Source: Burkholderiales bacterium
Lineage (GTDB): Bacteria > Pseudomonadota > Gammaproteobacteria > Burkholderiales > SG8-39
Assembly (NCBI GenBank): GCA_014860445.1
Contig: JACZJT010000037.1
Coordinates: 1 to 57,274, forward strand
DNA length: 57,274 nucleotides
Reading direction: 5' to 3'
Shown here: one piece after another, positions 1-57,274 of the stretch
How the letters are laid out: every line of letters starts with the position of its first letter
Position numbering within the stretch: position 1 is the stretch's first letter
Notes under the pieces: generated by a model
Told to the model about the DNA's origin: nothing
Seen by the model: only the letters and a program-made list of their open reading frames with translations
Databases searched by the model: none
Made by a program: the position numbers and the translations under genes

Positions 1-651
1 ATCATGTTCGTAGCGTTCATGCTCGCGCTGATGACCACCACCACCGCGAACACCCTGATCGTCAACAGCATCTCTCCGCTGTTCACCGCACTGCTCGCGC
101 GCGCGGTTCTGCGCGAGCCGATCGCGCCGCGCACCTGGATAGCGATCGCACTCGCCATGGCCGGCATGCTGTGGATGTTCGGTTCGCGTTTCGCCGCCGG
201 CGAGACGCGCCACGTCGCCGGAATGCTGATCGCCCTGGCCGTGCCCATGGCTGCTGCGGTCAACCTGGTCACGCTGAAGCACGCCGGCCGCACGGTCGAT
301 CTCGTCCCGGCAGTGCTCCTCGGCGCCGTGTTCTCCGCTGCTGTTACCCTGCCCTACGCGCTTCCTTTCAGCGCGAACGCGCACGACCTGGCACTGCTCG
401 CCGTGCTCGGCTGCCTGCAACTCGGCCTGCCGTGCATGCTGATGGTGCGCGCCAGCCCGCATCTGTCGGCGCCAGAGATCGCACTGCTCGCCCTGCTTGA
501 AGTGGTGCTTGGCCCGCTGTGGGCCTGGCTGGGCGCAGGCGAAGCCCCGGCGCTGGCCACGCTGGCGGGCGGCGCGCTGGTGATCACAGCGCTACTGTTG
601 AACGAACTCGCCGCGCTGCGCGCGCGCGCGCGGCACAAGGCCGCCACCTAG
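1..651 (+). CDS. EamA/DMT-family permease, 3' part
   Basis: Inner-membrane permease of the drug/metabolite transporter (EamA) superfamily; the substrate cannot be told. The frame is open from the window edge (ATC precedes the first ATG at position 4). The 215 residues visible are almost wholly hydrophobic, with about seven to eight membrane segments. Family members usually have ten segments in about 290 residues, so roughly the first 75 residues lie outside the window. The pattern of an ILREP-like sequence (VLREPIAP) followed by a short helix and a second half-repeat fits EamA. It ends 106 nt before the RND adaptor gene and need not be co-transcribed with it. The family call is firm; the 5' end is missing only because of the window edge. 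Confidence 0.8.
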   Translation: MMFVAFMLALMTTTTANTLIVNSISPLFTALLARAVLREPIAPRTWIAIALAMAGMLWMFGSRFAAGETRHVAGMLIALAVPMAAAVNLVTLKHAGRTVDLVPAVLLGAVFSAAVTLPYALPFSANAHDLALLAVLGCLQLGLPCMLMVRASPHLSAPEIALLALLEVVLGPLWAWLGAGEAPALATLAGGALVITALLLNELAALRARARHKAAT

Positions 652-757
652 CACAGTCCTGCACCAGGGCAACAGGTCGACAGGTCAGCAGGTATACTGC
701 GCGGTGTTTCGACACCATCGCCGCCATGCAGTACAGGGCGCAAAATACGGGAAAAGG

Positions 758-1831
758 ATGAAACTCATCAACGCGGGGGCGCTGGCGCTGACGGCTCTGC
801 TTGCGGCAGGCTGCGGCAAGGCGCCGCCTCCCAAAGCCGAGGAAATGCGCCTGGTGCGGGTATTCAAGGTCGGGCCCGTAGCGCGCACGCACACGGTCGA
901 ATTTCCCGGCGACGTCCGCGCACGCTTTGAAACGCGCCTGGGCTTTCGCGTTCCCGGCAAGATCCTCGAGCGGCTGGTCGAGGTCGGCACCAGGGTGCAT
1001 GCCGGCCAAGCGATCGCTCGCCTCGACGCCCGCGACTTCGAACTTGCGGCCGCGAGCGCGAAAGCGCAGGTGGCGCAGTTCGAGGCCGACAGGATCCTGG
1101 CCGCGGCGGATCTTGCGCGCTTTCGCGAGCTGCGCTCGAAAAACTTCATCAGCCAGGCCGAACTGGAGCGGCGGCAGAGCCTGCTCGACACCACGTCTGC
1201 GCGCCTCGACGCTGCGCGGGCGCAGGCAAGCCAGGCGGCGAACCTGGCCGGCTACGCACTACTCGCTGCGGACACCGCCGGCGTGATCACCGCGATTGAA
1301 GCTGAAGCCGGCCAGGTGGTCAGCGCCGGGCAGACGGTGGCGCGGCTCGCGCGCCCGGGCGACCGGGAAATAGCGATAGCCGTGCCCGAATCCCAGCGCG
1401 AACAGCTCGCGCAGGCAGGCGAATTCGCCATCACGCTGAACGCCTTGAGCGGACGCCGCTGGGCCGGCCGTTTGCGCGAAGTTGCCCCTGCCGCCGATCC
1501 GGCCACGCGCACCTATGGCGCGCGCATCACCATCCTCCAGCCGGGCGACGAGGTCGAACTGGGCATGAGCGCACGCGTCGAGGTACGCTTTGCAGCACGC
1601 GATACACGCATAGAGCTGCCGGTGGCGGCGATCTACTCCAAGGGCGATACGCCCAACGTTTGGCTGGTCGACGGCAGCGGCAGCGTGCGTTTGCAGCCGG
1701 TCAAGGTAGGCGGGCTCGCCGGCGAGCATGTGCTCATCGACTCGGGCCTGAATCCCGGCGACACGGTGGTGATCGCCGGCGCGCAGATGCTGCACGCCGG
1801 CGAGCGCGTGCGCACGATCGGCGGCAAGTAA
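758..1831 (+). CDS. RND efflux periplasmic adaptor lipoprotein
   Basis: Membrane-fusion (HlyD/AcrA-type) adaptor that would link an inner-membrane RND pump to an outer-membrane channel. The ATG at 758 follows a purine-rich GGGAAAAGG. It begins a lipoprotein signal: positive MKLIN, a hydrophobic stretch, then the lipobox LAAGC, so the mature protein should be lipid-anchored at that cysteine. Next come a beta-barrel/lipoyl half (residues about 45-90), a coiled-coil hairpin rich in Ala, Glu and Arg (about 90-160), the second lipoyl half and a C-terminal barrel with a GERVRTIGGK end. It encodes 357 aa, normal for the family. A longer reading from 704 exists but lacks a signal peptide. The pump gene starts 9 nt after the stop codon, so the pair is surely an operon. 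No outer-membrane factor gene is visible. Confidence 0.9.
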   Translation: MKLINAGALALTALLAAGCGKAPPPKAEEMRLVRVFKVGPVARTHTVEFPGDVRARFETRLGFRVPGKILERLVEVGTRVHAGQAIARLDARDFELAAASAKAQVAQFEADRILAAADLARFRELRSKNFISQAELERRQSLLDTTSARLDAARAQASQAANLAGYALLAADTAGVITAIEAEAGQVVSAGQTVARLARPGDREIAIAVPESQREQLAQAGEFAITLNALSGRRWAGRLREVAPAADPATRTYGARITILQPGDEVELGMSARVEVRFAARDTRIELPVAAIYSKGDTPNVWLVDGSGSVRLQPVKVGGLAGEHVLIDSGLNPGDTVVIAGAQMLHAGERVRTIGGK

Positions 1832-1840
1832 GCAGCAGGC

Positions 1841-4800
1841 GTGGAACAAAACAGCTTCAACCTGTCGGCCGCCGCACTCAAGTATCGGGAACTCACGCTG
1901 TTCTTCCTGATCGCCATCGCCATCGGCGGGGTCGGTGCGTACTTTCAGCTCGGCCAGCGCGAAGACCCGGACTTCACTTTTCGCGCAATGGTGATCCGCA
2001 CGCTGTGGCCGGGCGCCTCCGCCGAGCAGGTCGACCTGCAGGTTACCGACCGCATCGAGAAGAAGCTGCAGGAGACGCCCTATTACAAGTTCACGCGCAG
2101 CTACTCCAAGCCGGGCGAGTCGCTCATCATCCTCGAGCTCAAGGACACTGCGGCACCCAAGGACGTGCCCGGCATCTGGTACCAGGTGCGCAAGAAAGTC
2201 GGCGACATCCGCGTAAGCCTGCCGGCAGAGGTCATAGGACCGTTCTTCAACGACGAGTTCGGTGACGTGTTCGGATCGATCTATGCCTTCACCGGCGACG
2301 GCTACAACCATTCCGAGTTGCGCGACTACGTCGAGCGCGTGCGCCAGGAATTGCTGCGCCTGCCCAATGTGTCGAAGATCGAGCTGATAGGCGTGCAGGA
2401 CGACAAGATCTACATCGAACTCTCGACGATGAAGCTGGCCAGCCTGGGCGTAGACCCGGCGCTCATCGCGCAGGCGCTCGCCACGCAGAACGCGATCGTC
2501 AGCCCTGGCAGCGTGGAGACGAAGAACAGCTCGGTCGCGCTGCGCGTCAGCGGGCAGCTGGATTCGGAAGCGGCCGTCGCCGGACTGCTGCTGCGCGTGC
2601 CGGGCTCAAGCGGCGCGCAGACGCTGCGCCTGGGCGACATCGCCACGGTGAAGCGGGGCTACGCCGATCCCCCGGTATCGAGGATGCGCTATGGCGGCAA
2701 AGAGGCGATCGCGCTGGCCGTGTCCATGGTCCCCAACGGTGACGTACTCCAGCTCGGCCGCGACCTGAAGAACGCCATGGCGCGCATCAAGGCCAGCCTG
2801 CCGGTGGGCATCGCGTTCGGCCAGGTGTCCGACCAGCCCGCGGTGGTAAAGAATGCGGTGGGCGAGTTCATGGCTTCCCTCCTTGAAGCCGTGGCGATCG
2901 TGCTGGTCGTGTCTTTCCTGTCGCTAGGCGCGCGCACCGGCCTGGTGGTCGCGCTGACCATCCCGCTGGTGCTGGCGGCCACCTTTCTCGCCATGCGCTT
3001 CTTCGGCATCGACCTGCACCGCATATCGACGGGCGCGCTGATCATTTCGCTCGGCCTGCTGGTGGACGATGCGATGATCGCGGTCGAGATGATGGCGCGC
3101 AAGCTGGAAGAAGGTTTCGACATGCTGCGCGCGGCGACCTTCGCGTATACCTCGACCGCCTTCCCCATGCTGTCGGGCACCATCGTCACCGCGGCGGGCT
3201 TCCTGCCGATCGCCACCGCCAAGTCGACCACCGGCGAATACACATTCGGCATTTTCGCCGTGACCACCATGGCGCTGCTGATTTCCTGGTTCGCCGCGGT
3301 CATTGCCACGCCCTTCATCGGTTCCTACCTGCTGAAGGAACACAAAGCCGAGGAAGGCCTGCGCGACGTGTTCGATAAACCGTTCTACGCGCGGCTGCGC
3401 GCTGTGATCGACTGGTGCATCGCACAGCGCAAGACGGTAATCGCCGCTACCGTACTGACCTTCGTGCTGGGCGTACTCGGCATGGGGCTCACCGAGAAGC
3501 AGTTTTTCCCCTCTTCCAACCGCATCGAGGTCATGGTCGAGCTGTGGCTGCCCGAGGGCAGCTCGATCGAGGCGACCGAGCGCGAGGCGGCGCGGCTCGA
3601 AGCGAAACTCGCCAACGATCCCGACGTGGCGACCTACGTCACTTACGTAGGCAACGGCTCGCCGCGCTTCTTCCTGTCGCTCGACCAGCAGCTGTTCCGC
3701 ACCAACTTCGCCCAGCTGGTCGTGCTCACCAGGAGCCTGGCGGGTCGCGAGCGCGTGGTCGAGCGCCTGCGCAAGGCCATGGACGAAAAGTTCCCCGGCA
3801 TCCGCGGCCGCGTCAACCGCGTTCCCCTCGGCCCGCCGGTCAACTACCCGGTGCAGTTCCGCGTCACCGGCGCGGACACCGCACAGCTGAAGACGATAGC
3901 CGAGCGCGTGGCCGAACGCGTGCGCGCCAATGCGCACACCCACGACGTCAATTTCGACTGGGGCGAGCGCGTGCTCGCGCTGCACGTCGAGGTCGACCAG
4001 GAAAAAGCGCGCGCACTGGGCGTGAATTCGCAGAGCGTAGCGCGCGCTACGGCGTTGGTAACCAGCGGCGTGCCGATCGGCGTGTACCGCGACAACGACC
4101 GATTGATCGATGTACTGCTGCGCGCCCCGGCGGCCGAACGGGGAACGCTCGAAGCGCTCGCCCAAACCAGCGTGCTCACCGCCAGCGGGCGCGCCGTGCC
4201 ACTCGAACAGGTGGCGGCGACAAGCACGGCAATGGAGGAGCCGATCATCTGGCGCCGCGCGCGCGAACTGACGCTTACCGTGCGTGCGGATATCGACGAC
4301 GGCGTGCAGGCACCGGACGTGAGCACGGCGATCGACCACACGCTGAACGGGATTCGGACTGCGCTGCCGGCGGGCTATCGCGTCGAGATCGGCGGCGCCT
4401 GGGAAGAGAACCTCAAGGCCGAGAGTTCGATCGCCGCCGGCATGCCGCTGCTGGCAGTGGTGGTGCTGGGCATGCTGATGCTGCAGCTGAAGAGTTTTTC
4501 GCGCACCTTCATGGTGGTGCTGACCGCGCCCCTGGGCGTGGTCGGCGTGGCGATCGCGCTGCTGGTGTTCCGCCAGCCCTTCGGCTTCGTCGCGCTGCTC
4601 GGGGTCATTGCGCTGGCCGGCATGATCATGCGCAACGCGGTCATCCTGGTCGATCAGATCGAACAGGATGTCGCAGCCGGCCAACCGGAGTGGATCGCCA
4701 TCCGCGAAGCCGCCGTGCGCCGCTTCCGGCCCATCGTGTTGACCGCGGCCGCGGCCGTGCTGGCGATGATTCCACTCGCGCGCAGCGTGCTGTGGGGGCC

Positions 4801-4906
4801 GATGGCATTTGCCATCATGGGAGGGCTGATCGTCGCGACGGTGCTGACCCTGGTCTTCGTGCCCGCGCTGTACGCGGCCTGGTTTCGCGTGCAGCGTCCG
4901 GCCTGA
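1841..4906 (+). CDS. RND multidrug efflux permease
   Basis: Proton-driven resistance-nodulation-division pump of the inner membrane, 1021 aa, the usual length. The start is a GTG 9 nt after the adaptor stop. The first transmembrane helix is followed by a periplasmic porter domain carrying the family's EDPDF and RTLWPGASAEQV motifs. The TM4 acidic pair used for proton relay is present as VDD (D409 and D410). The second half repeats the layout with a TM7-TM12 block (LLAVVVLGMLMLQLKSF onward). It resembles HAE1-type pumps more than heavy-metal pumps, because the metal-binding Met/Glu set of CusA is not evident. Substrates cannot be predicted. The next gene (RidA-like) is 109 nt away across a hairpin, so the transcription unit probably ends here. 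Confidence 0.93.
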   Translation: MEQNSFNLSAAALKYRELTLFFLIAIAIGGVGAYFQLGQREDPDFTFRAMVIRTLWPGASAEQVDLQVTDRIEKKLQETPYYKFTRSYSKPGESLIILELKDTAAPKDVPGIWYQVRKKVGDIRVSLPAEVIGPFFNDEFGDVFGSIYAFTGDGYNHSELRDYVERVRQELLRLPNVSKIELIGVQDDKIYIELSTMKLASLGVDPALIAQALATQNAIVSPGSVETKNSSVALRVSGQLDSEAAVAGLLLRVPGSSGAQTLRLGDIATVKRGYADPPVSRMRYGGKEAIALAVSMVPNGDVLQLGRDLKNAMARIKASLPVGIAFGQVSDQPAVVKNAVGEFMASLLEAVAIVLVVSFLSLGARTGLVVALTIPLVLAATFLAMRFFGIDLHRISTGALIISLGLLVDDAMIAVEMMARKLEEGFDMLRAATFAYTSTAFPMLSGTIVTAAGFLPIATAKSTTGEYTFGIFAVTTMALLISWFAAVIATPFIGSYLLKEHKAEEGLRDVFDKPFYARLRAVIDWCIAQRKTVIAATVLTFVLGVLGMGLTEKQFFPSSNRIEVMVELWLPEGSSIEATEREAARLEAKLANDPDVATYVTYVGNGSPRFFLSLDQQLFRTNFAQLVVLTRSLAGRERVVERLRKAMDEKFPGIRGRVNRVPLGPPVNYPVQFRVTGADTAQLKTIAERVAERVRANAHTHDVNFDWGERVLALHVEVDQEKARALGVNSQSVARATALVTSGVPIGVYRDNDRLIDVLLRAPAAERGTLEALAQTSVLTASGRAVPLEQVAATSTAMEEPIIWRRARELTLTVRADIDDGVQAPDVSTAIDHTLNGIRTALPAGYRVEIGGAWEENLKAESSIAAGMPLLAVVVLGMLMLQLKSFSRTFMVVLTAPLGVVGVAIALLVFRQPFGFVALLGVIALAGMIMRNAVILVDQIEQDVAAGQPEWIAIREAAVRRFRPIVLTAAAAVLAMIPLARSVLWGPMAFAIMGGLIVATVLTLVFVPALYAAWFRVQRPA

Positions 4907-4935
4907 CACCGGTCCCGCCCCGGGCTGTGCAGTTC

Positions 4936-4962
4936 CGCGTCCGCCAACGGCGGTTGGACGCG
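4936..4962 (+). terminator. hairpin after the RND pump gene
   Basis: CGCGTCC (4936-4942) pairs with GGACGCG (4956-4962), with a further GCC/GGC pairing inside. It lies 30 nt after the pump stop codon. A short TTGTTGTT stretch follows about 8 nt later, so this may be an imperfect intrinsic terminator. Confidence 0.35.
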
Positions 4963-5015
4963 ACGCGCCATTGTTGTTAGTCTAGCGAACGAAAATTTGA
5001 GGCCCCGGGGAAAAC

Positions 5016-5420
5016 GTGTCGCGCAGACTGATCAGCTCAGGTTCAACATTCGAAGCGCAGATCGGGTACTCTCGCGCCGTGGTCGACGGCGCATGGGTCT
5101 TCGTCTCCGGAACCACCGGCTTCGATTACCGGACCATGACCATCGCCGAGGACGTCGTCACCCAGGCCGATCAATGCATGCAGAACATCGCCGGCGCGCT
5201 GCAGCAAGCCGGGTCGTGTCTGGAGGACGTCGTCCGCGTGACCTACATACTGCCGGCTGCCGCGGAGTTCGAGCAATGCTGGCCGGTGCTGCGCAAGTAC
5301 TTCGGCGACATCCGGCCGGCGGCGACCATGATTTCTGCGGGCCTGGCCGATCCGCGAATCCGCATCGAAATCGAGGTCACCGCAAGAAAGCGTTCTGTCG
5401 ATCAGGGGGAAATGGCGTGA
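5016..5420 (+). CDS. RidA/YjgF-family protein
   Basis: Small trimeric Rid-fold protein, 134 aa; the family hydrolyses reactive enamines/imines or binds small ligands. The GTG start at 5016 follows GGGGAAAAC. The fold signatures are present: SGTTGFDYRTM near residue 30, a Q-x-x-x-x-x-N-I-x-x-A-L helix, and a C-terminal IRIEIEVTARK strand. By hand alignment, the arginine that binds substrate carboxylate in true RidA (Arg105 of the E. coli protein) is replaced by leucine here (AGLADPRIRIEIE). It therefore probably belongs to one of the Rid subfamilies that lack deaminase activity. A cyclase gene follows after 43 nt, and whether the two are linked is unknown. Confidence 0.85.
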   Translation: MSRRLISSGSTFEAQIGYSRAVVDGAWVFVSGTTGFDYRTMTIAEDVVTQADQCMQNIAGALQQAGSCLEDVVRVTYILPAAAEFEQCWPVLRKYFGDIRPAATMISAGLADPRIRIEIEVTARKRSVDQGEMA

Positions 5421-5463
5421 TGGCAACAGGCGGAACACTCGAAACCTCGCGCGGCACGCAGCA

Positions 5464-6711
5464 TTGAACCTGTCGGTTCTCCACACCTTCCGGCCTGCAA
5501 TCGCGCCGGCCGCAGTCCTCTTGCTCACGGCGCTCGCGCTCGTGGCCGGCCCCGCATTGCCGCCGTCTCTCTCCGGCCTGAAGACACTGGGACCCTATGT
5601 GGTGCTGCTCTTGGGTACCGTCATGGGCTGGTGGTTCAATCGCGGCCGCACCTTTATCGCGCTAGCGTCACTGCTCGCGGCGTTCGCCGGCCACGACCTC
5701 GCGCTTGATATCGGCGCCACCAGTTTCGCCGCACATGCCGTATTCACCGCGGCAGCGATACTCGTCCCGCTCAACTTTCTGCTGGCACTTGTTTTCCCCG
5801 AGCGCGGCGTGTCCCACCACTTCAACTACCGCTGGCTCATGCTGGCCGTGGTGGAAATCGTGTTCGTCGCCTGGGTCGCCAGCGCCGGCCGCAGCGATCT
5901 GTCGGGCATGGTGTGGCAGGATCTGCTCACGAACTGGCTGTTCCGATCCCCGCCGACACCGCCCCTGGGAAGGCTGCTGTTCACCGCGGCTTTCGTCGCC
6001 GCCGTGGTCCGAACCTGGCCGAAAGATGCGGCGGCGGAAACACGCCCGCTCGACATCGGCCTGGCCGGCGCGCTGGCTGCGTTTTTCATCGCCTGCGAAT
6101 GGGTGAATACGCCGGGCGCCTTCGAGGCTTTCATGATGGCATCGGGCGTCATTCTGCTGGTGTCGCTGCTGCAGGAATCCCACCGCCTCGCGTTCCGCGA
6201 CGAACTGACCGGCCTGCCCAGCCGGCGCGCGCTGGAGGAGCGGCTGCACGGCCTGGGTCCGACGCACGCGATTGCGATGCTGGACGTAGACCATTTCAAG
6301 AATTTCAACGACACGCATGGCCACGACATCGGCGATCAGGTGCTCCGGCTGGTGGCCGCGCGCCTGGCGCAGGCGCAGGGCGGGGGCACGGCCTACCGTT
6401 ACGGCGGCGAGGAGTTCTGCATTCTGTTTCCCGAGCTGGGCCTGGCCGAGGCTTTGCCGCACGTCGAAAAGATCCGCGCCGGGATCGCCGCATACAAGAT
6501 GGCGGTGCGCCGCTCAGACCGCCCGACGGACCCAGAGGCCGGAACCAGGCTGCGCCAGCTGCGCTCGCCCGAGAAGACGCTGTCGGTGACGGTGAGCATC
6601 GGCATCGCCGAGCCCGACGACCAGCGCGCGACCCCCGCCGAGGTACTGGTGGCCGCCGACCGCGCGCTGTACCGGGCGAAACAGGCTGGAAGAAACCGGG
6701 TCAGCAGTTGA
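5464..6711 (+). CDS. membrane diguanylate cyclase (GGDEF)
   Basis: Predicted to make cyclic di-GMP from two GTP at the inner membrane. The N-terminal 240 residues hold about six to seven hydrophobic segments (a MASE-like sensor of unassigned type). A GGDEF domain follows, from ELTGLPSRRALEER to the C terminus. The active-site motif is GGEEF at residues 314-318, within YRYGGEEFCILFPE, a functional variant. No RxxD inhibitory site is visible just upstream of it, so product inhibition may be weak. A basic insert of about 25 residues lies between the YKMAVRRSDRP helix and the VSIGIAEP strand. The start is uncertain: the frame opens with TTG at 5464, poorly supported by a ribosome site, and no nearby ATG preserves the first membrane segment. 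Confidence 0.88.
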   Translation: MNLSVLHTFRPAIAPAAVLLLTALALVAGPALPPSLSGLKTLGPYVVLLLGTVMGWWFNRGRTFIALASLLAAFAGHDLALDIGATSFAAHAVFTAAAILVPLNFLLALVFPERGVSHHFNYRWLMLAVVEIVFVAWVASAGRSDLSGMVWQDLLTNWLFRSPPTPPLGRLLFTAAFVAAVVRTWPKDAAAETRPLDIGLAGALAAFFIACEWVNTPGAFEAFMMASGVILLVSLLQESHRLAFRDELTGLPSRRALEERLHGLGPTHAIAMLDVDHFKNFNDTHGHDIGDQVLRLVAARLAQAQGGGTAYRYGGEEFCILFPELGLAEALPHVEKIRAGIAAYKMAVRRSDRPTDPEAGTRLRQLRSPEKTLSVTVSIGIAEPDDQRATPAEVLVAADRALYRAKQAGRNRVSS

Positions 6712-6729
6712 TCAGCGCCGGCGCGGTCC

Positions 6730-6744
6730 CCGGCCAGCGGCCGG
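6730..6744. terminator. hairpin between convergent genes
   Basis: CCGGCC-AGC-GGCCGG is a compact 6-bp GC stem in the 90-nt gap between the convergent cyclase and dctM genes. There is no clear T tract, so its role as a terminator is only suggested by position. Confidence 0.3.
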
Positions 6745-6801
6745 ATCCGCTGGGCGTATAGGCGCATGCATAGGCGGAGGCAGGGCGGAGAAAAGCCCAA
6801 T

Positions 6802-8106
6802 TCACTTGACCAGGGTCGGCATGAGCGTGCGCGGCAGCCACAGCATTGCGTCGGGAACCAGGATCACGAACACCAGCACGAGTATCATCGGAATGAACAG
6901 GATCAGCGTGTCCCTGACCGCCTGCTTGATCTTGATTCCGCCGATGGTGCACGAAATCATCAGGCATAGCCCGTAGGGCGGGGTCACCAGCCCGTAGGCG
7001 ATCGAGATGACGCCGATGATGGCGAAATGGATCGGGTGCATGCCGACGCTCTCGGCCAGCGGCGACAGTATGGTGCCGACGATGATGATCGCCGGAATGG
7101 CATCGATGAAACAGCCGATCACCAGGAAGCAGAGCGCGGTGATGAAGGCCACGCTGGTGATGCCCCCGCCCCAGCCCGACACCATGTCCACGAACAGCTG
7201 CGGGATGTGAAAGTACGCGAGCAGCCAGCCGAACGCCGAGGCCGTGCCGATGCAAAACAGCGAAATGGCGGCAAAGCGTCCGGAGTCGTACATGGCTGCG
7301 CGCAATTGACTCGGCCCCAGGCGGCGATAGACGAATACGCCCAGCGCCATGGCATAGAGCACGGCTACCACCGACGCCTCGGTCGGGGTGAACAAGCCGC
7401 CTACGATGCCGCCGACTATGATCCCCGGGGTGAGTATCGGCAGGATTGCCTGCCCGGCTGCAGAAAACAGTTCGCGCCGGGTGGGCTTGGCGTAGACCGG
7501 GTAGTTGCGCCGCTTGGCGTAAATATAGACCACCGCCATGAAGGAGAGCCCCATCATCGCCCCGGGCAGCACCCCGGCGAGAAACAGGCCGCCGATCGAC
7601 ACCGATATGACCCCGCCCCATACCACCATCAGTATGCTGGGCGGTATGATCACGCCCATCACCGCCGCGCAGGCGACCAGCGACACCGCGAATTCGATAT
7701 CGTAGCCCTGCTTTTTCATCGCCGGGATAAGCACGCCGCCGACGCCCGCGGCCTCCGCGGTGCTCGAGCCGGAGATGCCGGCGAAGAGCATGCTCACCAG
7801 CACGCTCACATGGCCCAGTCCGCCCGGCAGCCAGCCGACCAGGACGCGCGACAAATTGATCAGCTTGTCGGTAATGCCCGCAGCGTTCATCAGGTTGGCG
7901 GCCAGCATGAAAAACGGGATCGACAGCAGCAGGAACGAGTTGTAGGACTTCAGCATCTCGTTCAACAGCAGGAACGGCGTGAGCCGCTCGTCGATGAAGA
8001 ACACCGGAACGCAGGCGAGCCCCAGCGCGAACGCGACCGGCACGCGCACGACCACCAGCAGCGTGAACAACCCGAACAGTATCAATGCAACTTCAGTCGG
8101 ACCCAT
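6802..8106 (-). CDS. dctM: TRAP transporter large permease (DctM)
   Basis: Large membrane subunit of a tripartite ATP-independent periplasmic (TRAP) transporter, which imports organic acids using a sodium gradient. At 434 aa with about 12 hydrophobic segments it has the standard DctM size. Recognisable family stretches include FAGISGSSTAEAAGVG, IPPSILMVVWGG and the VTPPYGLCLMISCTIG loop near the end. It is the last gene of the minus-strand catabolic operon. Its start overlaps the end of dctQ by 14 nt, implying coupled translation. The neighbours (uronate dehydrogenase homologue, dehydratase, DapA-type lyase) suggest that the cargo is a sugar acid. Confidence 0.94.
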   Translation of the reverse strand: MGPTEVALILFGLFTLLVVVRVPVAFALGLACVPVFFIDERLTPFLLLNEMLKSYNSFLLLSIPFFMLAANLMNAAGITDKLINLSRVLVGWLPGGLGHVSVLVSMLFAGISGSSTAEAAGVGGVLIPAMKKQGYDIEFAVSLVACAAVMGVIIPPSILMVVWGGVISVSIGGLFLAGVLPGAMMGLSFMAVVYIYAKRRNYPVYAKPTRRELFSAAGQAILPILTPGIIVGGIVGGLFTPTEASVVAVLYAMALGVFVYRRLGPSQLRAAMYDSGRFAAISLFCIGTASAFGWLLAYFHIPQLFVDMVSGWGGGITSVAFITALCFLVIGCFIDAIPAIIIVGTILSPLAESVGMHPIHFAIIGVISIAYGLVTPPYGLCLMISCTIGGIKIKQAVRDTLILFIPMILVLVFVILVPDAMLWLPRTLMPTLVK

Positions 8107-8593
8107 GTTCGCTCGCTTGGCCTTGTTTCATCAGCTGGAAGTCGTCGTAGAACTTCTCCAGGGTGAACACAACCCAGGTAAGGCCTGCGACCGGCCAGGC
8201 GATGTGGATGGTGACCATGTTGATTCCGGTCAATTCAGAACTCTGGTCGTAGCCGAATTCGGCAAACCTCCAGCCGAAGGCGAGAAAAATAATCGCGACC
8301 AGAAATACCGCGCCGTGCACCACCATGCGGCTCAAGGCCAGGCCGACCGCGGTTTTCGGATGCGGCAGCACATCGACGTCGAAGTGCGTGCCGTCGCGCA
8401 CGGCGATGCTGGCGCCCAGCATGATGATCCAGATCAGGCAGAATCGCGCCATCTCTTCGGTCCAGATATAGTTCGGAACGCTGTCGCTGTAGCGGGCGAG
8501 GACCTGCATGGTCACCGGCAGGATCAATATGGCGATCAGCAGGGTCAGCAGAATTTGCAGGCCGCGGTAGATCCAGTCTATGAGTTTTCGCAT
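8093..8593 (-). CDS. dctQ: TRAP transporter small permease (DctQ)
   Basis: Small membrane subunit of the TRAP transporter, 166 aa with four hydrophobic segments, which bridges the large permease and the docked binding protein. The sequence runs from MRKLIDWIYRGLQ through YIWTEEMARFCLIW (the characteristic E-E-x-x-R helix) to a fourth segment, IHIAWPVAGLTWVVF, before a short charged C terminus. It overlaps dctM by 14 nt. It is separated from dctP by 80 nt that contain a very strong GC hairpin. Confidence 0.92.
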   Translation of the reverse strand: MRKLIDWIYRGLQILLTLLIAILILPVTMQVLARYSDSVPNYIWTEEMARFCLIWIIMLGASIAVRDGTHFDVDVLPHPKTAVGLALSRMVVHGAVFLVAIIFLAFGWRFAEFGYDQSSELTGINMVTIHIAWPVAGLTWVVFTLEKFYDDFQLMKQGQASEHGSD

Positions 8594-8617
8594 CGCATTC
8601 CAGACGAATGGCTGAAC

Positions 8618-8656
8618 GCGGGGGGGCGCCGCCGCTACGGCGCAACGCCCCCCCGC
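8618..8656 (-). terminator. strong GC hairpin between dctP and dctQ
   Basis: An 11-bp perfect stem containing seven consecutive G:C pairs (8618-8628 with 8646-8656) encloses a second GCCG/CGGC hairpin (8631-8641). It lies directly between the binding-protein gene and the two permease genes. There is no T tract on the transcribed side, so it is more likely an mRNA-stabilising or attenuating structure. Such a structure would keep the binding protein in excess over the permease. Confidence 0.6.
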
Positions 8657-8673
8657 CGAACCGGGCGGGACTT

Positions 8674-9666
8674 CTATTTGATCGCGTTGATGCGGGTGTA
8701 GATCGCGTCGGCGCCGATTTCCTTGGCGTAGGCGGCAAGCACCGGCTCCATCGACGCGCGCAGCTTGTCGCGTTCGTCGAATTTCACCTGCTTGAGCTTG
8801 CCCGCCTTCTCCAGCGCCTGCAGTATCGCCGTGTCGGAACTCGACTCGAGCTCGCGTTCCCAGTTTCCCGCCTCTGCGGCCGCCTTGCGGATGGCCGTCT
8901 GAAGATCGGCCGGCAGCCGGCGCAGGGTCTTGCCGGAGAAACAGATCGGCCGGATGCTGATCGAGTGCCTGGTCAGCATCAGGTTGGGGGCCACCTCGAA
9001 GAATTTCATCTGCTCCACCCCTGCCGCCTCGTTGTCCCCGGCCTGAATCACCCCGGTCTGAATGCCGTTGTATATCTCGCTGTAGGCGATGACGGTAGGC
9101 GACATGCCGGCGGCAGCGAAGGTGCGGGTCCAGATCGGCGCGCCCTGCACCCGGATCTTGAGGTTCTTCAGCTCGGCCATGTTGTGTATCGGCTTGTTGG
9201 CGAAAATATTGCGCACGCCGCCGCCGCCGTAGCCGAGCAGCAGCACGTCGGCCTTCTTGGCGATCTCGTCGGCGATGGGCTTGAGCACGTCCCGGGCGAT
9301 CACCTTGTTCATCTGATCATGGTCGCGAAACACGAAGGGCGCGTCGATGAACGGCGCCGCCTTGGCGAAGGTCGCCATGTGCGCCGGGGAAACGATTGCG
9401 TAATCGACCGATATGCCCTGATTCATGTAGGCGAAATAGTCCTTCTCCAGCCCGAGCTCACTGTTCTTGTGCAGTACGAAATTGATCGGCTTGCCGTAAT
9501 ATTTTTTCACCAGTTCCTCGAACTTCGTCAACCCCTTGGTGAAAGGATGCTCATCGCTGAACTGCGACGCGCCGTGCAGCGTGATCACCTGGGCGCCTGC
9601 TGGCAGCGCGAATGCGGCCGCGATCACGGCGCCGGCCATGCCGGACAAAAAGCCTCTGCGTTTCAT
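8674..9666 (-). CDS. dctP: TRAP transporter substrate-binding protein (DctP)
   Basis: Periplasmic solute receptor of the TRAP system, 330 aa. It begins MKRRGFLSGMAGAVIAAAF with an RR-plus-hydrophobic signal ending at PAGA, and an excellent ribosome site (AAAGGAGAT) precedes the ATG. Family features include the FSDEHPFTKGLTKFEELV start of the mature protein and the LKIRVQGAP segment, whose arginine normally clamps the ligand carboxylate. A GVIQAGDNEAAG loop follows. The gene lies 98 nt downstream of the uronate dehydrogenase homologue, in the same direction. The ligand is probably an acidic sugar, inferred from the operon rather than from the binding site. Confidence 0.94.
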   Translation of the reverse strand: MKRRGFLSGMAGAVIAAAFALPAGAQVITLHGASQFSDEHPFTKGLTKFEELVKKYYGKPINFVLHKNSELGLEKDYFAYMNQGISVDYAIVSPAHMATFAKAAPFIDAPFVFRDHDQMNKVIARDVLKPIADEIAKKADVLLLGYGGGGVRNIFANKPIHNMAELKNLKIRVQGAPIWTRTFAAAGMSPTVIAYSEIYNGIQTGVIQAGDNEAAGVEQMKFFEVAPNLMLTRHSISIRPICFSGKTLRRLPADLQTAIRKAAAEAGNWERELESSSDTAILQALEKAGKLKQVKFDERDKLRASMEPVLAAYAKEIGADAIYTRINAIK

Positions 9667-9764
9667 GGTATCTCCTTTGGTTGGTCACTCGGGTGTACTG
9701 CGCTTCCTGCCTGCGGAAGTTCGTTCATGCCCTGCTCGCCTGCGCCTTCAACCAGCGCGCGGAC

Positions 9765-10658
9765 TCATTTCTTCTTCGTTTTCTTCACGCTCTTCCTGGC
9801 CGGCTTCGGCGCCGGCTTCTTCGCGGCCCTCTTTTTCGCCTGATTCGCGGCAGCAGCCGTCTTCGGCAATGGTGCCGGGTTGGGCACGGCCTCGACATGG
9901 GTGAAAGTCCCGCCCTGGTACAGGTCGCCGGTCGCATGGCCCGGCCCTTCCTTCGCCAGGATTTGCGCAGCGTAGAGTTCGGAATCGTCCAGCGGCTTGT
10001 AGCCCAGACGGTAGGCGTTCGAGTTGTCATACCAGCTGCGCGTGTTTCCCGATACGCCGTAGACGATCTCGAAGCGGATGTCCGGGTGCTCGATGCCTAT
10101 GGTCACGAGCTGCGCCAGGTCACGCGGCGAAAACCATATGGACAGCCGCCGCTTGTCGATCGGCGCCGGATTGACGTTGCCGATGCGCATATTGAATACC
10201 TGCATGCCGTACTTGTCGGCATAAAGGCTGCCCACGGCCTCGCCGAAAACCTTGGACACGCCATAGCGCCCGTCCGGCTTGATGTACACACGGTGATCTA
10301 TGGTCTGCTTGCGCGGATAGAAACCCACGGCATGATTTGAAGTCGCGAACAATATGCGCTTCACCCCGTTCCTGCGCGCCGCCTCGAACACATTGTAGCA
10401 ACCGATGATGTTGGCGCTGAGTATGCCTTCCCAGGGGCCTTCGACCGAATAGCCGCCGAGGTGCACAATCGCATCGACGCCCCGCGTAATGCGCAGCGCG
10501 TCGGCCATGTTCGAAATGTCGGCGCGCGCGAATCTTTCCCCTTTGGCGGGTGTCAGCGGCCGCAGGTCGGACAGGCGCAACGCATACTTGCCCGCCAGTT
10601 CGCGCCGCAGATGGCTGCCGACGTCGCCCGCCGCCCCCGTGATCAGGATGGTTTTCAT
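9765..10658 (-). CDS. uronate dehydrogenase-like SDR with basic tail
   Basis: Extended short-chain dehydrogenase, 297 aa. It follows uronate dehydrogenase (Udh, hexuronate to aldarolactone with NAD+) over most of its length. The Rossmann motif is GAAGDVG. The stretches VHLGGYSVEGPWEGIL and NIIGCYN match Udh, as do the ATSNHAVGFYPR loop, the catalytic YGVSK (Tyr-x-x-x-Lys), and the RIGN and WYDNS motifs. The enzyme body ends near residue 262 at QGGTFTHVEAVPN. What follows is odd: about 35 residues made almost only of Lys, Ala, Pro and Arg, like the tail of a bacterial histone H1 homologue. Known Udh proteins stop near residue 265. The start overlaps the upstream dehydrogenase stop by 4 nt. Confidence 0.85.
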   Translation of the reverse strand: MKTILITGAAGDVGSHLRRELAGKYALRLSDLRPLTPAKGERFARADISNMADALRITRGVDAIVHLGGYSVEGPWEGILSANIIGCYNVFEAARRNGVKRILFATSNHAVGFYPRKQTIDHRVYIKPDGRYGVSKVFGEAVGSLYADKYGMQVFNMRIGNVNPAPIDKRRLSIWFSPRDLAQLVTIGIEHPDIRFEIVYGVSGNTRSWYDNSNAYRLGYKPLDDSELYAAQILAKEGPGHATGDLYQGGTFTHVEAVPNPAPLPKTAAAANQAKKRAAKKPAPKPARKSVKKTKKK

Positions 10659-11647
10659 GTTTGCAGCCTCTCCCTTCTGCTCCAGCTAAGCGCGTTCACC
10701 GCTCCCCTGGGGACGCGGCCCTCGAGTATTTCGGCAGCCTGCGCCACCGTCTCCAGCGACTGATGCTCTATGGATTCCGGGGTCAGTCCCGCGACATGCG
10801 GCGTCGCGATTATCCTGGGATGGCGCCCGAGGGCAGGCGTAGGCATTTGATCGGGCGCGCGGCCCACGTCGAGCGCGCAGCCTGGGATCCGGCCCGAGTC
10901 GAGCGCCCGCAGCAGCGCCTGTTCATCCACCAGATTGCCGCGCGAGGCGTTGATGAAGAAAGCACCCGGTTTCATCATTGCGAACGCTTTCGCGTTCATC
11001 AGGTTCTCGGTAGCCTCTGTCGCGACCGCAAGACAGACGACGAAATCGGACTGCGCGAGCAGCTCGGGAAGTCCGAGCCGGACCAGCGCCGCATGGTCGA
11101 TGCTGGCGTACGGGTCGCAAACCAGCACACGCATGCCCATGGCGAGGCCCAGTTCGCACTGATAGCGCCCGATCTGGCCGTAGCCGATCACGCCCAGCGT
11201 GGCGCCGCGCAACTGGCGCCCCATCGGTGCAGCCGGCAGCGTGCCCGCATGGAAAACGGCGTTCGAGTCGCAGATGCTGCGGCCCAGGGCTATCATCGCG
11301 CCGATGTTCCACTCGGCGACCGAGGCGACGAAGCCCGCGCTCGCCTGGGTGACGAGGATGCCCATCTCGCTAGCCGCCGCCACATCGACGTTGCGGATAT
11401 CGATGGCACAGCGCGAGAACGCGACCAGGTCGGGCGAGTTGCGAAACAGCTCCGCCTCGCCCGGGGTCTGGCGGTAGGAAACGATGAGCTGGCAGCCCTG
11501 CGCGGCCGCTATCAGCTCTTGCGTGGACAGTTCGCGCCCGGCGTCGTTGAAGCGCACATCGCCCAGCGCCTTGATGCCCGCGATCGCCTTGTCGCCGTAG
11601 AAATTCTTCAGCGCCTCGGGCGGATGCGTGAGAAAAATCCTGGCCAT
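10655..11647 (-). CDS. D-2-hydroxyacid dehydrogenase family protein
   Basis: NAD-dependent D-isomer 2-hydroxyacid dehydrogenase or 2-oxoacid reductase, 330 aa. The start is placed at MARIFLTHPP; a longer upstream reading adds low-complexity residues that overlap the lyase gene. The NAD fold shows GVIGYGQIGRYQ and then VLVCDPYA. The catalytic arginine lies in INASRGNLVDEQAL and the catalytic histidine in TPHVAGLTPESI. The usual active-site Glu in the DVFxxEP segment is not obvious (ALDVGRAPD reads instead), so catalysis may differ or use Asp. It is coupled by a 4-nt overlap to the uronate dehydrogenase homologue and follows the DapA-type gene by 43 nt. It may reduce a 2-keto acid in the sugar-acid pathway, but its substrate is unknown. 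Confidence 0.87.
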   Translation of the reverse strand: MARIFLTHPPEALKNFYGDKAIAGIKALGDVRFNDAGRELSTQELIAAAQGCQLIVSYRQTPGEAELFRNSPDLVAFSRCAIDIRNVDVAAASEMGILVTQASAGFVASVAEWNIGAMIALGRSICDSNAVFHAGTLPAAPMGRQLRGATLGVIGYGQIGRYQCELGLAMGMRVLVCDPYASIDHAALVRLGLPELLAQSDFVVCLAVATEATENLMNAKAFAMMKPGAFFINASRGNLVDEQALLRALDSGRIPGCALDVGRAPDQMPTPALGRHPRIIATPHVAGLTPESIEHQSLETVAQAAEILEGRVPRGAVNALSWSRRERLQT

Positions 11648-11690
11648 TTGCCTGTTCGGTTTGTTTGAATGGAAAAGGACTGCCGGAAAA

Positions 11691-12611
11691 TCAGGCCTGG
11701 TCCAGCCCCGGCATGGAGAACTGCAGCGCTTTGAGCTCTGCGATGATGGCTGCCGCCTGTTCGGCGTCCACTTCGATGAGCGGCGGGCGCACCCTCGCCC
11801 AGCCCGCATGGCCGCTCCAGTGCGCGATGGCCTGCTTCATCGCCGGAATCATCGGATATTTCTGAAATACGCCGCGCACTTTGTCCAGGCCTGCCTGCAT
11901 CGCGTCGGCTTCGGCCGATTGCCAGTTCGCATACAGCTTGTGGATCGCCGCCGGATTGACGTTGGCGGTGGCGCTGATGCAGCCCTTGGCGCCCGAACGC
12001 ATGCCGGCGAGCAGGAAGGTTTCGCTGCCGGGAAACACATCGAAGCCGTCCTTGGCGTAGGCGTCCAGCGTCGCCTTGGTATTGTTCCAGTCGCCGGATG
12101 AGTCCTTGGTGCCGGCGATGTTCTTCGGATAGGCCTTGAGCAGGCGCTCGATCAGCTTCAGGCTGATGGGCACCTGGCTCACCTGCGGAATGTGATACAG
12201 GTAGATCTGCAGGCGCGCATCGCCGACGCGCTCGACGATCTCGGCGTAATTGCGGTAGAGCCCCTCGTCGGACACGCCCTTGTAATAGAACGGCGGCAGC
12301 ATCAGCACGCCGGCGCAACCGAGCTTCACCGCATGTGCCGTGAGGCGCACCGAGTCGGTGAGCGCGCAGCAGCCGGTGCCGGGCATCATGCGCGCCGGAT
12401 CGACGCCTGCCTCGACCAGCTTGTCCAGCAACTGCATGCGCTCGTCCGCGCAGAGCGAGTTGGCCTCGGAATTGGTGCCGAACACCGCCAGCCCGACCTT
12501 GTTCGCGATGAGCCACTGGCACTGGCGCACGAAGCGCTCGGCGTCGGGGCTGTAATCCGACTTGAACGGCGTCACGACGGGGGACAGTACTCCGCTGATG
12601 CGTTTGCTCAT
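11691..12611 (-). CDS. DapA-family aldolase/dehydratase
   Basis: Class I lyase of the dihydrodipicolinate synthase / N-acetylneuraminate lyase family, 306 aa. It works through a Schiff base on Lys169 (GTKDSSGD); the catalytic tyrosine is in YLYHIPQ. The phosphate-free oxoacid loop reads FGTNSEANSL, where true DapA has a GTTGE motif. Lysine biosynthesis is therefore unlikely and a 2-keto-3-deoxy sugar acid is the better guess. The neighbours agree, since an IlvD/Edd dehydratase upstream would supply the keto-deoxy acid. The ATG at 12611 is followed by MSKRISGVLSPVVTPFK, a standard beginning. Whether it cleaves to pyruvate or dehydrates and decarboxylates cannot be told. Confidence 0.88.
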   Translation of the reverse strand: MSKRISGVLSPVVTPFKSDYSPDAERFVRQCQWLIANKVGLAVFGTNSEANSLCADERMQLLDKLVEAGVDPARMMPGTGCCALTDSVRLTAHAVKLGCAGVLMLPPFYYKGVSDEGLYRNYAEIVERVGDARLQIYLYHIPQVSQVPISLKLIERLLKAYPKNIAGTKDSSGDWNNTKATLDAYAKDGFDVFPGSETFLLAGMRSGAKGCISATANVNPAAIHKLYANWQSAEADAMQAGLDKVRGVFQKYPMIPAMKQAIAHWSGHAGWARVRPPLIEVDAEQAAAIIAELKALQFSMPGLDQA

Positions 12612-12652
12612 GTTGCTTGCTCCGGTTTGAATATAGTTTGTAATTGAGAGCT

Positions 12653-12734
12653 GTAGGAGCGAGCTTGCTCGCGAATTGGCGAGTTCGCGAGTCCCCCAAA
12701 GGGGATTTACTTAGGGGCGCAAGCTCGCTCCTAC
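12653..12734. repeat. REP-like inverted repeat pair
   Basis: A 16-nt unit, GTAGGAGCGAGCTTGC, at 12653-12668 is repeated exactly on the other strand at 12719-12734. A palindromic GCGAGCTTGCTCGC core and a CCCC-AAA-GGGG hairpin (about 12694-12704) lie nearby. The unit matches the well-known REP consensus of Pseudomonas and relatives (GTAGGAGCGAGCTTGCTCGCG). The distal copy supplies the TAG stop codon of the dehydratase gene, so the element lies flush against that gene and fills the gap to the DapA-type gene. Confidence 0.8.
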
Positions 12735-14431
12735 GACGCTATTCTGAGAAAGTCGAAATCGCAGCCGTCCTCGGCCTGCAGCACGCTCTGCATGTACAGC
12801 TTGGCGTAGCCGCGCTGGGCCGCGACTTCGCGCGGTCTATGCGCGCTGCGGCGCCGCGCGAGTTCCGCCTCGTCCACCAGCAGCTCCAGCTTGCGCTCGG
12901 ACACCGACAGGCGGATGCGGTCGCCGTTCTTCACCAGCGCCAGCGGTCCGCCTATGGCAGCTTCGGGCGAGACATGCAGCACGATGGCGCCGAACGCGGT
13001 GCCGCTCATGCGTGCATCGGAAATGCGCACCATGTCCTTCACGCCCGCGCGCGAGAGCTTGGTCGGGATCGGCAGATAGCCGGCCTCGGGCATGGCGTAG
13101 CCGCTCTTGGGCCCCGCGTTCTGCAGCACCAGGAAATCGTCCGCGGTGACGTCGAGATCCGGCGCGTCGATGCGCGCGGCAAGATCGTCCAGCGATTCGA
13201 ACACCACCGCCCGGCCCTCGCGCTCGAACAGCTTCGGATCGGCGGCCGACTGCTTGATCAGCGCCCCGGCAGGCGCGAGATTGCCGCGCAGCACGGCGAT
13301 GCCGCCCTGCGGATAGATCGGATGCTCCAGCGTTCGAATCACTTCCTGGGGGAAGCCGGCGACGGCGCCGTCGAGTTCCTCGCCCAGGGTGCGCCCGGTG
13401 ACGGTGAGCGCGTCCAGGTGCAGCAGCGGCCGCAGTTCGCGCAGCAGCGCAGGCATTCCGCCCGCCTTGTGGAAATCCTCCATGTAGTACAGCCCCGAGG
13501 GCTTCAGGTCGACCAGCACCGGCGTATCGCGCCCCAGGGCGTCGAGGCGCTCCAGGTCGAGCTTGATACCCAGGCGGCCGGCGATGGCGGTGAGATGGAT
13601 GATGCCGTTGGTGGAGCCGCCGATGGCGAGCAGCACGCGCAGCGCGTTTTCGAACGCGTCTGCGCTCATGATGCGCGCAGGAGTAAGCTGCGAATTCGCC
13701 ATCGCCACGGCGGTGGCGCCGCTGCGTTCGGCGATGCGGATGCGGTCGGCGCTCACCGCGGGCGGCGATGCCCCGCCGGGGAGCATCATGCCCAGGGCTT
13801 CGACGACGCAGGCCATGGTACTGGCTGTGCCCATCACCGAACAGGTGCCCACGCTTGCGACCAGCTGGTTGTTCACTCGCGCCACTTCGTGCTCGTCGAT
13901 CTCCTGCGCGCGAAAGCGCGCCCAATAGCGGCGGCAGTCGGTGCAGGCGCCGACGCGCTCGCCGTCGTGCGAACCGGTCAGCATGGCGCCGGTCACGAGC
14001 TGGATCGCCGGCAGGCCCGCCGAAGCCGCGCCCATCAGCTGCGCCGGCACGGTCTTGTCGCAGCCGCCGATCAGCACCACCGCGTCCATCGGCTGGGCGC
14101 GGATCATTTCCTCCACGTCCATCGACATCAGGTTGCGCAGGAACATCGATGTGGGCGAAGCGAAGCTCTCGTGTATCGAGATCACCGGAAAATCCATGGG
14201 CAGGCCGCCGGCGAGCATGACGCCGCGCTTGACCGCCTCGATCAACTGCGCGCTGTTGCCGTGGCAAGGGTTATAGGCGCTGCCGGTATCGGCGATGCCG
14301 ACGATGCGCCGGTCGAGCGCGTCGTCGGTGTAGCCCGCACCCTTGATGAATGCCTTGCGCAGGAACAGCGAGAAGCCGCTGTCGCCGTAGCTGGTGAGGC
14401 CCTTGCGCAGGCCCTTGTTGTCGCCGCTCAT
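12731..14431 (-). CDS. IlvD/Edd-family sugar-acid dehydratase
   Basis: Fe-S dehydratase of 566 aa in the dihydroxy-acid / aldonate dehydratase family. The three cluster cysteines expected for the [2Fe-2S] aldonate branch are visible in NPCHGNS, GGCDKT and GTCSVMGTAST. The catalytic serine region is SDARMSGTAFGAIVLHVSPEA. It lacks the features of biosynthetic IlvD context, and sits first in an operon with a DapA-type lyase, a uronate dehydrogenase homologue and a TRAP importer. Conversion of a sugar (aldaric or aldonic) acid to its 2-keto-3-deoxy form is therefore the likely job. The stop codon lies inside a REP-like repeat. The 157-nt gap to the divergent deacylase gene should hold the operon promoter. 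Confidence 0.9.
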   Translation of the reverse strand: MSGDNKGLRKGLTSYGDSGFSLFLRKAFIKGAGYTDDALDRRIVGIADTGSAYNPCHGNSAQLIEAVKRGVMLAGGLPMDFPVISIHESFASPTSMFLRNLMSMDVEEMIRAQPMDAVVLIGGCDKTVPAQLMGAASAGLPAIQLVTGAMLTGSHDGERVGACTDCRRYWARFRAQEIDEHEVARVNNQLVASVGTCSVMGTASTMACVVEALGMMLPGGASPPAVSADRIRIAERSGATAVAMANSQLTPARIMSADAFENALRVLLAIGGSTNGIIHLTAIAGRLGIKLDLERLDALGRDTPVLVDLKPSGLYYMEDFHKAGGMPALLRELRPLLHLDALTVTGRTLGEELDGAVAGFPQEVIRTLEHPIYPQGGIAVLRGNLAPAGALIKQSAADPKLFEREGRAVVFESLDDLAARIDAPDLDVTADDFLVLQNAGPKSGYAMPEAGYLPIPTKLSRAGVKDMVRISDARMSGTAFGAIVLHVSPEAAIGGPLALVKNGDRIRLSVSERKLELLVDEAELARRRSAHRPREVAAQRGYAKLYMQSVLQAEDGCDFDFLRIAS

Positions 14432-14588
14432 CGCCTGTTCTCCAACTCGATTCGATTCTGCCGGCCGTCACTTGCCCCGGTTACCGTGACGACACTGAAG
14501 TTGCGCAGTTTACTCCAGGAACGCCTCGGGCATCGTTTGACGCAAGCTGCGGGTAGAATATCCGATCGTCCGATACCGCGTGCCGCAA

Positions 14589-16046
14589 ATGAGTCTTCGC
14601 TACGACCTGCTCATCCGCAACGCCCTCGTCATCGACGGCACGCGGCGGCCGCGTTTTGCCGGCGACATCGGCGTGCGCGACGCTCGCATCGCCGACATCG
14701 GGCTGCTGGCACACGCGCGTGGCGCAGTAGAAATCGACGCGCACGGCAAGATCGCCGCGCCGGGCTTCATCGACGCGCATACCCACGACGACCGCCTGCT
14801 CGGGTCCGACCCCGCGATGACGCCCAAGGTGAGCCAGGGCGTGACCAGTGTCATCATCGGCAATTGCGGCATCAGCCTTGCGCCCCTGGTCAGCGCGTCG
14901 CCGCCTGCGCCGCTCGATCTCATCGACGACGGCGGCGCTTTCCGTTTTGCGGATTTCGCGTCGTTTCTCGAGGAACTCGAGAGCCGGCCGGCGGCGACCA
15001 ACGTCGCCGCCCTCGTGGGCCACACCACCCTGCGCGTCGCCAGCATGAGCCGGCTCGAGCGCGCCGCCACCCCCGCGGAAACCAAGCGCATGCAGGCGCT
15101 GGCGCGCGCAGCGCTCGCCGCCGGCGCGATCGGGCTCTCGACCGGCACCTATTATCCGCCCGCGGCACATGCGACTACCGAAGAGATCATCGCCGTCGCG
15201 CGGCCGCTCAAGGACTACGGCGGGCGCTACGTCACGCATATGCGCCATGAGGACGATCGCATTGCCGAGGCGATGGAGGAGACGTTTCGCATCGGGCGCG
15301 AAGTCGGCGTGCCGGTGGTCATTTCGCACCACAAGGTCGTGGGAGCGCGCAACCACGGTCGCTCCGTCGAAACGCTGGCGCTGCTGGCCAGGGCCGGCAA
15401 GCGCCAGAGCGTGTGCCTGGATTGTTATCCCTATACCGCCTCTTCCACCGTGCTGCGCGCGGACCGTATCGCACTCTCCAGCCGCATCCTCATCACCTGG
15501 TCCAGGCCGCATCCGGAATGCGCCGGCATGGAGCTTGCGCAGGCGGCCGAGCGCCTCGGCCTGAGCCAGGAGGACGCCGTATCCAGGCTGAGCCCCGCCG
15601 GCGCGATTTACTTCTCCATGGACGAAGCCGACGTGCAGCGCATATTGCAGTTCGACGAAACCATGATCGGCTCCGACGGCCTGCCGCACGACCAGAAGCC
15701 GCACCCGCGGCTATGGGGTACGTTTGCACGCGTGCTCGGCCACTACTGCCGCGACCTCGGGTTGTTCCCGCTCGAGACTGCAATATACAAAATGACCGGC
15801 CTCACCGCGCGCAATTTCGGACTCAAGGAGCGCGGCCTGCTGCTTCCGGGCTGCTGGGCCGACATCACCATTTTCGATGCCGGTGAAATCGGCGACGCGG
15901 CAAGCTTCGATAAGCCCGCGAAGCTTGCGCGCGGCATCGACAGCGTAATCGTCAACGGCATCGTGGTGTGGCGCGAAGGATGCAGCACAGGTACGCGCCC
16001 CGGCCGGCTGCTGCGCGCCGGCGCGCAACGAGGAAAGGAAAACTGA
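14589..16046 (+). CDS. N-acyl-D-amino-acid deacylase family amidohydrolase
   Basis: Zinc amidohydrolase of the D-aminoacylase family, 485 aa, which releases D-amino acids from N-acyl precursors or acts on similar amides. The ATG at 14589 starts MSLRYDLLIRNALVIDG; a GTG 9 nt upstream is possible. Metal and active-site motifs in order are IDAHTHDD, the bridging-cysteine motif GNCGIS, THMRHEDD, ISHHKVVG, and GSDGLPHD followed by HPRLWGTF. Overall length and motif order match the deacylases closely. It is divergent from the sugar-acid operon, and no physiological link is evident. The substrate side chain cannot be predicted. Confidence 0.9.
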   Translation: MSLRYDLLIRNALVIDGTRRPRFAGDIGVRDARIADIGLLAHARGAVEIDAHGKIAAPGFIDAHTHDDRLLGSDPAMTPKVSQGVTSVIIGNCGISLAPLVSASPPAPLDLIDDGGAFRFADFASFLEELESRPAATNVAALVGHTTLRVASMSRLERAATPAETKRMQALARAALAAGAIGLSTGTYYPPAAHATTEEIIAVARPLKDYGGRYVTHMRHEDDRIAEAMEETFRIGREVGVPVVISHHKVVGARNHGRSVETLALLARAGKRQSVCLDCYPYTASSTVLRADRIALSSRILITWSRPHPECAGMELAQAAERLGLSQEDAVSRLSPAGAIYFSMDEADVQRILQFDETMIGSDGLPHDQKPHPRLWGTFARVLGHYCRDLGLFPLETAIYKMTGLTARNFGLKERGLLLPGCWADITIFDAGEIGDAASFDKPAKLARGIDSVIVNGIVVWREGCSTGTRPGRLLRAGAQRGKEN

Positions 16047-16256
16047 CAGGTGCCGGCCGCGCCCCGGCCCGGCTATCGAAGCCGCGGATTTCGACCCGCG
16101 GCATTCCCGGGCATTGCAGGGCAAACCGCGCCGGTTTTTGCAGTCGTTCGTCCAGCCCGCCAAAGACCAGGACGCCCGGGCGACATATTTCGTACAATTG
16201 CGCAAAGTAGGCGCCAGACGAAGCCGGCTTCCAGGACGAACTGACAGAGAGGCACC

Positions 16257-17048
16257 ATGGCAGGCAGGACCCCGGTACGGATCCCCCCCCCGCACAGCCG
16301 CGCGCCGGAGAACCCCGCGCCTGCTTGCGCGCCGGGGAAGGTCGCGCTGCTCAGATCCGCATGCTCGACCTGCAACCTGCGCGAGCTTTGCCTGCCCTGC
16401 TGCAACCTCACGCGCGCCGAACTGGAACTCGCCAACCGCCTGGCGTTCAATCGTACGCACATACGACGCGGCGAAAGCCTGTTCCGTACCGACGATCGCT
16501 TCACCTCCCTGTATGCGGTGCGCAAGGGCTTTTTCAAGTCCGCAGTCCTGCTCAGGGACGGCCGCCGCGACCAGGTGACCGGATTCTCGATGGCGGGCGA
16601 AGTCCTGGGCATGGACGGCATCGACACCGCGCGGCACACCTGCAATGCCATCGCACTGGAGGACAGCGACGTCTGCGCGATTCCCTTTGCCGGGCTGCAG
16701 AAACTCGCGCGCGACATTCCCAGCCTGCAGCGCCAGTTCCAGAGGATGATGAGCCGTGAAATAGTGCGCGAGCAGGGCGTGCTGCTGCTGCTGAGCCAGA
16801 TGACGGCCGACGAACGCCTGGCGGTATTCCTGCTCAATCTGTCGCAGCGATTCGCCGCGCACGGCGGCTCGCCGTCAAAATTCAACCTACGCATGACGCG
16901 CGAGGAGATAGGCAGCTACCTCGGCTTGAGCCTGGAGACCGTCAGCCGCACCTTGTCCAAGCTGCGCGAGGAAGAACTGATAGGCGTGCAGCAGAAATTC
17001 ATACGCATCCTGGACCACGCCGGCCTTAAACGGCTGATAGGCCGCTGA
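16257..17048 (+). CDS. fnr: FNR-type [4Fe-4S] transcription regulator
   Basis: Oxygen-sensing Crp/Fnr-family activator, 263 aa. Cysteines 36, 39 and 45 are spaced C-x2-C-x5-C exactly as the N-terminal cluster ligands of E. coli FNR. Cys140, in DSDVCAIPF, matches the fourth ligand (Cys122), so an oxygen-labile [4Fe-4S] cluster is expected. The cNMP-like barrel and a long dimerisation helix follow. The recognition helix SLETVSRTLSKL has the E-x-x-S-R contacts of FNR, which read TTGAT half-sites. The N terminus is about 16 residues longer than the E. coli protein. No FNR box was recognised upstream. Its position before the oxoacid oxidoreductase cluster fits an anaerobic lifestyle, though direct control is unproven. 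Confidence 0.9.
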   Translation: MAGRTPVRIPPPHSRAPENPAPACAPGKVALLRSACSTCNLRELCLPCCNLTRAELELANRLAFNRTHIRRGESLFRTDDRFTSLYAVRKGFFKSAVLLRDGRRDQVTGFSMAGEVLGMDGIDTARHTCNAIALEDSDVCAIPFAGLQKLARDIPSLQRQFQRMMSREIVREQGVLLLLSQMTADERLAVFLLNLSQRFAAHGGSPSKFNLRMTREEIGSYLGLSLETVSRTLSKLREEELIGVQQKFIRILDHAGLKRLIGR

Positions 17049-17161
17049 CCGGGCGCAAACGCGCACCGGCCGGGTCGCGGGCATCGGCCTCGATATAGCG
17101 CGGTATCCGTGCTGCCCGGGCGGTCCAGGTCGCGCAAACCCTTGCGCCCCAGTCCGGGGTT

Positions 17162-18064
17162 CTAGGCCTGCTCGGCGTACAACTCGGCCATGACCAGGCG
17201 CAGCCAGCGGTTCGCCGGATCCTGGTGATAGCGCTGGTGCCAGTGCAGCCGGACCTCGAAGCTCGGCATGCGCAGCGGCAGGGCCAGCACCTTGAAGTTG
17301 CCCCCCTGCGCAAACACGGCGGCGACCCGCGAGGGCACGGTGACGACGAGATCGGTGCGCGCGAGGATCATCGGCACCACCAGGAAATGCGGCACGCGCA
17401 CGGCGATGTGCGCGCTCAAGCCCTCGGCAACGAAGGTTTCCTCGATCACCTGGTGGCCGGTGCCGGCGTAGGACACCAGCACGTGCGCGGCGTCGCGGAA
17501 CTGCCTGGCGCTGATCTTCGCGCCCGCGAGCGGGTGATCGGCACGAAGCATGCACACATAGTGCTCGCGGAACAGCGGCTGCTGGCGCATGCCGGTGGTC
17601 AGGCCGGGCAGGAAGCCGACCGCCAGGTCGAGTTCGCCCGACTCCAGCGCCGTATGCACGTCCTTGACCGGAATCCGCATCACTTCTATTTTCACGCCCG
17701 GCGCATCGCGCTTGACGCGCTCGAGCAGGCCGGGCAGGAAGACCATCTCGCCGATATCCGACATGTGAAAGCGAAAAGTGTTGCCCGAACTGCGCGGATC
17801 GAAGCCTGCGTGCTGCTGCAGCGCGCCCTGGATCAGCCGCAGGCCTTCGCGCACCGGCTGCGCCAGCTGTTGCGCGAACGGCGTCGGGCGCATGCCGCGC
17901 GGCGTGCGCACGAACAGCGGGTCGTCGAACAACTGGCGCAGGCGCGCGAGCGCGTTGCTCATGGCCGGCTGCGACAGCCCGATGCGCTCGCCGGCGACGG
18001 TGACGCTGCCCTCGGTGGCGATCGCGTCGAACGCCCGCAGCAGATTCAGGTCAAGATCCGTCAT
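17162..18064 (-). CDS. LysR-family transcriptional regulator
   Basis: LysR-type regulator of 300 aa. The DNA-binding helix-turn-helix lies at residues 1-65 (DLNLLRAFDAIATEGSVTVA ... LSQPAMSNALARLRQ). A two-lobed effector domain begins at SGNTFRFHMSDIGE. The start is set at MTDLDLN (18064); earlier in-frame ATGs at 18070 and 18100 are possible. It is divergent from the pad-like operon, and the 122-nt gap holds a 13-bp T-N11-A dyad. It is therefore the best candidate regulator of that operon, with an aromatic oxoacid or CoA ester as possible effector (inference). The FNR-type gene points toward it from the other side. Confidence 0.9.
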   Translation of the reverse strand: MTDLDLNLLRAFDAIATEGSVTVAGERIGLSQPAMSNALARLRQLFDDPLFVRTPRGMRPTPFAQQLAQPVREGLRLIQGALQQHAGFDPRSSGNTFRFHMSDIGEMVFLPGLLERVKRDAPGVKIEVMRIPVKDVHTALESGELDLAVGFLPGLTTGMRQQPLFREHYVCMLRADHPLAGAKISARQFRDAAHVLVSYAGTGHQVIEETFVAEGLSAHIAVRVPHFLVVPMILARTDLVVTVPSRVAAVFAQGGNFKVLALPLRMPSFEVRLHWHQRYHQDPANRWLRLVMAELYAEQA

Positions 18065-18076
18065 ATTCATATTCGG

Positions 18077-18089
18077 TATGTATAACATA
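18077..18089. promoter_or_regulatory. LysR-type operator (T-N11-A dyad)
   Basis: TATG-TATAA-CATA is a perfect 4-bp dyad with the T-N11-A layout typical of LysR binding sites. It lies 13 nt before the LysR start codon and about 54 nt upstream of the start point predicted for the pad-like operon. This arrangement suits autorepression and divergent activation. Confidence 0.6.
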
Positions 18090-18101
18090 TACTTCATCAA
18101 T

Positions 18102-18130
18102 TTGACAAATGAGCGTAGCGCGCCTAAGCT
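18102..18130 (+). promoter_or_regulatory. putative sigma70 promoter for the pad-like operon
   Basis: A consensus -35 TTGACA (18102-18107) is followed after 17 nt by a weak -10 TAAGCT (18125-18130). A poor -10 next to a LysR site is usual for activator-dependent promoters. A ribosome site AGGAG precedes the first gene at 18187. Confidence 0.5.
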
Positions 18131-18186
18131 CGTCGCATAGGAGACCTGCCCGGCGCATGCCGCGGCCAGCGCAACGAGGAGAAACC

Positions 18187-18759
18187 ATGTACGAGATCCG
18201 CATCCACGGCCGCGGCGGGCAGGGCGCAGTGCTGGCGGGCGGCATCCTCGCCACCGCCCTGGTGCTCGAGGGCAAGTACGTCGTTGCCGTGCCCTCTTTC
18301 GGTTTCGAGCGCCGCGGCGCCCCGGTGGCGAGCTACCTGCGCTTCGACGAGCGCGAAATCCGCCAGATGACCAATATCTATCACCCCGATTGCGTGCTGT
18401 GCATCGATCCGACAGTGGCGCGCGCGGTGAACGTGTTCGAAGGCGTCAAGGACGGCGCGGTTCTGGTGCAGACCACGGCGAAGCCGCTGGGCGATTTTCA
18501 GTTGGCGCCGCAGATCGCGACGGTCGGGCTGTGCGACGCGGTTTCAATCGCGCTCGACATCTTCAAGCGCTCGATCACCAACACCATCATGCTCGGAGCG
18601 TTCGCGCGTACCACCGGCCTGGTATCGCTGGCGTCGCTGCAGGCGGCGATCGAGAAATCGGATTTTCGCGACGCCGGGCTGAAACAAAACATGGACGCGC
18701 TGGCGCGGGGCTACGAAGCGACCGAGGTGCATCAAATCGTAAGACGGGCGGCAGCATGA
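18187..18759 (+). CDS. padE: phenylglyoxylate:NAD+ oxidoreductase-like, gamma subunit
   Basis: Gamma subunit of a 2-oxoacid:acceptor oxidoreductase, 190 aa. It shows the hallmark HGRGGQGAVLAGGILATAL near the N terminus, followed by the PSFGFERRGAPVASYLRF segment. The ATG at 18187 is preceded by AACGAGGAGAAACC; longer readings upstream are low complexity. It is the first gene of a five-gene unit whose order (gamma, delta, alpha, FAD/NAD subunit, beta with ferredoxin) and sizes equal those of padEFGHI of denitrifying aromatic degraders. That enzyme converts phenylglyoxylate to benzoyl-CoA, CO2 and NADH. Substrate assignment comes from this match; another aryl-glyoxylate remains possible. The stop overlaps the next start (ATGA). 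Confidence 0.8.
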   Translation: MYEIRIHGRGGQGAVLAGGILATALVLEGKYVVAVPSFGFERRGAPVASYLRFDEREIRQMTNIYHPDCVLCIDPTVARAVNVFEGVKDGAVLVQTTAKPLGDFQLAPQIATVGLCDAVSIALDIFKRSITNTIMLGAFARTTGLVSLASLQAAIEKSDFRDAGLKQNMDALARGYEATEVHQIVRRAAA

Positions 18760-19049
18760 AACAGCAAGCCTACAAGATGTTCGACGCCTCCACCATCCCG
18801 GACGACCTGTGCCCGATCGCGACCAGACCCACGCCCATGCTGCCGGGGGACTGGCGCAGCATGCGGCCGGTGGTGAACCGCGCCAAATGCGTCAAATGCG
18901 CGGTGTGCTGGCTCTACTGCCCGGTGCAGTGCGTGGTGGAAAAGGCAGCCTGGTTCGACTTCAACCTGAAGACCTGCAAAGGTTGCGGCATCTGCGCCAC
19001 CGAATGTCCGCAGCGTGCGATTGCAATGATCGAGGAGGCGTCGGCATGA
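18756..19049 (+). CDS. padF: phenylglyoxylate oxidoreductase-like, delta (2x[4Fe-4S]) subunit
   Basis: Small ferredoxin-type subunit of 97 aa that passes electrons from the catalytic subunits. Two [4Fe-4S] motifs are visible: CVKCAVCWLYCPVQC (about residues 45-59) and CKGCGICATECP (about 74-85). The N-terminal half (LPGDWRSMRPVVNRAKC) is the conserved leader of porD-type delta subunits. It starts inside the stop codon of the gamma subunit gene (ATGA). Its own stop overlaps the start of a 37-codon reading frame that bridges to the alpha subunit gene. Confidence 0.85.
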   Translation: MKQQAYKMFDASTIPDDLCPIATRPTPMLPGDWRSMRPVVNRAKCVKCAVCWLYCPVQCVVEKAAWFDFNLKTCKGCGICATECPQRAIAMIEEASA

Positions 19050-19159
19050 GCAGGAAGCAGGGGCCCCGCGCAGCGGGGATGCGAGCAGCCGCGATTGCCG
19101 CGGCCCGCCGACACTGGCCAAGCGCGCACCACGGCAACACAACGGGGGCGGGGAAATGA
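19046..19159 (+). CDS. 37-codon bridging ORF between padF and padG
   Basis: The 106-nt gap between the delta and alpha genes is open in one frame. The ATG at 19046 overlaps the delta stop (ATGA), and the TGA at 19157-19159 overlaps the alpha ATG (again ATGA). The peptide is Ala/Arg-rich (MSRKQGPRAAGMRAAAIAAA at its start), with no recognisable domain. It may be chance in GC-rich DNA, or a translational relay that carries ribosomes to the alpha gene. Confidence 0.2.
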   Translation: MSRKQGPRAAGMRAAAIAAARRHWPSAHHGNTTGAGK

Positions 19160-20379
19160 GCGCGATCCTCAAACCGAAATCGAAACTCATCGTCTGCGAC
19201 GGCAACGAGGCCGCCGCCTGGGCGGTGTCGCTCGCCGACGTCGACATGGTGGCGGTGTATCCGATCACGCCGCAGTCCTCGCTGGTCGAGTATCTCGCGA
19301 AATTCATCGCCGACGGAAGGTTGGGCGCGGAGATCGTCGACGTGGAAGGCGAGCATTCGGTGCTGTCGGTGCTGCAGGGCGCCTGCCTCGCCGGTGCGCG
19401 CACCTATACCGCGAGCTGCGGCCCTGGCCTGGCATTCATGTTCGAGCCCTATCTGCGTACGCCGGGCCTGCGCCTGCCGCTGGTGATGACCATCGTCACG
19501 CGCGACACGCTCACGCCGCAGAGCGTCTGGGGCGGGCACCAGGACGCGATGTCGGTACGCGAAGTCGGCTGGGTGCAAATGTACTGCGAGTCGGTGCAGG
19601 AGGTGCTCGACACCACCATCATGGCCTACAGAATCGCCGAGCACCGCGACGTGATGCTGCCGGTGAACATCTGCCACGACGGCAACTACCTGTCCTTCGG
19701 CGCCGCACGCTGCGAGTTGCCGGATCAGGGCGAGGTCAGGGATTTCCTCGGCGCGAAGGACGTCAACTGGCACGTTGCGCTCGATCCGCAGCGGCCGATG
19801 GCGGTCGACCCGCTCACCGGCGGCGCCGGCGGCCCCGGTCCCTCGACCTTCGTGCGCTATCGCAAGGGCCAGTGCAGCGGCATGCAGAACTCGCTCGAAG
19901 TCATCAGCGAAGTGCACGAGGACTGGGGGCGGCGCTTCGGCCGCTACCACGCACCGCTGATCGAGTCCTACCGCATGGAAGGCGCCGATTACGCCATGAT
20001 CACCATCGGCAGCATGACCGGCGCAGCCAAGGACGCCGTGGACGAGGCGCGCGCGCGCGGCGAAAAAGTGGGCCTGCTCAAGGTGAAGACCTATCGCCCG
20101 TTCCCGGCGCAGGCGCTGGCCGACGCCCTGGCGCAGGTCAAGGCAGCGGGTGTGGTCGACCGTTCGGTGTCCTTCGGCTGGAACTGCGGACCCTTGTTCC
20201 AGGACGTGATTGCGGCGATGTACTACGCGCCAAGGCGCATCCCGGCGATGAGCTTCATCGGCGGACTCGCCGGCGCCGACCTTACCATATCGCACTTCGA
20301 GCGCGTGATCGGCCGCATCAAGGAACTCGCACGCGACGGCCATGCGGCCGAGACCGTGTGGCTCAACGAGAAGGACTAG
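19156..20379 (+). CDS. padG: phenylglyoxylate oxidoreductase-like, alpha subunit
   Basis: Alpha subunit of the 2-oxoacid:acceptor oxidoreductase, 407 aa. The domain I signature YPITPQSSLVEYLAKF contacts the pyrimidine ring of thiamine diphosphate in related enzymes. The VEGEHSVLSVLQGACLAGAR stretch and the C-terminal swivel domain (GEKVGLLKVKTYRPFPAQAL) follow in the standard order. It starts MSAILKPKSKLIVCDGNEAA, next to a GGGGGCGGGG stretch of uncertain strength as a ribosome site. Catalysis needs the beta subunit encoded two genes downstream, which carries the diphosphate-binding motif. Confidence 0.85.
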   Translation: MSAILKPKSKLIVCDGNEAAAWAVSLADVDMVAVYPITPQSSLVEYLAKFIADGRLGAEIVDVEGEHSVLSVLQGACLAGARTYTASCGPGLAFMFEPYLRTPGLRLPLVMTIVTRDTLTPQSVWGGHQDAMSVREVGWVQMYCESVQEVLDTTIMAYRIAEHRDVMLPVNICHDGNYLSFGAARCELPDQGEVRDFLGAKDVNWHVALDPQRPMAVDPLTGGAGGPGPSTFVRYRKGQCSGMQNSLEVISEVHEDWGRRFGRYHAPLIESYRMEGADYAMITIGSMTGAAKDAVDEARARGEKVGLLKVKTYRPFPAQALADALAQVKAAGVVDRSVSFGWNCGPLFQDVIAAMYYAPRRIPAMSFIGGLAGADLTISHFERVIGRIKELARDGHAAETVWLNEKD

Positions 20380-20417
20380 TGACGGGCTCTTTCCCCTCAA
20401 TTTGCAGGACCAAAATC

Positions 20418-21680
20418 ATGCCACACGCCCATTATCTGATAGTCGGTGCCAGCCATGCGGCGCTATCCGCCCTGCATGCAATCCGGCTGCACGACGCCGA
20501 AGGTGAAGTTACGCTGCTCACGCGCGACGACAGCCTGCCCTATTCGCCCACGGTCCTGCCCTACGTCGTTTCGGGCCGCTCCGACCCGGGACGCGTGTTC
20601 CTGCGCGACGAAAGCTATTTCGCCCAGCACAAGGTGAATTACCTGCGTGGTGCGAAAGTGCACAAGGTCAACGCTGGCGCGAGCGCGGTGGAACTCGCCG
20701 ATGGCAGCAGCATCGGCTTCGACAAGCTGCTGCTCGCGACCGGCGCGGCGCCCGTGCTGCCGCCGGTTCCCGGCCTTGCCGGACTCAGGTTCCATGTGTT
20801 GCGCACGCTCGCCGACGCCCTCGCGCTGCGCGAGGCGCTGCCGCGGGTCAAGCGGGCCGTGGTGCTGGGCGGCGGTCTGATAGGCATGCACGCGGCGGAG
20901 AACCTCGCCAAGGGCGGTGTGCAGGTAAGCGTGGTGGAAATGCAAGCCCACGTGCTCGCGGGTTATTTCGACGCGCAAGCCTCCGGCATGATCGAAAAGG
21001 TTTTCACCGCCAACGGCGTGCGCCTGCTCCTGGGTGCGAGCGTGGCCGGGTTCACGCCCCGGGGCGAAGGCTGCCGCGCGACGCTGGAGGACGGCGCCGA
21101 AATCGACGCGGACCTGCTGCTCGTCGCCACCGGCGTCGCGCCGGTGACTGATTTTCTCTGCGGCAGCGGCATCGAAACCGAGCGCGGCGTGCTGGTCGAT
21201 GAGCACATGCGCACCAACATCGCCAATATCTGGGCCGCGGGCGACGTGGCGCAGGCGCGCGGCTTCTTTACCCGCGAACGGGTCATCAACGGCATCCTGC
21301 CCGATGCCGTGGACCAGGGACGTATCGCCGGCATGGCCATGGCCGAAGACCCCGGAACGAAGGATTACGCAGGCGGAGTGCCGCTCAACACCTACAGCTT
21401 CTTCGGCCAGCACGCGGTTTCAGTCGGTGTGCATGAGAGCGCCCTGGAACAATCCGGGGTCGAAGTGAAAAAGCACTCGGATGAGGCGCAGAACCGCTAT
21501 CTCAAGATCGTGCTCAAGGACAGGCGGCTCGCCGGTATTTTCGGCGTCAATGCCGCTTTCGACCCGGGCATCATGTGGGAACTGATACTGCGCGCAATCG
21601 ATCTGGGCGAAGAAAAGCTGGCGTTCCTGCGTTCACCCCAGGACACCGCGCGGGCCCTGATGTCGAAAAACTGGAGATAG
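20418..21680 (+). CDS. padH: FAD/NAD-dependent oxidoreductase subunit, PadH-like
   Basis: Flavoprotein of the pyridine-nucleotide disulphide reductase fold, 420 aa. An N-terminal FAD-binding region (LIVGASHAALSALHAI) is followed by an NAD-binding GGGLIGMHAAENLAKGG near residue 150 and the conserved NIWAAGDVAQ near residue 275. There is no redox-active CxxxxC pair. In the phenylglyoxylate enzyme the matching subunit lets electrons flow to NAD+ rather than to free ferredoxin, and the same role is inferred here. The gene lies 38 nt after padG and 2 nt before padI, inside the unit. A start at MPHAHYLIVGAS is clear; the longer upstream frame overlaps padG and is a shadow. Confidence 0.85.
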   Translation: MPHAHYLIVGASHAALSALHAIRLHDAEGEVTLLTRDDSLPYSPTVLPYVVSGRSDPGRVFLRDESYFAQHKVNYLRGAKVHKVNAGASAVELADGSSIGFDKLLLATGAAPVLPPVPGLAGLRFHVLRTLADALALREALPRVKRAVVLGGGLIGMHAAENLAKGGVQVSVVEMQAHVLAGYFDAQASGMIEKVFTANGVRLLLGASVAGFTPRGEGCRATLEDGAEIDADLLLVATGVAPVTDFLCGSGIETERGVLVDEHMRTNIANIWAAGDVAQARGFFTRERVINGILPDAVDQGRIAGMAMAEDPGTKDYAGGVPLNTYSFFGQHAVSVGVHESALEQSGVEVKKHSDEAQNRYLKIVLKDRRLAGIFGVNAAFDPGIMWELILRAIDLGEEKLAFLRSPQDTARALMSKNWR

Positions 21681-21682
21681 GC

Positions 21683-23032
21683 ATGGGCGCGGCATACGAG
21701 ACCATTCATTTCAAAGCCGAAGCCTGCGACGGCTGCAACGATTGCATGAGCGCCTGCGCGCAGGCGAAGACGCAGACCGACGAGCATCTGCACTCGCGCA
21801 TCCAGATCGTGCCTTCGGGCGAGGGCTTCGAACTCGCGATCTGCCGCCAGTGCGGCGATCCGCAATGCGTACTCACCTGCCCGGCGGCGGCGTTGTCGAA
21901 AAACGCCGGCAGCGGCGTCGTCGACTGGGACCGGACGAAGTGCGTGAATTGCCTCTTGTGCACCGTGGGCTGCGCCTACGGCGGCATCGCCTACGACAGC
22001 GTTTCGTCCCGGGTGATCAAGTGCGATATGTGCGACGGCGCTCCGGCCTGCGTCAAGGCCTGCACGACGGGCGCGCTGAAACACGTCACCACGGCGCGCA
22101 TCTACAACGAGGCAGGCAATCTGGAAGACCTGTTTGCGCCCGGATTGTCCGGCTGCCAGGGCTGCAATACCGAGCTGATCATGCGCCACGCGCTGCGGCG
22201 GATCGGTCCGGATGTGGTGGTGGCGACCCCGCCGGGCTGCATCCCGGGCATGGGCTCGGTCGGCTACAACGGCCTCACCGGCACCAAGGTGCCGGTGTTC
22301 CATCCGCTGCTGACCAACACCGCGTCAATGCTCGCCGGCGTGCGCCGCCAATACAAGCGCAGCGGCCGCGACGTGCTCGCTGTGGCGCTGGCCGGCGACG
22401 GCGGCACCGCCGACGTGGGCTTTCAGTCGCTCTCCGGGGCGGCGGAGCGCGGCGAGGAAATGCTGTACATCTGCGTCGACAACGAAGGCTATATGAATAC
22501 CGGCATGCAGCGCTCGGGCTGCACGCCTTACGGCGCCTGGACTTCGACCACGCCGGTGGGCGAGCGCGCCCATGGCAAGACCCAGGACGCGAAGAACCTG
22601 CCGCTGTTGATGGTGATGCACAACTGCGCCTATGTGGCGACCGCTTCCACCGCGTTCATGGAAGACCTGTACGACAAACTCGATCGCGCCATCCAGGCAG
22701 CGAAGACCGGCTTCGCCTATCTGCACATCTACTCGCCCTGCACCACCGGCTGGCGCTTTGCGTCCGACCAGAACATCGAGGTGGCGCGCAAGGCGGTAGA
22801 AACCAATTTCGTGCTGCTGTGGGAGTTCAATCCGGAGGACGGCCTGCAGTTCACGCACCCGGTCGAGAATGCGCGTCCTATCGACGAGTATCTCGAAGTT
22901 CTCGGCAAGTACCGCCACCTGGACCGCGATCAGGTCGCGCATATCGAACGCAGCCTGGCGCACAACCTCGCGCGCATCCGTGGTTTTGTCGCAGCCAGGG
23001 GCGCGGCGAGCGCAGCGGCCGGCCGCAGCTGA
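21683..23032 (+). CDS. padI: ferredoxin-TPP fusion beta subunit, PadI-like
   Basis: 449-aa fusion. The N-terminal third (to about residue 130) carries four cysteine groups: CDGCNDCMSAC, CRQCGDPQCVLTC, CVNCLLCTVGC and CDMCDGAPACVKAC. This is a four-cluster ferredoxin of the HycB/CooF type. The rest is a thiamine-diphosphate-binding beta subunit with CQGCNTE, GDGGTADVGFQSLSGAAE and DNEGYMNTGMQRSG (the Mg/diphosphate motif). Ordinary pyruvate or oxoacid beta subunits lack such a leader, whereas the 48-kDa phenylglyoxylate oxidoreductase subunit has this size. The expected chain runs from thiamine adduct through beta and delta clusters to the FAD subunit and NAD+. The ATG at 21683 is 2 nt after the padH stop. 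Confidence 0.85.
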   Translation: MGAAYETIHFKAEACDGCNDCMSACAQAKTQTDEHLHSRIQIVPSGEGFELAICRQCGDPQCVLTCPAAALSKNAGSGVVDWDRTKCVNCLLCTVGCAYGGIAYDSVSSRVIKCDMCDGAPACVKACTTGALKHVTTARIYNEAGNLEDLFAPGLSGCQGCNTELIMRHALRRIGPDVVVATPPGCIPGMGSVGYNGLTGTKVPVFHPLLTNTASMLAGVRRQYKRSGRDVLAVALAGDGGTADVGFQSLSGAAERGEEMLYICVDNEGYMNTGMQRSGCTPYGAWTSTTPVGERAHGKTQDAKNLPLLMVMHNCAYVATASTAFMEDLYDKLDRAIQAAKTGFAYLHIYSPCTTGWRFASDQNIEVARKAVETNFVLLWEFNPEDGLQFTHPVENARPIDEYLEVLGKYRHLDRDQVAHIERSLAHNLARIRGFVAARGAASAAAGRS

Positions 23033-23095
23033 GCGCGCGCTCGCCTTCACTATTCACTATACTTGGCGCTCTTGGCGTTGCAGAGTGCGCTTTTT

Positions 23096-23119
23096 GCGCG
23101 GACGAGAAGCCGTCCGCGC
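23096..23119. repeat. hairpin 1 of an intergenic hairpin array
   Basis: GCGCGGACG (23096-23104) pairs with CGTCCGCGC (23111-23119) around a 6-nt loop. It lies 64 nt after the padI stop and directly abuts the first 22-bp palindrome, so it may contribute to ending the pad-like transcript. Confidence 0.6.
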
Positions 23120-23120
23120 G

Positions 23121-23171
23121 GATCGCTGATTTCGCACGGATGATGAACCCATCCGTGCGAAATCAGCGATC
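23121..23171. repeat. 22-bp perfect palindrome, 7-nt loop (hairpin 2)
   Basis: Positions 23121-23142 are the exact reverse complement of 23150-23171, with the loop at 23143-23149. The apex of the stem is ACGGATG/CATCCGT. No T tract follows immediately. The stem length, loop length and apex are the same as in the next palindrome 42 nt downstream. Confidence 0.9.
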
Positions 23172-23213
23172 TTGTAGAAAGCCAACCCCCAGGCTGTTTT
23201 TGCTTTTTTCAAT

Positions 23214-23264
23214 AACCGTGTTTTCCATACGGATGCGCCTTTCATCCGTATGGAAAACACGGTT
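23214..23264. repeat. 22-bp perfect palindrome, 7-nt loop (hairpin 3)
   Basis: Positions 23214-23235 are the exact reverse complement of 23243-23264, with the loop at 23236-23242. Like hairpin 2 it is a 51-nt unit with apex ACGGATG/CATCCGT. The two stems agree at about 13 of 22 positions. A 6-bp GCGCGC-GGA-GCGCGC hairpin (23266-23280) follows. Together with hairpins 1 and 2 this fills most of the 315-nt gene-free stretch between padI and iorB. Confidence 0.9.
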
Positions 23265-23347
23265 GGCGCGCGGAGCGCGCAATCTTTGCAATGCACAATA
23301 TCCGATGAAATTGAAATAGAACTGATGCAAAAATGGAATTGAATCCA

Positions 23348-24925
23348 ATGGCTGCAACCTCGCGACCGATAACCATCCTGATCGCCGCGCTCGGCGGCGA
23401 AGGCGGCGGCGTGCTCGCCGACTGGATCATCGCCGCAGCGACGGCCGAGGGCTACCCGGTGCAGAGCACCTCCATCCCCGGGGTGGCGCAGCGTACCGGC
23501 GCGACCACCTACTACATCGAACTGTACCCGGCGCGCGCGACCGAGCTTCACGGCCGGCGGCCGGTAATGACGCTCGCGCCCGCGCCGGCCGACATCGACG
23601 TGATGCTCGCCTCGGAATTGCTCGAGGCCGGGCGCGCCCTGCAAAACGGCTATGTCACACCCGATCGAACCACGCTCATCGCATCGACTCATCGCATCTA
23701 CACCGTGGAGGAAAAGATCGCGCTGGGCGACGGCCGCTTTGACGGCGAGCGCATCCTCGCTGCGGCCAGGGCGCTCGCGAGGCGCGCCATACTTGTCGAT
23801 TTCCATAGACTCGCGGCGAACACCGGCGCCATGATCAACGCCTCCTTGTTTGGCGCACTCGCCGGCTCGGGCACGCTGCCATTGCCGCGCGCGGCCTGCG
23901 AGCAGGCCATACGCAGCGCCGGCAAAGGCGCCGAGGCCAGCCTGCGCGGCTTTGCGCTGGGCTACGCCGCCGCCGAAGGCAAGGCGCCGGCCCCGGCCGG
24001 CGCATCTGTATCGCCCAGTGACGTTACCCCGGCGCATGCGCACACGCTGATGCAGCGCGTGCGCGCCACCTTCCCCGCGGAGGTCCACGAGACCATAGAG
24101 CGCGGCCTGACACGCCTCAGCGATTTCCAGGACGAGGACTACGCCGCCCTCTACCTGGACCGGCTGGAGCCGATCGCCAGACTGGAGCGCGAGCATGGCG
24201 CGGCAGCAAAGCACGAGCTCACCGGCGAAACTGCGCGCTTTCTCGCGCTGTGGATGAGCTACGAAGACGTGATCCGCGTCGCCGACCTGAAATCGCGCCG
24301 CAGCCGCTTCGAGCGCGTGCGCGCCGAGGTGCAGGCGAAGCCGGGCGAGCCGGTGCATATCATCGAGTACCTGAAACCGGGCGTGGAGGAAGCTGCGGCG
24401 CTCTTGCCCCCGGGCCTGTCCAGGCGTCTCGTCTCCTGGGCGCAAAAGCGCGGCCTGATGCACAAGCTGAATGTCGGCCTGCACCTCAACAGCAGCAGCG
24501 TGACCGGGTTCTTGACGCTGCGCCTGCTCGCCTGGCTGCGGCCGCTGCGGCGCAGGAGCGCGCGCTATGCCGAGGAACAGGCGCTGATCGAGCGCTGGCT
24601 CTGCGCCATCGCCGCCGCGCCCGATGCCGGACTCGCTCTCGAAATCGCGCTCTGCGGCCGGCTGATCAAGGGCTATGGCGATACCAACCGGCGCGCCAAG
24701 GCGAATTTCCTGCGCATATTCGATACCCTGGTGGAGGGCGGTGCCGTAGGCGATGCCGGCGCACGGGCGCAGGCCATACGCGCCGCGCGCGCCGGCGCGC
24801 TGGCCGACCCAGAGGGGCGCGGCCTCGAGGCTACACTCGCGGCGCAAGGCGTCGCGCCGCTGCCACCGCAAGCGAAAATCATCCAGTTCATGCGCCGGCC
24901 GGCCGCCGCGCCAAAGACGGCATAG
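23348..24925 (+). CDS. iorB: indolepyruvate oxidoreductase subunit beta, DUF6537 fusion
   Basis: Gamma-type catalytic partner of indolepyruvate:acceptor oxidoreductase (IorB), which oxidatively decarboxylates arylpyruvates to arylacetyl-CoA. Residues 1-200 hold the oxoacid oxidoreductase gamma fold, beginning RPITILIAALGGEGGGVLAD and continuing with GVAQRTGATTYYIELYP. Residues about 220-510 form the all-helical extension (DUF6537) usual in proteobacterial two-gene systems. The start is placed at MAATSRP (23348, GGAA upstream); an ATG 15 nt earlier (MELNP) is an alternative. It follows a gene-free stretch with a hairpin array, so it may have its own promoter. iorA starts 64 nt downstream. Confidence 0.85.
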   Translation: MAATSRPITILIAALGGEGGGVLADWIIAAATAEGYPVQSTSIPGVAQRTGATTYYIELYPARATELHGRRPVMTLAPAPADIDVMLASELLEAGRALQNGYVTPDRTTLIASTHRIYTVEEKIALGDGRFDGERILAAARALARRAILVDFHRLAANTGAMINASLFGALAGSGTLPLPRAACEQAIRSAGKGAEASLRGFALGYAAAEGKAPAPAGASVSPSDVTPAHAHTLMQRVRATFPAEVHETIERGLTRLSDFQDEDYAALYLDRLEPIARLEREHGAAAKHELTGETARFLALWMSYEDVIRVADLKSRRSRFERVRAEVQAKPGEPVHIIEYLKPGVEEAAALLPPGLSRRLVSWAQKRGLMHKLNVGLHLNSSSVTGFLTLRLLAWLRPLRRRSARYAEEQALIERWLCAIAAAPDAGLALEIALCGRLIKGYGDTNRRAKANFLRIFDTLVEGGAVGDAGARAQAIRAARAGALADPEGRGLEATLAAQGVAPLPPQAKIIQFMRRPAAAPKTA

Positions 24926-24989
24926 CCGGGCGGCAGAGGGGCACCGCCCCCCCGGGTCGCGGAAGCAGGTTTTCAGAAGGAAGATTTTG

Positions 24990-27137
24990 ATGGAACGACA
25001 GTTCAACGCGGAAATCGAATCGCTCAAGCTCGGCGAAGGCGAGATGTTCCACGGCGAAGGCATACTCGCGGTGACCAAGGCGCTGCTGCAGTCGGGCGTG
25101 TCCTATGTCGGCGGTTATCAGGGCGCGCCGGTATCGCACCTGCTAGACGTCATGGTGCAGGCGCGCGACTACATGGACGAACTCGGCGTGCACGTCGAAG
25201 CCTGCACCAACGAGGCTTCGGCGGCGGCCATGCTCGGCGCTTCCATCAACTATCCGGCGCGCGGCGCCGTTACCTGGAAGTCCATCGTCGGCACCAATGT
25301 CGCTTCCGACGCCTTGACCCATGTGGCTTCCGCCGGTGTGCTCGGCGGCGCACTGATCGTGGTGGGCGAGGATTATGGCGAAGGCGCGAGCGTCGCCCAG
25401 GAACGCACCCACGCAATCGCGCTGAAATCCTCGATGTGGATGCTGGACCCGCGCCCCAACCTCGCCACGATCGCCAGGCTGGTGCAACACGCTTTCGAAC
25501 TTTCGGAAGCCTCGAACACGCCGGTGTTCATGGATCTGCGCATCCGCGCCTGTCACGTTCATGGCAGCTTCGTCGCCGGCGCCAACCGCGCACCGGCGCT
25601 GTCCACGCGCAAGCTGCAGGCCGAGGCCGCCACATTCGACTACGAGCACATCCCGCATCCACCGGCCACCTACCGGCAGGAAAAGCTGAAAATGAACGTG
25701 CGCATGCCCGCGGCGCGCAAGTACATCCGCGAGCATGGGCTGAACGAATTGTTCGCGGGCAGCGAAACCAGTGTGGGCATCATCTGCCAGGGCGGGCTGT
25801 ACAACAATCTGCTGCGCGCGCTGCAGTTGATCGGGTTGGCCGACGATTTCGGTGTGAGCCGCATCCCGATTCTTGCCCTCAACGTGGTCTATCCGCTGGT
25901 GCCCGAGGAAATCAGCGCGTTCTGTTCGGACAAGACCGCCGTGCTGGTGGTCGAGGAAGGCCAGCCCGAATTCATCGAGCAGGACATCGCCACCCTGCTG
26001 CGCCGCGCGGACATCCAGACCCGGCTGCATGGCAAGGATGTGCTGATCATGGCGGGCGAGTACACGGCCGAAGTGATCGTGCACGGGCTCATGGGCTTTT
26101 TCGGCGCGCATGCCGCGCACCTGGACATTTCGGCCGGCACGCGCTGGCACGAAACGGCCGATGCCGCGCGCGCGCGCGAAGCCGAGCTGCTCGGTGCACC
26201 TTTGCCGCCGCGGCCGCCAAATTTTTGCGTCGGCTGCCCCGAGCGGCCGGTGTTCGCCGCCATCAAACTGGTCGAGCGCGACATCGGCAAGCGCCACATC
26301 TCGGCCGACATCGGCTGCCATTCGTTTGCGACGTTCGCGCCGTTTTCACTGGGCAATTCCATCCTCGGCTACGGCATGAGCCTCGCGAGCAGCGCCGGCG
26401 TCGCGCCGATGCTGGCCGGGCGTTCGATGGCGATCATGGGCGATGGCGGTTTCTGGCACAACGGCTTTCTTTCCGGCGTCGCCTCGAACCAGCTGAACGG
26501 CGGTGACAAGGTGCTGCTGATCATGAAGAACGGCTTTACCTCGGCCACCGGGACGCAGGAGTTGGTGTCCTCGCCGCAGGACGAAAGCGCGGAACTGGCG
26601 CAGGACAAAAGCAGTGTGCGCAGCGACCGCACGATAGAGAACACGCTGCGCGGTGCCGGCGTGAAATGGCTGCGCAATGTCTACACCTATCGCGTCGCCG
26701 ACATGAGCAAAACGCTGCGCGAAGCCTTCACCACCGAGGAACCCGGGCTCAAGGTGATCATCGCCGAGGGGGAATGCCAGCTCGAGCGCCAGCGCCGCAT
26801 TCGTCCGGTACTCGCGCGGCTGCTAGGCTCGGGTGCGCGCGTTCTGCGCACGCGCTTCGGCGTGGACGACGAAACCTGTTCGGGCGACCACTCCTGCATC
26901 CGGCTCTCCGGCTGCCCCTCGCTCACTTTGAAAGCGTCGGCCGACACGCTCAAGGTGGACCCTGTTGCGCACGTCAACCACAGCTGCGTGGGCTGCGGCC
27001 TGTGCGGCGAAGTCGCGCATGCCGCGATCCTGTGTCCGTCCTTTTACCGCGCCGAAGTGGTGCAAAACCCCTCTGCCTGGGACCGCCTGCTCGCGCGCGT
27101 GCGCACAACCGTCATCGGCTGGCTGCAGCCGGCGTAA
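24990..27137 (+). CDS. iorA: indolepyruvate oxidoreductase subunit alpha
   Basis: Thiamine-diphosphate-dependent large subunit, 715 aa. The N-terminal pyrimidine-binding domain contains GGYQGAPVSHLLDVM and EACTNEASAAAMLGAS. A swivel domain follows. The C-terminal thiamine domain has ISADIGCHSFATFAPF and the metal/diphosphate motif MGDGGFWHNG, ending NGFTSATG. A ferredoxin-like tail from about residue 630 has CSGDHSCIRLSGC and CVGCGLCGEVAHAAILC for two clusters. Full-length IorA proteins are slightly shorter or similar. Starting from MERQFNAEIESLKLGEGEM, with AGAAGGAAG upstream, is convincing. Phenylpyruvate, indolepyruvate or p-hydroxyphenylpyruvate are candidate substrates; the electron acceptor is unknown. 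Confidence 0.88.
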   Translation: MERQFNAEIESLKLGEGEMFHGEGILAVTKALLQSGVSYVGGYQGAPVSHLLDVMVQARDYMDELGVHVEACTNEASAAAMLGASINYPARGAVTWKSIVGTNVASDALTHVASAGVLGGALIVVGEDYGEGASVAQERTHAIALKSSMWMLDPRPNLATIARLVQHAFELSEASNTPVFMDLRIRACHVHGSFVAGANRAPALSTRKLQAEAATFDYEHIPHPPATYRQEKLKMNVRMPAARKYIREHGLNELFAGSETSVGIICQGGLYNNLLRALQLIGLADDFGVSRIPILALNVVYPLVPEEISAFCSDKTAVLVVEEGQPEFIEQDIATLLRRADIQTRLHGKDVLIMAGEYTAEVIVHGLMGFFGAHAAHLDISAGTRWHETADAARAREAELLGAPLPPRPPNFCVGCPERPVFAAIKLVERDIGKRHISADIGCHSFATFAPFSLGNSILGYGMSLASSAGVAPMLAGRSMAIMGDGGFWHNGFLSGVASNQLNGGDKVLLIMKNGFTSATGTQELVSSPQDESAELAQDKSSVRSDRTIENTLRGAGVKWLRNVYTYRVADMSKTLREAFTTEEPGLKVIIAEGECQLERQRRIRPVLARLLGSGARVLRTRFGVDDETCSGDHSCIRLSGCPSLTLKASADTLKVDPVAHVNHSCVGCGLCGEVAHAAILCPSFYRAEVVQNPSAWDRLLARVRTTVIGWLQPA

Positions 27138-27179
27138 GCCGAAGCCGGCGCAGTCGCGCCACATTACACGTCCGCTTTA

Positions 27180-27208
27180 TCGGTAAAGGAGCGCACTTTC
27201 CTTTATCA
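27180..27208 (+). terminator. weak hairpin after iorA
   Basis: A TAAAGGA stretch and a matching TCCTTTA, separated by 8 nt, form a 7-bp AT-rich stem about 45 nt after the iorA stop. There is no T run. It lies in the 161-nt gap before the phosphoglucomutase gene, which shows no other clear signal. Confidence 0.3.
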
Positions 27209-27298
27209 TTGAGTCCACCAGCTTTTCAAGAAGTGCGACATGTCCTTCACCGTCATGTACCTTGAAAGGATCCCGGCGTTGAGGAAATCCCGCGTTCG

Positions 27299-28063
27299 AT
27301 GAATCGCGCACGGCACCCGGACGTGATCACGCGCGAGCGCTACGATGCGGTCCTGTTCGATCTGGACGGCGTGCTGACCGACACCGCGCAAATCCATGCC
27401 GCGAGCTGGAAGCGCATGTTCGACGAATTCCTGCGCAGCCGCGCGCAACGAACGGGCGAACCATTCCTCCAGTTCGACATTGCAAACGACTACACATCCC
27501 TTGTAGACGGCAAACCGCGCTACGACGGCGTGCGCGATTTTTTGCGCGCGCGTGGCATCGATCTGCCCGAAGGCTCGTCCGGGGATGCGCCGGGCACGGA
27601 GTCCGTCTGCGGTCTGGGTAATCGCAAGAACGACTTCGTCAACGCGGCGATCGCATCGGGCGAGGTGGTCACCTATCCTGCATCCGTGGCGCTGGTGCGC
27701 AGACTCCGCGCAGAGGGCTTCAAGTGCGCGGTCGTCACATCCAGCCAGAACCGCGCCGCGGTGCTTGAGGCGGCGCAGATCGCCGACCTGTTCGATACGG
27801 CGGTGGACGGCAATACCATCGTCGAAATGCATCTCGCCGGCAAGCCCGCCCCCGACTGTTTTCTGCAGGCGGCCAAGGCGCTCGGCGTCCCGCCAGCGCG
27901 CGCGGTGGTCGTCGAGGACGCCATATCGGGTGTAGAGGCAGGTGCGAAGGGCCGATTCGGACTGGTTATCGGCGTCGCCCGCCACGGCAACGCCGAAGCG
28001 CTGAAGCGGCACGGCGCCCATGTAGTGGTTGCCGATCTTGGCGAACTGAATAACGGGAGCTAA
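27299..28063 (+). CDS. pgmB: beta-phosphoglucomutase-like HAD phosphatase
   Basis: HAD-superfamily enzyme of 254 aa, expected to interconvert beta-glucose 1-phosphate and glucose 6-phosphate. The nucleophile motif is FDLDGVLTD with Asp21 and acid/base Asp23. The motif 2 Ser/Thr is in AVVTSSQN, the lysine in HLAGKPAPD, and motif 4 in VVVEDAISGVEAG. A helical cap (residues about 35-110) is larger than in plain phosphatases and includes NRKNDFVNAAI, as in beta-phosphoglucomutase fused or adjacent to GH65 enzymes. The GH65 gene begins 6 nt after its stop, which strongly supports the mutase function: the phosphorylase releases beta-glucose 1-phosphate. Confidence 0.87.
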   Translation: MNRARHPDVITRERYDAVLFDLDGVLTDTAQIHAASWKRMFDEFLRSRAQRTGEPFLQFDIANDYTSLVDGKPRYDGVRDFLRARGIDLPEGSSGDAPGTESVCGLGNRKNDFVNAAIASGEVVTYPASVALVRRLRAEGFKCAVVTSSQNRAAVLEAAQIADLFDTAVDGNTIVEMHLAGKPAPDCFLQAAKALGVPPARAVVVEDAISGVEAGAKGRFGLVIGVARHGNAEALKRHGAHVVVADLGELNNGS

Positions 28064-28069
28064 AGCGCA

Positions 28070-30448
28070 ATGCGTCACCACGAACGTCTCAAACCACCGC
28101 GGCACGACTATGTTGCAGACGAGTGGAACTGGATCGAGCGCCGCTTTCACCCGGAATTCATGGCGCAGACCGAGACCATACTCGCGCTGGGCAATGGCTA
28201 CCTGGGAATGCGCGGCTCGCCCGAAGAGGGCGGTCCGCTGGTGCAGTACGGCACTTACATCAACGGTTTCCACGAGTCCTGGCCCATCGTCTACGGCGAG
28301 GACGCCTACGGATTTGCCCGGACCGGGCAGACGATGCTGAGCATTACCGATGCGAAGATTATCAAGCTGTTCGTGGACGACGAGCCGTTCTGGCTGGGCA
28401 CCGCCAATATGTTGCGCTTCGAACGACGCCTGAACATGCGCGCCGGCACGCTGGACCGCGAGATCCTGTGGGAAACACCCGCAGGCAAACAAGTGCTGAT
28501 CAAATCGCGGCGCCTGATCTCCTTCGAGCACCGGCACGCCGCGGCTATCTCCTACGAGTTGACCGTGCTCAACGCACGAGCGCCGGTCGTGATCGCCTCC
28601 GAGGTACTTGCCGAGCGCCGCAACGTGACGCGCGGAAACATCGATCCGCGCAAGGGAAAAATCTTCTCCGCAAGAGTCCTGCTGCCCCGCATCAGCCACG
28701 CCAGCGAGCAACGCATCGTCCTGTGCCACGGCACAGAACGCACGCAGATGTTGCTTGCCTGCGGCATAGACCATCACCTGGAGACGGAATGCCGGCATTC
28801 GTGGAAAGCCACCCACAACGAAGACTTCGGCCAGGTGGCGTATACGATCGACGCCGAACCCGGCAGGCCGATCCGGCTCGCGAAATTCATGGCGCATCAC
28901 ACCACGTTGAGCGCTTCGCCGGAGCAGGTTTGCGGGCGCGTCGACTGGACCCTGAACCGACTCCTGACGGAAGGCTTCGATGTGCTCGCCGCCGGACAGC
29001 ACAAGTACATGGACGACTTCTGGCACCGCAGCGACGTACAGCTGCAAAACATCTGGACCGGCAATTCCCAGCGCACGACGATCGAAGTGCAGCAGGCGAT
29101 CCGCTTCAACCTGTTCCATATCATTCAGGCCTCCGCGCGCGCGGAGAACGTAGGCGTTCCCGCCAAAGGCCTCACCGGAAGCGCCTACGAAGGGCAGTAT
29201 TTCTGGGACTCGGAGATCTACGTACTGCCTTTTCTGTGCTACACAACGCCGCGTATCGCGCGCAACCTGCTGCTCTATCGCTATCGAATCCTCGACACCG
29301 CGCGCGCGCGCGCGAAGGACCTCAACCACAGGGGTGCGCTGTTTCCGTGGAGAACGATCAACGGCGAGGATGCGTCCGCGAACTACGCATCCGGCACCGC
29401 CCAGTACCACATCAACGCGGACATCATGTACGCGCTGCGCAAGTACGTGCACGCAACCGGCGATGATGAATTTCTCAAGCATTATGGCGTGGAGATGCTG
29501 GTCGAGACCGCGCGCTTCTGGTACGACATCGGATTCTTTTCGGAGCGCAAGGGCGGCCAATTCTGCATCAACGGCGTGACCGGGCCCGACGAATACACCA
29601 CGGTGGTCAACAACAACACCTATACCAATCTGATGGCGCGGGAGAATCTGCGCTATGCCGCGCAGACGGTCGAGGCGCTGGACGCGTCGGATGCGGAGGC
29701 GTTTGCGGCGCTTGTGCAAAAGACGGCGCTCGATCTCGCCGAGGTGCAGGACTGGAAGCAGGCCGCGGAACGCATGTACGTGCCCTATGAATCGGAAACG
29801 GGGATCTATCCGCAGGACGACAGTTTTCTCAGCCTGGAGCCATGGGACTTCGAGAATACGCCTGACGACAAGTATCCGCTGTTGCTCTACTACCATCCGC
29901 TCGACATTTACCGCCGCCAGGTGATCAAACAGGCGGACGTCATCCTGGCGATGTTCCTGCTCGGACACGAGTTCACGCTGGAAGAGAAGAGGCGCAATTT
30001 TCAGTTCTACGATCCGCTTACGACCGGCGATTCCTCGCTGTCGTCCTGCGTCCAGTCGATCGTTGCCGCAGAAATCGGCGAGTTCGAAAAGGCGTCGGAA
30101 TATTTCATCGCCGCGCTGCTCATGGATCTTGCCGACGTCAGCGGCAACGTGAATGACGGCTGCCATATCGCCTCGATGGGTGGAACGTGGATGGCAACGG
30201 TCTACGGTTTTGCCGGCATGCGCGATTACGACGGCATGCTTTCGTTCCGGCCGAATCACCCGCCGGATCCACGCTCGACGATCCGGTTCCCGATCACCTA
30301 CCGCGGACAGTTGATGGAAATCGAGATCGGGGTAACCGAGACCCGATATGTTCTGCGCGAAGGCGAACGCATCAGCTTCCGCCACGCAGACGAGGTGATC
30401 GAGCTGACGAGCGATCATCCCACCGCAGCACGGCCCAACGTCAAATAG
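28070..30448 (+). CDS. GH65 disaccharide phosphorylase
   Basis: Glycoside hydrolase family 65 protein, 792 aa, that should phosphorolyse an alpha-linked glucosyl disaccharide (maltose, trehalose, kojibiose or nigerose) to beta-glucose 1-phosphate. The N-terminal super-sandwich domain starts at WNWIERRFHPEFMAQTET. An (alpha/alpha)6 barrel contains the GQYFWDSEIYVLPF segment and the catalytic acid Glu508 in GPDEYTTVVNNNTYTN. The phosphate-binding loop HIASMGGTW (about residues 700-707) is the mark of phosphorylases rather than hydrolases. It is 6 nt downstream of pgmB. No sugar transporter or regulator is nearby, so an internal storage or compatible solute such as trehalose may be the substrate (inference). 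Confidence 0.9.
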   Translation: MRHHERLKPPRHDYVADEWNWIERRFHPEFMAQTETILALGNGYLGMRGSPEEGGPLVQYGTYINGFHESWPIVYGEDAYGFARTGQTMLSITDAKIIKLFVDDEPFWLGTANMLRFERRLNMRAGTLDREILWETPAGKQVLIKSRRLISFEHRHAAAISYELTVLNARAPVVIASEVLAERRNVTRGNIDPRKGKIFSARVLLPRISHASEQRIVLCHGTERTQMLLACGIDHHLETECRHSWKATHNEDFGQVAYTIDAEPGRPIRLAKFMAHHTTLSASPEQVCGRVDWTLNRLLTEGFDVLAAGQHKYMDDFWHRSDVQLQNIWTGNSQRTTIEVQQAIRFNLFHIIQASARAENVGVPAKGLTGSAYEGQYFWDSEIYVLPFLCYTTPRIARNLLLYRYRILDTARARAKDLNHRGALFPWRTINGEDASANYASGTAQYHINADIMYALRKYVHATGDDEFLKHYGVEMLVETARFWYDIGFFSERKGGQFCINGVTGPDEYTTVVNNNTYTNLMARENLRYAAQTVEALDASDAEAFAALVQKTALDLAEVQDWKQAAERMYVPYESETGIYPQDDSFLSLEPWDFENTPDDKYPLLLYYHPLDIYRRQVIKQADVILAMFLLGHEFTLEEKRRNFQFYDPLTTGDSSLSSCVQSIVAAEIGEFEKASEYFIAALLMDLADVSGNVNDGCHIASMGGTWMATVYGFAGMRDYDGMLSFRPNHPPDPRSTIRFPITYRGQLMEIEIGVTETRYVLREGERISFRHADEVIELTSDHPTAARPNVK

Positions 30449-30503
30449 GCCTCCGTCGCCATCTCGGGCGCCGGGGCGATCGAATACCGTAGGGATCGAA
30501 CAG

Positions 30504-31400
30504 ATGGGAAACGAAGAATTTCTGAGTTGGCAGGTCGGTGACGTCAGGATCACGCGCGTCGCCGAGCTGGGCGGGGCCCCGTTTCCGAGCACCTTCATGT
30601 TCCCGGCGGCGACGCCGCAACTGGTGCAGCGCCACGCCTGGCTTCGGCCGCATTTCGCGCATGACGACGGCCGCCTCTACGGTTCGATCCACAGCTTCGT
30701 CATCGAATCGGGCGTGCGACGCATCATCGTCGATACCTGCGTGGGTAACGACAAGACGCGCTCCGTCCAGGCATGGAATCAGCTGCAGGGCCCGTTTCTT
30801 GAACGGCTGAATGAAGCCGGCTTCCCGCCGGAATCGATCGACACCGTGATGTGCACCCATCTGCACGTCGACCATGTCGGCTGGAACACGCGCCTGGTCG
30901 AAGGCGAATGGGTGCCGACTTTTCCGAACGCGCGCTATCTGTTCGGGCGCAGGGAATGGGAACACTGGTCCTCGGAACAAGCCGAGCACCGCGACGGCGA
31001 TGTCATGGGAGACTCGGTCGGACCCATCATGGCTGCCGGGCTCGCCGAACTCGTCGACATGGATCAGCGCTTGACCCCCGAAGTGCGCCTGGAGCCGACG
31101 CCCGGACATACGCCGGGGCATGTCAGCGTACGCATTTCCTCGCAAGGCGAAGAAGCCGTCATTACCGGCGACCTGATGCACCATCCGCTGCAATGCGCGG
31201 AACCGGATCTTGCCAACAACTTCGATGTGGATGCGGACGCGGCGCGGCGCACGCGGCGCGATTTCCTCGGACGCTATTCGAACCGGCCGGTGCTGATTCT
31301 GGGCACGCACTTCGCGCCGCCAACGGGCGGCTGGGTGGTCGATGCCGAGCCCAATTGGCGCTTCGAAATCGCGCAGCGCGCTGCAACCACAAAGGACTGA
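30504..31400 (+). CDS. metallo-beta-lactamase-fold hydrolase
   Basis: 298-aa zinc hydrolase. The metal ligands are all visible: THLHVDHVG (the HxHxDH motif, about residues 115-120), GHTPGHVSV, TGDLMHHP and GTHFAPP. The layout matches quorum-quenching lactonases and related small-molecule hydrolases more than true beta-lactamases. No secretion signal is present, so it should be cytoplasmic. It starts MGNEEFLSWQVGDVRITRVA after a 55-nt gap from the GH65 gene. A nitroreductase gene follows 68 nt later. The substrate is unknown. Confidence 0.88.
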   Translation: MGNEEFLSWQVGDVRITRVAELGGAPFPSTFMFPAATPQLVQRHAWLRPHFAHDDGRLYGSIHSFVIESGVRRIIVDTCVGNDKTRSVQAWNQLQGPFLERLNEAGFPPESIDTVMCTHLHVDHVGWNTRLVEGEWVPTFPNARYLFGRREWEHWSSEQAEHRDGDVMGDSVGPIMAAGLAELVDMDQRLTPEVRLEPTPGHTPGHVSVRISSQGEEAVITGDLMHHPLQCAEPDLANNFDVDADAARRTRRDFLGRYSNRPVLILGTHFAPPTGGWVVDAEPNWRFEIAQRAATTKD

Positions 31401-31468
31401 ACGGCCGGAGGGTCAATAAGGACGGGCGTTTCCGGCTTATCGCATGATTTTCAACACTAGAGGGAACC

Positions 31469-32161
31469 ATGAGCCCCGAGACTACGCACACGCCCTCCGC
31501 AGCGTTCGAACAGTTGCTGCGGGAACGTTATAGTTGCCGCGCCTACCTGCCGCGGCAGGTCGGCACGGCCACGATCATGCGCATGCTGGAGATCGCGCAG
31601 CGCACGCCCTCCTGGTGCAATTCGCAGCCATGGCAGGTGGTGATCACCCGCGGCGCGGCGACCGATCGCTTTCGCGCCGCGCTGTGCGAATATGCGGTCG
31701 CGCACGAGCGCGAGCCCGATTACACCTTCCCGCGGGAATACCGCGGCGTGTATCTGGAACGCCGGCGTGAGTGCGGCTTTCAGCTCTACGAGAGCGTGGG
31801 CGTTGCGCGCGGCGATCGTGTAGCCTCGGCGAAGCAGGCGATGGAGAACTACCGCCTGTTCGGTGCGCCGCACGCGATGGTCGTCACCACGGACGAGGCG
31901 CTGGGCGTATCCGGCATCCTCGATTGCGGCGCCTGGGTGAACAATTTCATGCTCGCCGCGCGCAGCCTCGGCGTCGCCAGCATTGCACAGGCCGCGCTGG
32001 GGGCGCATCCGAAGTTTTTGCGCGCGCATTTCGGCTTGCCGCCCGAGCGCCTGGTCGTATGCGGCATGTCCTTCGGCTACGAGGATGCGGAGCATCCGGT
32101 AAATCGATTTCGCACCAGCCGCGCCGCGGTGGAGGGTGTGGTCAGCTGGGTGGACGTGTAA
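31469..32161 (+). CDS. nitroreductase family flavoprotein
   Basis: FMN-dependent oxidoreductase of 230 aa. The N-terminal YSCRAYLPRQV corresponds to the R-S-x-R motif that binds the FMN phosphate. It is followed by TPSWCNSQPWQVVITRG, the standard helix-strand of the family, and by the C-terminal VVCGMSFGYEDAEHP, which closes the flavin site. It probably reduces nitro or quinone compounds with NAD(P)H, but the natural substrate is unknown. Its last 20 nt overlap the end of the convergent flavoprotein gene. Confidence 0.88.
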   Translation: MSPETTHTPSAAFEQLLRERYSCRAYLPRQVGTATIMRMLEIAQRTPSWCNSQPWQVVITRGAATDRFRAALCEYAVAHEREPDYTFPREYRGVYLERRRECGFQLYESVGVARGDRVASAKQAMENYRLFGAPHAMVVTTDEALGVSGILDCGAWVNNFMLAARSLGVASIAQAALGAHPKFLRAHFGLPPERLVVCGMSFGYEDAEHPVNRFRTSRAAVEGVVSWVDV

Positions 32162-33401
32162 CGCCTCGCAGCCAGGCGGCCGCACTTGCGCCGGCTGCGC
32201 GGCCGCTGGCGAAGCACGCAGTCAGCAGATAACCGCCGGTCGGCGCCTCCCAGTCGAGCATCTCTCCGGCGCAGAACACGCCCGGCAGGGCGCGGATCAT
32301 CAGGCGCTCATCCAATTCTTCGAATGCGACACCGCCCGCGCTGCTGATCGCTTCGTCCAGCGGACGCGTCGCGATCAGGCGCAGCGGCAGCGCCTTGATT
32401 GCGGCGGCGAGCCGCACAGGGTCGGCGAAGTCTGCGGCCGGAAGCAGTTCGCGCAGCAAGCCCGCCTTTACGCCTTCGATGCCGGCACGGCGGCGCAGAT
32501 GGTTCGCCATCGAACTCGAGCCACGCGGACGCGATAATTCCGCCTCAAGCCGCGCGGACTCGCGGCCCGGCGCGAGATCGAGATGGAGCAGCGCCGAGCC
32601 CGTCGCCTCGATTTCGTCGCGCAACTGCGCGGACAGCGCATAAATCAGCCCGCCTTCGACTCCGGTGGATGTAATCATCAATTCGCCTTGCTGGCGATGC
32701 TTCGCGCCTTCTGGGTCCTTGTGGACGACAAGCACCGGTTTCACCGGTTCGCCGGCGTGGCGCACCCGAAAATGTTCGCTCCAACCGACATCGAATCCGC
32801 AGTTCGCGGGACGCAGCGCTTCGACGCGCACCCCGCGCGCAGCGAGCAGCGGCACCCAGGCGCCGGTGGAGCCCAGGCGCGCCCAACTGCCGCCGCCCAA
32901 GGCCAGCACCACGGCGCCGGCGCGCACGGATCGTTCGCCCTGGGGTGTAGCAAAGCGCAGCGCGCCCCTGTCCTCGATGTCCCAGCCGGTCCAGCGATGA
33001 CGCATGTGAAAGCGCACGCCCCCCTCGCGCAGTCGATGCAGCCAGGCGCGCAGCAGCGGCGCGGCTTTCATGGCCGAAGGAAACACGCGTCCGGAGCTGC
33101 CGACAAAGGTCTCGACACCGAGTCCGCGCGCCCACGCTCGCAGCGCTTCGGGTCCGAAGCCGGCGAGCAGCGGCTCGAGCCAGGCGCGGCGCGCGCCGTA
33201 GCGCAACAGGAAAGGCTCGGTCGGTTCGGCGTGCGTGAGGTTGAGACCGCCCTTGCCCGCCATGAGGAATTTGCGCCCGGTCGAGGGCATGGCGTCGTAG
33301 ACATCGACCCGCGCGCCGGCGCTGCTCGCGGCCTCCGCCGCCATGAGCCCGGCCGGGCCGCCGCCCAGGATCGCGACCCTTGCCTGAGGATCCGGCCGCA
33401 C
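32142..33401 (-). CDS. HI0933/BaiN-type FAD-dependent oxidoreductase
   Basis: Flavoprotein of 419 aa in the HI0933-like family (TIGR03862 branch). The FAD motif is AILGGGPAGLMAAEAASSAG at the N terminus. It is followed by GRKFLMAGKGGLNLTHAEP, the family signature, and the C-terminal GGVAFEELDERLMIRALPG and AGEMLDWEAPTGGYLL. The physiological reaction is not established for this branch. The gene lies 2 nt downstream of the DUF2237 gene in the same direction and overlaps the nitroreductase gene tail to tail by 20 nt. Confidence 0.88.
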   Translation of the reverse strand: MRPDPQARVAILGGGPAGLMAAEAASSAGARVDVYDAMPSTGRKFLMAGKGGLNLTHAEPTEPFLLRYGARRAWLEPLLAGFGPEALRAWARGLGVETFVGSSGRVFPSAMKAAPLLRAWLHRLREGGVRFHMRHRWTGWDIEDRGALRFATPQGERSVRAGAVVLALGGGSWARLGSTGAWVPLLAARGVRVEALRPANCGFDVGWSEHFRVRHAGEPVKPVLVVHKDPEGAKHRQQGELMITSTGVEGGLIYALSAQLRDEIEATGSALLHLDLAPGRESARLEAELSRPRGSSSMANHLRRRAGIEGVKAGLLRELLPAADFADPVRLAAAIKALPLRLIATRPLDEAISSAGGVAFEELDERLMIRALPGVFCAGEMLDWEAPTGGYLLTACFASGRAAGASAAAWLRGVTRPPS

Positions 33402-33403
33402 GC

Positions 33404-33787
33404 TCAGTGCAAATCTAGCGCGTGGCGCTTGAGCGCGCGCAAGGGCACCAGTTTCAGCACCTCTTCGTGGGTCGCCTCAAGCACCACCTTCGGTGCCCTG
33501 CCCGCCTCCCAGGCCTCGACCCAGCGCAATACGTGCAGGCACCAGCGATCCCCCGGCTTGAGGCCGTGGAAGCGCATTTCGGGACGCGGCGTGGAGAGGT
33601 CGTTACCCTGAGCGCGCGAGTATTCCAGAAACTCCGCGGTCACTTTCACGCAGACCAGGTGCGCCACGCCCTGGGTGCCGCGCGTGGCGCAACAGCCGTC
33701 TCGAAAAAACCCTGTCAGCGGGTCATATCCGCAGGCTAGCAGCGGCCCGCCGAGTACGTTTTTTTCCGGTGGCAACTCGGTGCTCAT
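33404..33787 (-). CDS. DUF2237 family protein
   Basis: 127-aa cytoplasmic protein of the DUF2237 family, of unknown function. The family's core is clear: NVLGGPLLACGYDPLTGFFR, then DGCCATRGTQGVAHLVCVKV, then GLKPGDRWCLHVLRWVEAW and a C-terminal EVLKLVPLRALKRHALD. The conserved Cys, Asp and Trp residues suggest an enzyme, but none has been assigned. The start at MSTELPPEKN (33787) is chosen because residues further upstream are low complexity. It forms a two-gene unit with the flavoprotein gene 2 nt downstream. Confidence 0.85.
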   Translation of the reverse strand: MSTELPPEKNVLGGPLLACGYDPLTGFFRDGCCATRGTQGVAHLVCVKVTAEFLEYSRAQGNDLSTPRPEMRFHGLKPGDRWCLHVLRWVEAWEAGRAPKVVLEATHEEVLKLVPLRALKRHALDLH

Positions 33788-34171
33788 GGCAGCGATTTTA
33801 ACGCGGGCCGCGGGTTCGCGGGGTCCGTGATCAGCAGTTCGCGCGTGCAGGTCGGCACATTGGCGATAAACACATTTCCATGCAGTCCATCGGCGACATC
33901 TTCGCGCCCCGTTTTTATCAAAGCGGCCCAATCCAGGCGGTACGCATCCCGAAAACCTTGAGCAAGATCGCGCCCGGGCCGGTCGCCGCGGGCTTGCTTC
34001 CCGGTCGGGCTTGAGTAGAAACACCGCACGTGATAACGTGCATACCCATGATTAGTAAGGATTTAACAATTTTTTACAAATCGGCCTTCCGATACCGGAA
34101 TAGCGCAGATGCGCACCCGCATGCACGTACCGCCAGGCCAGTTCAATCCAGATTCTCAGGGAGAAAAAACT
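33788..34171. other. gene-free stretch between divergent DUF2237 and methyltransferase genes
   Basis: No convincing gene is seen. An 81-codon GTG-started minus-strand frame (33784-34029) touches the DUF2237 start but resembles nothing known. A 6-bp GCACGT-GATA-ACGTGC hairpin lies at 34026-34041. An AT-rich tract with TTTACA (34073-34078) could be a -35 for the plus-strand module, although no good -10 follows. Confidence 0.5.
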
Positions 34172-35032
34172 GTGTCCAATAAAGCAGACATCACCGTTTC
34201 CTACGACGTTTCCAACGACTTCTTTCGCCTCTGGCTTGATGAGCGAATGAACTACACCAGCGCGAATTTCGACGACGGTCCGAACGGACCTACGGAGTCG
34301 CTCGAAATCGCGCAAATGAACAAACTCGCGATTCTTTACGACTATGCGCACTTACGTCCTGATATGCGCGTACTCGACATTGGCTGCGGCTGGGGAGCGA
34401 ATCTGCAATACCTGTCTGCGGACCGCGGCGTGCGTGATGTACATGGGATTACGCTTTCCGATGCGCAACATCAGGAAATTTTGCGGCGCCGCCTTCCGAA
34501 CGTGGTGGCAAGCGTATGTGACTATCGTACCTACGAACCATCCGTGAAATTCGACGCACTCATATCGATCTGCATGCTGGAGCATACCGCGACGCCCGCA
34601 CAGGTACGCGCAGGCGAACATATCGGGGTGTATCGCGACTACTTTCGCCGCGCGCACCGGTGGACGCAGCCCGGCGCCTACTTTGCGTTGCAGACCATCC
34701 TGCGCAATTCAATACCGCGCAACCGCAAGGATATTGAAGACATGGCGCACATCACCTACACGATGTTCCCCGGCGGATTCGCGGTACGGCTTTCCGAGGT
34801 GATGGAATCCGCCAGCCGGTACTGGGAAGTGGTTGAAGTCAAGACGCGCCGCCTTGACTACTTGAGAACCTGCGCGCAGTGGCTGGAGCGGTTGCGCGGA
34901 CACGAACAGCGTATCCGCGATCGTTTCGGCGAACGAATCTTCGAGGAATACGATCGCTACCTTTCGGCCTGCGTAACCGCTTTCGAGAAGAATTATGTTT
35001 CCCTCGCCCAGTACAGCCTCAAGCGCATCTAA
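34172..35032 (+). CDS. cyclopropane-fatty-acid-synthase-like methyltransferase
   Basis: Class I SAM methyltransferase of the cyclopropane fatty acid / mycolic acid synthase family, 286 aa. The start is set at the GTG at 34172, which has AGGGAG 8 nt upstream; an ATG at 34109 would add an unrelated 21-residue leader. Family motifs are VSYDVSNDFFRLWLDERMNY, SAM motif I VLDIGCGWG, SICMLEHT and the C-terminal YLSACVTAFEKNYVSLAQ. It lacks the N-terminal domain of enterobacterial Cfa, like the shorter mycobacterial enzymes. It should methylate or cyclopropanate an unsaturated acyl chain. The next gene, an acyltransferase, suggests the acyl chain of a signal lipid as a possible target (inference). 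Confidence 0.85.
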   Translation: MSNKADITVSYDVSNDFFRLWLDERMNYTSANFDDGPNGPTESLEIAQMNKLAILYDYAHLRPDMRVLDIGCGWGANLQYLSADRGVRDVHGITLSDAQHQEILRRRLPNVVASVCDYRTYEPSVKFDALISICMLEHTATPAQVRAGEHIGVYRDYFRRAHRWTQPGAYFALQTILRNSIPRNRKDIEDMAHITYTMFPGGFAVRLSEVMESASRYWEVVEVKTRRLDYLRTCAQWLERLRGHEQRIRDRFGERIFEEYDRYLSACVTAFEKNYVSLAQYSLKRI

Positions 35033-35091
35033 CGATGCCAGCGGCATGCACCGCGAGCAGCTGGAGTAAAGCGAGTTTCTACGAATCAGAA

Positions 35092-35121
35092 TGCCAGATT
35101 CGGCGTTGCGCCGGTCTGGCA
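35092..35121 (+). terminator. hairpin after the methyltransferase gene
   Basis: TGCCAGA (35092-35098) pairs with TCTGGCA (35115-35121), and CGGCG pairs with CGCCG inside, around a TTG loop. It is followed by AATTTGCTG, a poor T tract. The 215-nt gap to the acyltransferase gene also holds a GC-rich stretch (35150-35200) with no recognisable riboswitch. Confidence 0.4.
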
Positions 35122-35247
35122 ATTTGCTGATCCCGGTGTTTGGATGGCGGTTGGCGCGCCCAGCGCCCGCCGCCAGACCTGCCCGGGCCACCGCCGTTTC
35201 CGTTGGGGACGGCACCTAGTTGGCTGTCTGAAGGAAGGAGACTTGAA

Positions 35248-36021
35248 ATGAAACCGATCGAGCATGCCATGTTGGTGGATCCGGCCGTCACAATAGGTCC
35301 GTTAGCGCACCAGCTGGCGGAACCGCGGATGACGACGGAACGCTTGCCATTCACGGTGCGGATCGTTCGCAGCGAGGAAGCGTTGTACAAGGCAGTAGCG
35401 ATACGCCAGGCGGCATACGCCCGCCACGTGCCCATATTTGCCGAAGGGCTGAAATCACCGGAACCCAATGACTACGACAAAGGCTCGATGATTCTGCTGG
35501 CAGAATCCAAGATGGACGGGTCTCCGGTAGGCACAATACGCGTTCAGGCCAATCGCTTCCGGAAACTCACCATCGAGCAATCGGCCGAACTACCGATTCA
35601 CATGCACGGCCAGAACGCTGTCGAGGCGACGCGCCTTGCCGTCGCCGAAGGCCGGATCGGCCGCGTTACCAAGGTGGTACTCATCAAGGCGCTGTACCTA
35701 TACTGCATGGAAGCGAAGGTCGACTGGGTTATCGCCGGCGCCAGACCGCCCTTGGACAGGCAATACGATGCGTTCCTGATGGACGACCTCTACCATGGGA
35801 AGCTGATTCCTTTGCGCCATGCCGGCAATATCCCGCATCGAATTCTCGCTCTCGATGTGCCTGGCGCCAGGACGCGATGGGAGCAAGCGGGCCACTCCCT
35901 GTTTGACTTTATGTGCAACACCTATCATCCGGATATCGACCTGAGCAACGCGGACTTCGCCATATGGCATCGACCGGCACAGCATATCGACCAGGGCGAC
36001 ATGGCAGCGGTCTGTGCGTGA
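35248..36021 (+). CDS. FeeM-like N-acyl amino acid synthase
   Basis: 257-aa acyltransferase of the GNAT/autoinducer-synthase fold. It resembles FeeM, which joins a fatty acyl group from acyl-ACP to an amino acid such as tyrosine. The core starts at FTVRIVRSEEALYKAVAIRQ, then AYARHVP, NDYDKGSMILLAESK and SPVGTIRVQANRF (the acceptor-binding strands), and VEATRLAVAEGRIGRVTKV (the E-x-x-R-L segment shared with FeeM and LuxI-type enzymes). The ATG at 35248 has a strong AAGGAAGGAGA. The longer reading upstream is Pro/Gly-rich and doubtful. It lies between a lipid-modifying methyltransferase and a 7TM sensor with c-di-GMP domains. The product is unknown. Confidence 0.72.
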   Translation: MKPIEHAMLVDPAVTIGPLAHQLAEPRMTTERLPFTVRIVRSEEALYKAVAIRQAAYARHVPIFAEGLKSPEPNDYDKGSMILLAESKMDGSPVGTIRVQANRFRKLTIEQSAELPIHMHGQNAVEATRLAVAEGRIGRVTKVVLIKALYLYCMEAKVDWVIAGARPPLDRQYDAFLMDDLYHGKLIPLRHAGNIPHRILALDVPGARTRWEQAGHSLFDFMCNTYHPDIDLSNADFAIWHRPAQHIDQGDMAAVCA

Positions 36022-36026
36022 CGGGA

Positions 36027-36057
36027 GCGGCGGCATGCGGCGTTCGCATGCCGCCGC
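36027..36057 (+). terminator. 13-bp hairpin after the FeeM-like gene
   Basis: GCGGCGGCATGCG (36027-36039) pairs perfectly with CGCATGCCGCCGC (36045-36057) around a 5-nt loop, 6 nt after the stop codon. Only a weak GATTT follows, so it may be a terminator or a 3'-end stabiliser. The rest of the 143-nt gap shows no other clear signal. Confidence 0.55.
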
Positions 36058-36164
36058 CGATTTCCGCGCGGCCAGGAGGTCGTAGCACGACCCCCTCTCC
36101 GGCATATCCATGCCGATTAAAGCAGGTATCATGAACAACTGCTCTAGCGTGACAATGGTCGGAT

Positions 36165-39155
36165 ATGCCTGCTATACCCATTTTCAGGCCGGGATGGACG
36201 AATCGCGCTAACGCCGCGCTTGATTCACTGCTATATCGGCTTTCCATATACGGCGTGCCTGCCGCGATAGGCGTGGTTTCGCTCATCTTGCTTTCCGGCT
36301 ATGAAGGTCAGTACACGGCCGACGGCGCGGTACCGCTGCAAGTTCGTGTCGCCGAACAGCGGTATGAAGCCCTGCTTCCGGCAGATGCTCTGTCAATATT
36401 GGCGGACCAGCGCAGCGTAGCCGAATTCCACACCAACTTGTCTGAGTCCCCGTTCTGGTTCAACTTTACGGTGGAACCGGAAAAAAGCGACGAGCGGACG
36501 ACGGTGGAATTTCCATCCAGGCACGCCGTTGAAACTTCGTGCTGGGATGCAAAAAATCTGCAAGTCTTGGGCCGGGCTAGCCGCGACGCCGCGGTCGGCC
36601 AGATGCACCCGGCCAAAGCCGGATTCGTGCTCGATCTAGGCAGGCGCCAATCACTGTCTACTTTGGCGGTATTGTGCAAGGCCACATTCGCGGGGCCGGG
36701 AAACATAAGCGTCGTGCAATGGCCAGCTTCGGCATTCGAAAAGACCGTGCAAAAATTTCATCGAAACGCCGGCCTGCTCGAAGGCGGACTAATCGTCCTT
36801 TCCGTCTTCGTGTTGGTGACCGCGATTATTAATCGGGAGTGGATCTACGTTCTCTTCGCGGTTTGGTTGATTACCAACCTTCGCCTTGCCGCCCTCTCGG
36901 CGGGATGGGATACGCAGTGGCTGGAACGTGACATACCGCCCCAGTTCCTCCTGCTCACGAGGAAACTGAGCATAGCTGCCTACTACCTCATGACCTATAC
37001 CCTGTTCGTCGCGCTCTTCCACGAAAATCTGAAGCAGGTAGGCTACTCGGCGCTGCTGCGTTTGGCAGCATGGTCATGTCCGCCACTGCTGTTGTTCGCC
37101 GTATTCCTGCCGTTTGCAACGTTCCTACCATATATGTGGATAACCACGGCGCTTGGAGCATTGGTGCTGGTATTCTTTCTCGCGCGAATAGTCATTTTGA
37201 CCGGATCCAAAGTTGCGATCTGGTATGCCGCGTCATTTGGTATAGGGTTGATTGCGGGCCTATATGAAGTGCTCGCCGCCGCCATGGGTACAAAGGTGCT
37301 GATCGGCACAGTAAATAGTGTAACCGCGGCGCTCGCTTCCAGCCTGATGGCGGCACTCGCGATCGCTGAGCAGATGCGGCAGGAACGGCTTGGACGGGTT
37401 AGGGCGGAAACCGAATTGCGCAGTACCTACAGGGCGATCCCGATCGGGCTGTTCACCCTGGATACCAGTGGTGCGCTCCTGCGCGGCAACCCGGCGCTGC
37501 GTGCGATGCTGGGCGTGGACCTCTCCGGTGCCGCACGAGAGACCTGGGCGGAACTCTTCGAGCCGGGCGCATGGACCAAACTGGAGGACATGCTCAGGCG
37601 CAAGACGGGCGAGGAGCTTGAAATACGCGACTCCTCCGCCGACGAATCGAAGTCCCGGCGATTCCTGGTCAAGGCGACATTGGCCGGGGACACGATCGAA
37701 GGATCGCTGCAGGACATTACCCAGCGCGCGAGGGCCACCGCCAGGCTGCGCTTCCTGGCCGAGAACGATCCGCTTACCGGCGTCATGAACCGCCATGGAA
37801 TCGAGGAGGCGTTTGACAAGGCCATGCGCGGTCTCGGGCAAGGGCAGCCGCTTGCACTCGCCTACCTCGACCTGGACCGCTTTAAGCTGATCAACGACTT
37901 GTTCGGCCACCTCGCGGGTGACGAAGTCCTGAAGCAGGTGTGCGGCCGCGTGCGCGAACTGCTGGCCGAGGGACACAACATCGGTCGGGTCGGCGGCGAC
38001 GAATTCGTCATTGTGTTTCGCAACACACCGATCCGCACTGCGACCGCGATCTGCCGCGGCGTCGTCGACTGGATCGGAAGCAGCCCCTATCAGATCGGCG
38101 ACAAGGCGTTTCAGGTCAGGGGCTCGATCGGATTGATCGAGGTCGCAGCCGGCACCAACGTGAAGGATGCAATGTCGGCGGCGGACCGCGCCTGCAGCGA
38201 GGCCAAGAAGGGGCTACATGCCAATCTCGTGGTGTATGAAAAGAACGAGGCCGTGTTCAGGGAGCGCGAGGAGGAGTTGCAGCTGATCGAGCGCCTGGGA
38301 ACAGGGTTGGTGCCCGAGGGGCTGTTCCTGGTGATGCAGCCCATCATGTCGATGCGCGAACCCTATGCATCGTTGAACTTTGAAATCCTGCTTCGGATGC
38401 GCCAGGCCGACGGCACGATCACCTCCGCCGGAAAGATCATCTCCGCGGGAGAGAACAACGGGCGCAGCGCGGTCATCGATCGATGGGTCATGTCCAATGC
38501 GCTGGATTGGCTCGACCAGCACTACGACGAACTCGACCGGACGCGGTTCGCATGCCTGAACCTGAGCGGAGCGTCCTTGAACGACGAGCGCTTCATTCAG
38601 GACGCGTTCTCCATGCTGGCGCAGCACGGCCGGGCCGTGAGCAAGGTGTGCATCGAGATTACCGAAAGCGTCGCGCTGCACGACCTGGCCAATACGCGGC
38701 GTTTCATCGACAAGGTGCGCGACTTCGGCGCGAAGGTCGCGCTGGACGATTTCGGCGCCGGATACACCTCGTTTTCCTATCTGAAGGAACTACGCGCCGA
38801 TACGCTCAAGATCGACGGCAGCTTCGTCCTGGGCGTGAACACACATCCCGCCAACCTCGCGATCGTCGAGGCAATCGTCGAACTTGCCCACAATCTGGGC
38901 ATGAAAAGCGTGGCGGAATGGGCCGAGGACCTGGCCACCGTCGAAGCGCTGGCGGAAGTGGGTGTCGACTACGTGCAGGGCTTTGTGATTGCCAAACCCC
39001 TGTTGCCCGACAACATCCTGTCCGGGCGGTCCGCGGCGAGTTTTATCGAAGACGAACGCGTTGCCGCGTATGTGCGCAACCACCTGGCAAGAGGCCAGGC
39101 GGTCGAATTGTGGGAGCAACTCAGGGAATTGCGGCCGAAAGGTCTGGATATCTGA
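36165..39155 (+). CDS. 7TM-sensor PAS-GGDEF-EAL protein
   Basis: 996-aa membrane protein for cyclic di-GMP turnover. One N-terminal membrane segment (about residues 29-47) precedes a periplasmic domain of about 145 residues. Seven more segments (about 195-395) follow: the layout of 7TMR-DISM receptors. A PAS domain (about 425-520, TYRAIPIGLFTLDTSGALLR), a GGDEF domain and an EAL domain come next. The cyclase motif is intact (GGDEF, 610-614) and no RxxD site precedes it. The EAL motif reads EIL (Glu740 kept). Other phosphodiesterase residues are present: NLSG, CIEITES, DDFGAGY (from 861), LKIDGSF and VQGFVIAKPL. Both activities are possible. The periplasmic domain probably binds a small ligand, and the upstream FeeM-like enzyme offers a candidate. 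Confidence 0.9.
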   Translation: MPAIPIFRPGWTNRANAALDSLLYRLSIYGVPAAIGVVSLILLSGYEGQYTADGAVPLQVRVAEQRYEALLPADALSILADQRSVAEFHTNLSESPFWFNFTVEPEKSDERTTVEFPSRHAVETSCWDAKNLQVLGRASRDAAVGQMHPAKAGFVLDLGRRQSLSTLAVLCKATFAGPGNISVVQWPASAFEKTVQKFHRNAGLLEGGLIVLSVFVLVTAIINREWIYVLFAVWLITNLRLAALSAGWDTQWLERDIPPQFLLLTRKLSIAAYYLMTYTLFVALFHENLKQVGYSALLRLAAWSCPPLLLFAVFLPFATFLPYMWITTALGALVLVFFLARIVILTGSKVAIWYAASFGIGLIAGLYEVLAAAMGTKVLIGTVNSVTAALASSLMAALAIAEQMRQERLGRVRAETELRSTYRAIPIGLFTLDTSGALLRGNPALRAMLGVDLSGAARETWAELFEPGAWTKLEDMLRRKTGEELEIRDSSADESKSRRFLVKATLAGDTIEGSLQDITQRARATARLRFLAENDPLTGVMNRHGIEEAFDKAMRGLGQGQPLALAYLDLDRFKLINDLFGHLAGDEVLKQVCGRVRELLAEGHNIGRVGGDEFVIVFRNTPIRTATAICRGVVDWIGSSPYQIGDKAFQVRGSIGLIEVAAGTNVKDAMSAADRACSEAKKGLHANLVVYEKNEAVFREREEELQLIERLGTGLVPEGLFLVMQPIMSMREPYASLNFEILLRMRQADGTITSAGKIISAGENNGRSAVIDRWVMSNALDWLDQHYDELDRTRFACLNLSGASLNDERFIQDAFSMLAQHGRAVSKVCIEITESVALHDLANTRRFIDKVRDFGAKVALDDFGAGYTSFSYLKELRADTLKIDGSFVLGVNTHPANLAIVEAIVELAHNLGMKSVAEWAEDLATVEALAEVGVDYVQGFVIAKPLLPDNILSGRSAASFIEDERVAAYVRNHLARGQAVELWEQLRELRPKGLDI

Positions 39156-39229
39156 AAGAAACAATCACGCCGGGGCCTCGGTGCCCGAGAACCCGGATTC
39201 TGGCCGAAGCACTTGTTCCGGAGCAAACC

Positions 39230-40078
39230 ATGACAGACCCCCTTAGCGCGTATCACGACAGGCAGTACAACGCCCGCGCAATGATCCCCGATCATGAGCA
39301 GATTTTCGAACGCGGCAGAAAACGCTCGGCGGAGGCGCGCAAGAGCCTGGCGTGCCGCCTCGATATTCCCTATGGCGCGAGCCCGGCGGAAAAACTCGAT
39401 ATCTTCCCCGCTGACGGAAAAAGCGAGGCGCTGCTGGTCTTCATCCACGGCGGATACTGGAGGTCGCGCGACAAGAGCGACTTTTCCTATCTTGCCCCGG
39501 CCTTCGTACGCCAGGGCGTGACCGTCGCGATTCCCAACTACGGACTGTGCCCCGAAATCGGCATCGAGGATATCGTGAAGCAAAACCTGCTCGCGATCGC
39601 ATGGCTGTGGTACTACGGCGCACGCTACGGCGTCAATCCCGGCAGGCTGTATGTGGCAGGACACTCGGCCGGCGGCCACCTCACGGCAATGATGCTCGCG
39701 GCGCGCTGGAACGTCTACATGCCGGAACTTCCCTATAACCTTGTGAAAGGCGGCCTCACGATCAGCGGCATCTACGACCTGGAGCCCCTGGTGCATGCGC
39801 CCTTTGTAAACCAGGACCTGGGACTGGATCAGGCGATGGCGCGCAGGCTGAGCCCCGTGAACATTCCGCCCGCCACCACGGCGCCGCTGTACACAGCGGT
39901 CGGGGGCGAGGAAAGCGAGGAGTTCAAGCGCCAGAACGCGCTCCTTGCGAGGACCTGGCGTTACGCCTTTGCCGGCGACATCCCGATGCCGGGATACAAC
40001 CACCTGACGGTGCTCGAACAACTTGCGCGCACGGACAGCGCTTTGTTCAAGGGTGCGATGGACATGATGAGTCGCTAG
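39230..40078 (+). CDS. alpha/beta hydrolase, arylformamidase-like
   Basis: 282-aa serine hydrolase. The oxyanion motif is FIHGGYWRSRDKSDF and the nucleophile is in AGHSAGGHLTAM. A C-terminal GYNHLTVLEQ supplies the histidine. The N-terminal YHDRQYNARAMIPDHE helix and the HGGYW loop resemble kynurenine formamidase-type esterases. The start is MTDPLSAYHD (ATG at 39230). Its TAG stop codon is formed by the TA flank and first G of the adjacent MITE. Without the element, translation would end TAA, overlapping the glycerate kinase ATG. The function is uncertain; linkage to glycerate kinase was probably closer before the insertion. Confidence 0.85.
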   Translation: MTDPLSAYHDRQYNARAMIPDHEQIFERGRKRSAEARKSLACRLDIPYGASPAEKLDIFPADGKSEALLVFIHGGYWRSRDKSDFSYLAPAFVRQGVTVAIPNYGLCPEIGIEDIVKQNLLAIAWLWYYGARYGVNPGRLYVAGHSAGGHLTAMMLAARWNVYMPELPYNLVKGGLTISGIYDLEPLVHAPFVNQDLGLDQAMARRLSPVNIPPATTAPLYTAVGGEESEEFKRQNALLARTWRYAFAGDIPMPGYNHLTVLEQLARTDSALFKGAMDMMSR

Positions 40079-40268
40079 TGTCCCGAATCGCTAATTCGCC
40101 GAAGAAAAGACGCCGAGAAACGACGCCATACGGCGTTGCAAATGCTCGCAAGGTGTCCAACCTTGCTGCGCTTTGCGCCTTGTCTGGCGCCGTTTTCGCC
40201 GCTTTTCTGTCTCAGCCATCGTCTTCACCCCAGGCATTTTTTCAACGAACTAACGATTCGGGACACTA
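40076..40268. mobile_element. 193-bp MITE-like element with TA target duplication
   Basis: Terminal inverted repeats of 23 bp (40076-40098 against the reverse complement of 40246-40268) match at 21 positions. They begin TA-GTGTCCCGAATCG. The outer TA on each side looks like a target duplication, as made by IS630/Tc1-type transposases. No transposase is encoded, so it would be mobilised in trans. Inside are small hairpins (CGCC-ATAC-GGCG; AAGG-TGTCCAA-CCTT). The element is open from GTG at 40078 to TAA at 40267-40269 (63 codons). It fills the entire gap between two genes and supplies the stop codon of the first. Confidence 0.85.
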
Positions 40269-41540
40269 ATGGATACGCGCGCCCTGCTCACGGAAAGTTT
40301 TCACGCCGCGGTCGGCGCCGCCGATGCAATGAAGATACTGCCGCCGCACCTGCCGCAGCCGCCGCAGGGCAAGACGCTGGTGGTCGGTGCGGGCAAGGCC
40401 GCGGCCGCGATGGCGCTCGCCGTCGAACAGCAGTGGCCGTCCGCTTCCCCGCTGGCCGGGCTTGCGATCACGCGCTACCGGCATGGACTGCTCACGAACC
40501 GGATCAATGTCATCGAGGCAGGCCATCCGGTCCCCGACGAAAGCGGCGAAAAGGCGGCGCAGGAGATCCTGCGCCGAGCGAAGGCTCTTGGCGCAAACGA
40601 CCTGCTGCTCGCGCTGATTTCGGGCGGCGGCTCCAGCCTCCTTAGCCTGCCGGTCGAAGGCATCAGCATGGAAGAGTTGAAGGCCACGACGAAAGAACTG
40701 CTGCGTTGCGGCGCGCCGATCCAGAACATGAACACCGTGCGCAAGCACCTGTCCGCCATCCAGGGCGGCCGCCTCGCCGCCGCGTGCAAAGCCCCGGTGC
40801 TGGCGCTGATCATTTCCGACGTGACCGGCGACGACCCCACCCATATCGGGTCCGGCCCCTGCGCGCCGGACCCGAGCACCTATCAGGACGCGGTTGACAT
40901 CATCATGCGCTACGGCGTCAAGGCGCCGGAGTCCGTGGCAGCGCATCTGCGACGCGGCGTGCTGGGCGAAATCGCCGAGACGCCAAAGCCCGGAGACAAG
41001 CTGTTCCAGCGGGTCGAGAACCGCGTTATCGCCACCGCACAGAGGTCACTGCAGGCTGCCGCCGCCTATTTCCGCGGCAAGGGCATCATGCCGGTGGTGC
41101 TGGGCGACAGCGTCACCGGGGAAGCGATCGAAGTCGCCAAGGTCTACGCTGCGCTGGTGCGCCAGATCCGCGACCACGGCGAACCGTTCAAACCGCCGCT
41201 GGCTTTGATTTCCGGCGGCGAATGCACGGTCACCGTGCGCGGCAACGGCCGTGGCGGGCGCTGCGCGGAATTCCTGCTGTCGCTCGCGCTGGAACTGGAC
41301 GGCATGCCCGACGTCCATGCGCTTGCCTGCGACACCGACGGCATCGACGGCTCCGAGGACAACGCCGGCGCGGTGCTCGCGCCGGATTCCATCGCACGCG
41401 CGGCAACGGCGGGCGTTTCGGGCAAGAAACTCCTGGAAAACAACGACGCGTACAGCTTTTTTGAAGCGCTGAATGATCTGGTCGTCACCGGTCCGACGCG
41501 GACCAACATCAATGATTTCCGGGTAATACTCGTACTCTAG
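40269..41540 (+). CDS. glycerate 2-kinase (MOFRL family)
   Basis: 423-aa class II glycerate kinase of the GckA/TtuD type, which phosphorylates D-glycerate to 2-phosphoglycerate. Typical segments are TLVVGAGKAAAAMALAVE, EAGHPVPDESGEKAAQEIL, LISGGGSSLLSLPVEGIS and NTVRKHLSAIQGGRLA (catalytic lysine region), and ISDVTGDDPTHIGSGP. The C-terminal MOFRL domain has GGECTVTVRGNGRGGRCAEF and ACDTDGIDGSEDNAGA. The ATG immediately follows the right end of the MITE, so it has lost any native leader. It may rely on the element for translation initiation. It is convergent with the SAM hydrolase gene 37 nt away. Confidence 0.92.
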   Translation: MDTRALLTESFHAAVGAADAMKILPPHLPQPPQGKTLVVGAGKAAAAMALAVEQQWPSASPLAGLAITRYRHGLLTNRINVIEAGHPVPDESGEKAAQEILRRAKALGANDLLLALISGGGSSLLSLPVEGISMEELKATTKELLRCGAPIQNMNTVRKHLSAIQGGRLAAACKAPVLALIISDVTGDDPTHIGSGPCAPDPSTYQDAVDIIMRYGVKAPESVAAHLRRGVLGEIAETPKPGDKLFQRVENRVIATAQRSLQAAAAYFRGKGIMPVVLGDSVTGEAIEVAKVYAALVRQIRDHGEPFKPPLALISGGECTVTVRGNGRGGRCAEFLLSLALELDGMPDVHALACDTDGIDGSEDNAGAVLAPDSIARAATAGVSGKKLLENNDAYSFFEALNDLVVTGPTRTNINDFRVILVL

Positions 41541-41577
41541 AAAGGCGCGCGCTGACCTTGATCGCCATCAGCGCAGA

Positions 41578-42309
41578 TCAGGACCAGCGTAGCCTGTCGC
41601 CGATATTTAATCCCAGCAACCGTGCCGCGCTGCCGCGGTTGACTGCAATTTCGACCAGGCCCTGACTGTTCTCGTACCAGAACGCCACACCTTCGGCCGC
41701 ATCCAAAAAAACGCGTGCGTAGGCGAGACGATGCGAGCCCAGCATGAGCGAGGTCCTGCGGTCGACCCCCTTCGCGCGCAGGCCGGTATGGGCGTTGCCG
41801 TAGTGATCGATGTAGATGACCTCGGGTAGATCGTCGCCGCCAAAATCGACCTCGAGGCCGGCGCTCGTTTCGAACCAGGTATCGGGCAAGCCGCCTCGCG
41901 CTGCCAGAGTGGCGGCCACGGGCGCAAACAGGTCGCGTCCGTGGAACGAAGCCGACAGTTGCTCCGGCTGCCAGAGGATGCGCCTGCTCGCGCGCCGGAC
42001 GGCGCGCGCACAGACTACCGATAGCAGACCGTTGTCCGGCCCCACGTACCAGCAGCCGTCCGCTTGCATCGCGACGGCTTTTCGCGCCCCGCCGACCCCC
42101 GGATCGACGACCGCCAGAAAAACGCTGTCTTCTGAAAAACGGCCCGTCAGGGAAGCGAGCAGATGCGCGCTGGCACGCACGTCGAACGCCGGCGCATCGT
42201 GCATCAGGTCGATCAGCGGGACGCCCGGTGCAAGACGCTGCAGCACGGCCTTGACCTGCCCGACATAGATGTCGGCGGAACCAAAATCAGTGAACAGCAC
42301 GATAGCCAT
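41578..42309 (-). CDS. SAM hydroxide adenosyltransferase (DUF62)
   Basis: 243-aa enzyme that hydrolyses S-adenosylmethionine to adenosine and methionine; related to fluorinase and chlorinase. Family motifs are FTDFGSADIYVGQVKAV at the start, FLAVVDPGVGG, YVGPDNGLLSVV, FHGRDLFAPVAA and VIYIDHYGNAHTG. The Asp-Arg-His type active site of the hydroxide-transferring group appears to be present; the halide-binding insert of halogenases is absent. It is separated from the ribosomal superoperon by a strong terminator and is probably transcribed from its own promoter. Confidence 0.9.
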   Translation of the reverse strand: MAIVLFTDFGSADIYVGQVKAVLQRLAPGVPLIDLMHDAPAFDVRASAHLLASLTGRFSEDSVFLAVVDPGVGGARKAVAMQADGCWYVGPDNGLLSVVCARAVRRASRRILWQPEQLSASFHGRDLFAPVAATLAARGGLPDTWFETSAGLEVDFGGDDLPEVIYIDHYGNAHTGLRAKGVDRRTSLMLGSHRLAYARVFLDAAEGVAFWYENSQGLVEIAVNRGSAARLLGLNIGDRLRWS

Positions 42310-42340
42310 GGGTGCATTCTAGCGTCCTTCCACGGCCAAT

Positions 42341-42369
42341 AAAAAAGCCGGCCCGCGGGCCGGCTTTTT
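42341..42369. terminator. bidirectional intrinsic terminator after rplQ
   Basis: A palindrome AGCCGGCCCGCGGGCCGGCT is flanked by A6 on the left and T5 on the right, so it works on both strands. It ends the ribosomal superoperon 18 nt after the rplQ stop codon and insulates the SAM hydrolase gene. Confidence 0.95.
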
Positions 42370-42386
42370 CTACTTAACAGACCGCT

Positions 42387-42782
42387 TCAGGATTTGTCTT
42401 CGACCGCAACGCCTTCCGCGGGCTCGGGCCGATCCATGAGTTCGATCAGCGCCATCGGCGCGTTGTCGCCCTGACGGAAGCCGTACTTGAGAATGCGCAG
42501 GTAGCCGCCGTTTCTTTTCGCGTAACGCGGGCCGAGTTCATTGAACAGCTTGGTGACCATGTCGCGATCGCGCAAGCGGTTGAATGCAAGACGCCGATTG
42601 GCGACGGTGGCGACCTTGCCCAGGGTGATCATCGGTTCGACCACTCGGCGCAGCTCCTTCGCCTTGGGCAGCGTAGTCTTGATGACTTCGTGCTTCAGCA
42701 GCGAATTGGTCATGTTGCGCAGCATGGCCAGACGGTGGCTGCTGGTGCGATTGAGCTTTCTCAGTCCTAAGCGGTGACGCAT
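42387..42782 (-). CDS. rplQ: 50S ribosomal protein L17
   Basis: 131-aa large-subunit protein near the exit tunnel. It begins [20 protein letters not shown], the universal L17 start, and continues [20 protein letters not shown] short acidic tail ([14 protein letters not shown]) follows the core, as is common in betaproteobacteria. It is the last gene of the alpha operon, 67 nt after rpoA, with a small GCCTTCG/CGAAGGC hairpin (42803-42819) in between. An intrinsic terminator follows. Confidence 0.98.
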
Positions 42783-42849
42783 GTTCTTGCCTCTTCTGTT
42801 CTGCCTTCGTCCCGAAGGCGAAAAATCCCGGGAAGCGCGCTCTCAAATC

Positions 42850-43833
42850 TCAGACGCGGGCGACTTCCAGGCCCGCGGGCGGCCAGTTCTCAAGCTTCAT
42901 CCCCAAGGTCAACCCGCGCGATGCGAGCACTTCCTTGATTTCGTTGAGCGATTTGCGCCCGAGGTTCGGCGTTTTCAGCAGCTCGGTCTCGGTGCGCTGG
43001 ATCAGGTCGCCGATGTAATAGATGTTCTCTGCCTTCAGGCAGTTGGCCGAACGCACCGTCAGTTCCAGATCGTCCACCGGACGCAGCAGGATCGGATCGA
43101 CCTGTGGCGCCTTGACCGGCTCGCTGGCGATCGGCGTGCCCTCGAGCGCAGCGAACACCGACAACTGATCCACCAGGACGCGCGCCGCGTAGCGGATTGC
43201 CTCCTCGGGCTCGACCACGCCGTTGGTCTCGATGTCCATGATCAGCTTGTCGAGGTCGGTGCGCTGCTCGACCCGCGCCGACTCTACGGCGTAGCTGACC
43301 CGCCGCACCGGCGAGAACGAAGCGTCGAGGATGATCTTGCCTATGCCCTTGGTTTCTTCCGGCGCGATGCGCAGGTTGCCGGGCTCGTATCCGCGACCGC
43401 GCTCGACTTTGATCTGCATCTCCAGCTTGCCGCCGGGCGAGAGGTGGGCGATGACGTGCTCGGGATTGATGATTTCGACGTCGTGTGACGGCTCGATGTC
43501 AGCCGCGGTCACCGCGCCTTCGCCTTTTTTCTTGAGCGTCAGCAGGGCCTCGGTGCGGTTGTGCATTTTCAGCACCACGCCCTTGAGGTTGAGCAGGATG
43601 TCGACAACGTCCTCCTGCACACCGTCGATGGTCGAATACTCGTGCAACACGCCCGAGATCTGCACCTCGGTCGGCGCAAATCCAGGCATAGAGGAAAGGA
43701 GCACGCGCCGTAGCGCGTTGCCCAGCGTGTGGCCGTAGCCCCGCTCGAACGGCTCCATCACCACTTTGGCATGATTCGGAGCGATGCTCTGCACGTCTAT
43801 GATGCGCGGTTTCAGAAATCCACTGCTTTGCAT
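42850..43833 (-). CDS. rpoA: RNA polymerase alpha subunit
   Basis: 327-aa subunit that starts polymerase assembly and contacts promoter UP elements and activators. The N-terminal domain has [20 protein letters not shown] (dimer and beta contacts). The C-terminal domain (from about residue 245) has the helix-hairpin-helix [17 protein letters not shown] and [18 protein letters not shown] for DNA binding. Length and order are standard for betaproteobacteria. It lies 27 nt after rpsD. Confidence 0.98.
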
Positions 43834-43860
43834 GGAGGTTCCTCTGGGAAACTTTTACGA

Positions 43861-44490
43861 TTACTTGGAATACAGCTCGACTACCAGGCTTTCATTGATG
43901 GTCGAGGGCAGCTCGCTGCGCTGCGGGTTGGCTTTGAACAATCCCTTCAACGCGGCCGTATCGACTTCCAGCCACTCGGGTATGCCCCGCGAAGCCGCTG
44001 CCGTGGATGCGCCTTTGATGCGCAGTTGGGCCTTTGCCTTTTCGGCGACCTCGATGGTGTCGCCGGTGCGCACATGGTAGGACGGGATGTTGACGCGTCT
44101 GCCATTTACCATGATGCCGTTATGGCGCACGACCTGGCGCGCCTCGTTGCGCGAAGCACCGAAGCCCATGCGGAAGACCACCGTATCCAGGCGCGACTCG
44201 AGCAATTGCAGCAGGGTCTCGCCGGTGATGCCCTTGCGGCGCGCAGCCAGGGCGTAGACACCACGGAACTGGCGCTCCAGAACACCGTAGATGCGGCGGA
44301 TCTTCTGCTTCTCGCGCAGCTGCTTGCCGTAGTCAGACAGGCGCTGGCCGCTTTTCTGGCCGTGCTGGCCAGGTGCATAGGCGCGCCGCTCTACGGCACA
44401 CTTGTCGGTGAAGCATTTTTCGCCTTTGAGGAACAGCTTTTCGCCTTCACGGCGGCACTGGCGGCATTTTGGGTCTAGGTTGCGGGCCAC
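43861..44490 (-). CDS. rpsD: 30S ribosomal protein S4
   Basis: 209-aa 16S-binding primary assembly protein. [20 protein letters not shown] begins it, with a CxxC pair that is kept in many betaproteobacteria. The S4 RNA-binding domain (about residues 97-160) contains [20 protein letters not shown]. In enterobacteria S4 represses the alpha operon; the same control is plausible here but no pseudoknot was identified. It follows rpsK by 12 nt. Confidence 0.98.
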
Positions 44491-44502
44491 GTTCCAGTCT
44501 CC

Positions 44503-44910
44503 TTAGATGCGCCGACGCTTGGGCGGGCGGCAGCCGTTGTGCGGCACCGGCGTCACGTCGCTGATGCTGGTGATTTTCAATCCGATCGCGTTCAGCGCGC
44601 GCACGGCCGACTCCCGGCCGGGCCCCGGGCCTTTGATGCGAACTTCCACGTTCTTCACACCGCACTCCTGCGCGGCCTTGCCCGCCTGCTCGGCGGCGAT
44701 CTGCGCCGCGAACGGCGTGGATTTGCGCGAACCCTTGAAGCCGGCCGCACCGGAAGTCGCCCAGGAGAGCGCATTGCCCTGGCGGTCGGTGATGGTGATG
44801 ATGGTGTTGTTGAACGACGCATGAATGTGCGCAATGCCTTCGGCAACGTTCTTCTTCACCTTCTTGCGCGCGCGTGCCGCAGTGGCGCTGGCGCTCGGGG
44901 GTTTGGCCAT
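44503..44910 (-). CDS. rpsK: 30S ribosomal protein S11
   Basis: 135-aa platform protein of the small subunit. The core [20 protein letters not shown] and the C-terminal [18 protein letters not shown] are universal. The N-terminal extension ([20 protein letters not shown]) is basic and typical of this class. It lies 35 nt after rpsM and 12 nt before rpsD in the alpha operon. Confidence 0.98.
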
Positions 44911-44945
44911 TTATGCTTTCCTCTAGGTATCCGTTGATCCGGGGC

Positions 44946-45326
44946 TTAGGTCTTGGTCGCCGCGGATTTCATTTTGATCGCTGCCTTACGCGGACCTTTT
45001 CGCGTGCGCGCGTTTGTGCGCGTACGCTGCCCGCGCACGGGCAAGCCTTTGCGATGGCGCGAACCGCGATAGCAACCCAGGTCCATCAGGCGCTTGACCG
45101 ACATCGACACTTCGCGCCGCAGGTCGCCTTCGACCGTAAATTTGGCCACCTCTTCACGCAAGCGCTCCACGTCGGAATCCGACAGGTCCTTGATCTTGGC
45201 CGATGTTACGACCTTCGCGGCGACGCAAATCGCCTGCGCCCGCGCCCGCCCGATTCCGAATATCGCGGTCAACGCGATAGCGGCGTGTTGGTGGTTTGGA
45301 ATGTTGACACCTGCAATACGGGCCAT
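44946..45326 (-). CDS. rpsM: 30S ribosomal protein S13
   Basis: 126-aa small-subunit head protein contacting the P-site tRNA and subunit bridge. It begins [20 protein letters not shown] and ends with a basic tail after [20 protein letters not shown], a few residues longer than in E. coli. It is the first gene of the classical alpha operon. A TATAAT lies just upstream, and AGTGAGC precedes the ATG. Confidence 0.98.
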
Positions 45327-45355
45327 TAGCTCACTCCAAGAATGCGAAACCGATA

Positions 45356-45361
45356 ATTATA
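45356..45361 (-). promoter_or_regulatory. possible alpha-operon promoter -10
   Basis: A consensus TATAAT lies on the minus strand in the 63-nt gap between rpmJ and rpsM, the place of the alpha promoter in E. coli. The only consensus-like -35, TTGACT (45384-45389), is 22 nt away, too far for a normal sigma70 promoter, so the call is tentative. Confidence 0.4.
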
Positions 45362-45389
45362 GCTTGATATCATGCTCTCTACCAGTCAA

Positions 45390-45503
45390 TTAACCTTGAC
45401 GCTGTTTATGCCGCGGGTTGGTGCAAATCACGCGCACGACCCTCTTCCTGCGTATCACTTTGCAGTTGCGGCACATCTTTTTTACTGATGCCTGTACTTT
45501 CAT
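45390..45503 (-). CDS. rpmJ: 50S ribosomal protein L36
   Basis: 37-aa smallest ribosomal protein. [20 protein letters not shown] is followed by [13 protein letters not shown]. Cys11, Cys14, Cys27 and His32 form the zinc ribbon, so this is the zinc-binding (C+) form. The longer frame from 45593 is a shadow, because L36 is universally this short. It lies 49 nt after infA. Confidence 0.97.
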
Positions 45504-45552
45504 CGTGCTCTCCTGCTCCACCCTGAGACGGGCTGTTACGCCCGTATCCGGA

Positions 45553-45771
45553 CTACTTTGCGCGGAAAACGATCCGCGCCCTGGATAAATCATACGGCGT
45601 CAACTCCACCGTCACCTTGTCACCGGGCAGGATGCGTATGTAATGCATGCGCATCTTGCCTGAGATGTGGCCCAACACTATGTGGCCGTTTTCCAACTTC
45701 ACCCTGAAGGTCGCGTTCGGGAGGTTTTCCACGATCTCCCCCTGCATCTCGATAACGTCTTCTTTCGCCAT
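45553..45771 (-). CDS. infA: translation initiation factor IF-1
   Basis: 72-aa OB-fold factor that blocks the ribosomal A site during initiation. [20 protein letters not shown] and the [20 protein letters not shown] core are typical. Its start shares one nucleotide with the secY stop (TGATG), so translation is coupled to secY, an arrangement common in betaproteobacteria. Confidence 0.98.
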
Positions 45772-47096
45772 CAGCGTGTGGGAAAGCCCGCGCCCTTGAA
45801 GTTCGCTTTCTTCAACAAGCTTTCATACTGGTGCGACATGATGTATGCCTGGACCTGGGACATAAAGTCCATGGTCACCACCACGATAATCAGCAGCGAA
45901 GTTCCGCCGAAGTAAAAAGGCACGTTCCATTTCAAAATCATGAATTCGGGCAGCAGGCAAACCAGGGTCACATAAATCGCACCGGCCATGGTGAGGCGCG
46001 TCAGAATCTTCTCAAGATAGCGCGCGGTCTGATCGCCAGGCCGGATGCCGGGCACGAATGCGCCACTTTTCTTCAGGTTGTCGGCGGTGTCCTTCGGGTT
46101 GTACTGCAAGGCGGTGTAAAAAAAGCAGAAGAAAATAATCGCGCTTGCGTACAGCATCACGTATATCGGCTGGCCCGGTGACAGCGTGCCGGAGATATCG
46201 CGCAACCAGTTCATTCCTTCGGTCTGTCCGAACCAGCCGGCCAGCGTCGCCGGGAACAGGATGATGCTCGAGGCAAAAATCGGCGGGATGACGCCTGCCA
46301 TATTCAGTTTGAACGGCAAGTGCGAGGCCTGGCCGCCATAGACCTTGTTGCCCACCTGGCGCTTGGCATAGTTCACCAGGATCTTGCGCTGGCCGCGTTC
46401 CACGAAACACACCGCCCAGGTCACCAGCACCACGGCCGTCGCGATCAACAGCGCTGTGAGCGGATGCATCGCGCCGGTGCGCACCAGTTCCAGCGTGCCG
46501 CCGACGGCGTTGGGCAAGCCCGCGGCAATGCCGGCGAAAATGATGATGGAAATGCCGTTGCCGAGACCGCGCTCGGTGATCTGTTCGCCCAGCCACATCA
46601 GGAACATGGTGCCGGTCACCAGCGTGCTCACGGTGACGAACCGGAACATGAGACCCGGCTCAAGCACCAGACCGGGCTGTGATTCCAATGCGATCGAAAT
46701 GCCGGTCGCCTGAAACAGGGCCAGGAGCACCGTCCCATAGCGCGTGTACTGGGTGATCTTGCGCTGTCCGGACTGGCCCTCTTTCTTCAGCTGCTCGAGG
46801 TGCGGCGACACGGTCGTCATCAGCTGCATGATGATCGAGGACGAAATGTAGGGCATGATGCCCAGGGCGAAGATGGTGAAGCGCGACAAGGCTCCACCGG
46901 AGAACATGTTGAACATGCCCAAGATCCCGCCTTGCTGCGACTTGAACAGATCGGCAAGCACGTTCGGATCGATTCCAGGCACCGGAATATGCGCACCGGT
47001 GCGGAACACGACCAAAGCGCCAAGCAGGAACAGCAGACGCTTTTTCAGGTCGCCGAACTTGCCGGATTTGCCGATGTTTTGAGCTGGAGTAGCCAT
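45771..47096 (-). CDS. secY: protein translocase subunit SecY
   Basis: 441-aa core of the SecYEG channel with ten membrane segments. Recognisable regions are [20 protein letters not shown] (TM2), the [19 protein letters not shown] loop and the [19 protein letters not shown] stretch. The C-terminal [18 protein letters not shown] cytoplasmic loop binds SecA or the ribosome. It lies 15 nt after rplO and overlaps infA by one nucleotide. Confidence 0.98.
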
Positions 47097-47111
47097 CTAG
47101 CTGAGCGGCAA

Positions 47112-47762
47112 TTAAGCCTTCTCGCCCTTTCCCTTGGATTTTGCCTTGTCTTTGGCGGCAGGCTCGCCCGCGCCCTTGGCGGCCTTCGGCGCTTTCGGCT
47201 TGGCCTTCGCCTTGTCCGCCGGCGCAGCCTTTACAGCCTTCGGCGCCTCGGCCCGTGCTTTCGCCTTCGCAATGGCTTCGAGCCTTGCCTTGGCCTTCTT
47301 GCCCTTACCCACCGGTGCTTTCACTTCCAGCGCGGCGATGCTGCCACCGGCTGCTTCGATCGCCACCCTGGCGCCTTTGGTCACGCGCAACCCGCTCAAG
47401 CTCACCTTGCGCTCGAGTTTGCCGGAGAGAATGACTTTGACCATTTCGGTCGCGGCCGGAACCACGCCGGCATCCTTTAGCGCTTTCAGATCAATGTCTG
47501 CAAGCGTCAGCTTCTGCAGATCGGACAAGCGCACCTCGGCGGTCAGCCCGCGAGATAGCGAATTGAAGCCGCGTTTGGGCAGTCGCCGCTGCAGCGGCAT
47601 TTGTCCGCCCTCGAAACCGACTTTATGGAAGCCGCCGGAACGCGACGACTGGCCCTTGTGGCCCCGTCCCGCAGTCTTTCCCAGGCCTGAGCCGATGCCG
47701 CGTCCGACGCGGCGCCGCGCTTTCTTGGAGCCTGCCGCAGGCTTGATTGTATTGAGCTGCAT
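47112..47762 (-). CDS. rplO: 50S ribosomal protein L15 with long basic tail
   Basis: L15 of 216 aa; the usual length is about 144. Residues 1-147 are normal: [40 protein letters not shown] and [18 protein letters not shown]. From about residue 148 a tail of some 69 residues consists of Lys, Ala, Pro, Gly and Glu only (for example [16 protein letters not shown]). It is low complexity and probably disordered. It is in frame, with the normal gene spacing kept on both sides (secY 15 nt away, rpmD abutting), so it is not a sequencing frameshift. Confidence 0.97.
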
Positions 47763-47945
47763 TTATGCCTCGCACTTCACCAGGTAGTACACCTTGTTGA
47801 TCATGCCGCGGATGGCAGGCGTGTCCTGCAACTCCACGGTGTGGTTGATGCGCTTCAAGCCCAGCCCGCGCACCGTCGCACGATGTGCCGCCTTGCAGCC
47901 GATCACGCTCTTCACCAAAGTAACTTTGAGTTTCTTGTCCGCCAT
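47763..47945 (-). CDS. rpmD: 50S ribosomal protein L30
   Basis: 60-aa large-subunit protein: [38 protein letters not shown] and [17 protein letters not shown]. All match the short bacterial form. A longer frame upstream overlaps rpsE and is a shadow. It sits 8 nt after rpsE and directly abuts rplO, without even one spacer nucleotide. Confidence 0.97.
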
Positions 47946-47953
47946 GATTGCCC

Positions 47954-48484
47954 TCAACCGGTGATTTCTTCGACCGATTTGCCGCGTTTGGCGGCGATTT
48001 CGGACGGCGTGTTCATGGACTTCAAACCCTGCAGGGTGGCGCGCACCACGTTGTAGGGGCTGCCCGAACCGATGCACTTGGCAAGTACGTTGGTGATGCC
48101 CATTACCTCGAACACCGCGCGCATGGCACCGCCGGCAATGATTCCGGTACCTTCGGACGCCGGTTGCATGTAGACCTTGGCCGCGCCATGGCGCCCCATC
48201 ACCGCGTGATGCAGCGTGCCGTTCTTCAGGCTGACGCGAAACATCTTCTTCCGCGCCTCTTCCATTGCCTTCTGCACCGCCACGGGAACTTCGCGCGACT
48301 TGCCCTTGCCCATGCCTACGCCGCCGTCGCCGTCGCCGACCACCGTGAGCGCGGCAAAGCTGAGGATCCGGCCGCCCTTCACCACCTTGGTGACGCGGTT
48401 GATCGCAACCATTTTTTCGCGCATGCCGTCGCCGCGGTCATCCTGGCCCATCTTGCCCTGCATCCTGCCCTGCATCTTTGCCAT
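47954..48484 (-). CDS. rpsE: 30S ribosomal protein S5
   Basis: 176-aa small-subunit protein involved in decoding fidelity. The double-stranded RNA-binding core contains [20 protein letters not shown] and [20 protein letters not shown]. The C-terminal domain ends [20 protein letters not shown] short repetitive N terminus ([16 protein letters not shown]) precedes the core. It follows rplR by 12 nt in the spc operon. Confidence 0.98.
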
Positions 48485-48496
48485 ATCCGTCCCCGA

Positions 48497-48853
48497 TTAA
48501 AACTTCAGGCCGCCCTCGCGCGCAGCTTCTGCGAGCGCCTTGACGCGGCCGTGGTACTGCAGGCCGCCGCGGTCAAATGCCACTTTTTCGATGCCGAGTT
48601 CCTTCGCCTTGGCAGCGATGCGCTTGCCCACGGCCTCGGCCGCCTTTACGTTGCCGCCGTTCGCTACGGTCGCGCGCACTTCCTTCTCCAGCGTGGAGGC
48701 AGCCGTCAATACCTTGGTGCCGCATGCGGAAATCACCTGGGCGTAGATGTGGCTGTTGGTGCGATGCACCGCGAGGCGCACGGCCTTGAGTTCCGCGATC
48801 TTGGCGCGGGATCTACGTGCTCGGCGCAGTCGCGCCTGCTTTTTATCTATCAT
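48497..48853 (-). CDS. rplR: 50S ribosomal protein L18
   Basis: 118-aa 5S rRNA-binding protein. Conserved stretches are [36 protein letters not shown] and the C-terminal [20 protein letters not shown]. Size and position between rplF (15 nt upstream) and rpsE (12 nt downstream) are standard. Confidence 0.98.
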
Positions 48854-48868
48854 GGCTTTTAGCTCCGC

Positions 48869-49402
48869 TTACTTCTTCTTGGTCTCTTTCAAGACCACTT
48901 TCTCGCCGGTGTAGCGCACGCCCTTGCCTTTGTACGGTTCCGGACTGCGATAAGCGCGCACCTCGGCGGCCACCTGGCCGACCTGCTGTTTGTCGTTGCC
49001 GCGCAGAATGATCTCGGTCTGGCTCGGGGTCTCGACTTTTACGCCCTTGGGCATCTGATGCACCACCGGATGCGAAAAGCCGAGCGCAAGATTGAGCTTG
49101 TCGCCCTGCGCCTGCGCGCGATAACCGACACCGACGAGGGTCAGTTTCCGTTCGAAACCCTTGGTTACGCCCTCGACCATGTTGGCCACAAGAGCCCGAA
49201 CGGTGCCGGACATCGCGTTGGCCCGTATCGAGTCGTTGTTGACCACGCACAGCAAATTGTCGCCATCGCGCTCGATCTTGACGTCGCCGTTCAAACGCTG
49301 CGTCAAGATCCCCAATGGTCCTTTCACCGCGACTTGCTCAGCCGACAGGGTGACTTCGACGCCCTTGGGCACGGCAATGGGGTATTTTCCGATTCGTGAC
49401 AT
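48869..49402 (-). CDS. rplF: 50S ribosomal protein L6
   Basis: 177-aa large-subunit protein near the factor-binding site. [19 protein letters not shown] opens it. The C-terminal domain has [20 protein letters not shown], and the end [20 protein letters not shown] is universal. It follows rpsH by 12 nt. Confidence 0.98.
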
Positions 49403-49414
49403 GTTCTTGCCCCC

Positions 49415-49810
49415 TTAAGCCACGATGCACAGCACTTCGCCGCCGATCCCGGTGGCGCGTGCCTTTCTGTCCGTCATCACACCCCGCGAGGTGGAGACGA
49501 TCGCGATGCCAAGGCCGTTCATGATCTTGGGAATATCGTCGCGGCCTTTGTAAATGCGCAGCCCGGGGCGGCTGACACGCTCGATCTTTTCGATCACCGG
49601 CGCGCCCGCGTAGTACTTCAATGCGATTTCGAGGGTAGGTTTGCCGTCCTCGTCGCGGACCTTGAATTCTTCAATGTAGCCTTCGTCTTTCAGCACCTGG
49701 GCGATGGACGCCTTGACGCGCGACGAGGGCATCGCCACCGACAGCTTTTCCGCAAGTTGCGCATTGCGGATGCGGGTCAGCATATCGGCGATCGGATCAC
49801 TCATGCTCAT
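49415..49810 (-). CDS. rpsH: 30S ribosomal protein S8
   Basis: 131-aa primary 16S-binding protein. [20 protein letters not shown], then [20 protein letters not shown] and the C-terminal [20 protein letters not shown] match the family. The start could also be the second Met, two codons later. In E. coli S8 represses the spc operon by binding near rplE; that site was not identified here. It lies 13 nt after rpsN. Confidence 0.98.
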
Positions 49811-49823
49811 TCTATGTCTCCTC

Positions 49824-50129
49824 TCACCAGCTGGCTTTGGTCATGCCGGGGACCTCGCCGCGCATGGCGATTTCGCGCAGCTTGTTGCGTCCCAGGCCGA
49901 ACTTGCGGTAAACCCCGCGCGGCCGGCCGGTCAGTTTGCAGCGGTTGCGAACCCGGCTGGGGCTCGCGTTGCGCGGCAGCTTCTGCAGTTGCATGCGCGC
50001 CGCCATGCGTTCGTCTTCGGGCTGCTTGAAGTCGTTGATGATGGCGAGCAGCGCCGCGCGTTTGACCTCGAATTTCTTCACGGTCTTGCGGCGCTTTTCG
50101 TTGCGGTTGATGACTGCGGTTTTTGCCAT
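49824..50129 (-). CDS. rpsN: 30S ribosomal protein S14
   Basis: 101-aa S14 of the long, zinc-free type. It lacks the CxxC...CxxC zinc motif found in short S14 proteins. The C-terminal [40 protein letters not shown] is characteristic. It lies 11 nt after rplE and 13 nt before rpsH. Confidence 0.98.
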
Positions 50130-50140
50130 GGCGCAATCCT

Positions 50141-50680
50141 TCAGGTCTTGAACGGAAATTTGAAGGCGGCGAGCAGCGCTTTTGCTTCATCGTCGGTCTT
50201 CGCAGTGGTGGTAATGCTGATGTTCATGCCACGCAGGGCATCGATCTTGTCGTACTCGACTTCCGGAAAAATGATCTGCTCCTTTACGCCGAGGTTGTAG
50301 TTGCCGCGGCCGTCGAAGGCGCGCTGCGACAGACCGCGAAAATCGCGAATCCGCGGTATCGCAATGCTGACCAGGCGGTCGAGAAACTCGTACATGCGCA
50401 CACCGCGCAGGGTCACCATGCATCCGATCGGAAGGTCCTTCCGGATTTTGAAACCGGCGATCGGCTTCTTCGACAAGGTAACCACCGGCTTTTGACCGGC
50501 GATCTTGGTCATGTCGCCAACGGCGTTATCCATGATCTTCTTGTCGTTGACTGCCTCGCCCACGCCCATATTGAGCGTGATCTTTTCAATGCGAGGGACC
50601 TGCATTGTCGTTTTGTACCCGAATTTCTTTACCAGATCGGGTACCACCGTCTCTTTGTAATAGCTGTACAGGCGTGCCAT
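50141..50680 (-). CDS. rplE: 50S ribosomal protein L5
   Basis: 179-aa 5S rRNA-binding protein forming a bridge to the small subunit. [20 protein letters not shown] starts it. [20 protein letters not shown] and [20 protein letters not shown] are typical, and the end is [11 protein letters not shown]. The longer reading from 50806 overlaps rplX and is rejected. It lies 13 nt after rplX. Confidence 0.98.
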
Positions 50681-50693
50681 AGCGTTTTCTCTC

Positions 50694-51011
50694 TCAGGCG
50701 TCCACGACTTCGCCGTTGGACTTGAATATACGCACCTTGCGTCCGTCCTCCAGCGTCTTGAAGCCGACGCGGTCGCCTTTCTGTGTCTGCGGGTTGAACA
50801 GCGCAACGTTGGAAATATCGATCGGCATGTCCATGTCGACGATGCCGCCCGTCTGATTCTTCATCGGGTTCGGTTTTTGGTGCTTCTTCGCCCGGTTGAT
50901 GCCCTCGACCAACAGGTGTCTGTCATCGACGCGGCGCAGCACGGTGCCGCGCTTGCCCTTGTCCTTGCCGGTGGTGACAATTACGTCATCACCTTTGCGA
51001 ATCTTTTGCAT
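50694..51011 (-). CDS. rplX: 50S ribosomal protein L24
   Basis: 105-aa early-assembly protein. The KOW motif is at the start ([20 protein letters not shown]). It is followed by [20 protein letters not shown] and the C-terminal [20 protein letters not shown]. It lies 73 nt after rplN, a wider gap than most in the operon, with no clear signal in it. Confidence 0.98.
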
Positions 51012-51084
51012 GGCCTTCGATTCCTATGTTCCTGAATGGAGACGTTGCTCGGAGCCAGTGCCCCTTGCTGCGCCGCCCTGCCTC

Positions 51085-51453
51085 TTACAATACTTCGGGT
51101 GCGAGTGAGACGATCTTCATGAAGCGTTCGTTGCGCAATTCGCGCGTCACCGGCCCGAATATGCGCGTGCCGATCGGCTCCAGTTTGGCGTTCAGCAGCA
51201 CCGCGGCATTGGTGTCGAACTTGATCAGCGACCCGTCGGAGCGCCGAACGCCCTTGGCGGTGCGCACCACTACGGCACTGTAGATCTCGCCCTTTTTCAC
51301 CCGGCCGCGGGGAGCGCAATCCTTGATGCTGACCTTGATCACGTCGCCGATGCCCGCATAGCGCCGCTTAGAGCCGCCCAATACCTTGATGCACATCACC
51401 GCGCGTGCGCCGGTATTGTCGGCAACATCCAATACACTTTGCATCTGAATCAT
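51085..51453 (-). CDS. rplN: 50S ribosomal protein L14
   Basis: 122-aa protein at the subunit interface: [20 protein letters not shown], then [20 protein letters not shown], and the end [11 protein letters not shown]. The start is chosen to match the invariant MIQ beginning. It is the first gene of the spc section. A good promoter and a leader hairpin lie in the 179-nt gap upstream. Confidence 0.98.
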
Positions 51454-51546
51454 GATTTGTTTCCTTTCCAACTTGAACCGCCCGTTTCCGCACCCTTGAG
51501 TGCGCATGACGCGTTGCGGTCAGTCTTGGAACCCGTTTGGGTTGAA

Positions 51547-51568
51547 CGCTTCAGCCAATGGCGAAGCG
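51547..51568 (-). promoter_or_regulatory. leader hairpin of the spc transcript
   Basis: CGCTTC/GAAGCG arms with GCC/GGC pairing inside form a hairpin just downstream of the predicted spc promoter and about 95 nt before rplN. It could be a protein-binding leader structure. No family was recognised. Confidence 0.35.
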
Positions 51569-51587
51569 CTGATACGAAGAACGAAAG

Positions 51588-51616
51588 ATTATATCCGGTC
51601 CCGGCTATCGGAGCAA
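51588..51616 (-). promoter_or_regulatory. sigma70 promoter of the spc operon
   Basis: On the minus strand a TTGCTC (-35, 51611-51616) and a perfect TATAAT (-10, 51588-51593) are separated by exactly 17 nt. They lie in the only large gap inside the superoperon, between rpsQ and rplN, where E. coli also has its spc promoter. Confidence 0.8.
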
Positions 51617-51632
51617 GATTTTTATGCGGTTT

Positions 51633-51914
51633 TTAGATGCCCTTGGCCTTCTCGACCAGCTTGGTAACCTTCCACGCCTTGGACTTCGATATCGGCCTCG
51701 TCTCTTCGATCATCACGAGGTCGCCTACCTTGTACTCGTTGTTTTCCGAGTGCGCATGATACTTTCTCGACCGGGTCACGATCTTGCCGACCAGGGGATG
51801 GCGCACGCGGCGTTCGATCAGCACCGTTACGGTCTTGTTCATTTTGTCACTGACGACGCGGCCGGTGAGGGCGCGCACGACCTTGGCTGCCTTGACTGTC
51901 TGGGTATCGCTCAT
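51633..51914 (-). CDS. rpsQ: 30S ribosomal protein S17
   Basis: 93-aa OB-fold protein. [20 protein letters not shown] and [20 protein letters not shown] are the family core, and a C-terminal [17 protein letters not shown] follows. Its start overlaps the rpmC stop by 4 nt (ATGA). It is the last gene of the S10 section before the spc promoter. Confidence 0.98.
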
Positions 51915-52105
51915 TTGCTCGCCGCCTTCTGTGCCATGATGGTACGCACCCGCGCGATATCGCGCCGGGTCTTCTTCAACTGGCTGTTGTTGGTCAGTTG
52001 CTGGGTTGCGATCTGCATGCGAAGGCTGAATTGCGCCTTCAGCAGGTCTGTCAGCTCCTGGTTCAGTTGCGCCATGTCCTTGGCGCGCAGTTCACTCGGT
52101 TTCAT
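51911..52105 (-). CDS. rpmC: 50S ribosomal protein L29
   Basis: 64-aa helical protein near the tunnel exit: [20 protein letters not shown], then [20 protein letters not shown] and a final helix, [14 protein letters not shown]. It overlaps rpsQ by 4 nt and follows rplP by 4 nt. Confidence 0.98.
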
Positions 52106-52109
52106 CAGT

Positions 52110-52523
52110 CTACCCCACTAAACGGTGGACAAAGGCGGTGGCGATAGGCAGCTTGGCGGCAGCAAGGCGAAAAGCCTGCCGTGCCAGAACCTCGTCCACG
52201 CCGTCCATTTCATACAGCACTTTTCCAGGAACGATCTCGGCAACGAAATACTCCGGATTGCCCTTGCCGTTGCCCATGCGTACTTCAGCCGGTTTGTGCG
52301 AAATCGGCTTGTCCGGAAAAATCCGGATCCAGATGCGGCCGCCACGCTTGATGTGGCGGGTCATGGCGCGACGCGCGGCCTCGATTTGCCGCGCCGTCAG
52401 CCGGCCCCGGCCGATGGCCTTGAGGCCGTACTCGCCGAAAGATACCTTGTTGCCGCGCGTAGCAATGCCTTTGTTGCGGCCTTTTTGCTGTTTGCGGTAT
52501 TTTGTTCTCGCTGGTTGAAGCAT
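52110..52523 (-). CDS. rplP: 50S ribosomal protein L16
   Basis: 137-aa protein at the A-site finger. [20 protein letters not shown] and the [20 protein letters not shown] core are followed by [20 protein letters not shown]. Standard length. It lies one nucleotide after the rpsC stop and 4 nt before rpmC. Confidence 0.98.
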
Positions 52524-52524
52524 C

Positions 52525-53454
52525 TTACGCTCCTGTCTTCTTCGTCACGCGCCGAACCGTCTTGGTTTTGGCTGCGGGTTTGGCGGGTTCGCCTGCGGAT
52601 CCTTCGGCCTTGGCTTCGGTCTTGGGCGATTCACCGTCTTGGGCGGCCGCCTTGGCTGCGGGCTTCTTGCGTGCCCGCGTAGTCGTCTTCGGCTTGGCCT
52701 CGCCGTCCGGTTTTGCGGTCGCTGCGTCGGCTCTCGGGGCGGGCGCCGGCGCTTTTCTCGCTTTCCTCGGCGACGGCACTTCTTCGGGCGCGGAGCCGGG
52801 TACGGCAATCGGCTGCTCGTTCTTGCCAACGGTTTCACCCTTGTACACCCACACTTTGATACCGATGATGCCGTAGGTGGTCTTGGCCTCGCCAAAACCG
52901 TAGTCAATGTCGGCGCGCAGTGTATGCAGGGGTACGCGACCCTCGCGGTACCACTCGTTGCGCGCGATCTCGATGCCGTTCAGCCTGCCCGAACTCGCGA
53001 TCTTGATGCCCTGCGCACCCAGGCGCATTGCGTTCTGCATCGCGCGTTTCATCGCACGCCGGAACATGATGCGCTTCTCCAGCTGCTGCGCGATCGAATC
53101 GGCTATGAGCTGTGCGTCGATCTCGGGCTTCCGGATTTCCTCGATGTTGACGTGCACCATCTGCACACCGAGCATTTTGCGCAGTTCGGCCTTCAGCACC
53201 TCGATATCTTCGCCTTTCTTGCCGATGACCACACCGGGACGGGCGCTGTGTATGGTGATGCGCGCGTCCTTTGCCGGTCGCTCTATCATCACGCGACCCA
53301 CGGAGGCGTGTGCAAGTTTTTTCTTCAGGTATTCACGCACCTTGAGGTCTTCGTTGAGCATACCGCCGAAGTTCTTGCTGTTGGCATACCAGCGCGATCC
53401 CCAGTTCTTGTTGACTGCGAGGCGGAACCCGATCGGGTGGATTTTCTGTCCCAT
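52525..53454 (-). CDS. rpsC: 30S ribosomal protein S3 with long low-complexity tail
   Basis: S3 of 309 aa; bacterial S3 is usually 210-280. Residues 1-212 are normal: [20 protein letters not shown], the KH domain with [20 protein letters not shown], and the C-terminal [19 protein letters not shown]. From about residue 213 a tail of some 97 residues is rich in Ala, Lys, Pro, Glu and Thr (for example [20 protein letters not shown]) and probably disordered. Neighbouring genes keep normal spacing (9 nt from rplV, 1 nt to rplP). The tail would lie on the solvent side of the small-subunit head near mRNA entry. Confidence 0.98.
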
Positions 53455-53463
53455 GACTGTCCC

Positions 53464-53865
53464 TTAGTTTTTGGCCGCGGCGGCCGCCGCGCGTGCTTTG
53501 GGTGCGGGTTTGGCCGCGCTGCGTTTTGCTTTGATTTCGTCGCCAACCGTAATGAATATATGGCAGGAGTGCTTGACCACGCGATTTCCGCGGCCTTTGG
53601 CGCGGGCATGAAAGCGCTTGAGCATGGAGCCCTGCTCAACGTGGATGGTCTGCACCTTCAGCTCGTCGATATCGGCGCCGTCGTTGTGTTCGGCGTTCGC
53701 GATGGCCGATTCCAGCACCTTCTTGATGATCTTGGCGCCTTTTTTCGGGCTGAACGCAAGTACGTTCAGCGCCTTGTCCACCGCCAGGCCGCGGATCTGG
53801 TCGGCTACGAGCCGGCCTTTCTGCGCCGACAGGCGGACACCGCGCAAAGTTGCTCTGGTTTGCAT
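53464..53865 (-). CDS. rplV: 50S ribosomal protein L22
   Basis: 133-aa protein lining the exit tunnel. [40 protein letters not shown] and the loop [20 protein letters not shown] are typical. After residue about 110 comes a tail of Ala, Lys and Arg ([15 protein letters not shown]) absent from E. coli L22. A GTG three codons upstream is an alternative start. It follows rpsS by 11 nt. Confidence 0.97.
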
Positions 53866-53876
53866 GGCTGTCACTC

Positions 53877-54185
53877 CTATTTCTTCGCCGCAGTGGGAGT
53901 CCCACCGCCGGGCGCTGCGACTTTTCTATCGGCCGAATGGCTCTTGAATGTGCGGGTGAGCGCGAACTCACCCAGTTTGTGCCCGACCATGTTCTCGGAA
54001 ATATAGACCGGGATATGTTGTTTGCCGTTGTGCACGGCAATGGTCAGGCCGACAAAATCCGGCAGGATGGTCGAGCGACGCGACCAGGTCTTGATCGGGC
54101 GCTTGTCGCCGCTGCCGCGCACCTTGTCGACTTTGCCCACCAGATGGTGGTCAACGAACGGGCCTTTCTTGACTGAACGTCCCAT
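53877..54185 (-). CDS. rpsS: 30S ribosomal protein S19
   Basis: 102-aa small-subunit head protein. [20 protein letters not shown], then [20 protein letters not shown] and [20 protein letters not shown]. The last 15 residues ([15 protein letters not shown]) extend beyond the E. coli protein. It follows rplB by 10 nt. Confidence 0.98.
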
Positions 54186-54195
54186 GTCCTATCCT

Positions 54196-55023
54196 CTATT
54201 TCTTGTTACGGCGATTAATGATCATGCCGTTGGTGCGTTTATTCTTGCGCGTGCGGTAACCCTTGGTAAGCGTGCCCCAGGGGCTGACCGGATGGCGCCC
54301 GGCTGCAGTCTTGCCTTCGCCGCCGCCATGCGGGTGATCGACCGGATTCATGGCCACACCGCGCACGGTCGGGCGCACGCCGCGCCAGCGCATGCGGCCG
54401 GCCTTGCCCACCGATTCGAGCGAGTGTTCTTCATTGCCGACTTCACCGATGGTCGCACGACACTCGATGTGCACTTTGCGCACTTCGCCCGAACGCAGGC
54501 GCAACTGGGCGTAGCTGCCTTCGCGCGCGAGAAGCTGTACCGAAGTGCCGGCGGCTCGCGCAATCTGCGCTCCCTTGCCCGGCATCATCTCGACGCAATG
54601 CACGGTTGTGCCGACCGGAATATTGCGCAGCGGCAGGGCATTGCCCGGCTTGATCGGCGCTTCCGCTCCGGACACGAGTTGGGTGCCGACTGCCACGCCC
54701 TTGGGCGCAATGATGTAGCGGCGCTCACCATCCGTATAGCACAGCAGGGCCAGGTTGGCGCTGCGGTTGGGATCATATTCCAGTCGCTCGACCTTGGCCG
54801 TGACGCCGTCTTTGGCGCGCTTGAAATCGACGATACGATAGTGCTGCTTGTGGCCGCCGCCGTGGTGGCGCATGGTGATATGGCCGCTGTTGTTGCGACC
54901 GGCGCGCTTCGACTGCGGCTCGAGCAAGGGTGCATGGGGCTTGCCCTTGTGCAGATCCGGATTGACGACTTTGACCAGCGAACGGCGGCCGGGTGAAGTG
55001 GGTTTTACCTTTACGAGTGCCAT
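54196..55023 (-). CDS. rplB: 50S ribosomal protein L2
   Basis: 275-aa primary 23S-binding protein near the peptidyl transferase centre. [40 protein letters not shown] and the C-terminal [20 protein letters not shown] with its functional histidine are all present. It ends [12 protein letters not shown]. It lies 3 nt after rplW. Confidence 0.98.
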
Positions 55024-55026
55024 GAT

Positions 55027-55368
55027 CTACTCCGCCGCGTGAAAGTTGATTTCCTGGCCGGGCTTCAGGCACACATAGGCCTTCTTCCAGTCCTTGCGCC
55101 TGCCGGTCAGCTTGCCAAAGCGCTTTTCCTTCCCCTTGACGTTGGCGACCTGGACGCTTTCGACTTCGACCTTGAACAGCAGTTCGACCGCCGCCTTGAT
55201 CTCAGGCTTCGTCGCATTTCCGACGACACGAAATACCACCTGCTCGTTCTTCTCGGCAACGAATGTGCTTTTCTCGGACACCTGCGGAGCCAGCAGCACT
55301 TGCATGAGCCGCTGCGGATTTATTGCCGCAGCCTTTGCCGGGGTCTTGCTTGTCGATGTCGTGCTCAT
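55027..55368 (-). CDS. rplW: 50S ribosomal protein L23
   Basis: 113-aa tunnel-exit protein that docks trigger factor and SRP. An N-terminal extension of about 20 residues ([20 protein letters not shown]) precedes the core [40 protein letters not shown] follows. Its start overlaps the rplD stop by 4 nt. Confidence 0.98.
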
Positions 55369-55988
55369 CCCAGCATCTCCTCGAATTTGCCGACCGCCTT
55401 GCGGGTCAGTATCACATTCTGGTAACGAATCAGCGACACGGGATCGGCTTCGGCCACTTCCAGCACCAGTACATTGGGCAGATTTCTGGAAGCCAGCAGC
55501 AAGTTGTCGTCAAGCTCATCGGTGATGAGCAACAGCGAATCGGAAACGCCCATGTCCTTTACTTTCTGCAGAAACAGCTTGGTCTTGGGCGCTTCCATGA
55601 CAAAGCTCTCAACGACCTTTAGCCGGTCTTCGCGAGCGAGCTGCGACAAAATCGACGCGAGGCCTGCACGGTACATCTTCTTGTTCAGCTTCTGCGTGAA
55701 GTTCTCATCCGGGCTGGACGGGAAGATTCTGCCGCCTCCGCGCCACAGCGGGCTGGAGGCCATACCGGCGCGCGCGCGGCCGGTTCCCTTCTGGCGCCAC
55801 GGCTTGCGTGTGGATTTGGCGATCTGGGCACGCCCTTTTTGCGCGCGCGTGCCCTGGCGTGCGTTCGCCTGATACGCGATCACGACCTGATGGATCAGCG
55901 GCTCATTGTAGTCGCGCGCGAATAGCGCGTCCGATGCGGCCACGGTCGATTCGGCCTGGCCTTTGGCGTCAATCAATTTCAAATCCAT
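55365..55988 (-). CDS. rplD: 50S ribosomal protein L4
   Basis: 207-aa protein with a globular domain and a long loop reaching the tunnel. [20 protein letters not shown] and [20 protein letters not shown] form the loop. [20 protein letters not shown] is part of the globular domain. In enterobacteria L4 represses the S10 operon; the leader site was not found here. It shares one nucleotide with the rplC stop and overlaps rplW by 4 nt. Confidence 0.98.
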
Positions 55989-56671
55989 TATTTCTTACCT
56001 CCCTTGGCCGGCTCTGCGGCGACCTTCTTTGCGCTTCCCTTGGTAGCGGGATGCACCAGCAAATCACCGCCCTTGCTGCCCGGGACCGAGCCCTTGATCA
56101 GCAGCAGTTGGCGTTCGGCATCGATACGCACGATCTCCAGGCTCTGGGTGGTGCGCTTGACGTTGCCAAGCTGGCCGGCCATGCGTTTGCCCGGAAAGAC
56201 TCGCCCGGGATCCTGCGCCATCCCGGTTGAACCCGGGGCGTTATGCGACCGGGAATTGCCGTGACTCGCCCGTTGGGAGGAGAAATGGTGGCGCTTGATG
56301 GCGCCGGAGAAACCCTTGCCTTGCGAGGTTCCGGTCACGTCCACCATCTGGCCCACCTGGAACATATCCACGCCCACCTTGCCACCGACCTTGAGGCTGG
56401 CAAGCTGCTCTTCGGTGACCCGGAATTCCTTCAGCGTGTGCCCGGCTTCGACAGCCGCTTTGGCAAAATGGCCGGCAGCCGATTTATTCACTCGTGAGGG
56501 GCGGCGCTTTCCGAAGGTAACCTGGACGGCTGCGTAGCCGTCGGTCTGGGCGGTTTTTATCTGCGTCACGCGATTGTCGGACACGTCCACCACGGTCACC
56601 GGAACGGAGTCGCCTTCGTCCGTGAAAACGCGGGTCATGCCGACCTTGCGACCGACTAATCCTAAGCTCAT
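55988..56671 (-). CDS. rplC: 50S ribosomal protein L3
   Basis: 227-aa early-assembly protein. The start [20 protein letters not shown] is chosen; an upstream in-frame extension ([10 protein letters not shown]...) is not conserved. [20 protein letters not shown] and the [20 protein letters not shown] loop near the peptidyl transferase centre are typical, the latter with the glutamine that is methylated in E. coli L3. A short basic tail ([13 protein letters not shown]) follows. It lies 99 nt after rpsJ. Confidence 0.97.
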
Positions 56672-56770
56672 CTTCTTTCCCTTTGTCAAAAGGCGCCGAC
56701 TACAATTGGCCGGCAAATATCCATTCGCGCCCGGAGTTTCGCCTTCGGTGCGCGCCTTACGAAACGACTT

Positions 56771-57079
56771 CTACAGCTTGATCTCCACATCCACGCCTGC
56801 CGGCAGGTCCAGCTTCATCAGTGCGTCCACGGTCTTGTCCGTGGGATCGATAATGTCCATCAGCCGCAGGTGCGTGCGAATTTCGAATTGATCGCGCGAG
56901 GTCTTGTTCACATGCGGGGAGCGCAGCACATCGAAGCGTTCGATGCGCGTCGGCAGGGGCACCGGGCCCTTGACCACTGCGCCCGTGCGCTTGGCGGTGT
57001 CAACGATCTCGAGTGCCGACTGATCGATCAGCCGGTAGTCGAAGGCTTTGAGACGAATTCTGATTTTAGTGCTTTGCAT
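56771..57079 (-). CDS. rpsJ: 30S ribosomal protein S10
   Basis: 102-aa protein that also serves as NusE in transcription antitermination. [20 protein letters not shown], then [20 protein letters not shown] and [20 protein letters not shown] are universal. The upstream extension ([10 protein letters not shown]...) is not part of the gene. It is the first gene of the S10 section, 87 nt after tuf. That gap holds a short imperfect CCAGTCTCT repeat but no clear promoter. Confidence 0.98.
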
Positions 57080-57166
57080 AATTTTCCTTTGAGAAGCCCG
57101 GGGCCGGATCAAAAGGGCTGGTCCTGCCACCCTCTGCGCCAGTCTCTGACCTCCAGTCTCTAGTCC

Positions 57167-57274
57167 TTACTCCATCACCTTGGCGACGACGCCCGCACCC
57201 ACCGTGCGCCCGCCCTCGCGGATCGCAAAGCGCAAGCCCTGCTCCATCGCGATCGGCGCAATCAGCGTCACCAC
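57167..57274 (-). CDS. tuf: elongation factor Tu, C-terminal end
   Basis: The last 35 codons of EF-Tu read from the window edge to a TAA stop at 57167-57169. The peptide starts [20 protein letters not shown] and ends [14 protein letters not shown], the conserved domain III terminus. The rest of the gene lies beyond the window. Its place just before rpsJ is the usual str-S10 junction of betaproteobacteria. Confidence 0.97.

Follow-up and report, generated by a model that had tools for sequence, protein, structure and literature searches.

Correia elements (NEMIS) of Neisseria take TA as their target, and IS630 is said, after the work of Tenzen and Ohtsubo in 1991, to prefer a TA that lies within CTAG. 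In hairpin-controlled translational coupling, a ribosome on the upstream gene opens the structure that hides the next start. Among mobile elements, ISY100 duplicates TA on insertion (PMC2170065), RUP of Streptococcus pneumoniae is a 107-bp element with a TA-containing target that has been proposed to be mobilised by IS630-Spn1 (PMC2229807, PMC3049150), and Correia elements are short and hairpin-forming (PMC4853749), each as described in the available portions of the papers cited.

The element that we describe here lies between a hydrolase gene and a glycerate kinase-type gene in the window, by which we mean the whole 57,274-nucleotide stretch of DNA analyzed. Like IS630 and ISY100 of the IS630/Tc1-mariner group, it has a TA target and a TA duplication, and its genus contains transposases of the IS630 family; unlike them, it is a MITE that carries no transposase gene. 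Its likeness to RUP (short, TA-containing target) and to Correia elements (short, hairpin) is one of description only, taken from partial texts. The available parts of the RUP accounts (PMC2229807, PMC3049150) do not report landing on stop codons, those on Correia elements do not describe stop rebuilding, and a MITE review (PMC10969869) mentions neither stop codon, start codon, CTAG, IS630 nor coupling. No account of elements that rebuild stop codons appeared in the literature surveyed, which consisted partly of incomplete texts and had subscription papers mostly outside it. The MITE is a new one of a known type, and what is noteworthy is its frequent residence in stop codons, overlapping junctions included, with exact rebuilding of the stop.

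Results

Anatomy of the element at the hydrolase-kinase junction

The original prediction described an element of 193 bp with ends matching at 21 of 23 positions and a TA at each edge, filling the space between the two genes, and the sequence confirms each of these features (Table 1). The claim that the element supplies the stop codon of the first gene also holds: the hydrolase frame ends ...AGT CGC TAG, in which the duplicated left TA of the target is followed by the first base of the element, G. The figure of 21/23 compares the first 23 nt with the reverse complement of the last 23, and a repeat finder gives 32-nt arms that are 84% complementary. The element is short and non-coding with terminal inverted repeats, as is usual for a MITE; the sole listed frame inside it starts at 40136 in another frame and runs into the kinase, and a codon-based caller finds no gene there. 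Its predicted fold is one long hairpin of -81.1 kcal/mol (z = -7.25), with 0 of 200 shuffles as good. Rfam, searched with 601 bases, gave no match within the element and one sub-threshold match outside it; a consensus search found no promoter in the element, and two terminator-like sites, both weak, compare with 0.7 expected. Kinase orthologues in the genus align from residue 1 and have ATG or GTG at that position.

Table 1. Features of the hydrolase-kinase junction, in window coordinates
Feature	Position	Strand	Basis and remarks
Alpha/beta hydrolase gene	39230..40078	+	Pfam BD-FAE/Abhydrolase_3; gene call ends 40078; stop TAG 40076-40078
Glycerate kinase-type gene (DUF4147 + MOFRL)	40269..41540	+	Pfam; ATG at 40269 abuts right TA
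MITE, 193 bp including TA at each edge	40076..40268	.	Sequence; copies in genus
Left TA, one copy of target duplication	40076..40077	.	Single TA in G002 empty site
Right TA, other copy of target duplication	40267..40268	.	Single TA in G002 empty site
Left terminal inverted repeat, 23 nt including TA	40076..40098	+	21/23 match to right end
Right terminal inverted repeat, 23 nt including TA	40246..40268	-	Match to left end
Apical hairpin (GCAAGG...CCTTGC) within the hairpin that spans the element	40148..40166	+	Predicted fold; some pairs kept by two-sided changes in related elements
Hypervariable spacer, mostly unpaired, element nt 134-166	40209..40241	+	Constant length in genus copies compared
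GGGA, Shine-Dalgarno-like, 5 nt before kinase ATG, from the element's right end	40260..40263	+	-4.0 kcal/mol

Copies and spread

The original prediction proposed a search of the genome and its relatives for further copies, and the element proved to be dispersed; the lack of any such copies, which it named as grounds for refutation, is not the case. The host genome (G000; 4.6 Mb, 73 contigs) gave nine matches that represent six distinct insertions, L006 and L007 being one copy on two contig ends and L008 and L009 end-only matches inside L003 and L006, and its other full copies are 89-94% identical to the one in the window. Matches occurred in 11 of the 60 genomes searched (its own and 59 relatives): G002, G003, G007 and G008, all of the same genus, have full copies, G005 and G006 match in part, G040, G042 and G050 carry less closely related elements, and G059 has a core-only match. 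We refer to these elements as family A; the ends that a partner transposase would share are TAGTGTCC(C/T)GA. Of 300 genomes of the order searched with the exact end pattern, and of 369 of the class searched with a looser pattern, a single genome matched in each case, namely this one; no other species of the genus was among those sampled. A search of plasmids (blastn, distant mode) gave no match, and spread on plasmids was set aside as a reading. Marking of both ends in 50 candidates yielded 42 loci, which amount to 41 distinct insertions because L006 (G000) and L102 (G002) are one shared insertion; the eight candidates left out had a single end or ran off the contig (L069, L101, L100, L032, L098, L122, L123 and L127).

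Several further observations concern the range of forms in which the element appears. Contig ends of G000 fall inside copies of family A (C25/C62) and of a second family, B (C51, C28 and C67), so that copy numbers are probably lower bounds. The end pattern also led to a groundwater Chloroflexi MAG, G329, in which JACPQN010000075.1 and other contigs (L105/L118-L127) carry elements of 154-319 bp with ends of the same kind, reflecting either cross-phylum transfer or mis-binned contigs. A copy of ~42-44 bp at L111:3532-3573 (JAENXP010000318.1), barely more than two ends, sits at the TAG stop of an open frame, and a solo right end at position 1518 of L069 (contig C6 of G000), 5 nt before an ATG, is probably a decayed small copy.

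Empty sites and orthologous junctions

The nearest relative, G002, whose kinase is 92% identical over 373 residues on its contig, shows the hydrolase-kinase junction without the element as CGC-TA-GTGGATACGCG (CGC-TAGTGG), in which one TA is present and the TAG stop overlaps a GTG start. Eleven same-genus junctions have both genes, G001 and G008 being left out of the comparison for want of a hydrolase and a kinase match, respectively, and the window element is absent from all 11. The original prediction counted an unrelated junction in relatives against itself, and here the genus is divided: three junctions overlap (TAGTG in G002; TGATGG, with TGATG at the overlap, in G010 and G005), and in eight the stop and the start lie 11-329 nt apart. 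Its proposed ancestral overlap, CGC-TAATGG, is therefore borne out in part, since the overlap with a single TA is seen in G002 but TAATG itself is seen in no relative; TAATG would be the simplest ancestor of the window site by parsimony, at two changes versus three.

Two more insertions lie exactly in stop/start overlaps, and each of the three has empty orthologous sites with a single TA, so that duplication of the TA target is directly visible. The insertion shared by L006 and L102 separates genes for a TPP-dependent enzyme and an NAD epimerase, a junction that reads TAGTG without the element in G003, G004 and G005 and that looks different, with no overlap, in G007. The copy L034 of G007 separates a RelA/SpoT-type gene from a CYTH/CHAD gene; this junction reads TAGTG without the element in G001, G002, G003, G005 and G008 and has a gap with no overlap in G000 and G004.

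Residence in stop codons

Across the family A superfamily, the stop of a predicted gene falls exactly at the element junction in 27 of 41 paired insertions (genus 12/17, G040 5/13, G050 2/3, G329 7/7 and G042 1/1). Stops were taken from a home-made codon-based caller, with weak calls at L124 (score 2), L017 (5) and L085 (11), so that one of the seven G329 copies rests on a weak call, and for G042 very little sequence from that genome was available to train the caller. Pfam was consulted for 27 of the 28 upstream proteins (L124 left out) and placed 24 of them in a family. The gene sides number 28, L087 being one insertion that serves two convergent genes, and in 28/28 the base beyond the element completes TAA or TAG; these sites were therefore stops before insertion.

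Flanking sequence points to a CTAG preference such as IS630 has, with outer flanks C...G at 29 of 42 family A loci and 14 of 25 loci of family B, the window's own site being one that would have read CTAA, not CTAG. In 452 kb of G000, stops contain 41 CTAG sites, intergenic DNA 81 and genes 102; the corresponding counts for TA are 189, 1798 and 7223. With CTAG as the target, 34% of non-genic sites are therefore stops, versus 9.5% with TA. These nulls contain some MITE ends. Residence in stops exceeds the CTAG null in the genus (11/16 without the window copy, P = 0.004) and in G329 (7/7, P = 0.002). In G040, the largest of the distant sets, stops are not enriched relative to the CTAG null of that genome (5/13 vs 15/51, P = 0.33). 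TARTG overlaps are over-represented, at 3 of 12 stop insertions in the genus versus 2 among 191 stops at TA, and for one of the latter pair the caller placed the start 39 nt farther downstream, still in frame; without the window the count is 2/11 (P = 0.0057 binomial, 0.015 Fisher), and the numbers are small.

A second family at stop codons

In G004 the hydrolase gene of this junction has another TA-flanked MITE (272 bp, L046:1175-1446) exactly at its stop codon, as in the window. This family B, found through G004, is unrelated to family A; it has ends TAGGGGCTGTTGACATT and occurs at 272 bp and other lengths. Matches, partial ones included, number 26 in G000 and 44 in G005; insertions were counted in G000, G002, G004, G005 and G006, where 25 of 50 fetched loci had distinct paired ends. 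Of these 25, 17 are at stops, or 16 if the far base is required to give TAA or TAG, and that base gives a true stop on 17 of 18 gene sides. Pfam placed the upstream protein in a family in 10 of 10 tested (of 18), examples being SRP54 and tRNA synthetase class II (A) with DHHA1. Residence at stops exceeds the CTAG null here too (15/24 without the G004 copy, P = 0.004), against a null taken from G000 though the copies are mostly from G005. Pooled over both families, without the two copies that had drawn attention, 38 of 60 insertions are at stops with 20.2 expected (P = 2.4e-6), a figure that leaves out G050 (2/3, with a small null of its own of 1/13) and G042 (1/1, with no null).

Search for a transposase

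The original prediction proposed looking for an IS630-type transposase with the same ends, and none came to light: a search of 11 draft genomes with PF13358 (DDE_3) gave three matches in the host genome, seven in three of nine relatives and one in G329, none with the ends of the MITE. Scanning of L036, L037, L038, L077-L083 and L168 for these ends produced no matching pair. L036, L037 and L080 score above the NCBIfam cut-off for IS630, and L038, a fragment, below it. The nearest candidate is L080 of G007, an IS630-family copy with 1171 bp between its ends, which are TAGTGTACTGCG (start TAGTGT), and CTAG at both edges. L082 was rejected as a partner, its ends being somewhat similar but its long frame looking by eye like another transposase type. 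The probable affiliation with IS630 is therefore drawn from target and end type only.

Discussion

We favor, at roughly 85%, the reading that the element is a non-autonomous IS630/Tc1-like MITE that inserts at TA, mostly within CTAG, and lands in stop codons with the stop rebuilt. An IS630-type transposase would cut the element out and paste it into TA, preferably within CTAG, duplicating the TA. Inside the genes of this high-GC genome CTAG is rare, and TAG stops that follow a C make up a good share of non-genic CTAG, which would turn stop codons into landing sites. The duplicated TA and the element's G then form TAG in frame while the second TA leaves the downstream sequence intact, and because G is the base next to the TA at either end of the element, the stop is rebuilt in either orientation. 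At a TARTG overlap, stop rebuilding means that one insertion parts two genes with both reading frames unchanged. The original prediction thus stands as to a repeated mobile element, TA duplication and an overlapping empty site, though not as to TAATG or the transposase, and it is widened here from one junction to widespread residence in stops.

Location at stops might be wholly a product of CTAG targeting, with insertions inside genes being lost and no other bias at work, a reading to which we give slightly less than even odds. The stop share of non-genic CTAG sites in G000 agrees with it, as does the distant set of G040, but the genus, G329 and family B each exceed the CTAG expectation. The remaining excess may come from targeting or from loss of insertions in regulatory DNA, and selection against promoter insertions could account for it. 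It is far less probable that the preference is only apparent, in that any insertion at TA writes TAG in one frame and truncated genes would therefore end at the junction. Whatever its landing site, the element does create a phase-0 stop from the TA and the G, and one family B copy (L212) may be such a case; against this reading, the far base, A or G, would complete a true stop in the empty site on all 28 gene sides in family A and on all but one in family B, many Pfam domains reach near the C-terminus, and orthologous empty sites have a natural stop at two loci besides the window.

We attach a similarly very low probability to the reading that the element is not mobile but serves this operon as a fixed intergenic RNA with a function, or as an attenuator. 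In favor of such an RNA are the near-constant length and the long hairpin, in which two-sided changes preserve 25 of 60 predicted pairs across an alignment of 22 elements, and the pair-keeping changes could also stem from copying between arms. The element nevertheless occurs at unrelated loci in several genomes, is missing from every same-genus junction that has both genes (G004 having another element there), and has no match in Rfam; on the junctions and the Rfam result, a fixed riboregulator was ruled out.

For the mobile MITE that we favor, a further matter is whether expression of the split genes may be affected. The hairpin might keep them coupled, a ribosome at the TAG opening the left arm and freeing the start region on the right arm; this differs from known hairpin-controlled coupling in that the structure here would come from a mobile element, and we consider it doubtful. 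In the predicted fold, the unpaired probability of GGGA is 0.0 in three junction copies and rises to 0.25-0.56 once the stop region is held open, and the enrichment of TARTG overlaps described above also speaks for coupling. Opposed to it are the small numbers behind that enrichment and the reliance on fold prediction, the start codon of L102, which stays paired even with the stop region open, and the AUG in the window, for which the fold predicts a mostly open state (0.73) even with no ribosome present. The GGGA is stronger than 46% of 280 gene starts, hence average for G000, and it beats some empty sites and falls below others, which leaves the idea of a Shine-Dalgarno role for the element end a weak one. 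A fuller version of the same idea, to which we give slightly less credence still, is that of 'junction-safe' MITEs, whose ends, CTAG targeting and hairpin might allow entry into overlapping pairs with the stop rebuilt, GGGA supplied and stop and start adjoining at the hairpin base, so that the ribosome would be handed from gene 1 to gene 2 across 193 nt.

The favored reading suggests a rule, that TA-target transposons may live in gene-dense, high-GC genomes by way of self-repairing stop-codon targets, insertions elsewhere presumably being removed by selection. Such a rule would predict where elements of this kind occur and would explain overlapping genes that have been cleanly split. The filled and empty junctions would also serve as natural before-and-after pairs for the contribution of stop/start overlap to expression.

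Length and internal variation provide a last set of observations. The element is exactly 193 bp long in 32 of 34 paired loci (genus 18/18, G040 12/13, G050 2/3), although G050 has other end sequences, and although elements of G000 and G040 have no gapless alignment and a mean ungapped identity of 0.42. The lone G042 element is 162 bp. Helical phasing was considered for 162 and 193 and for 154, 165 and 176, a series into which 178, 217 and 319 do not fit. In the genus, pairwise identity of the spacer is 0.555 versus 0.947 for the rest (17 copies), with no change in length, and the contrast is smaller in G040 (0.725 vs 0.922, 12 copies). If the 'junction-safe' reading were true, near-constant length with a hypervariable spacer would reflect constraint on the folded element or on end synapsis. 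Separately, L014 and L021 of G050 differ from L015 and other G040 elements in their terminal repeats and have in common with them a related core hairpin and the total length of 193, which looks as though one shared body had been fitted with different ends.
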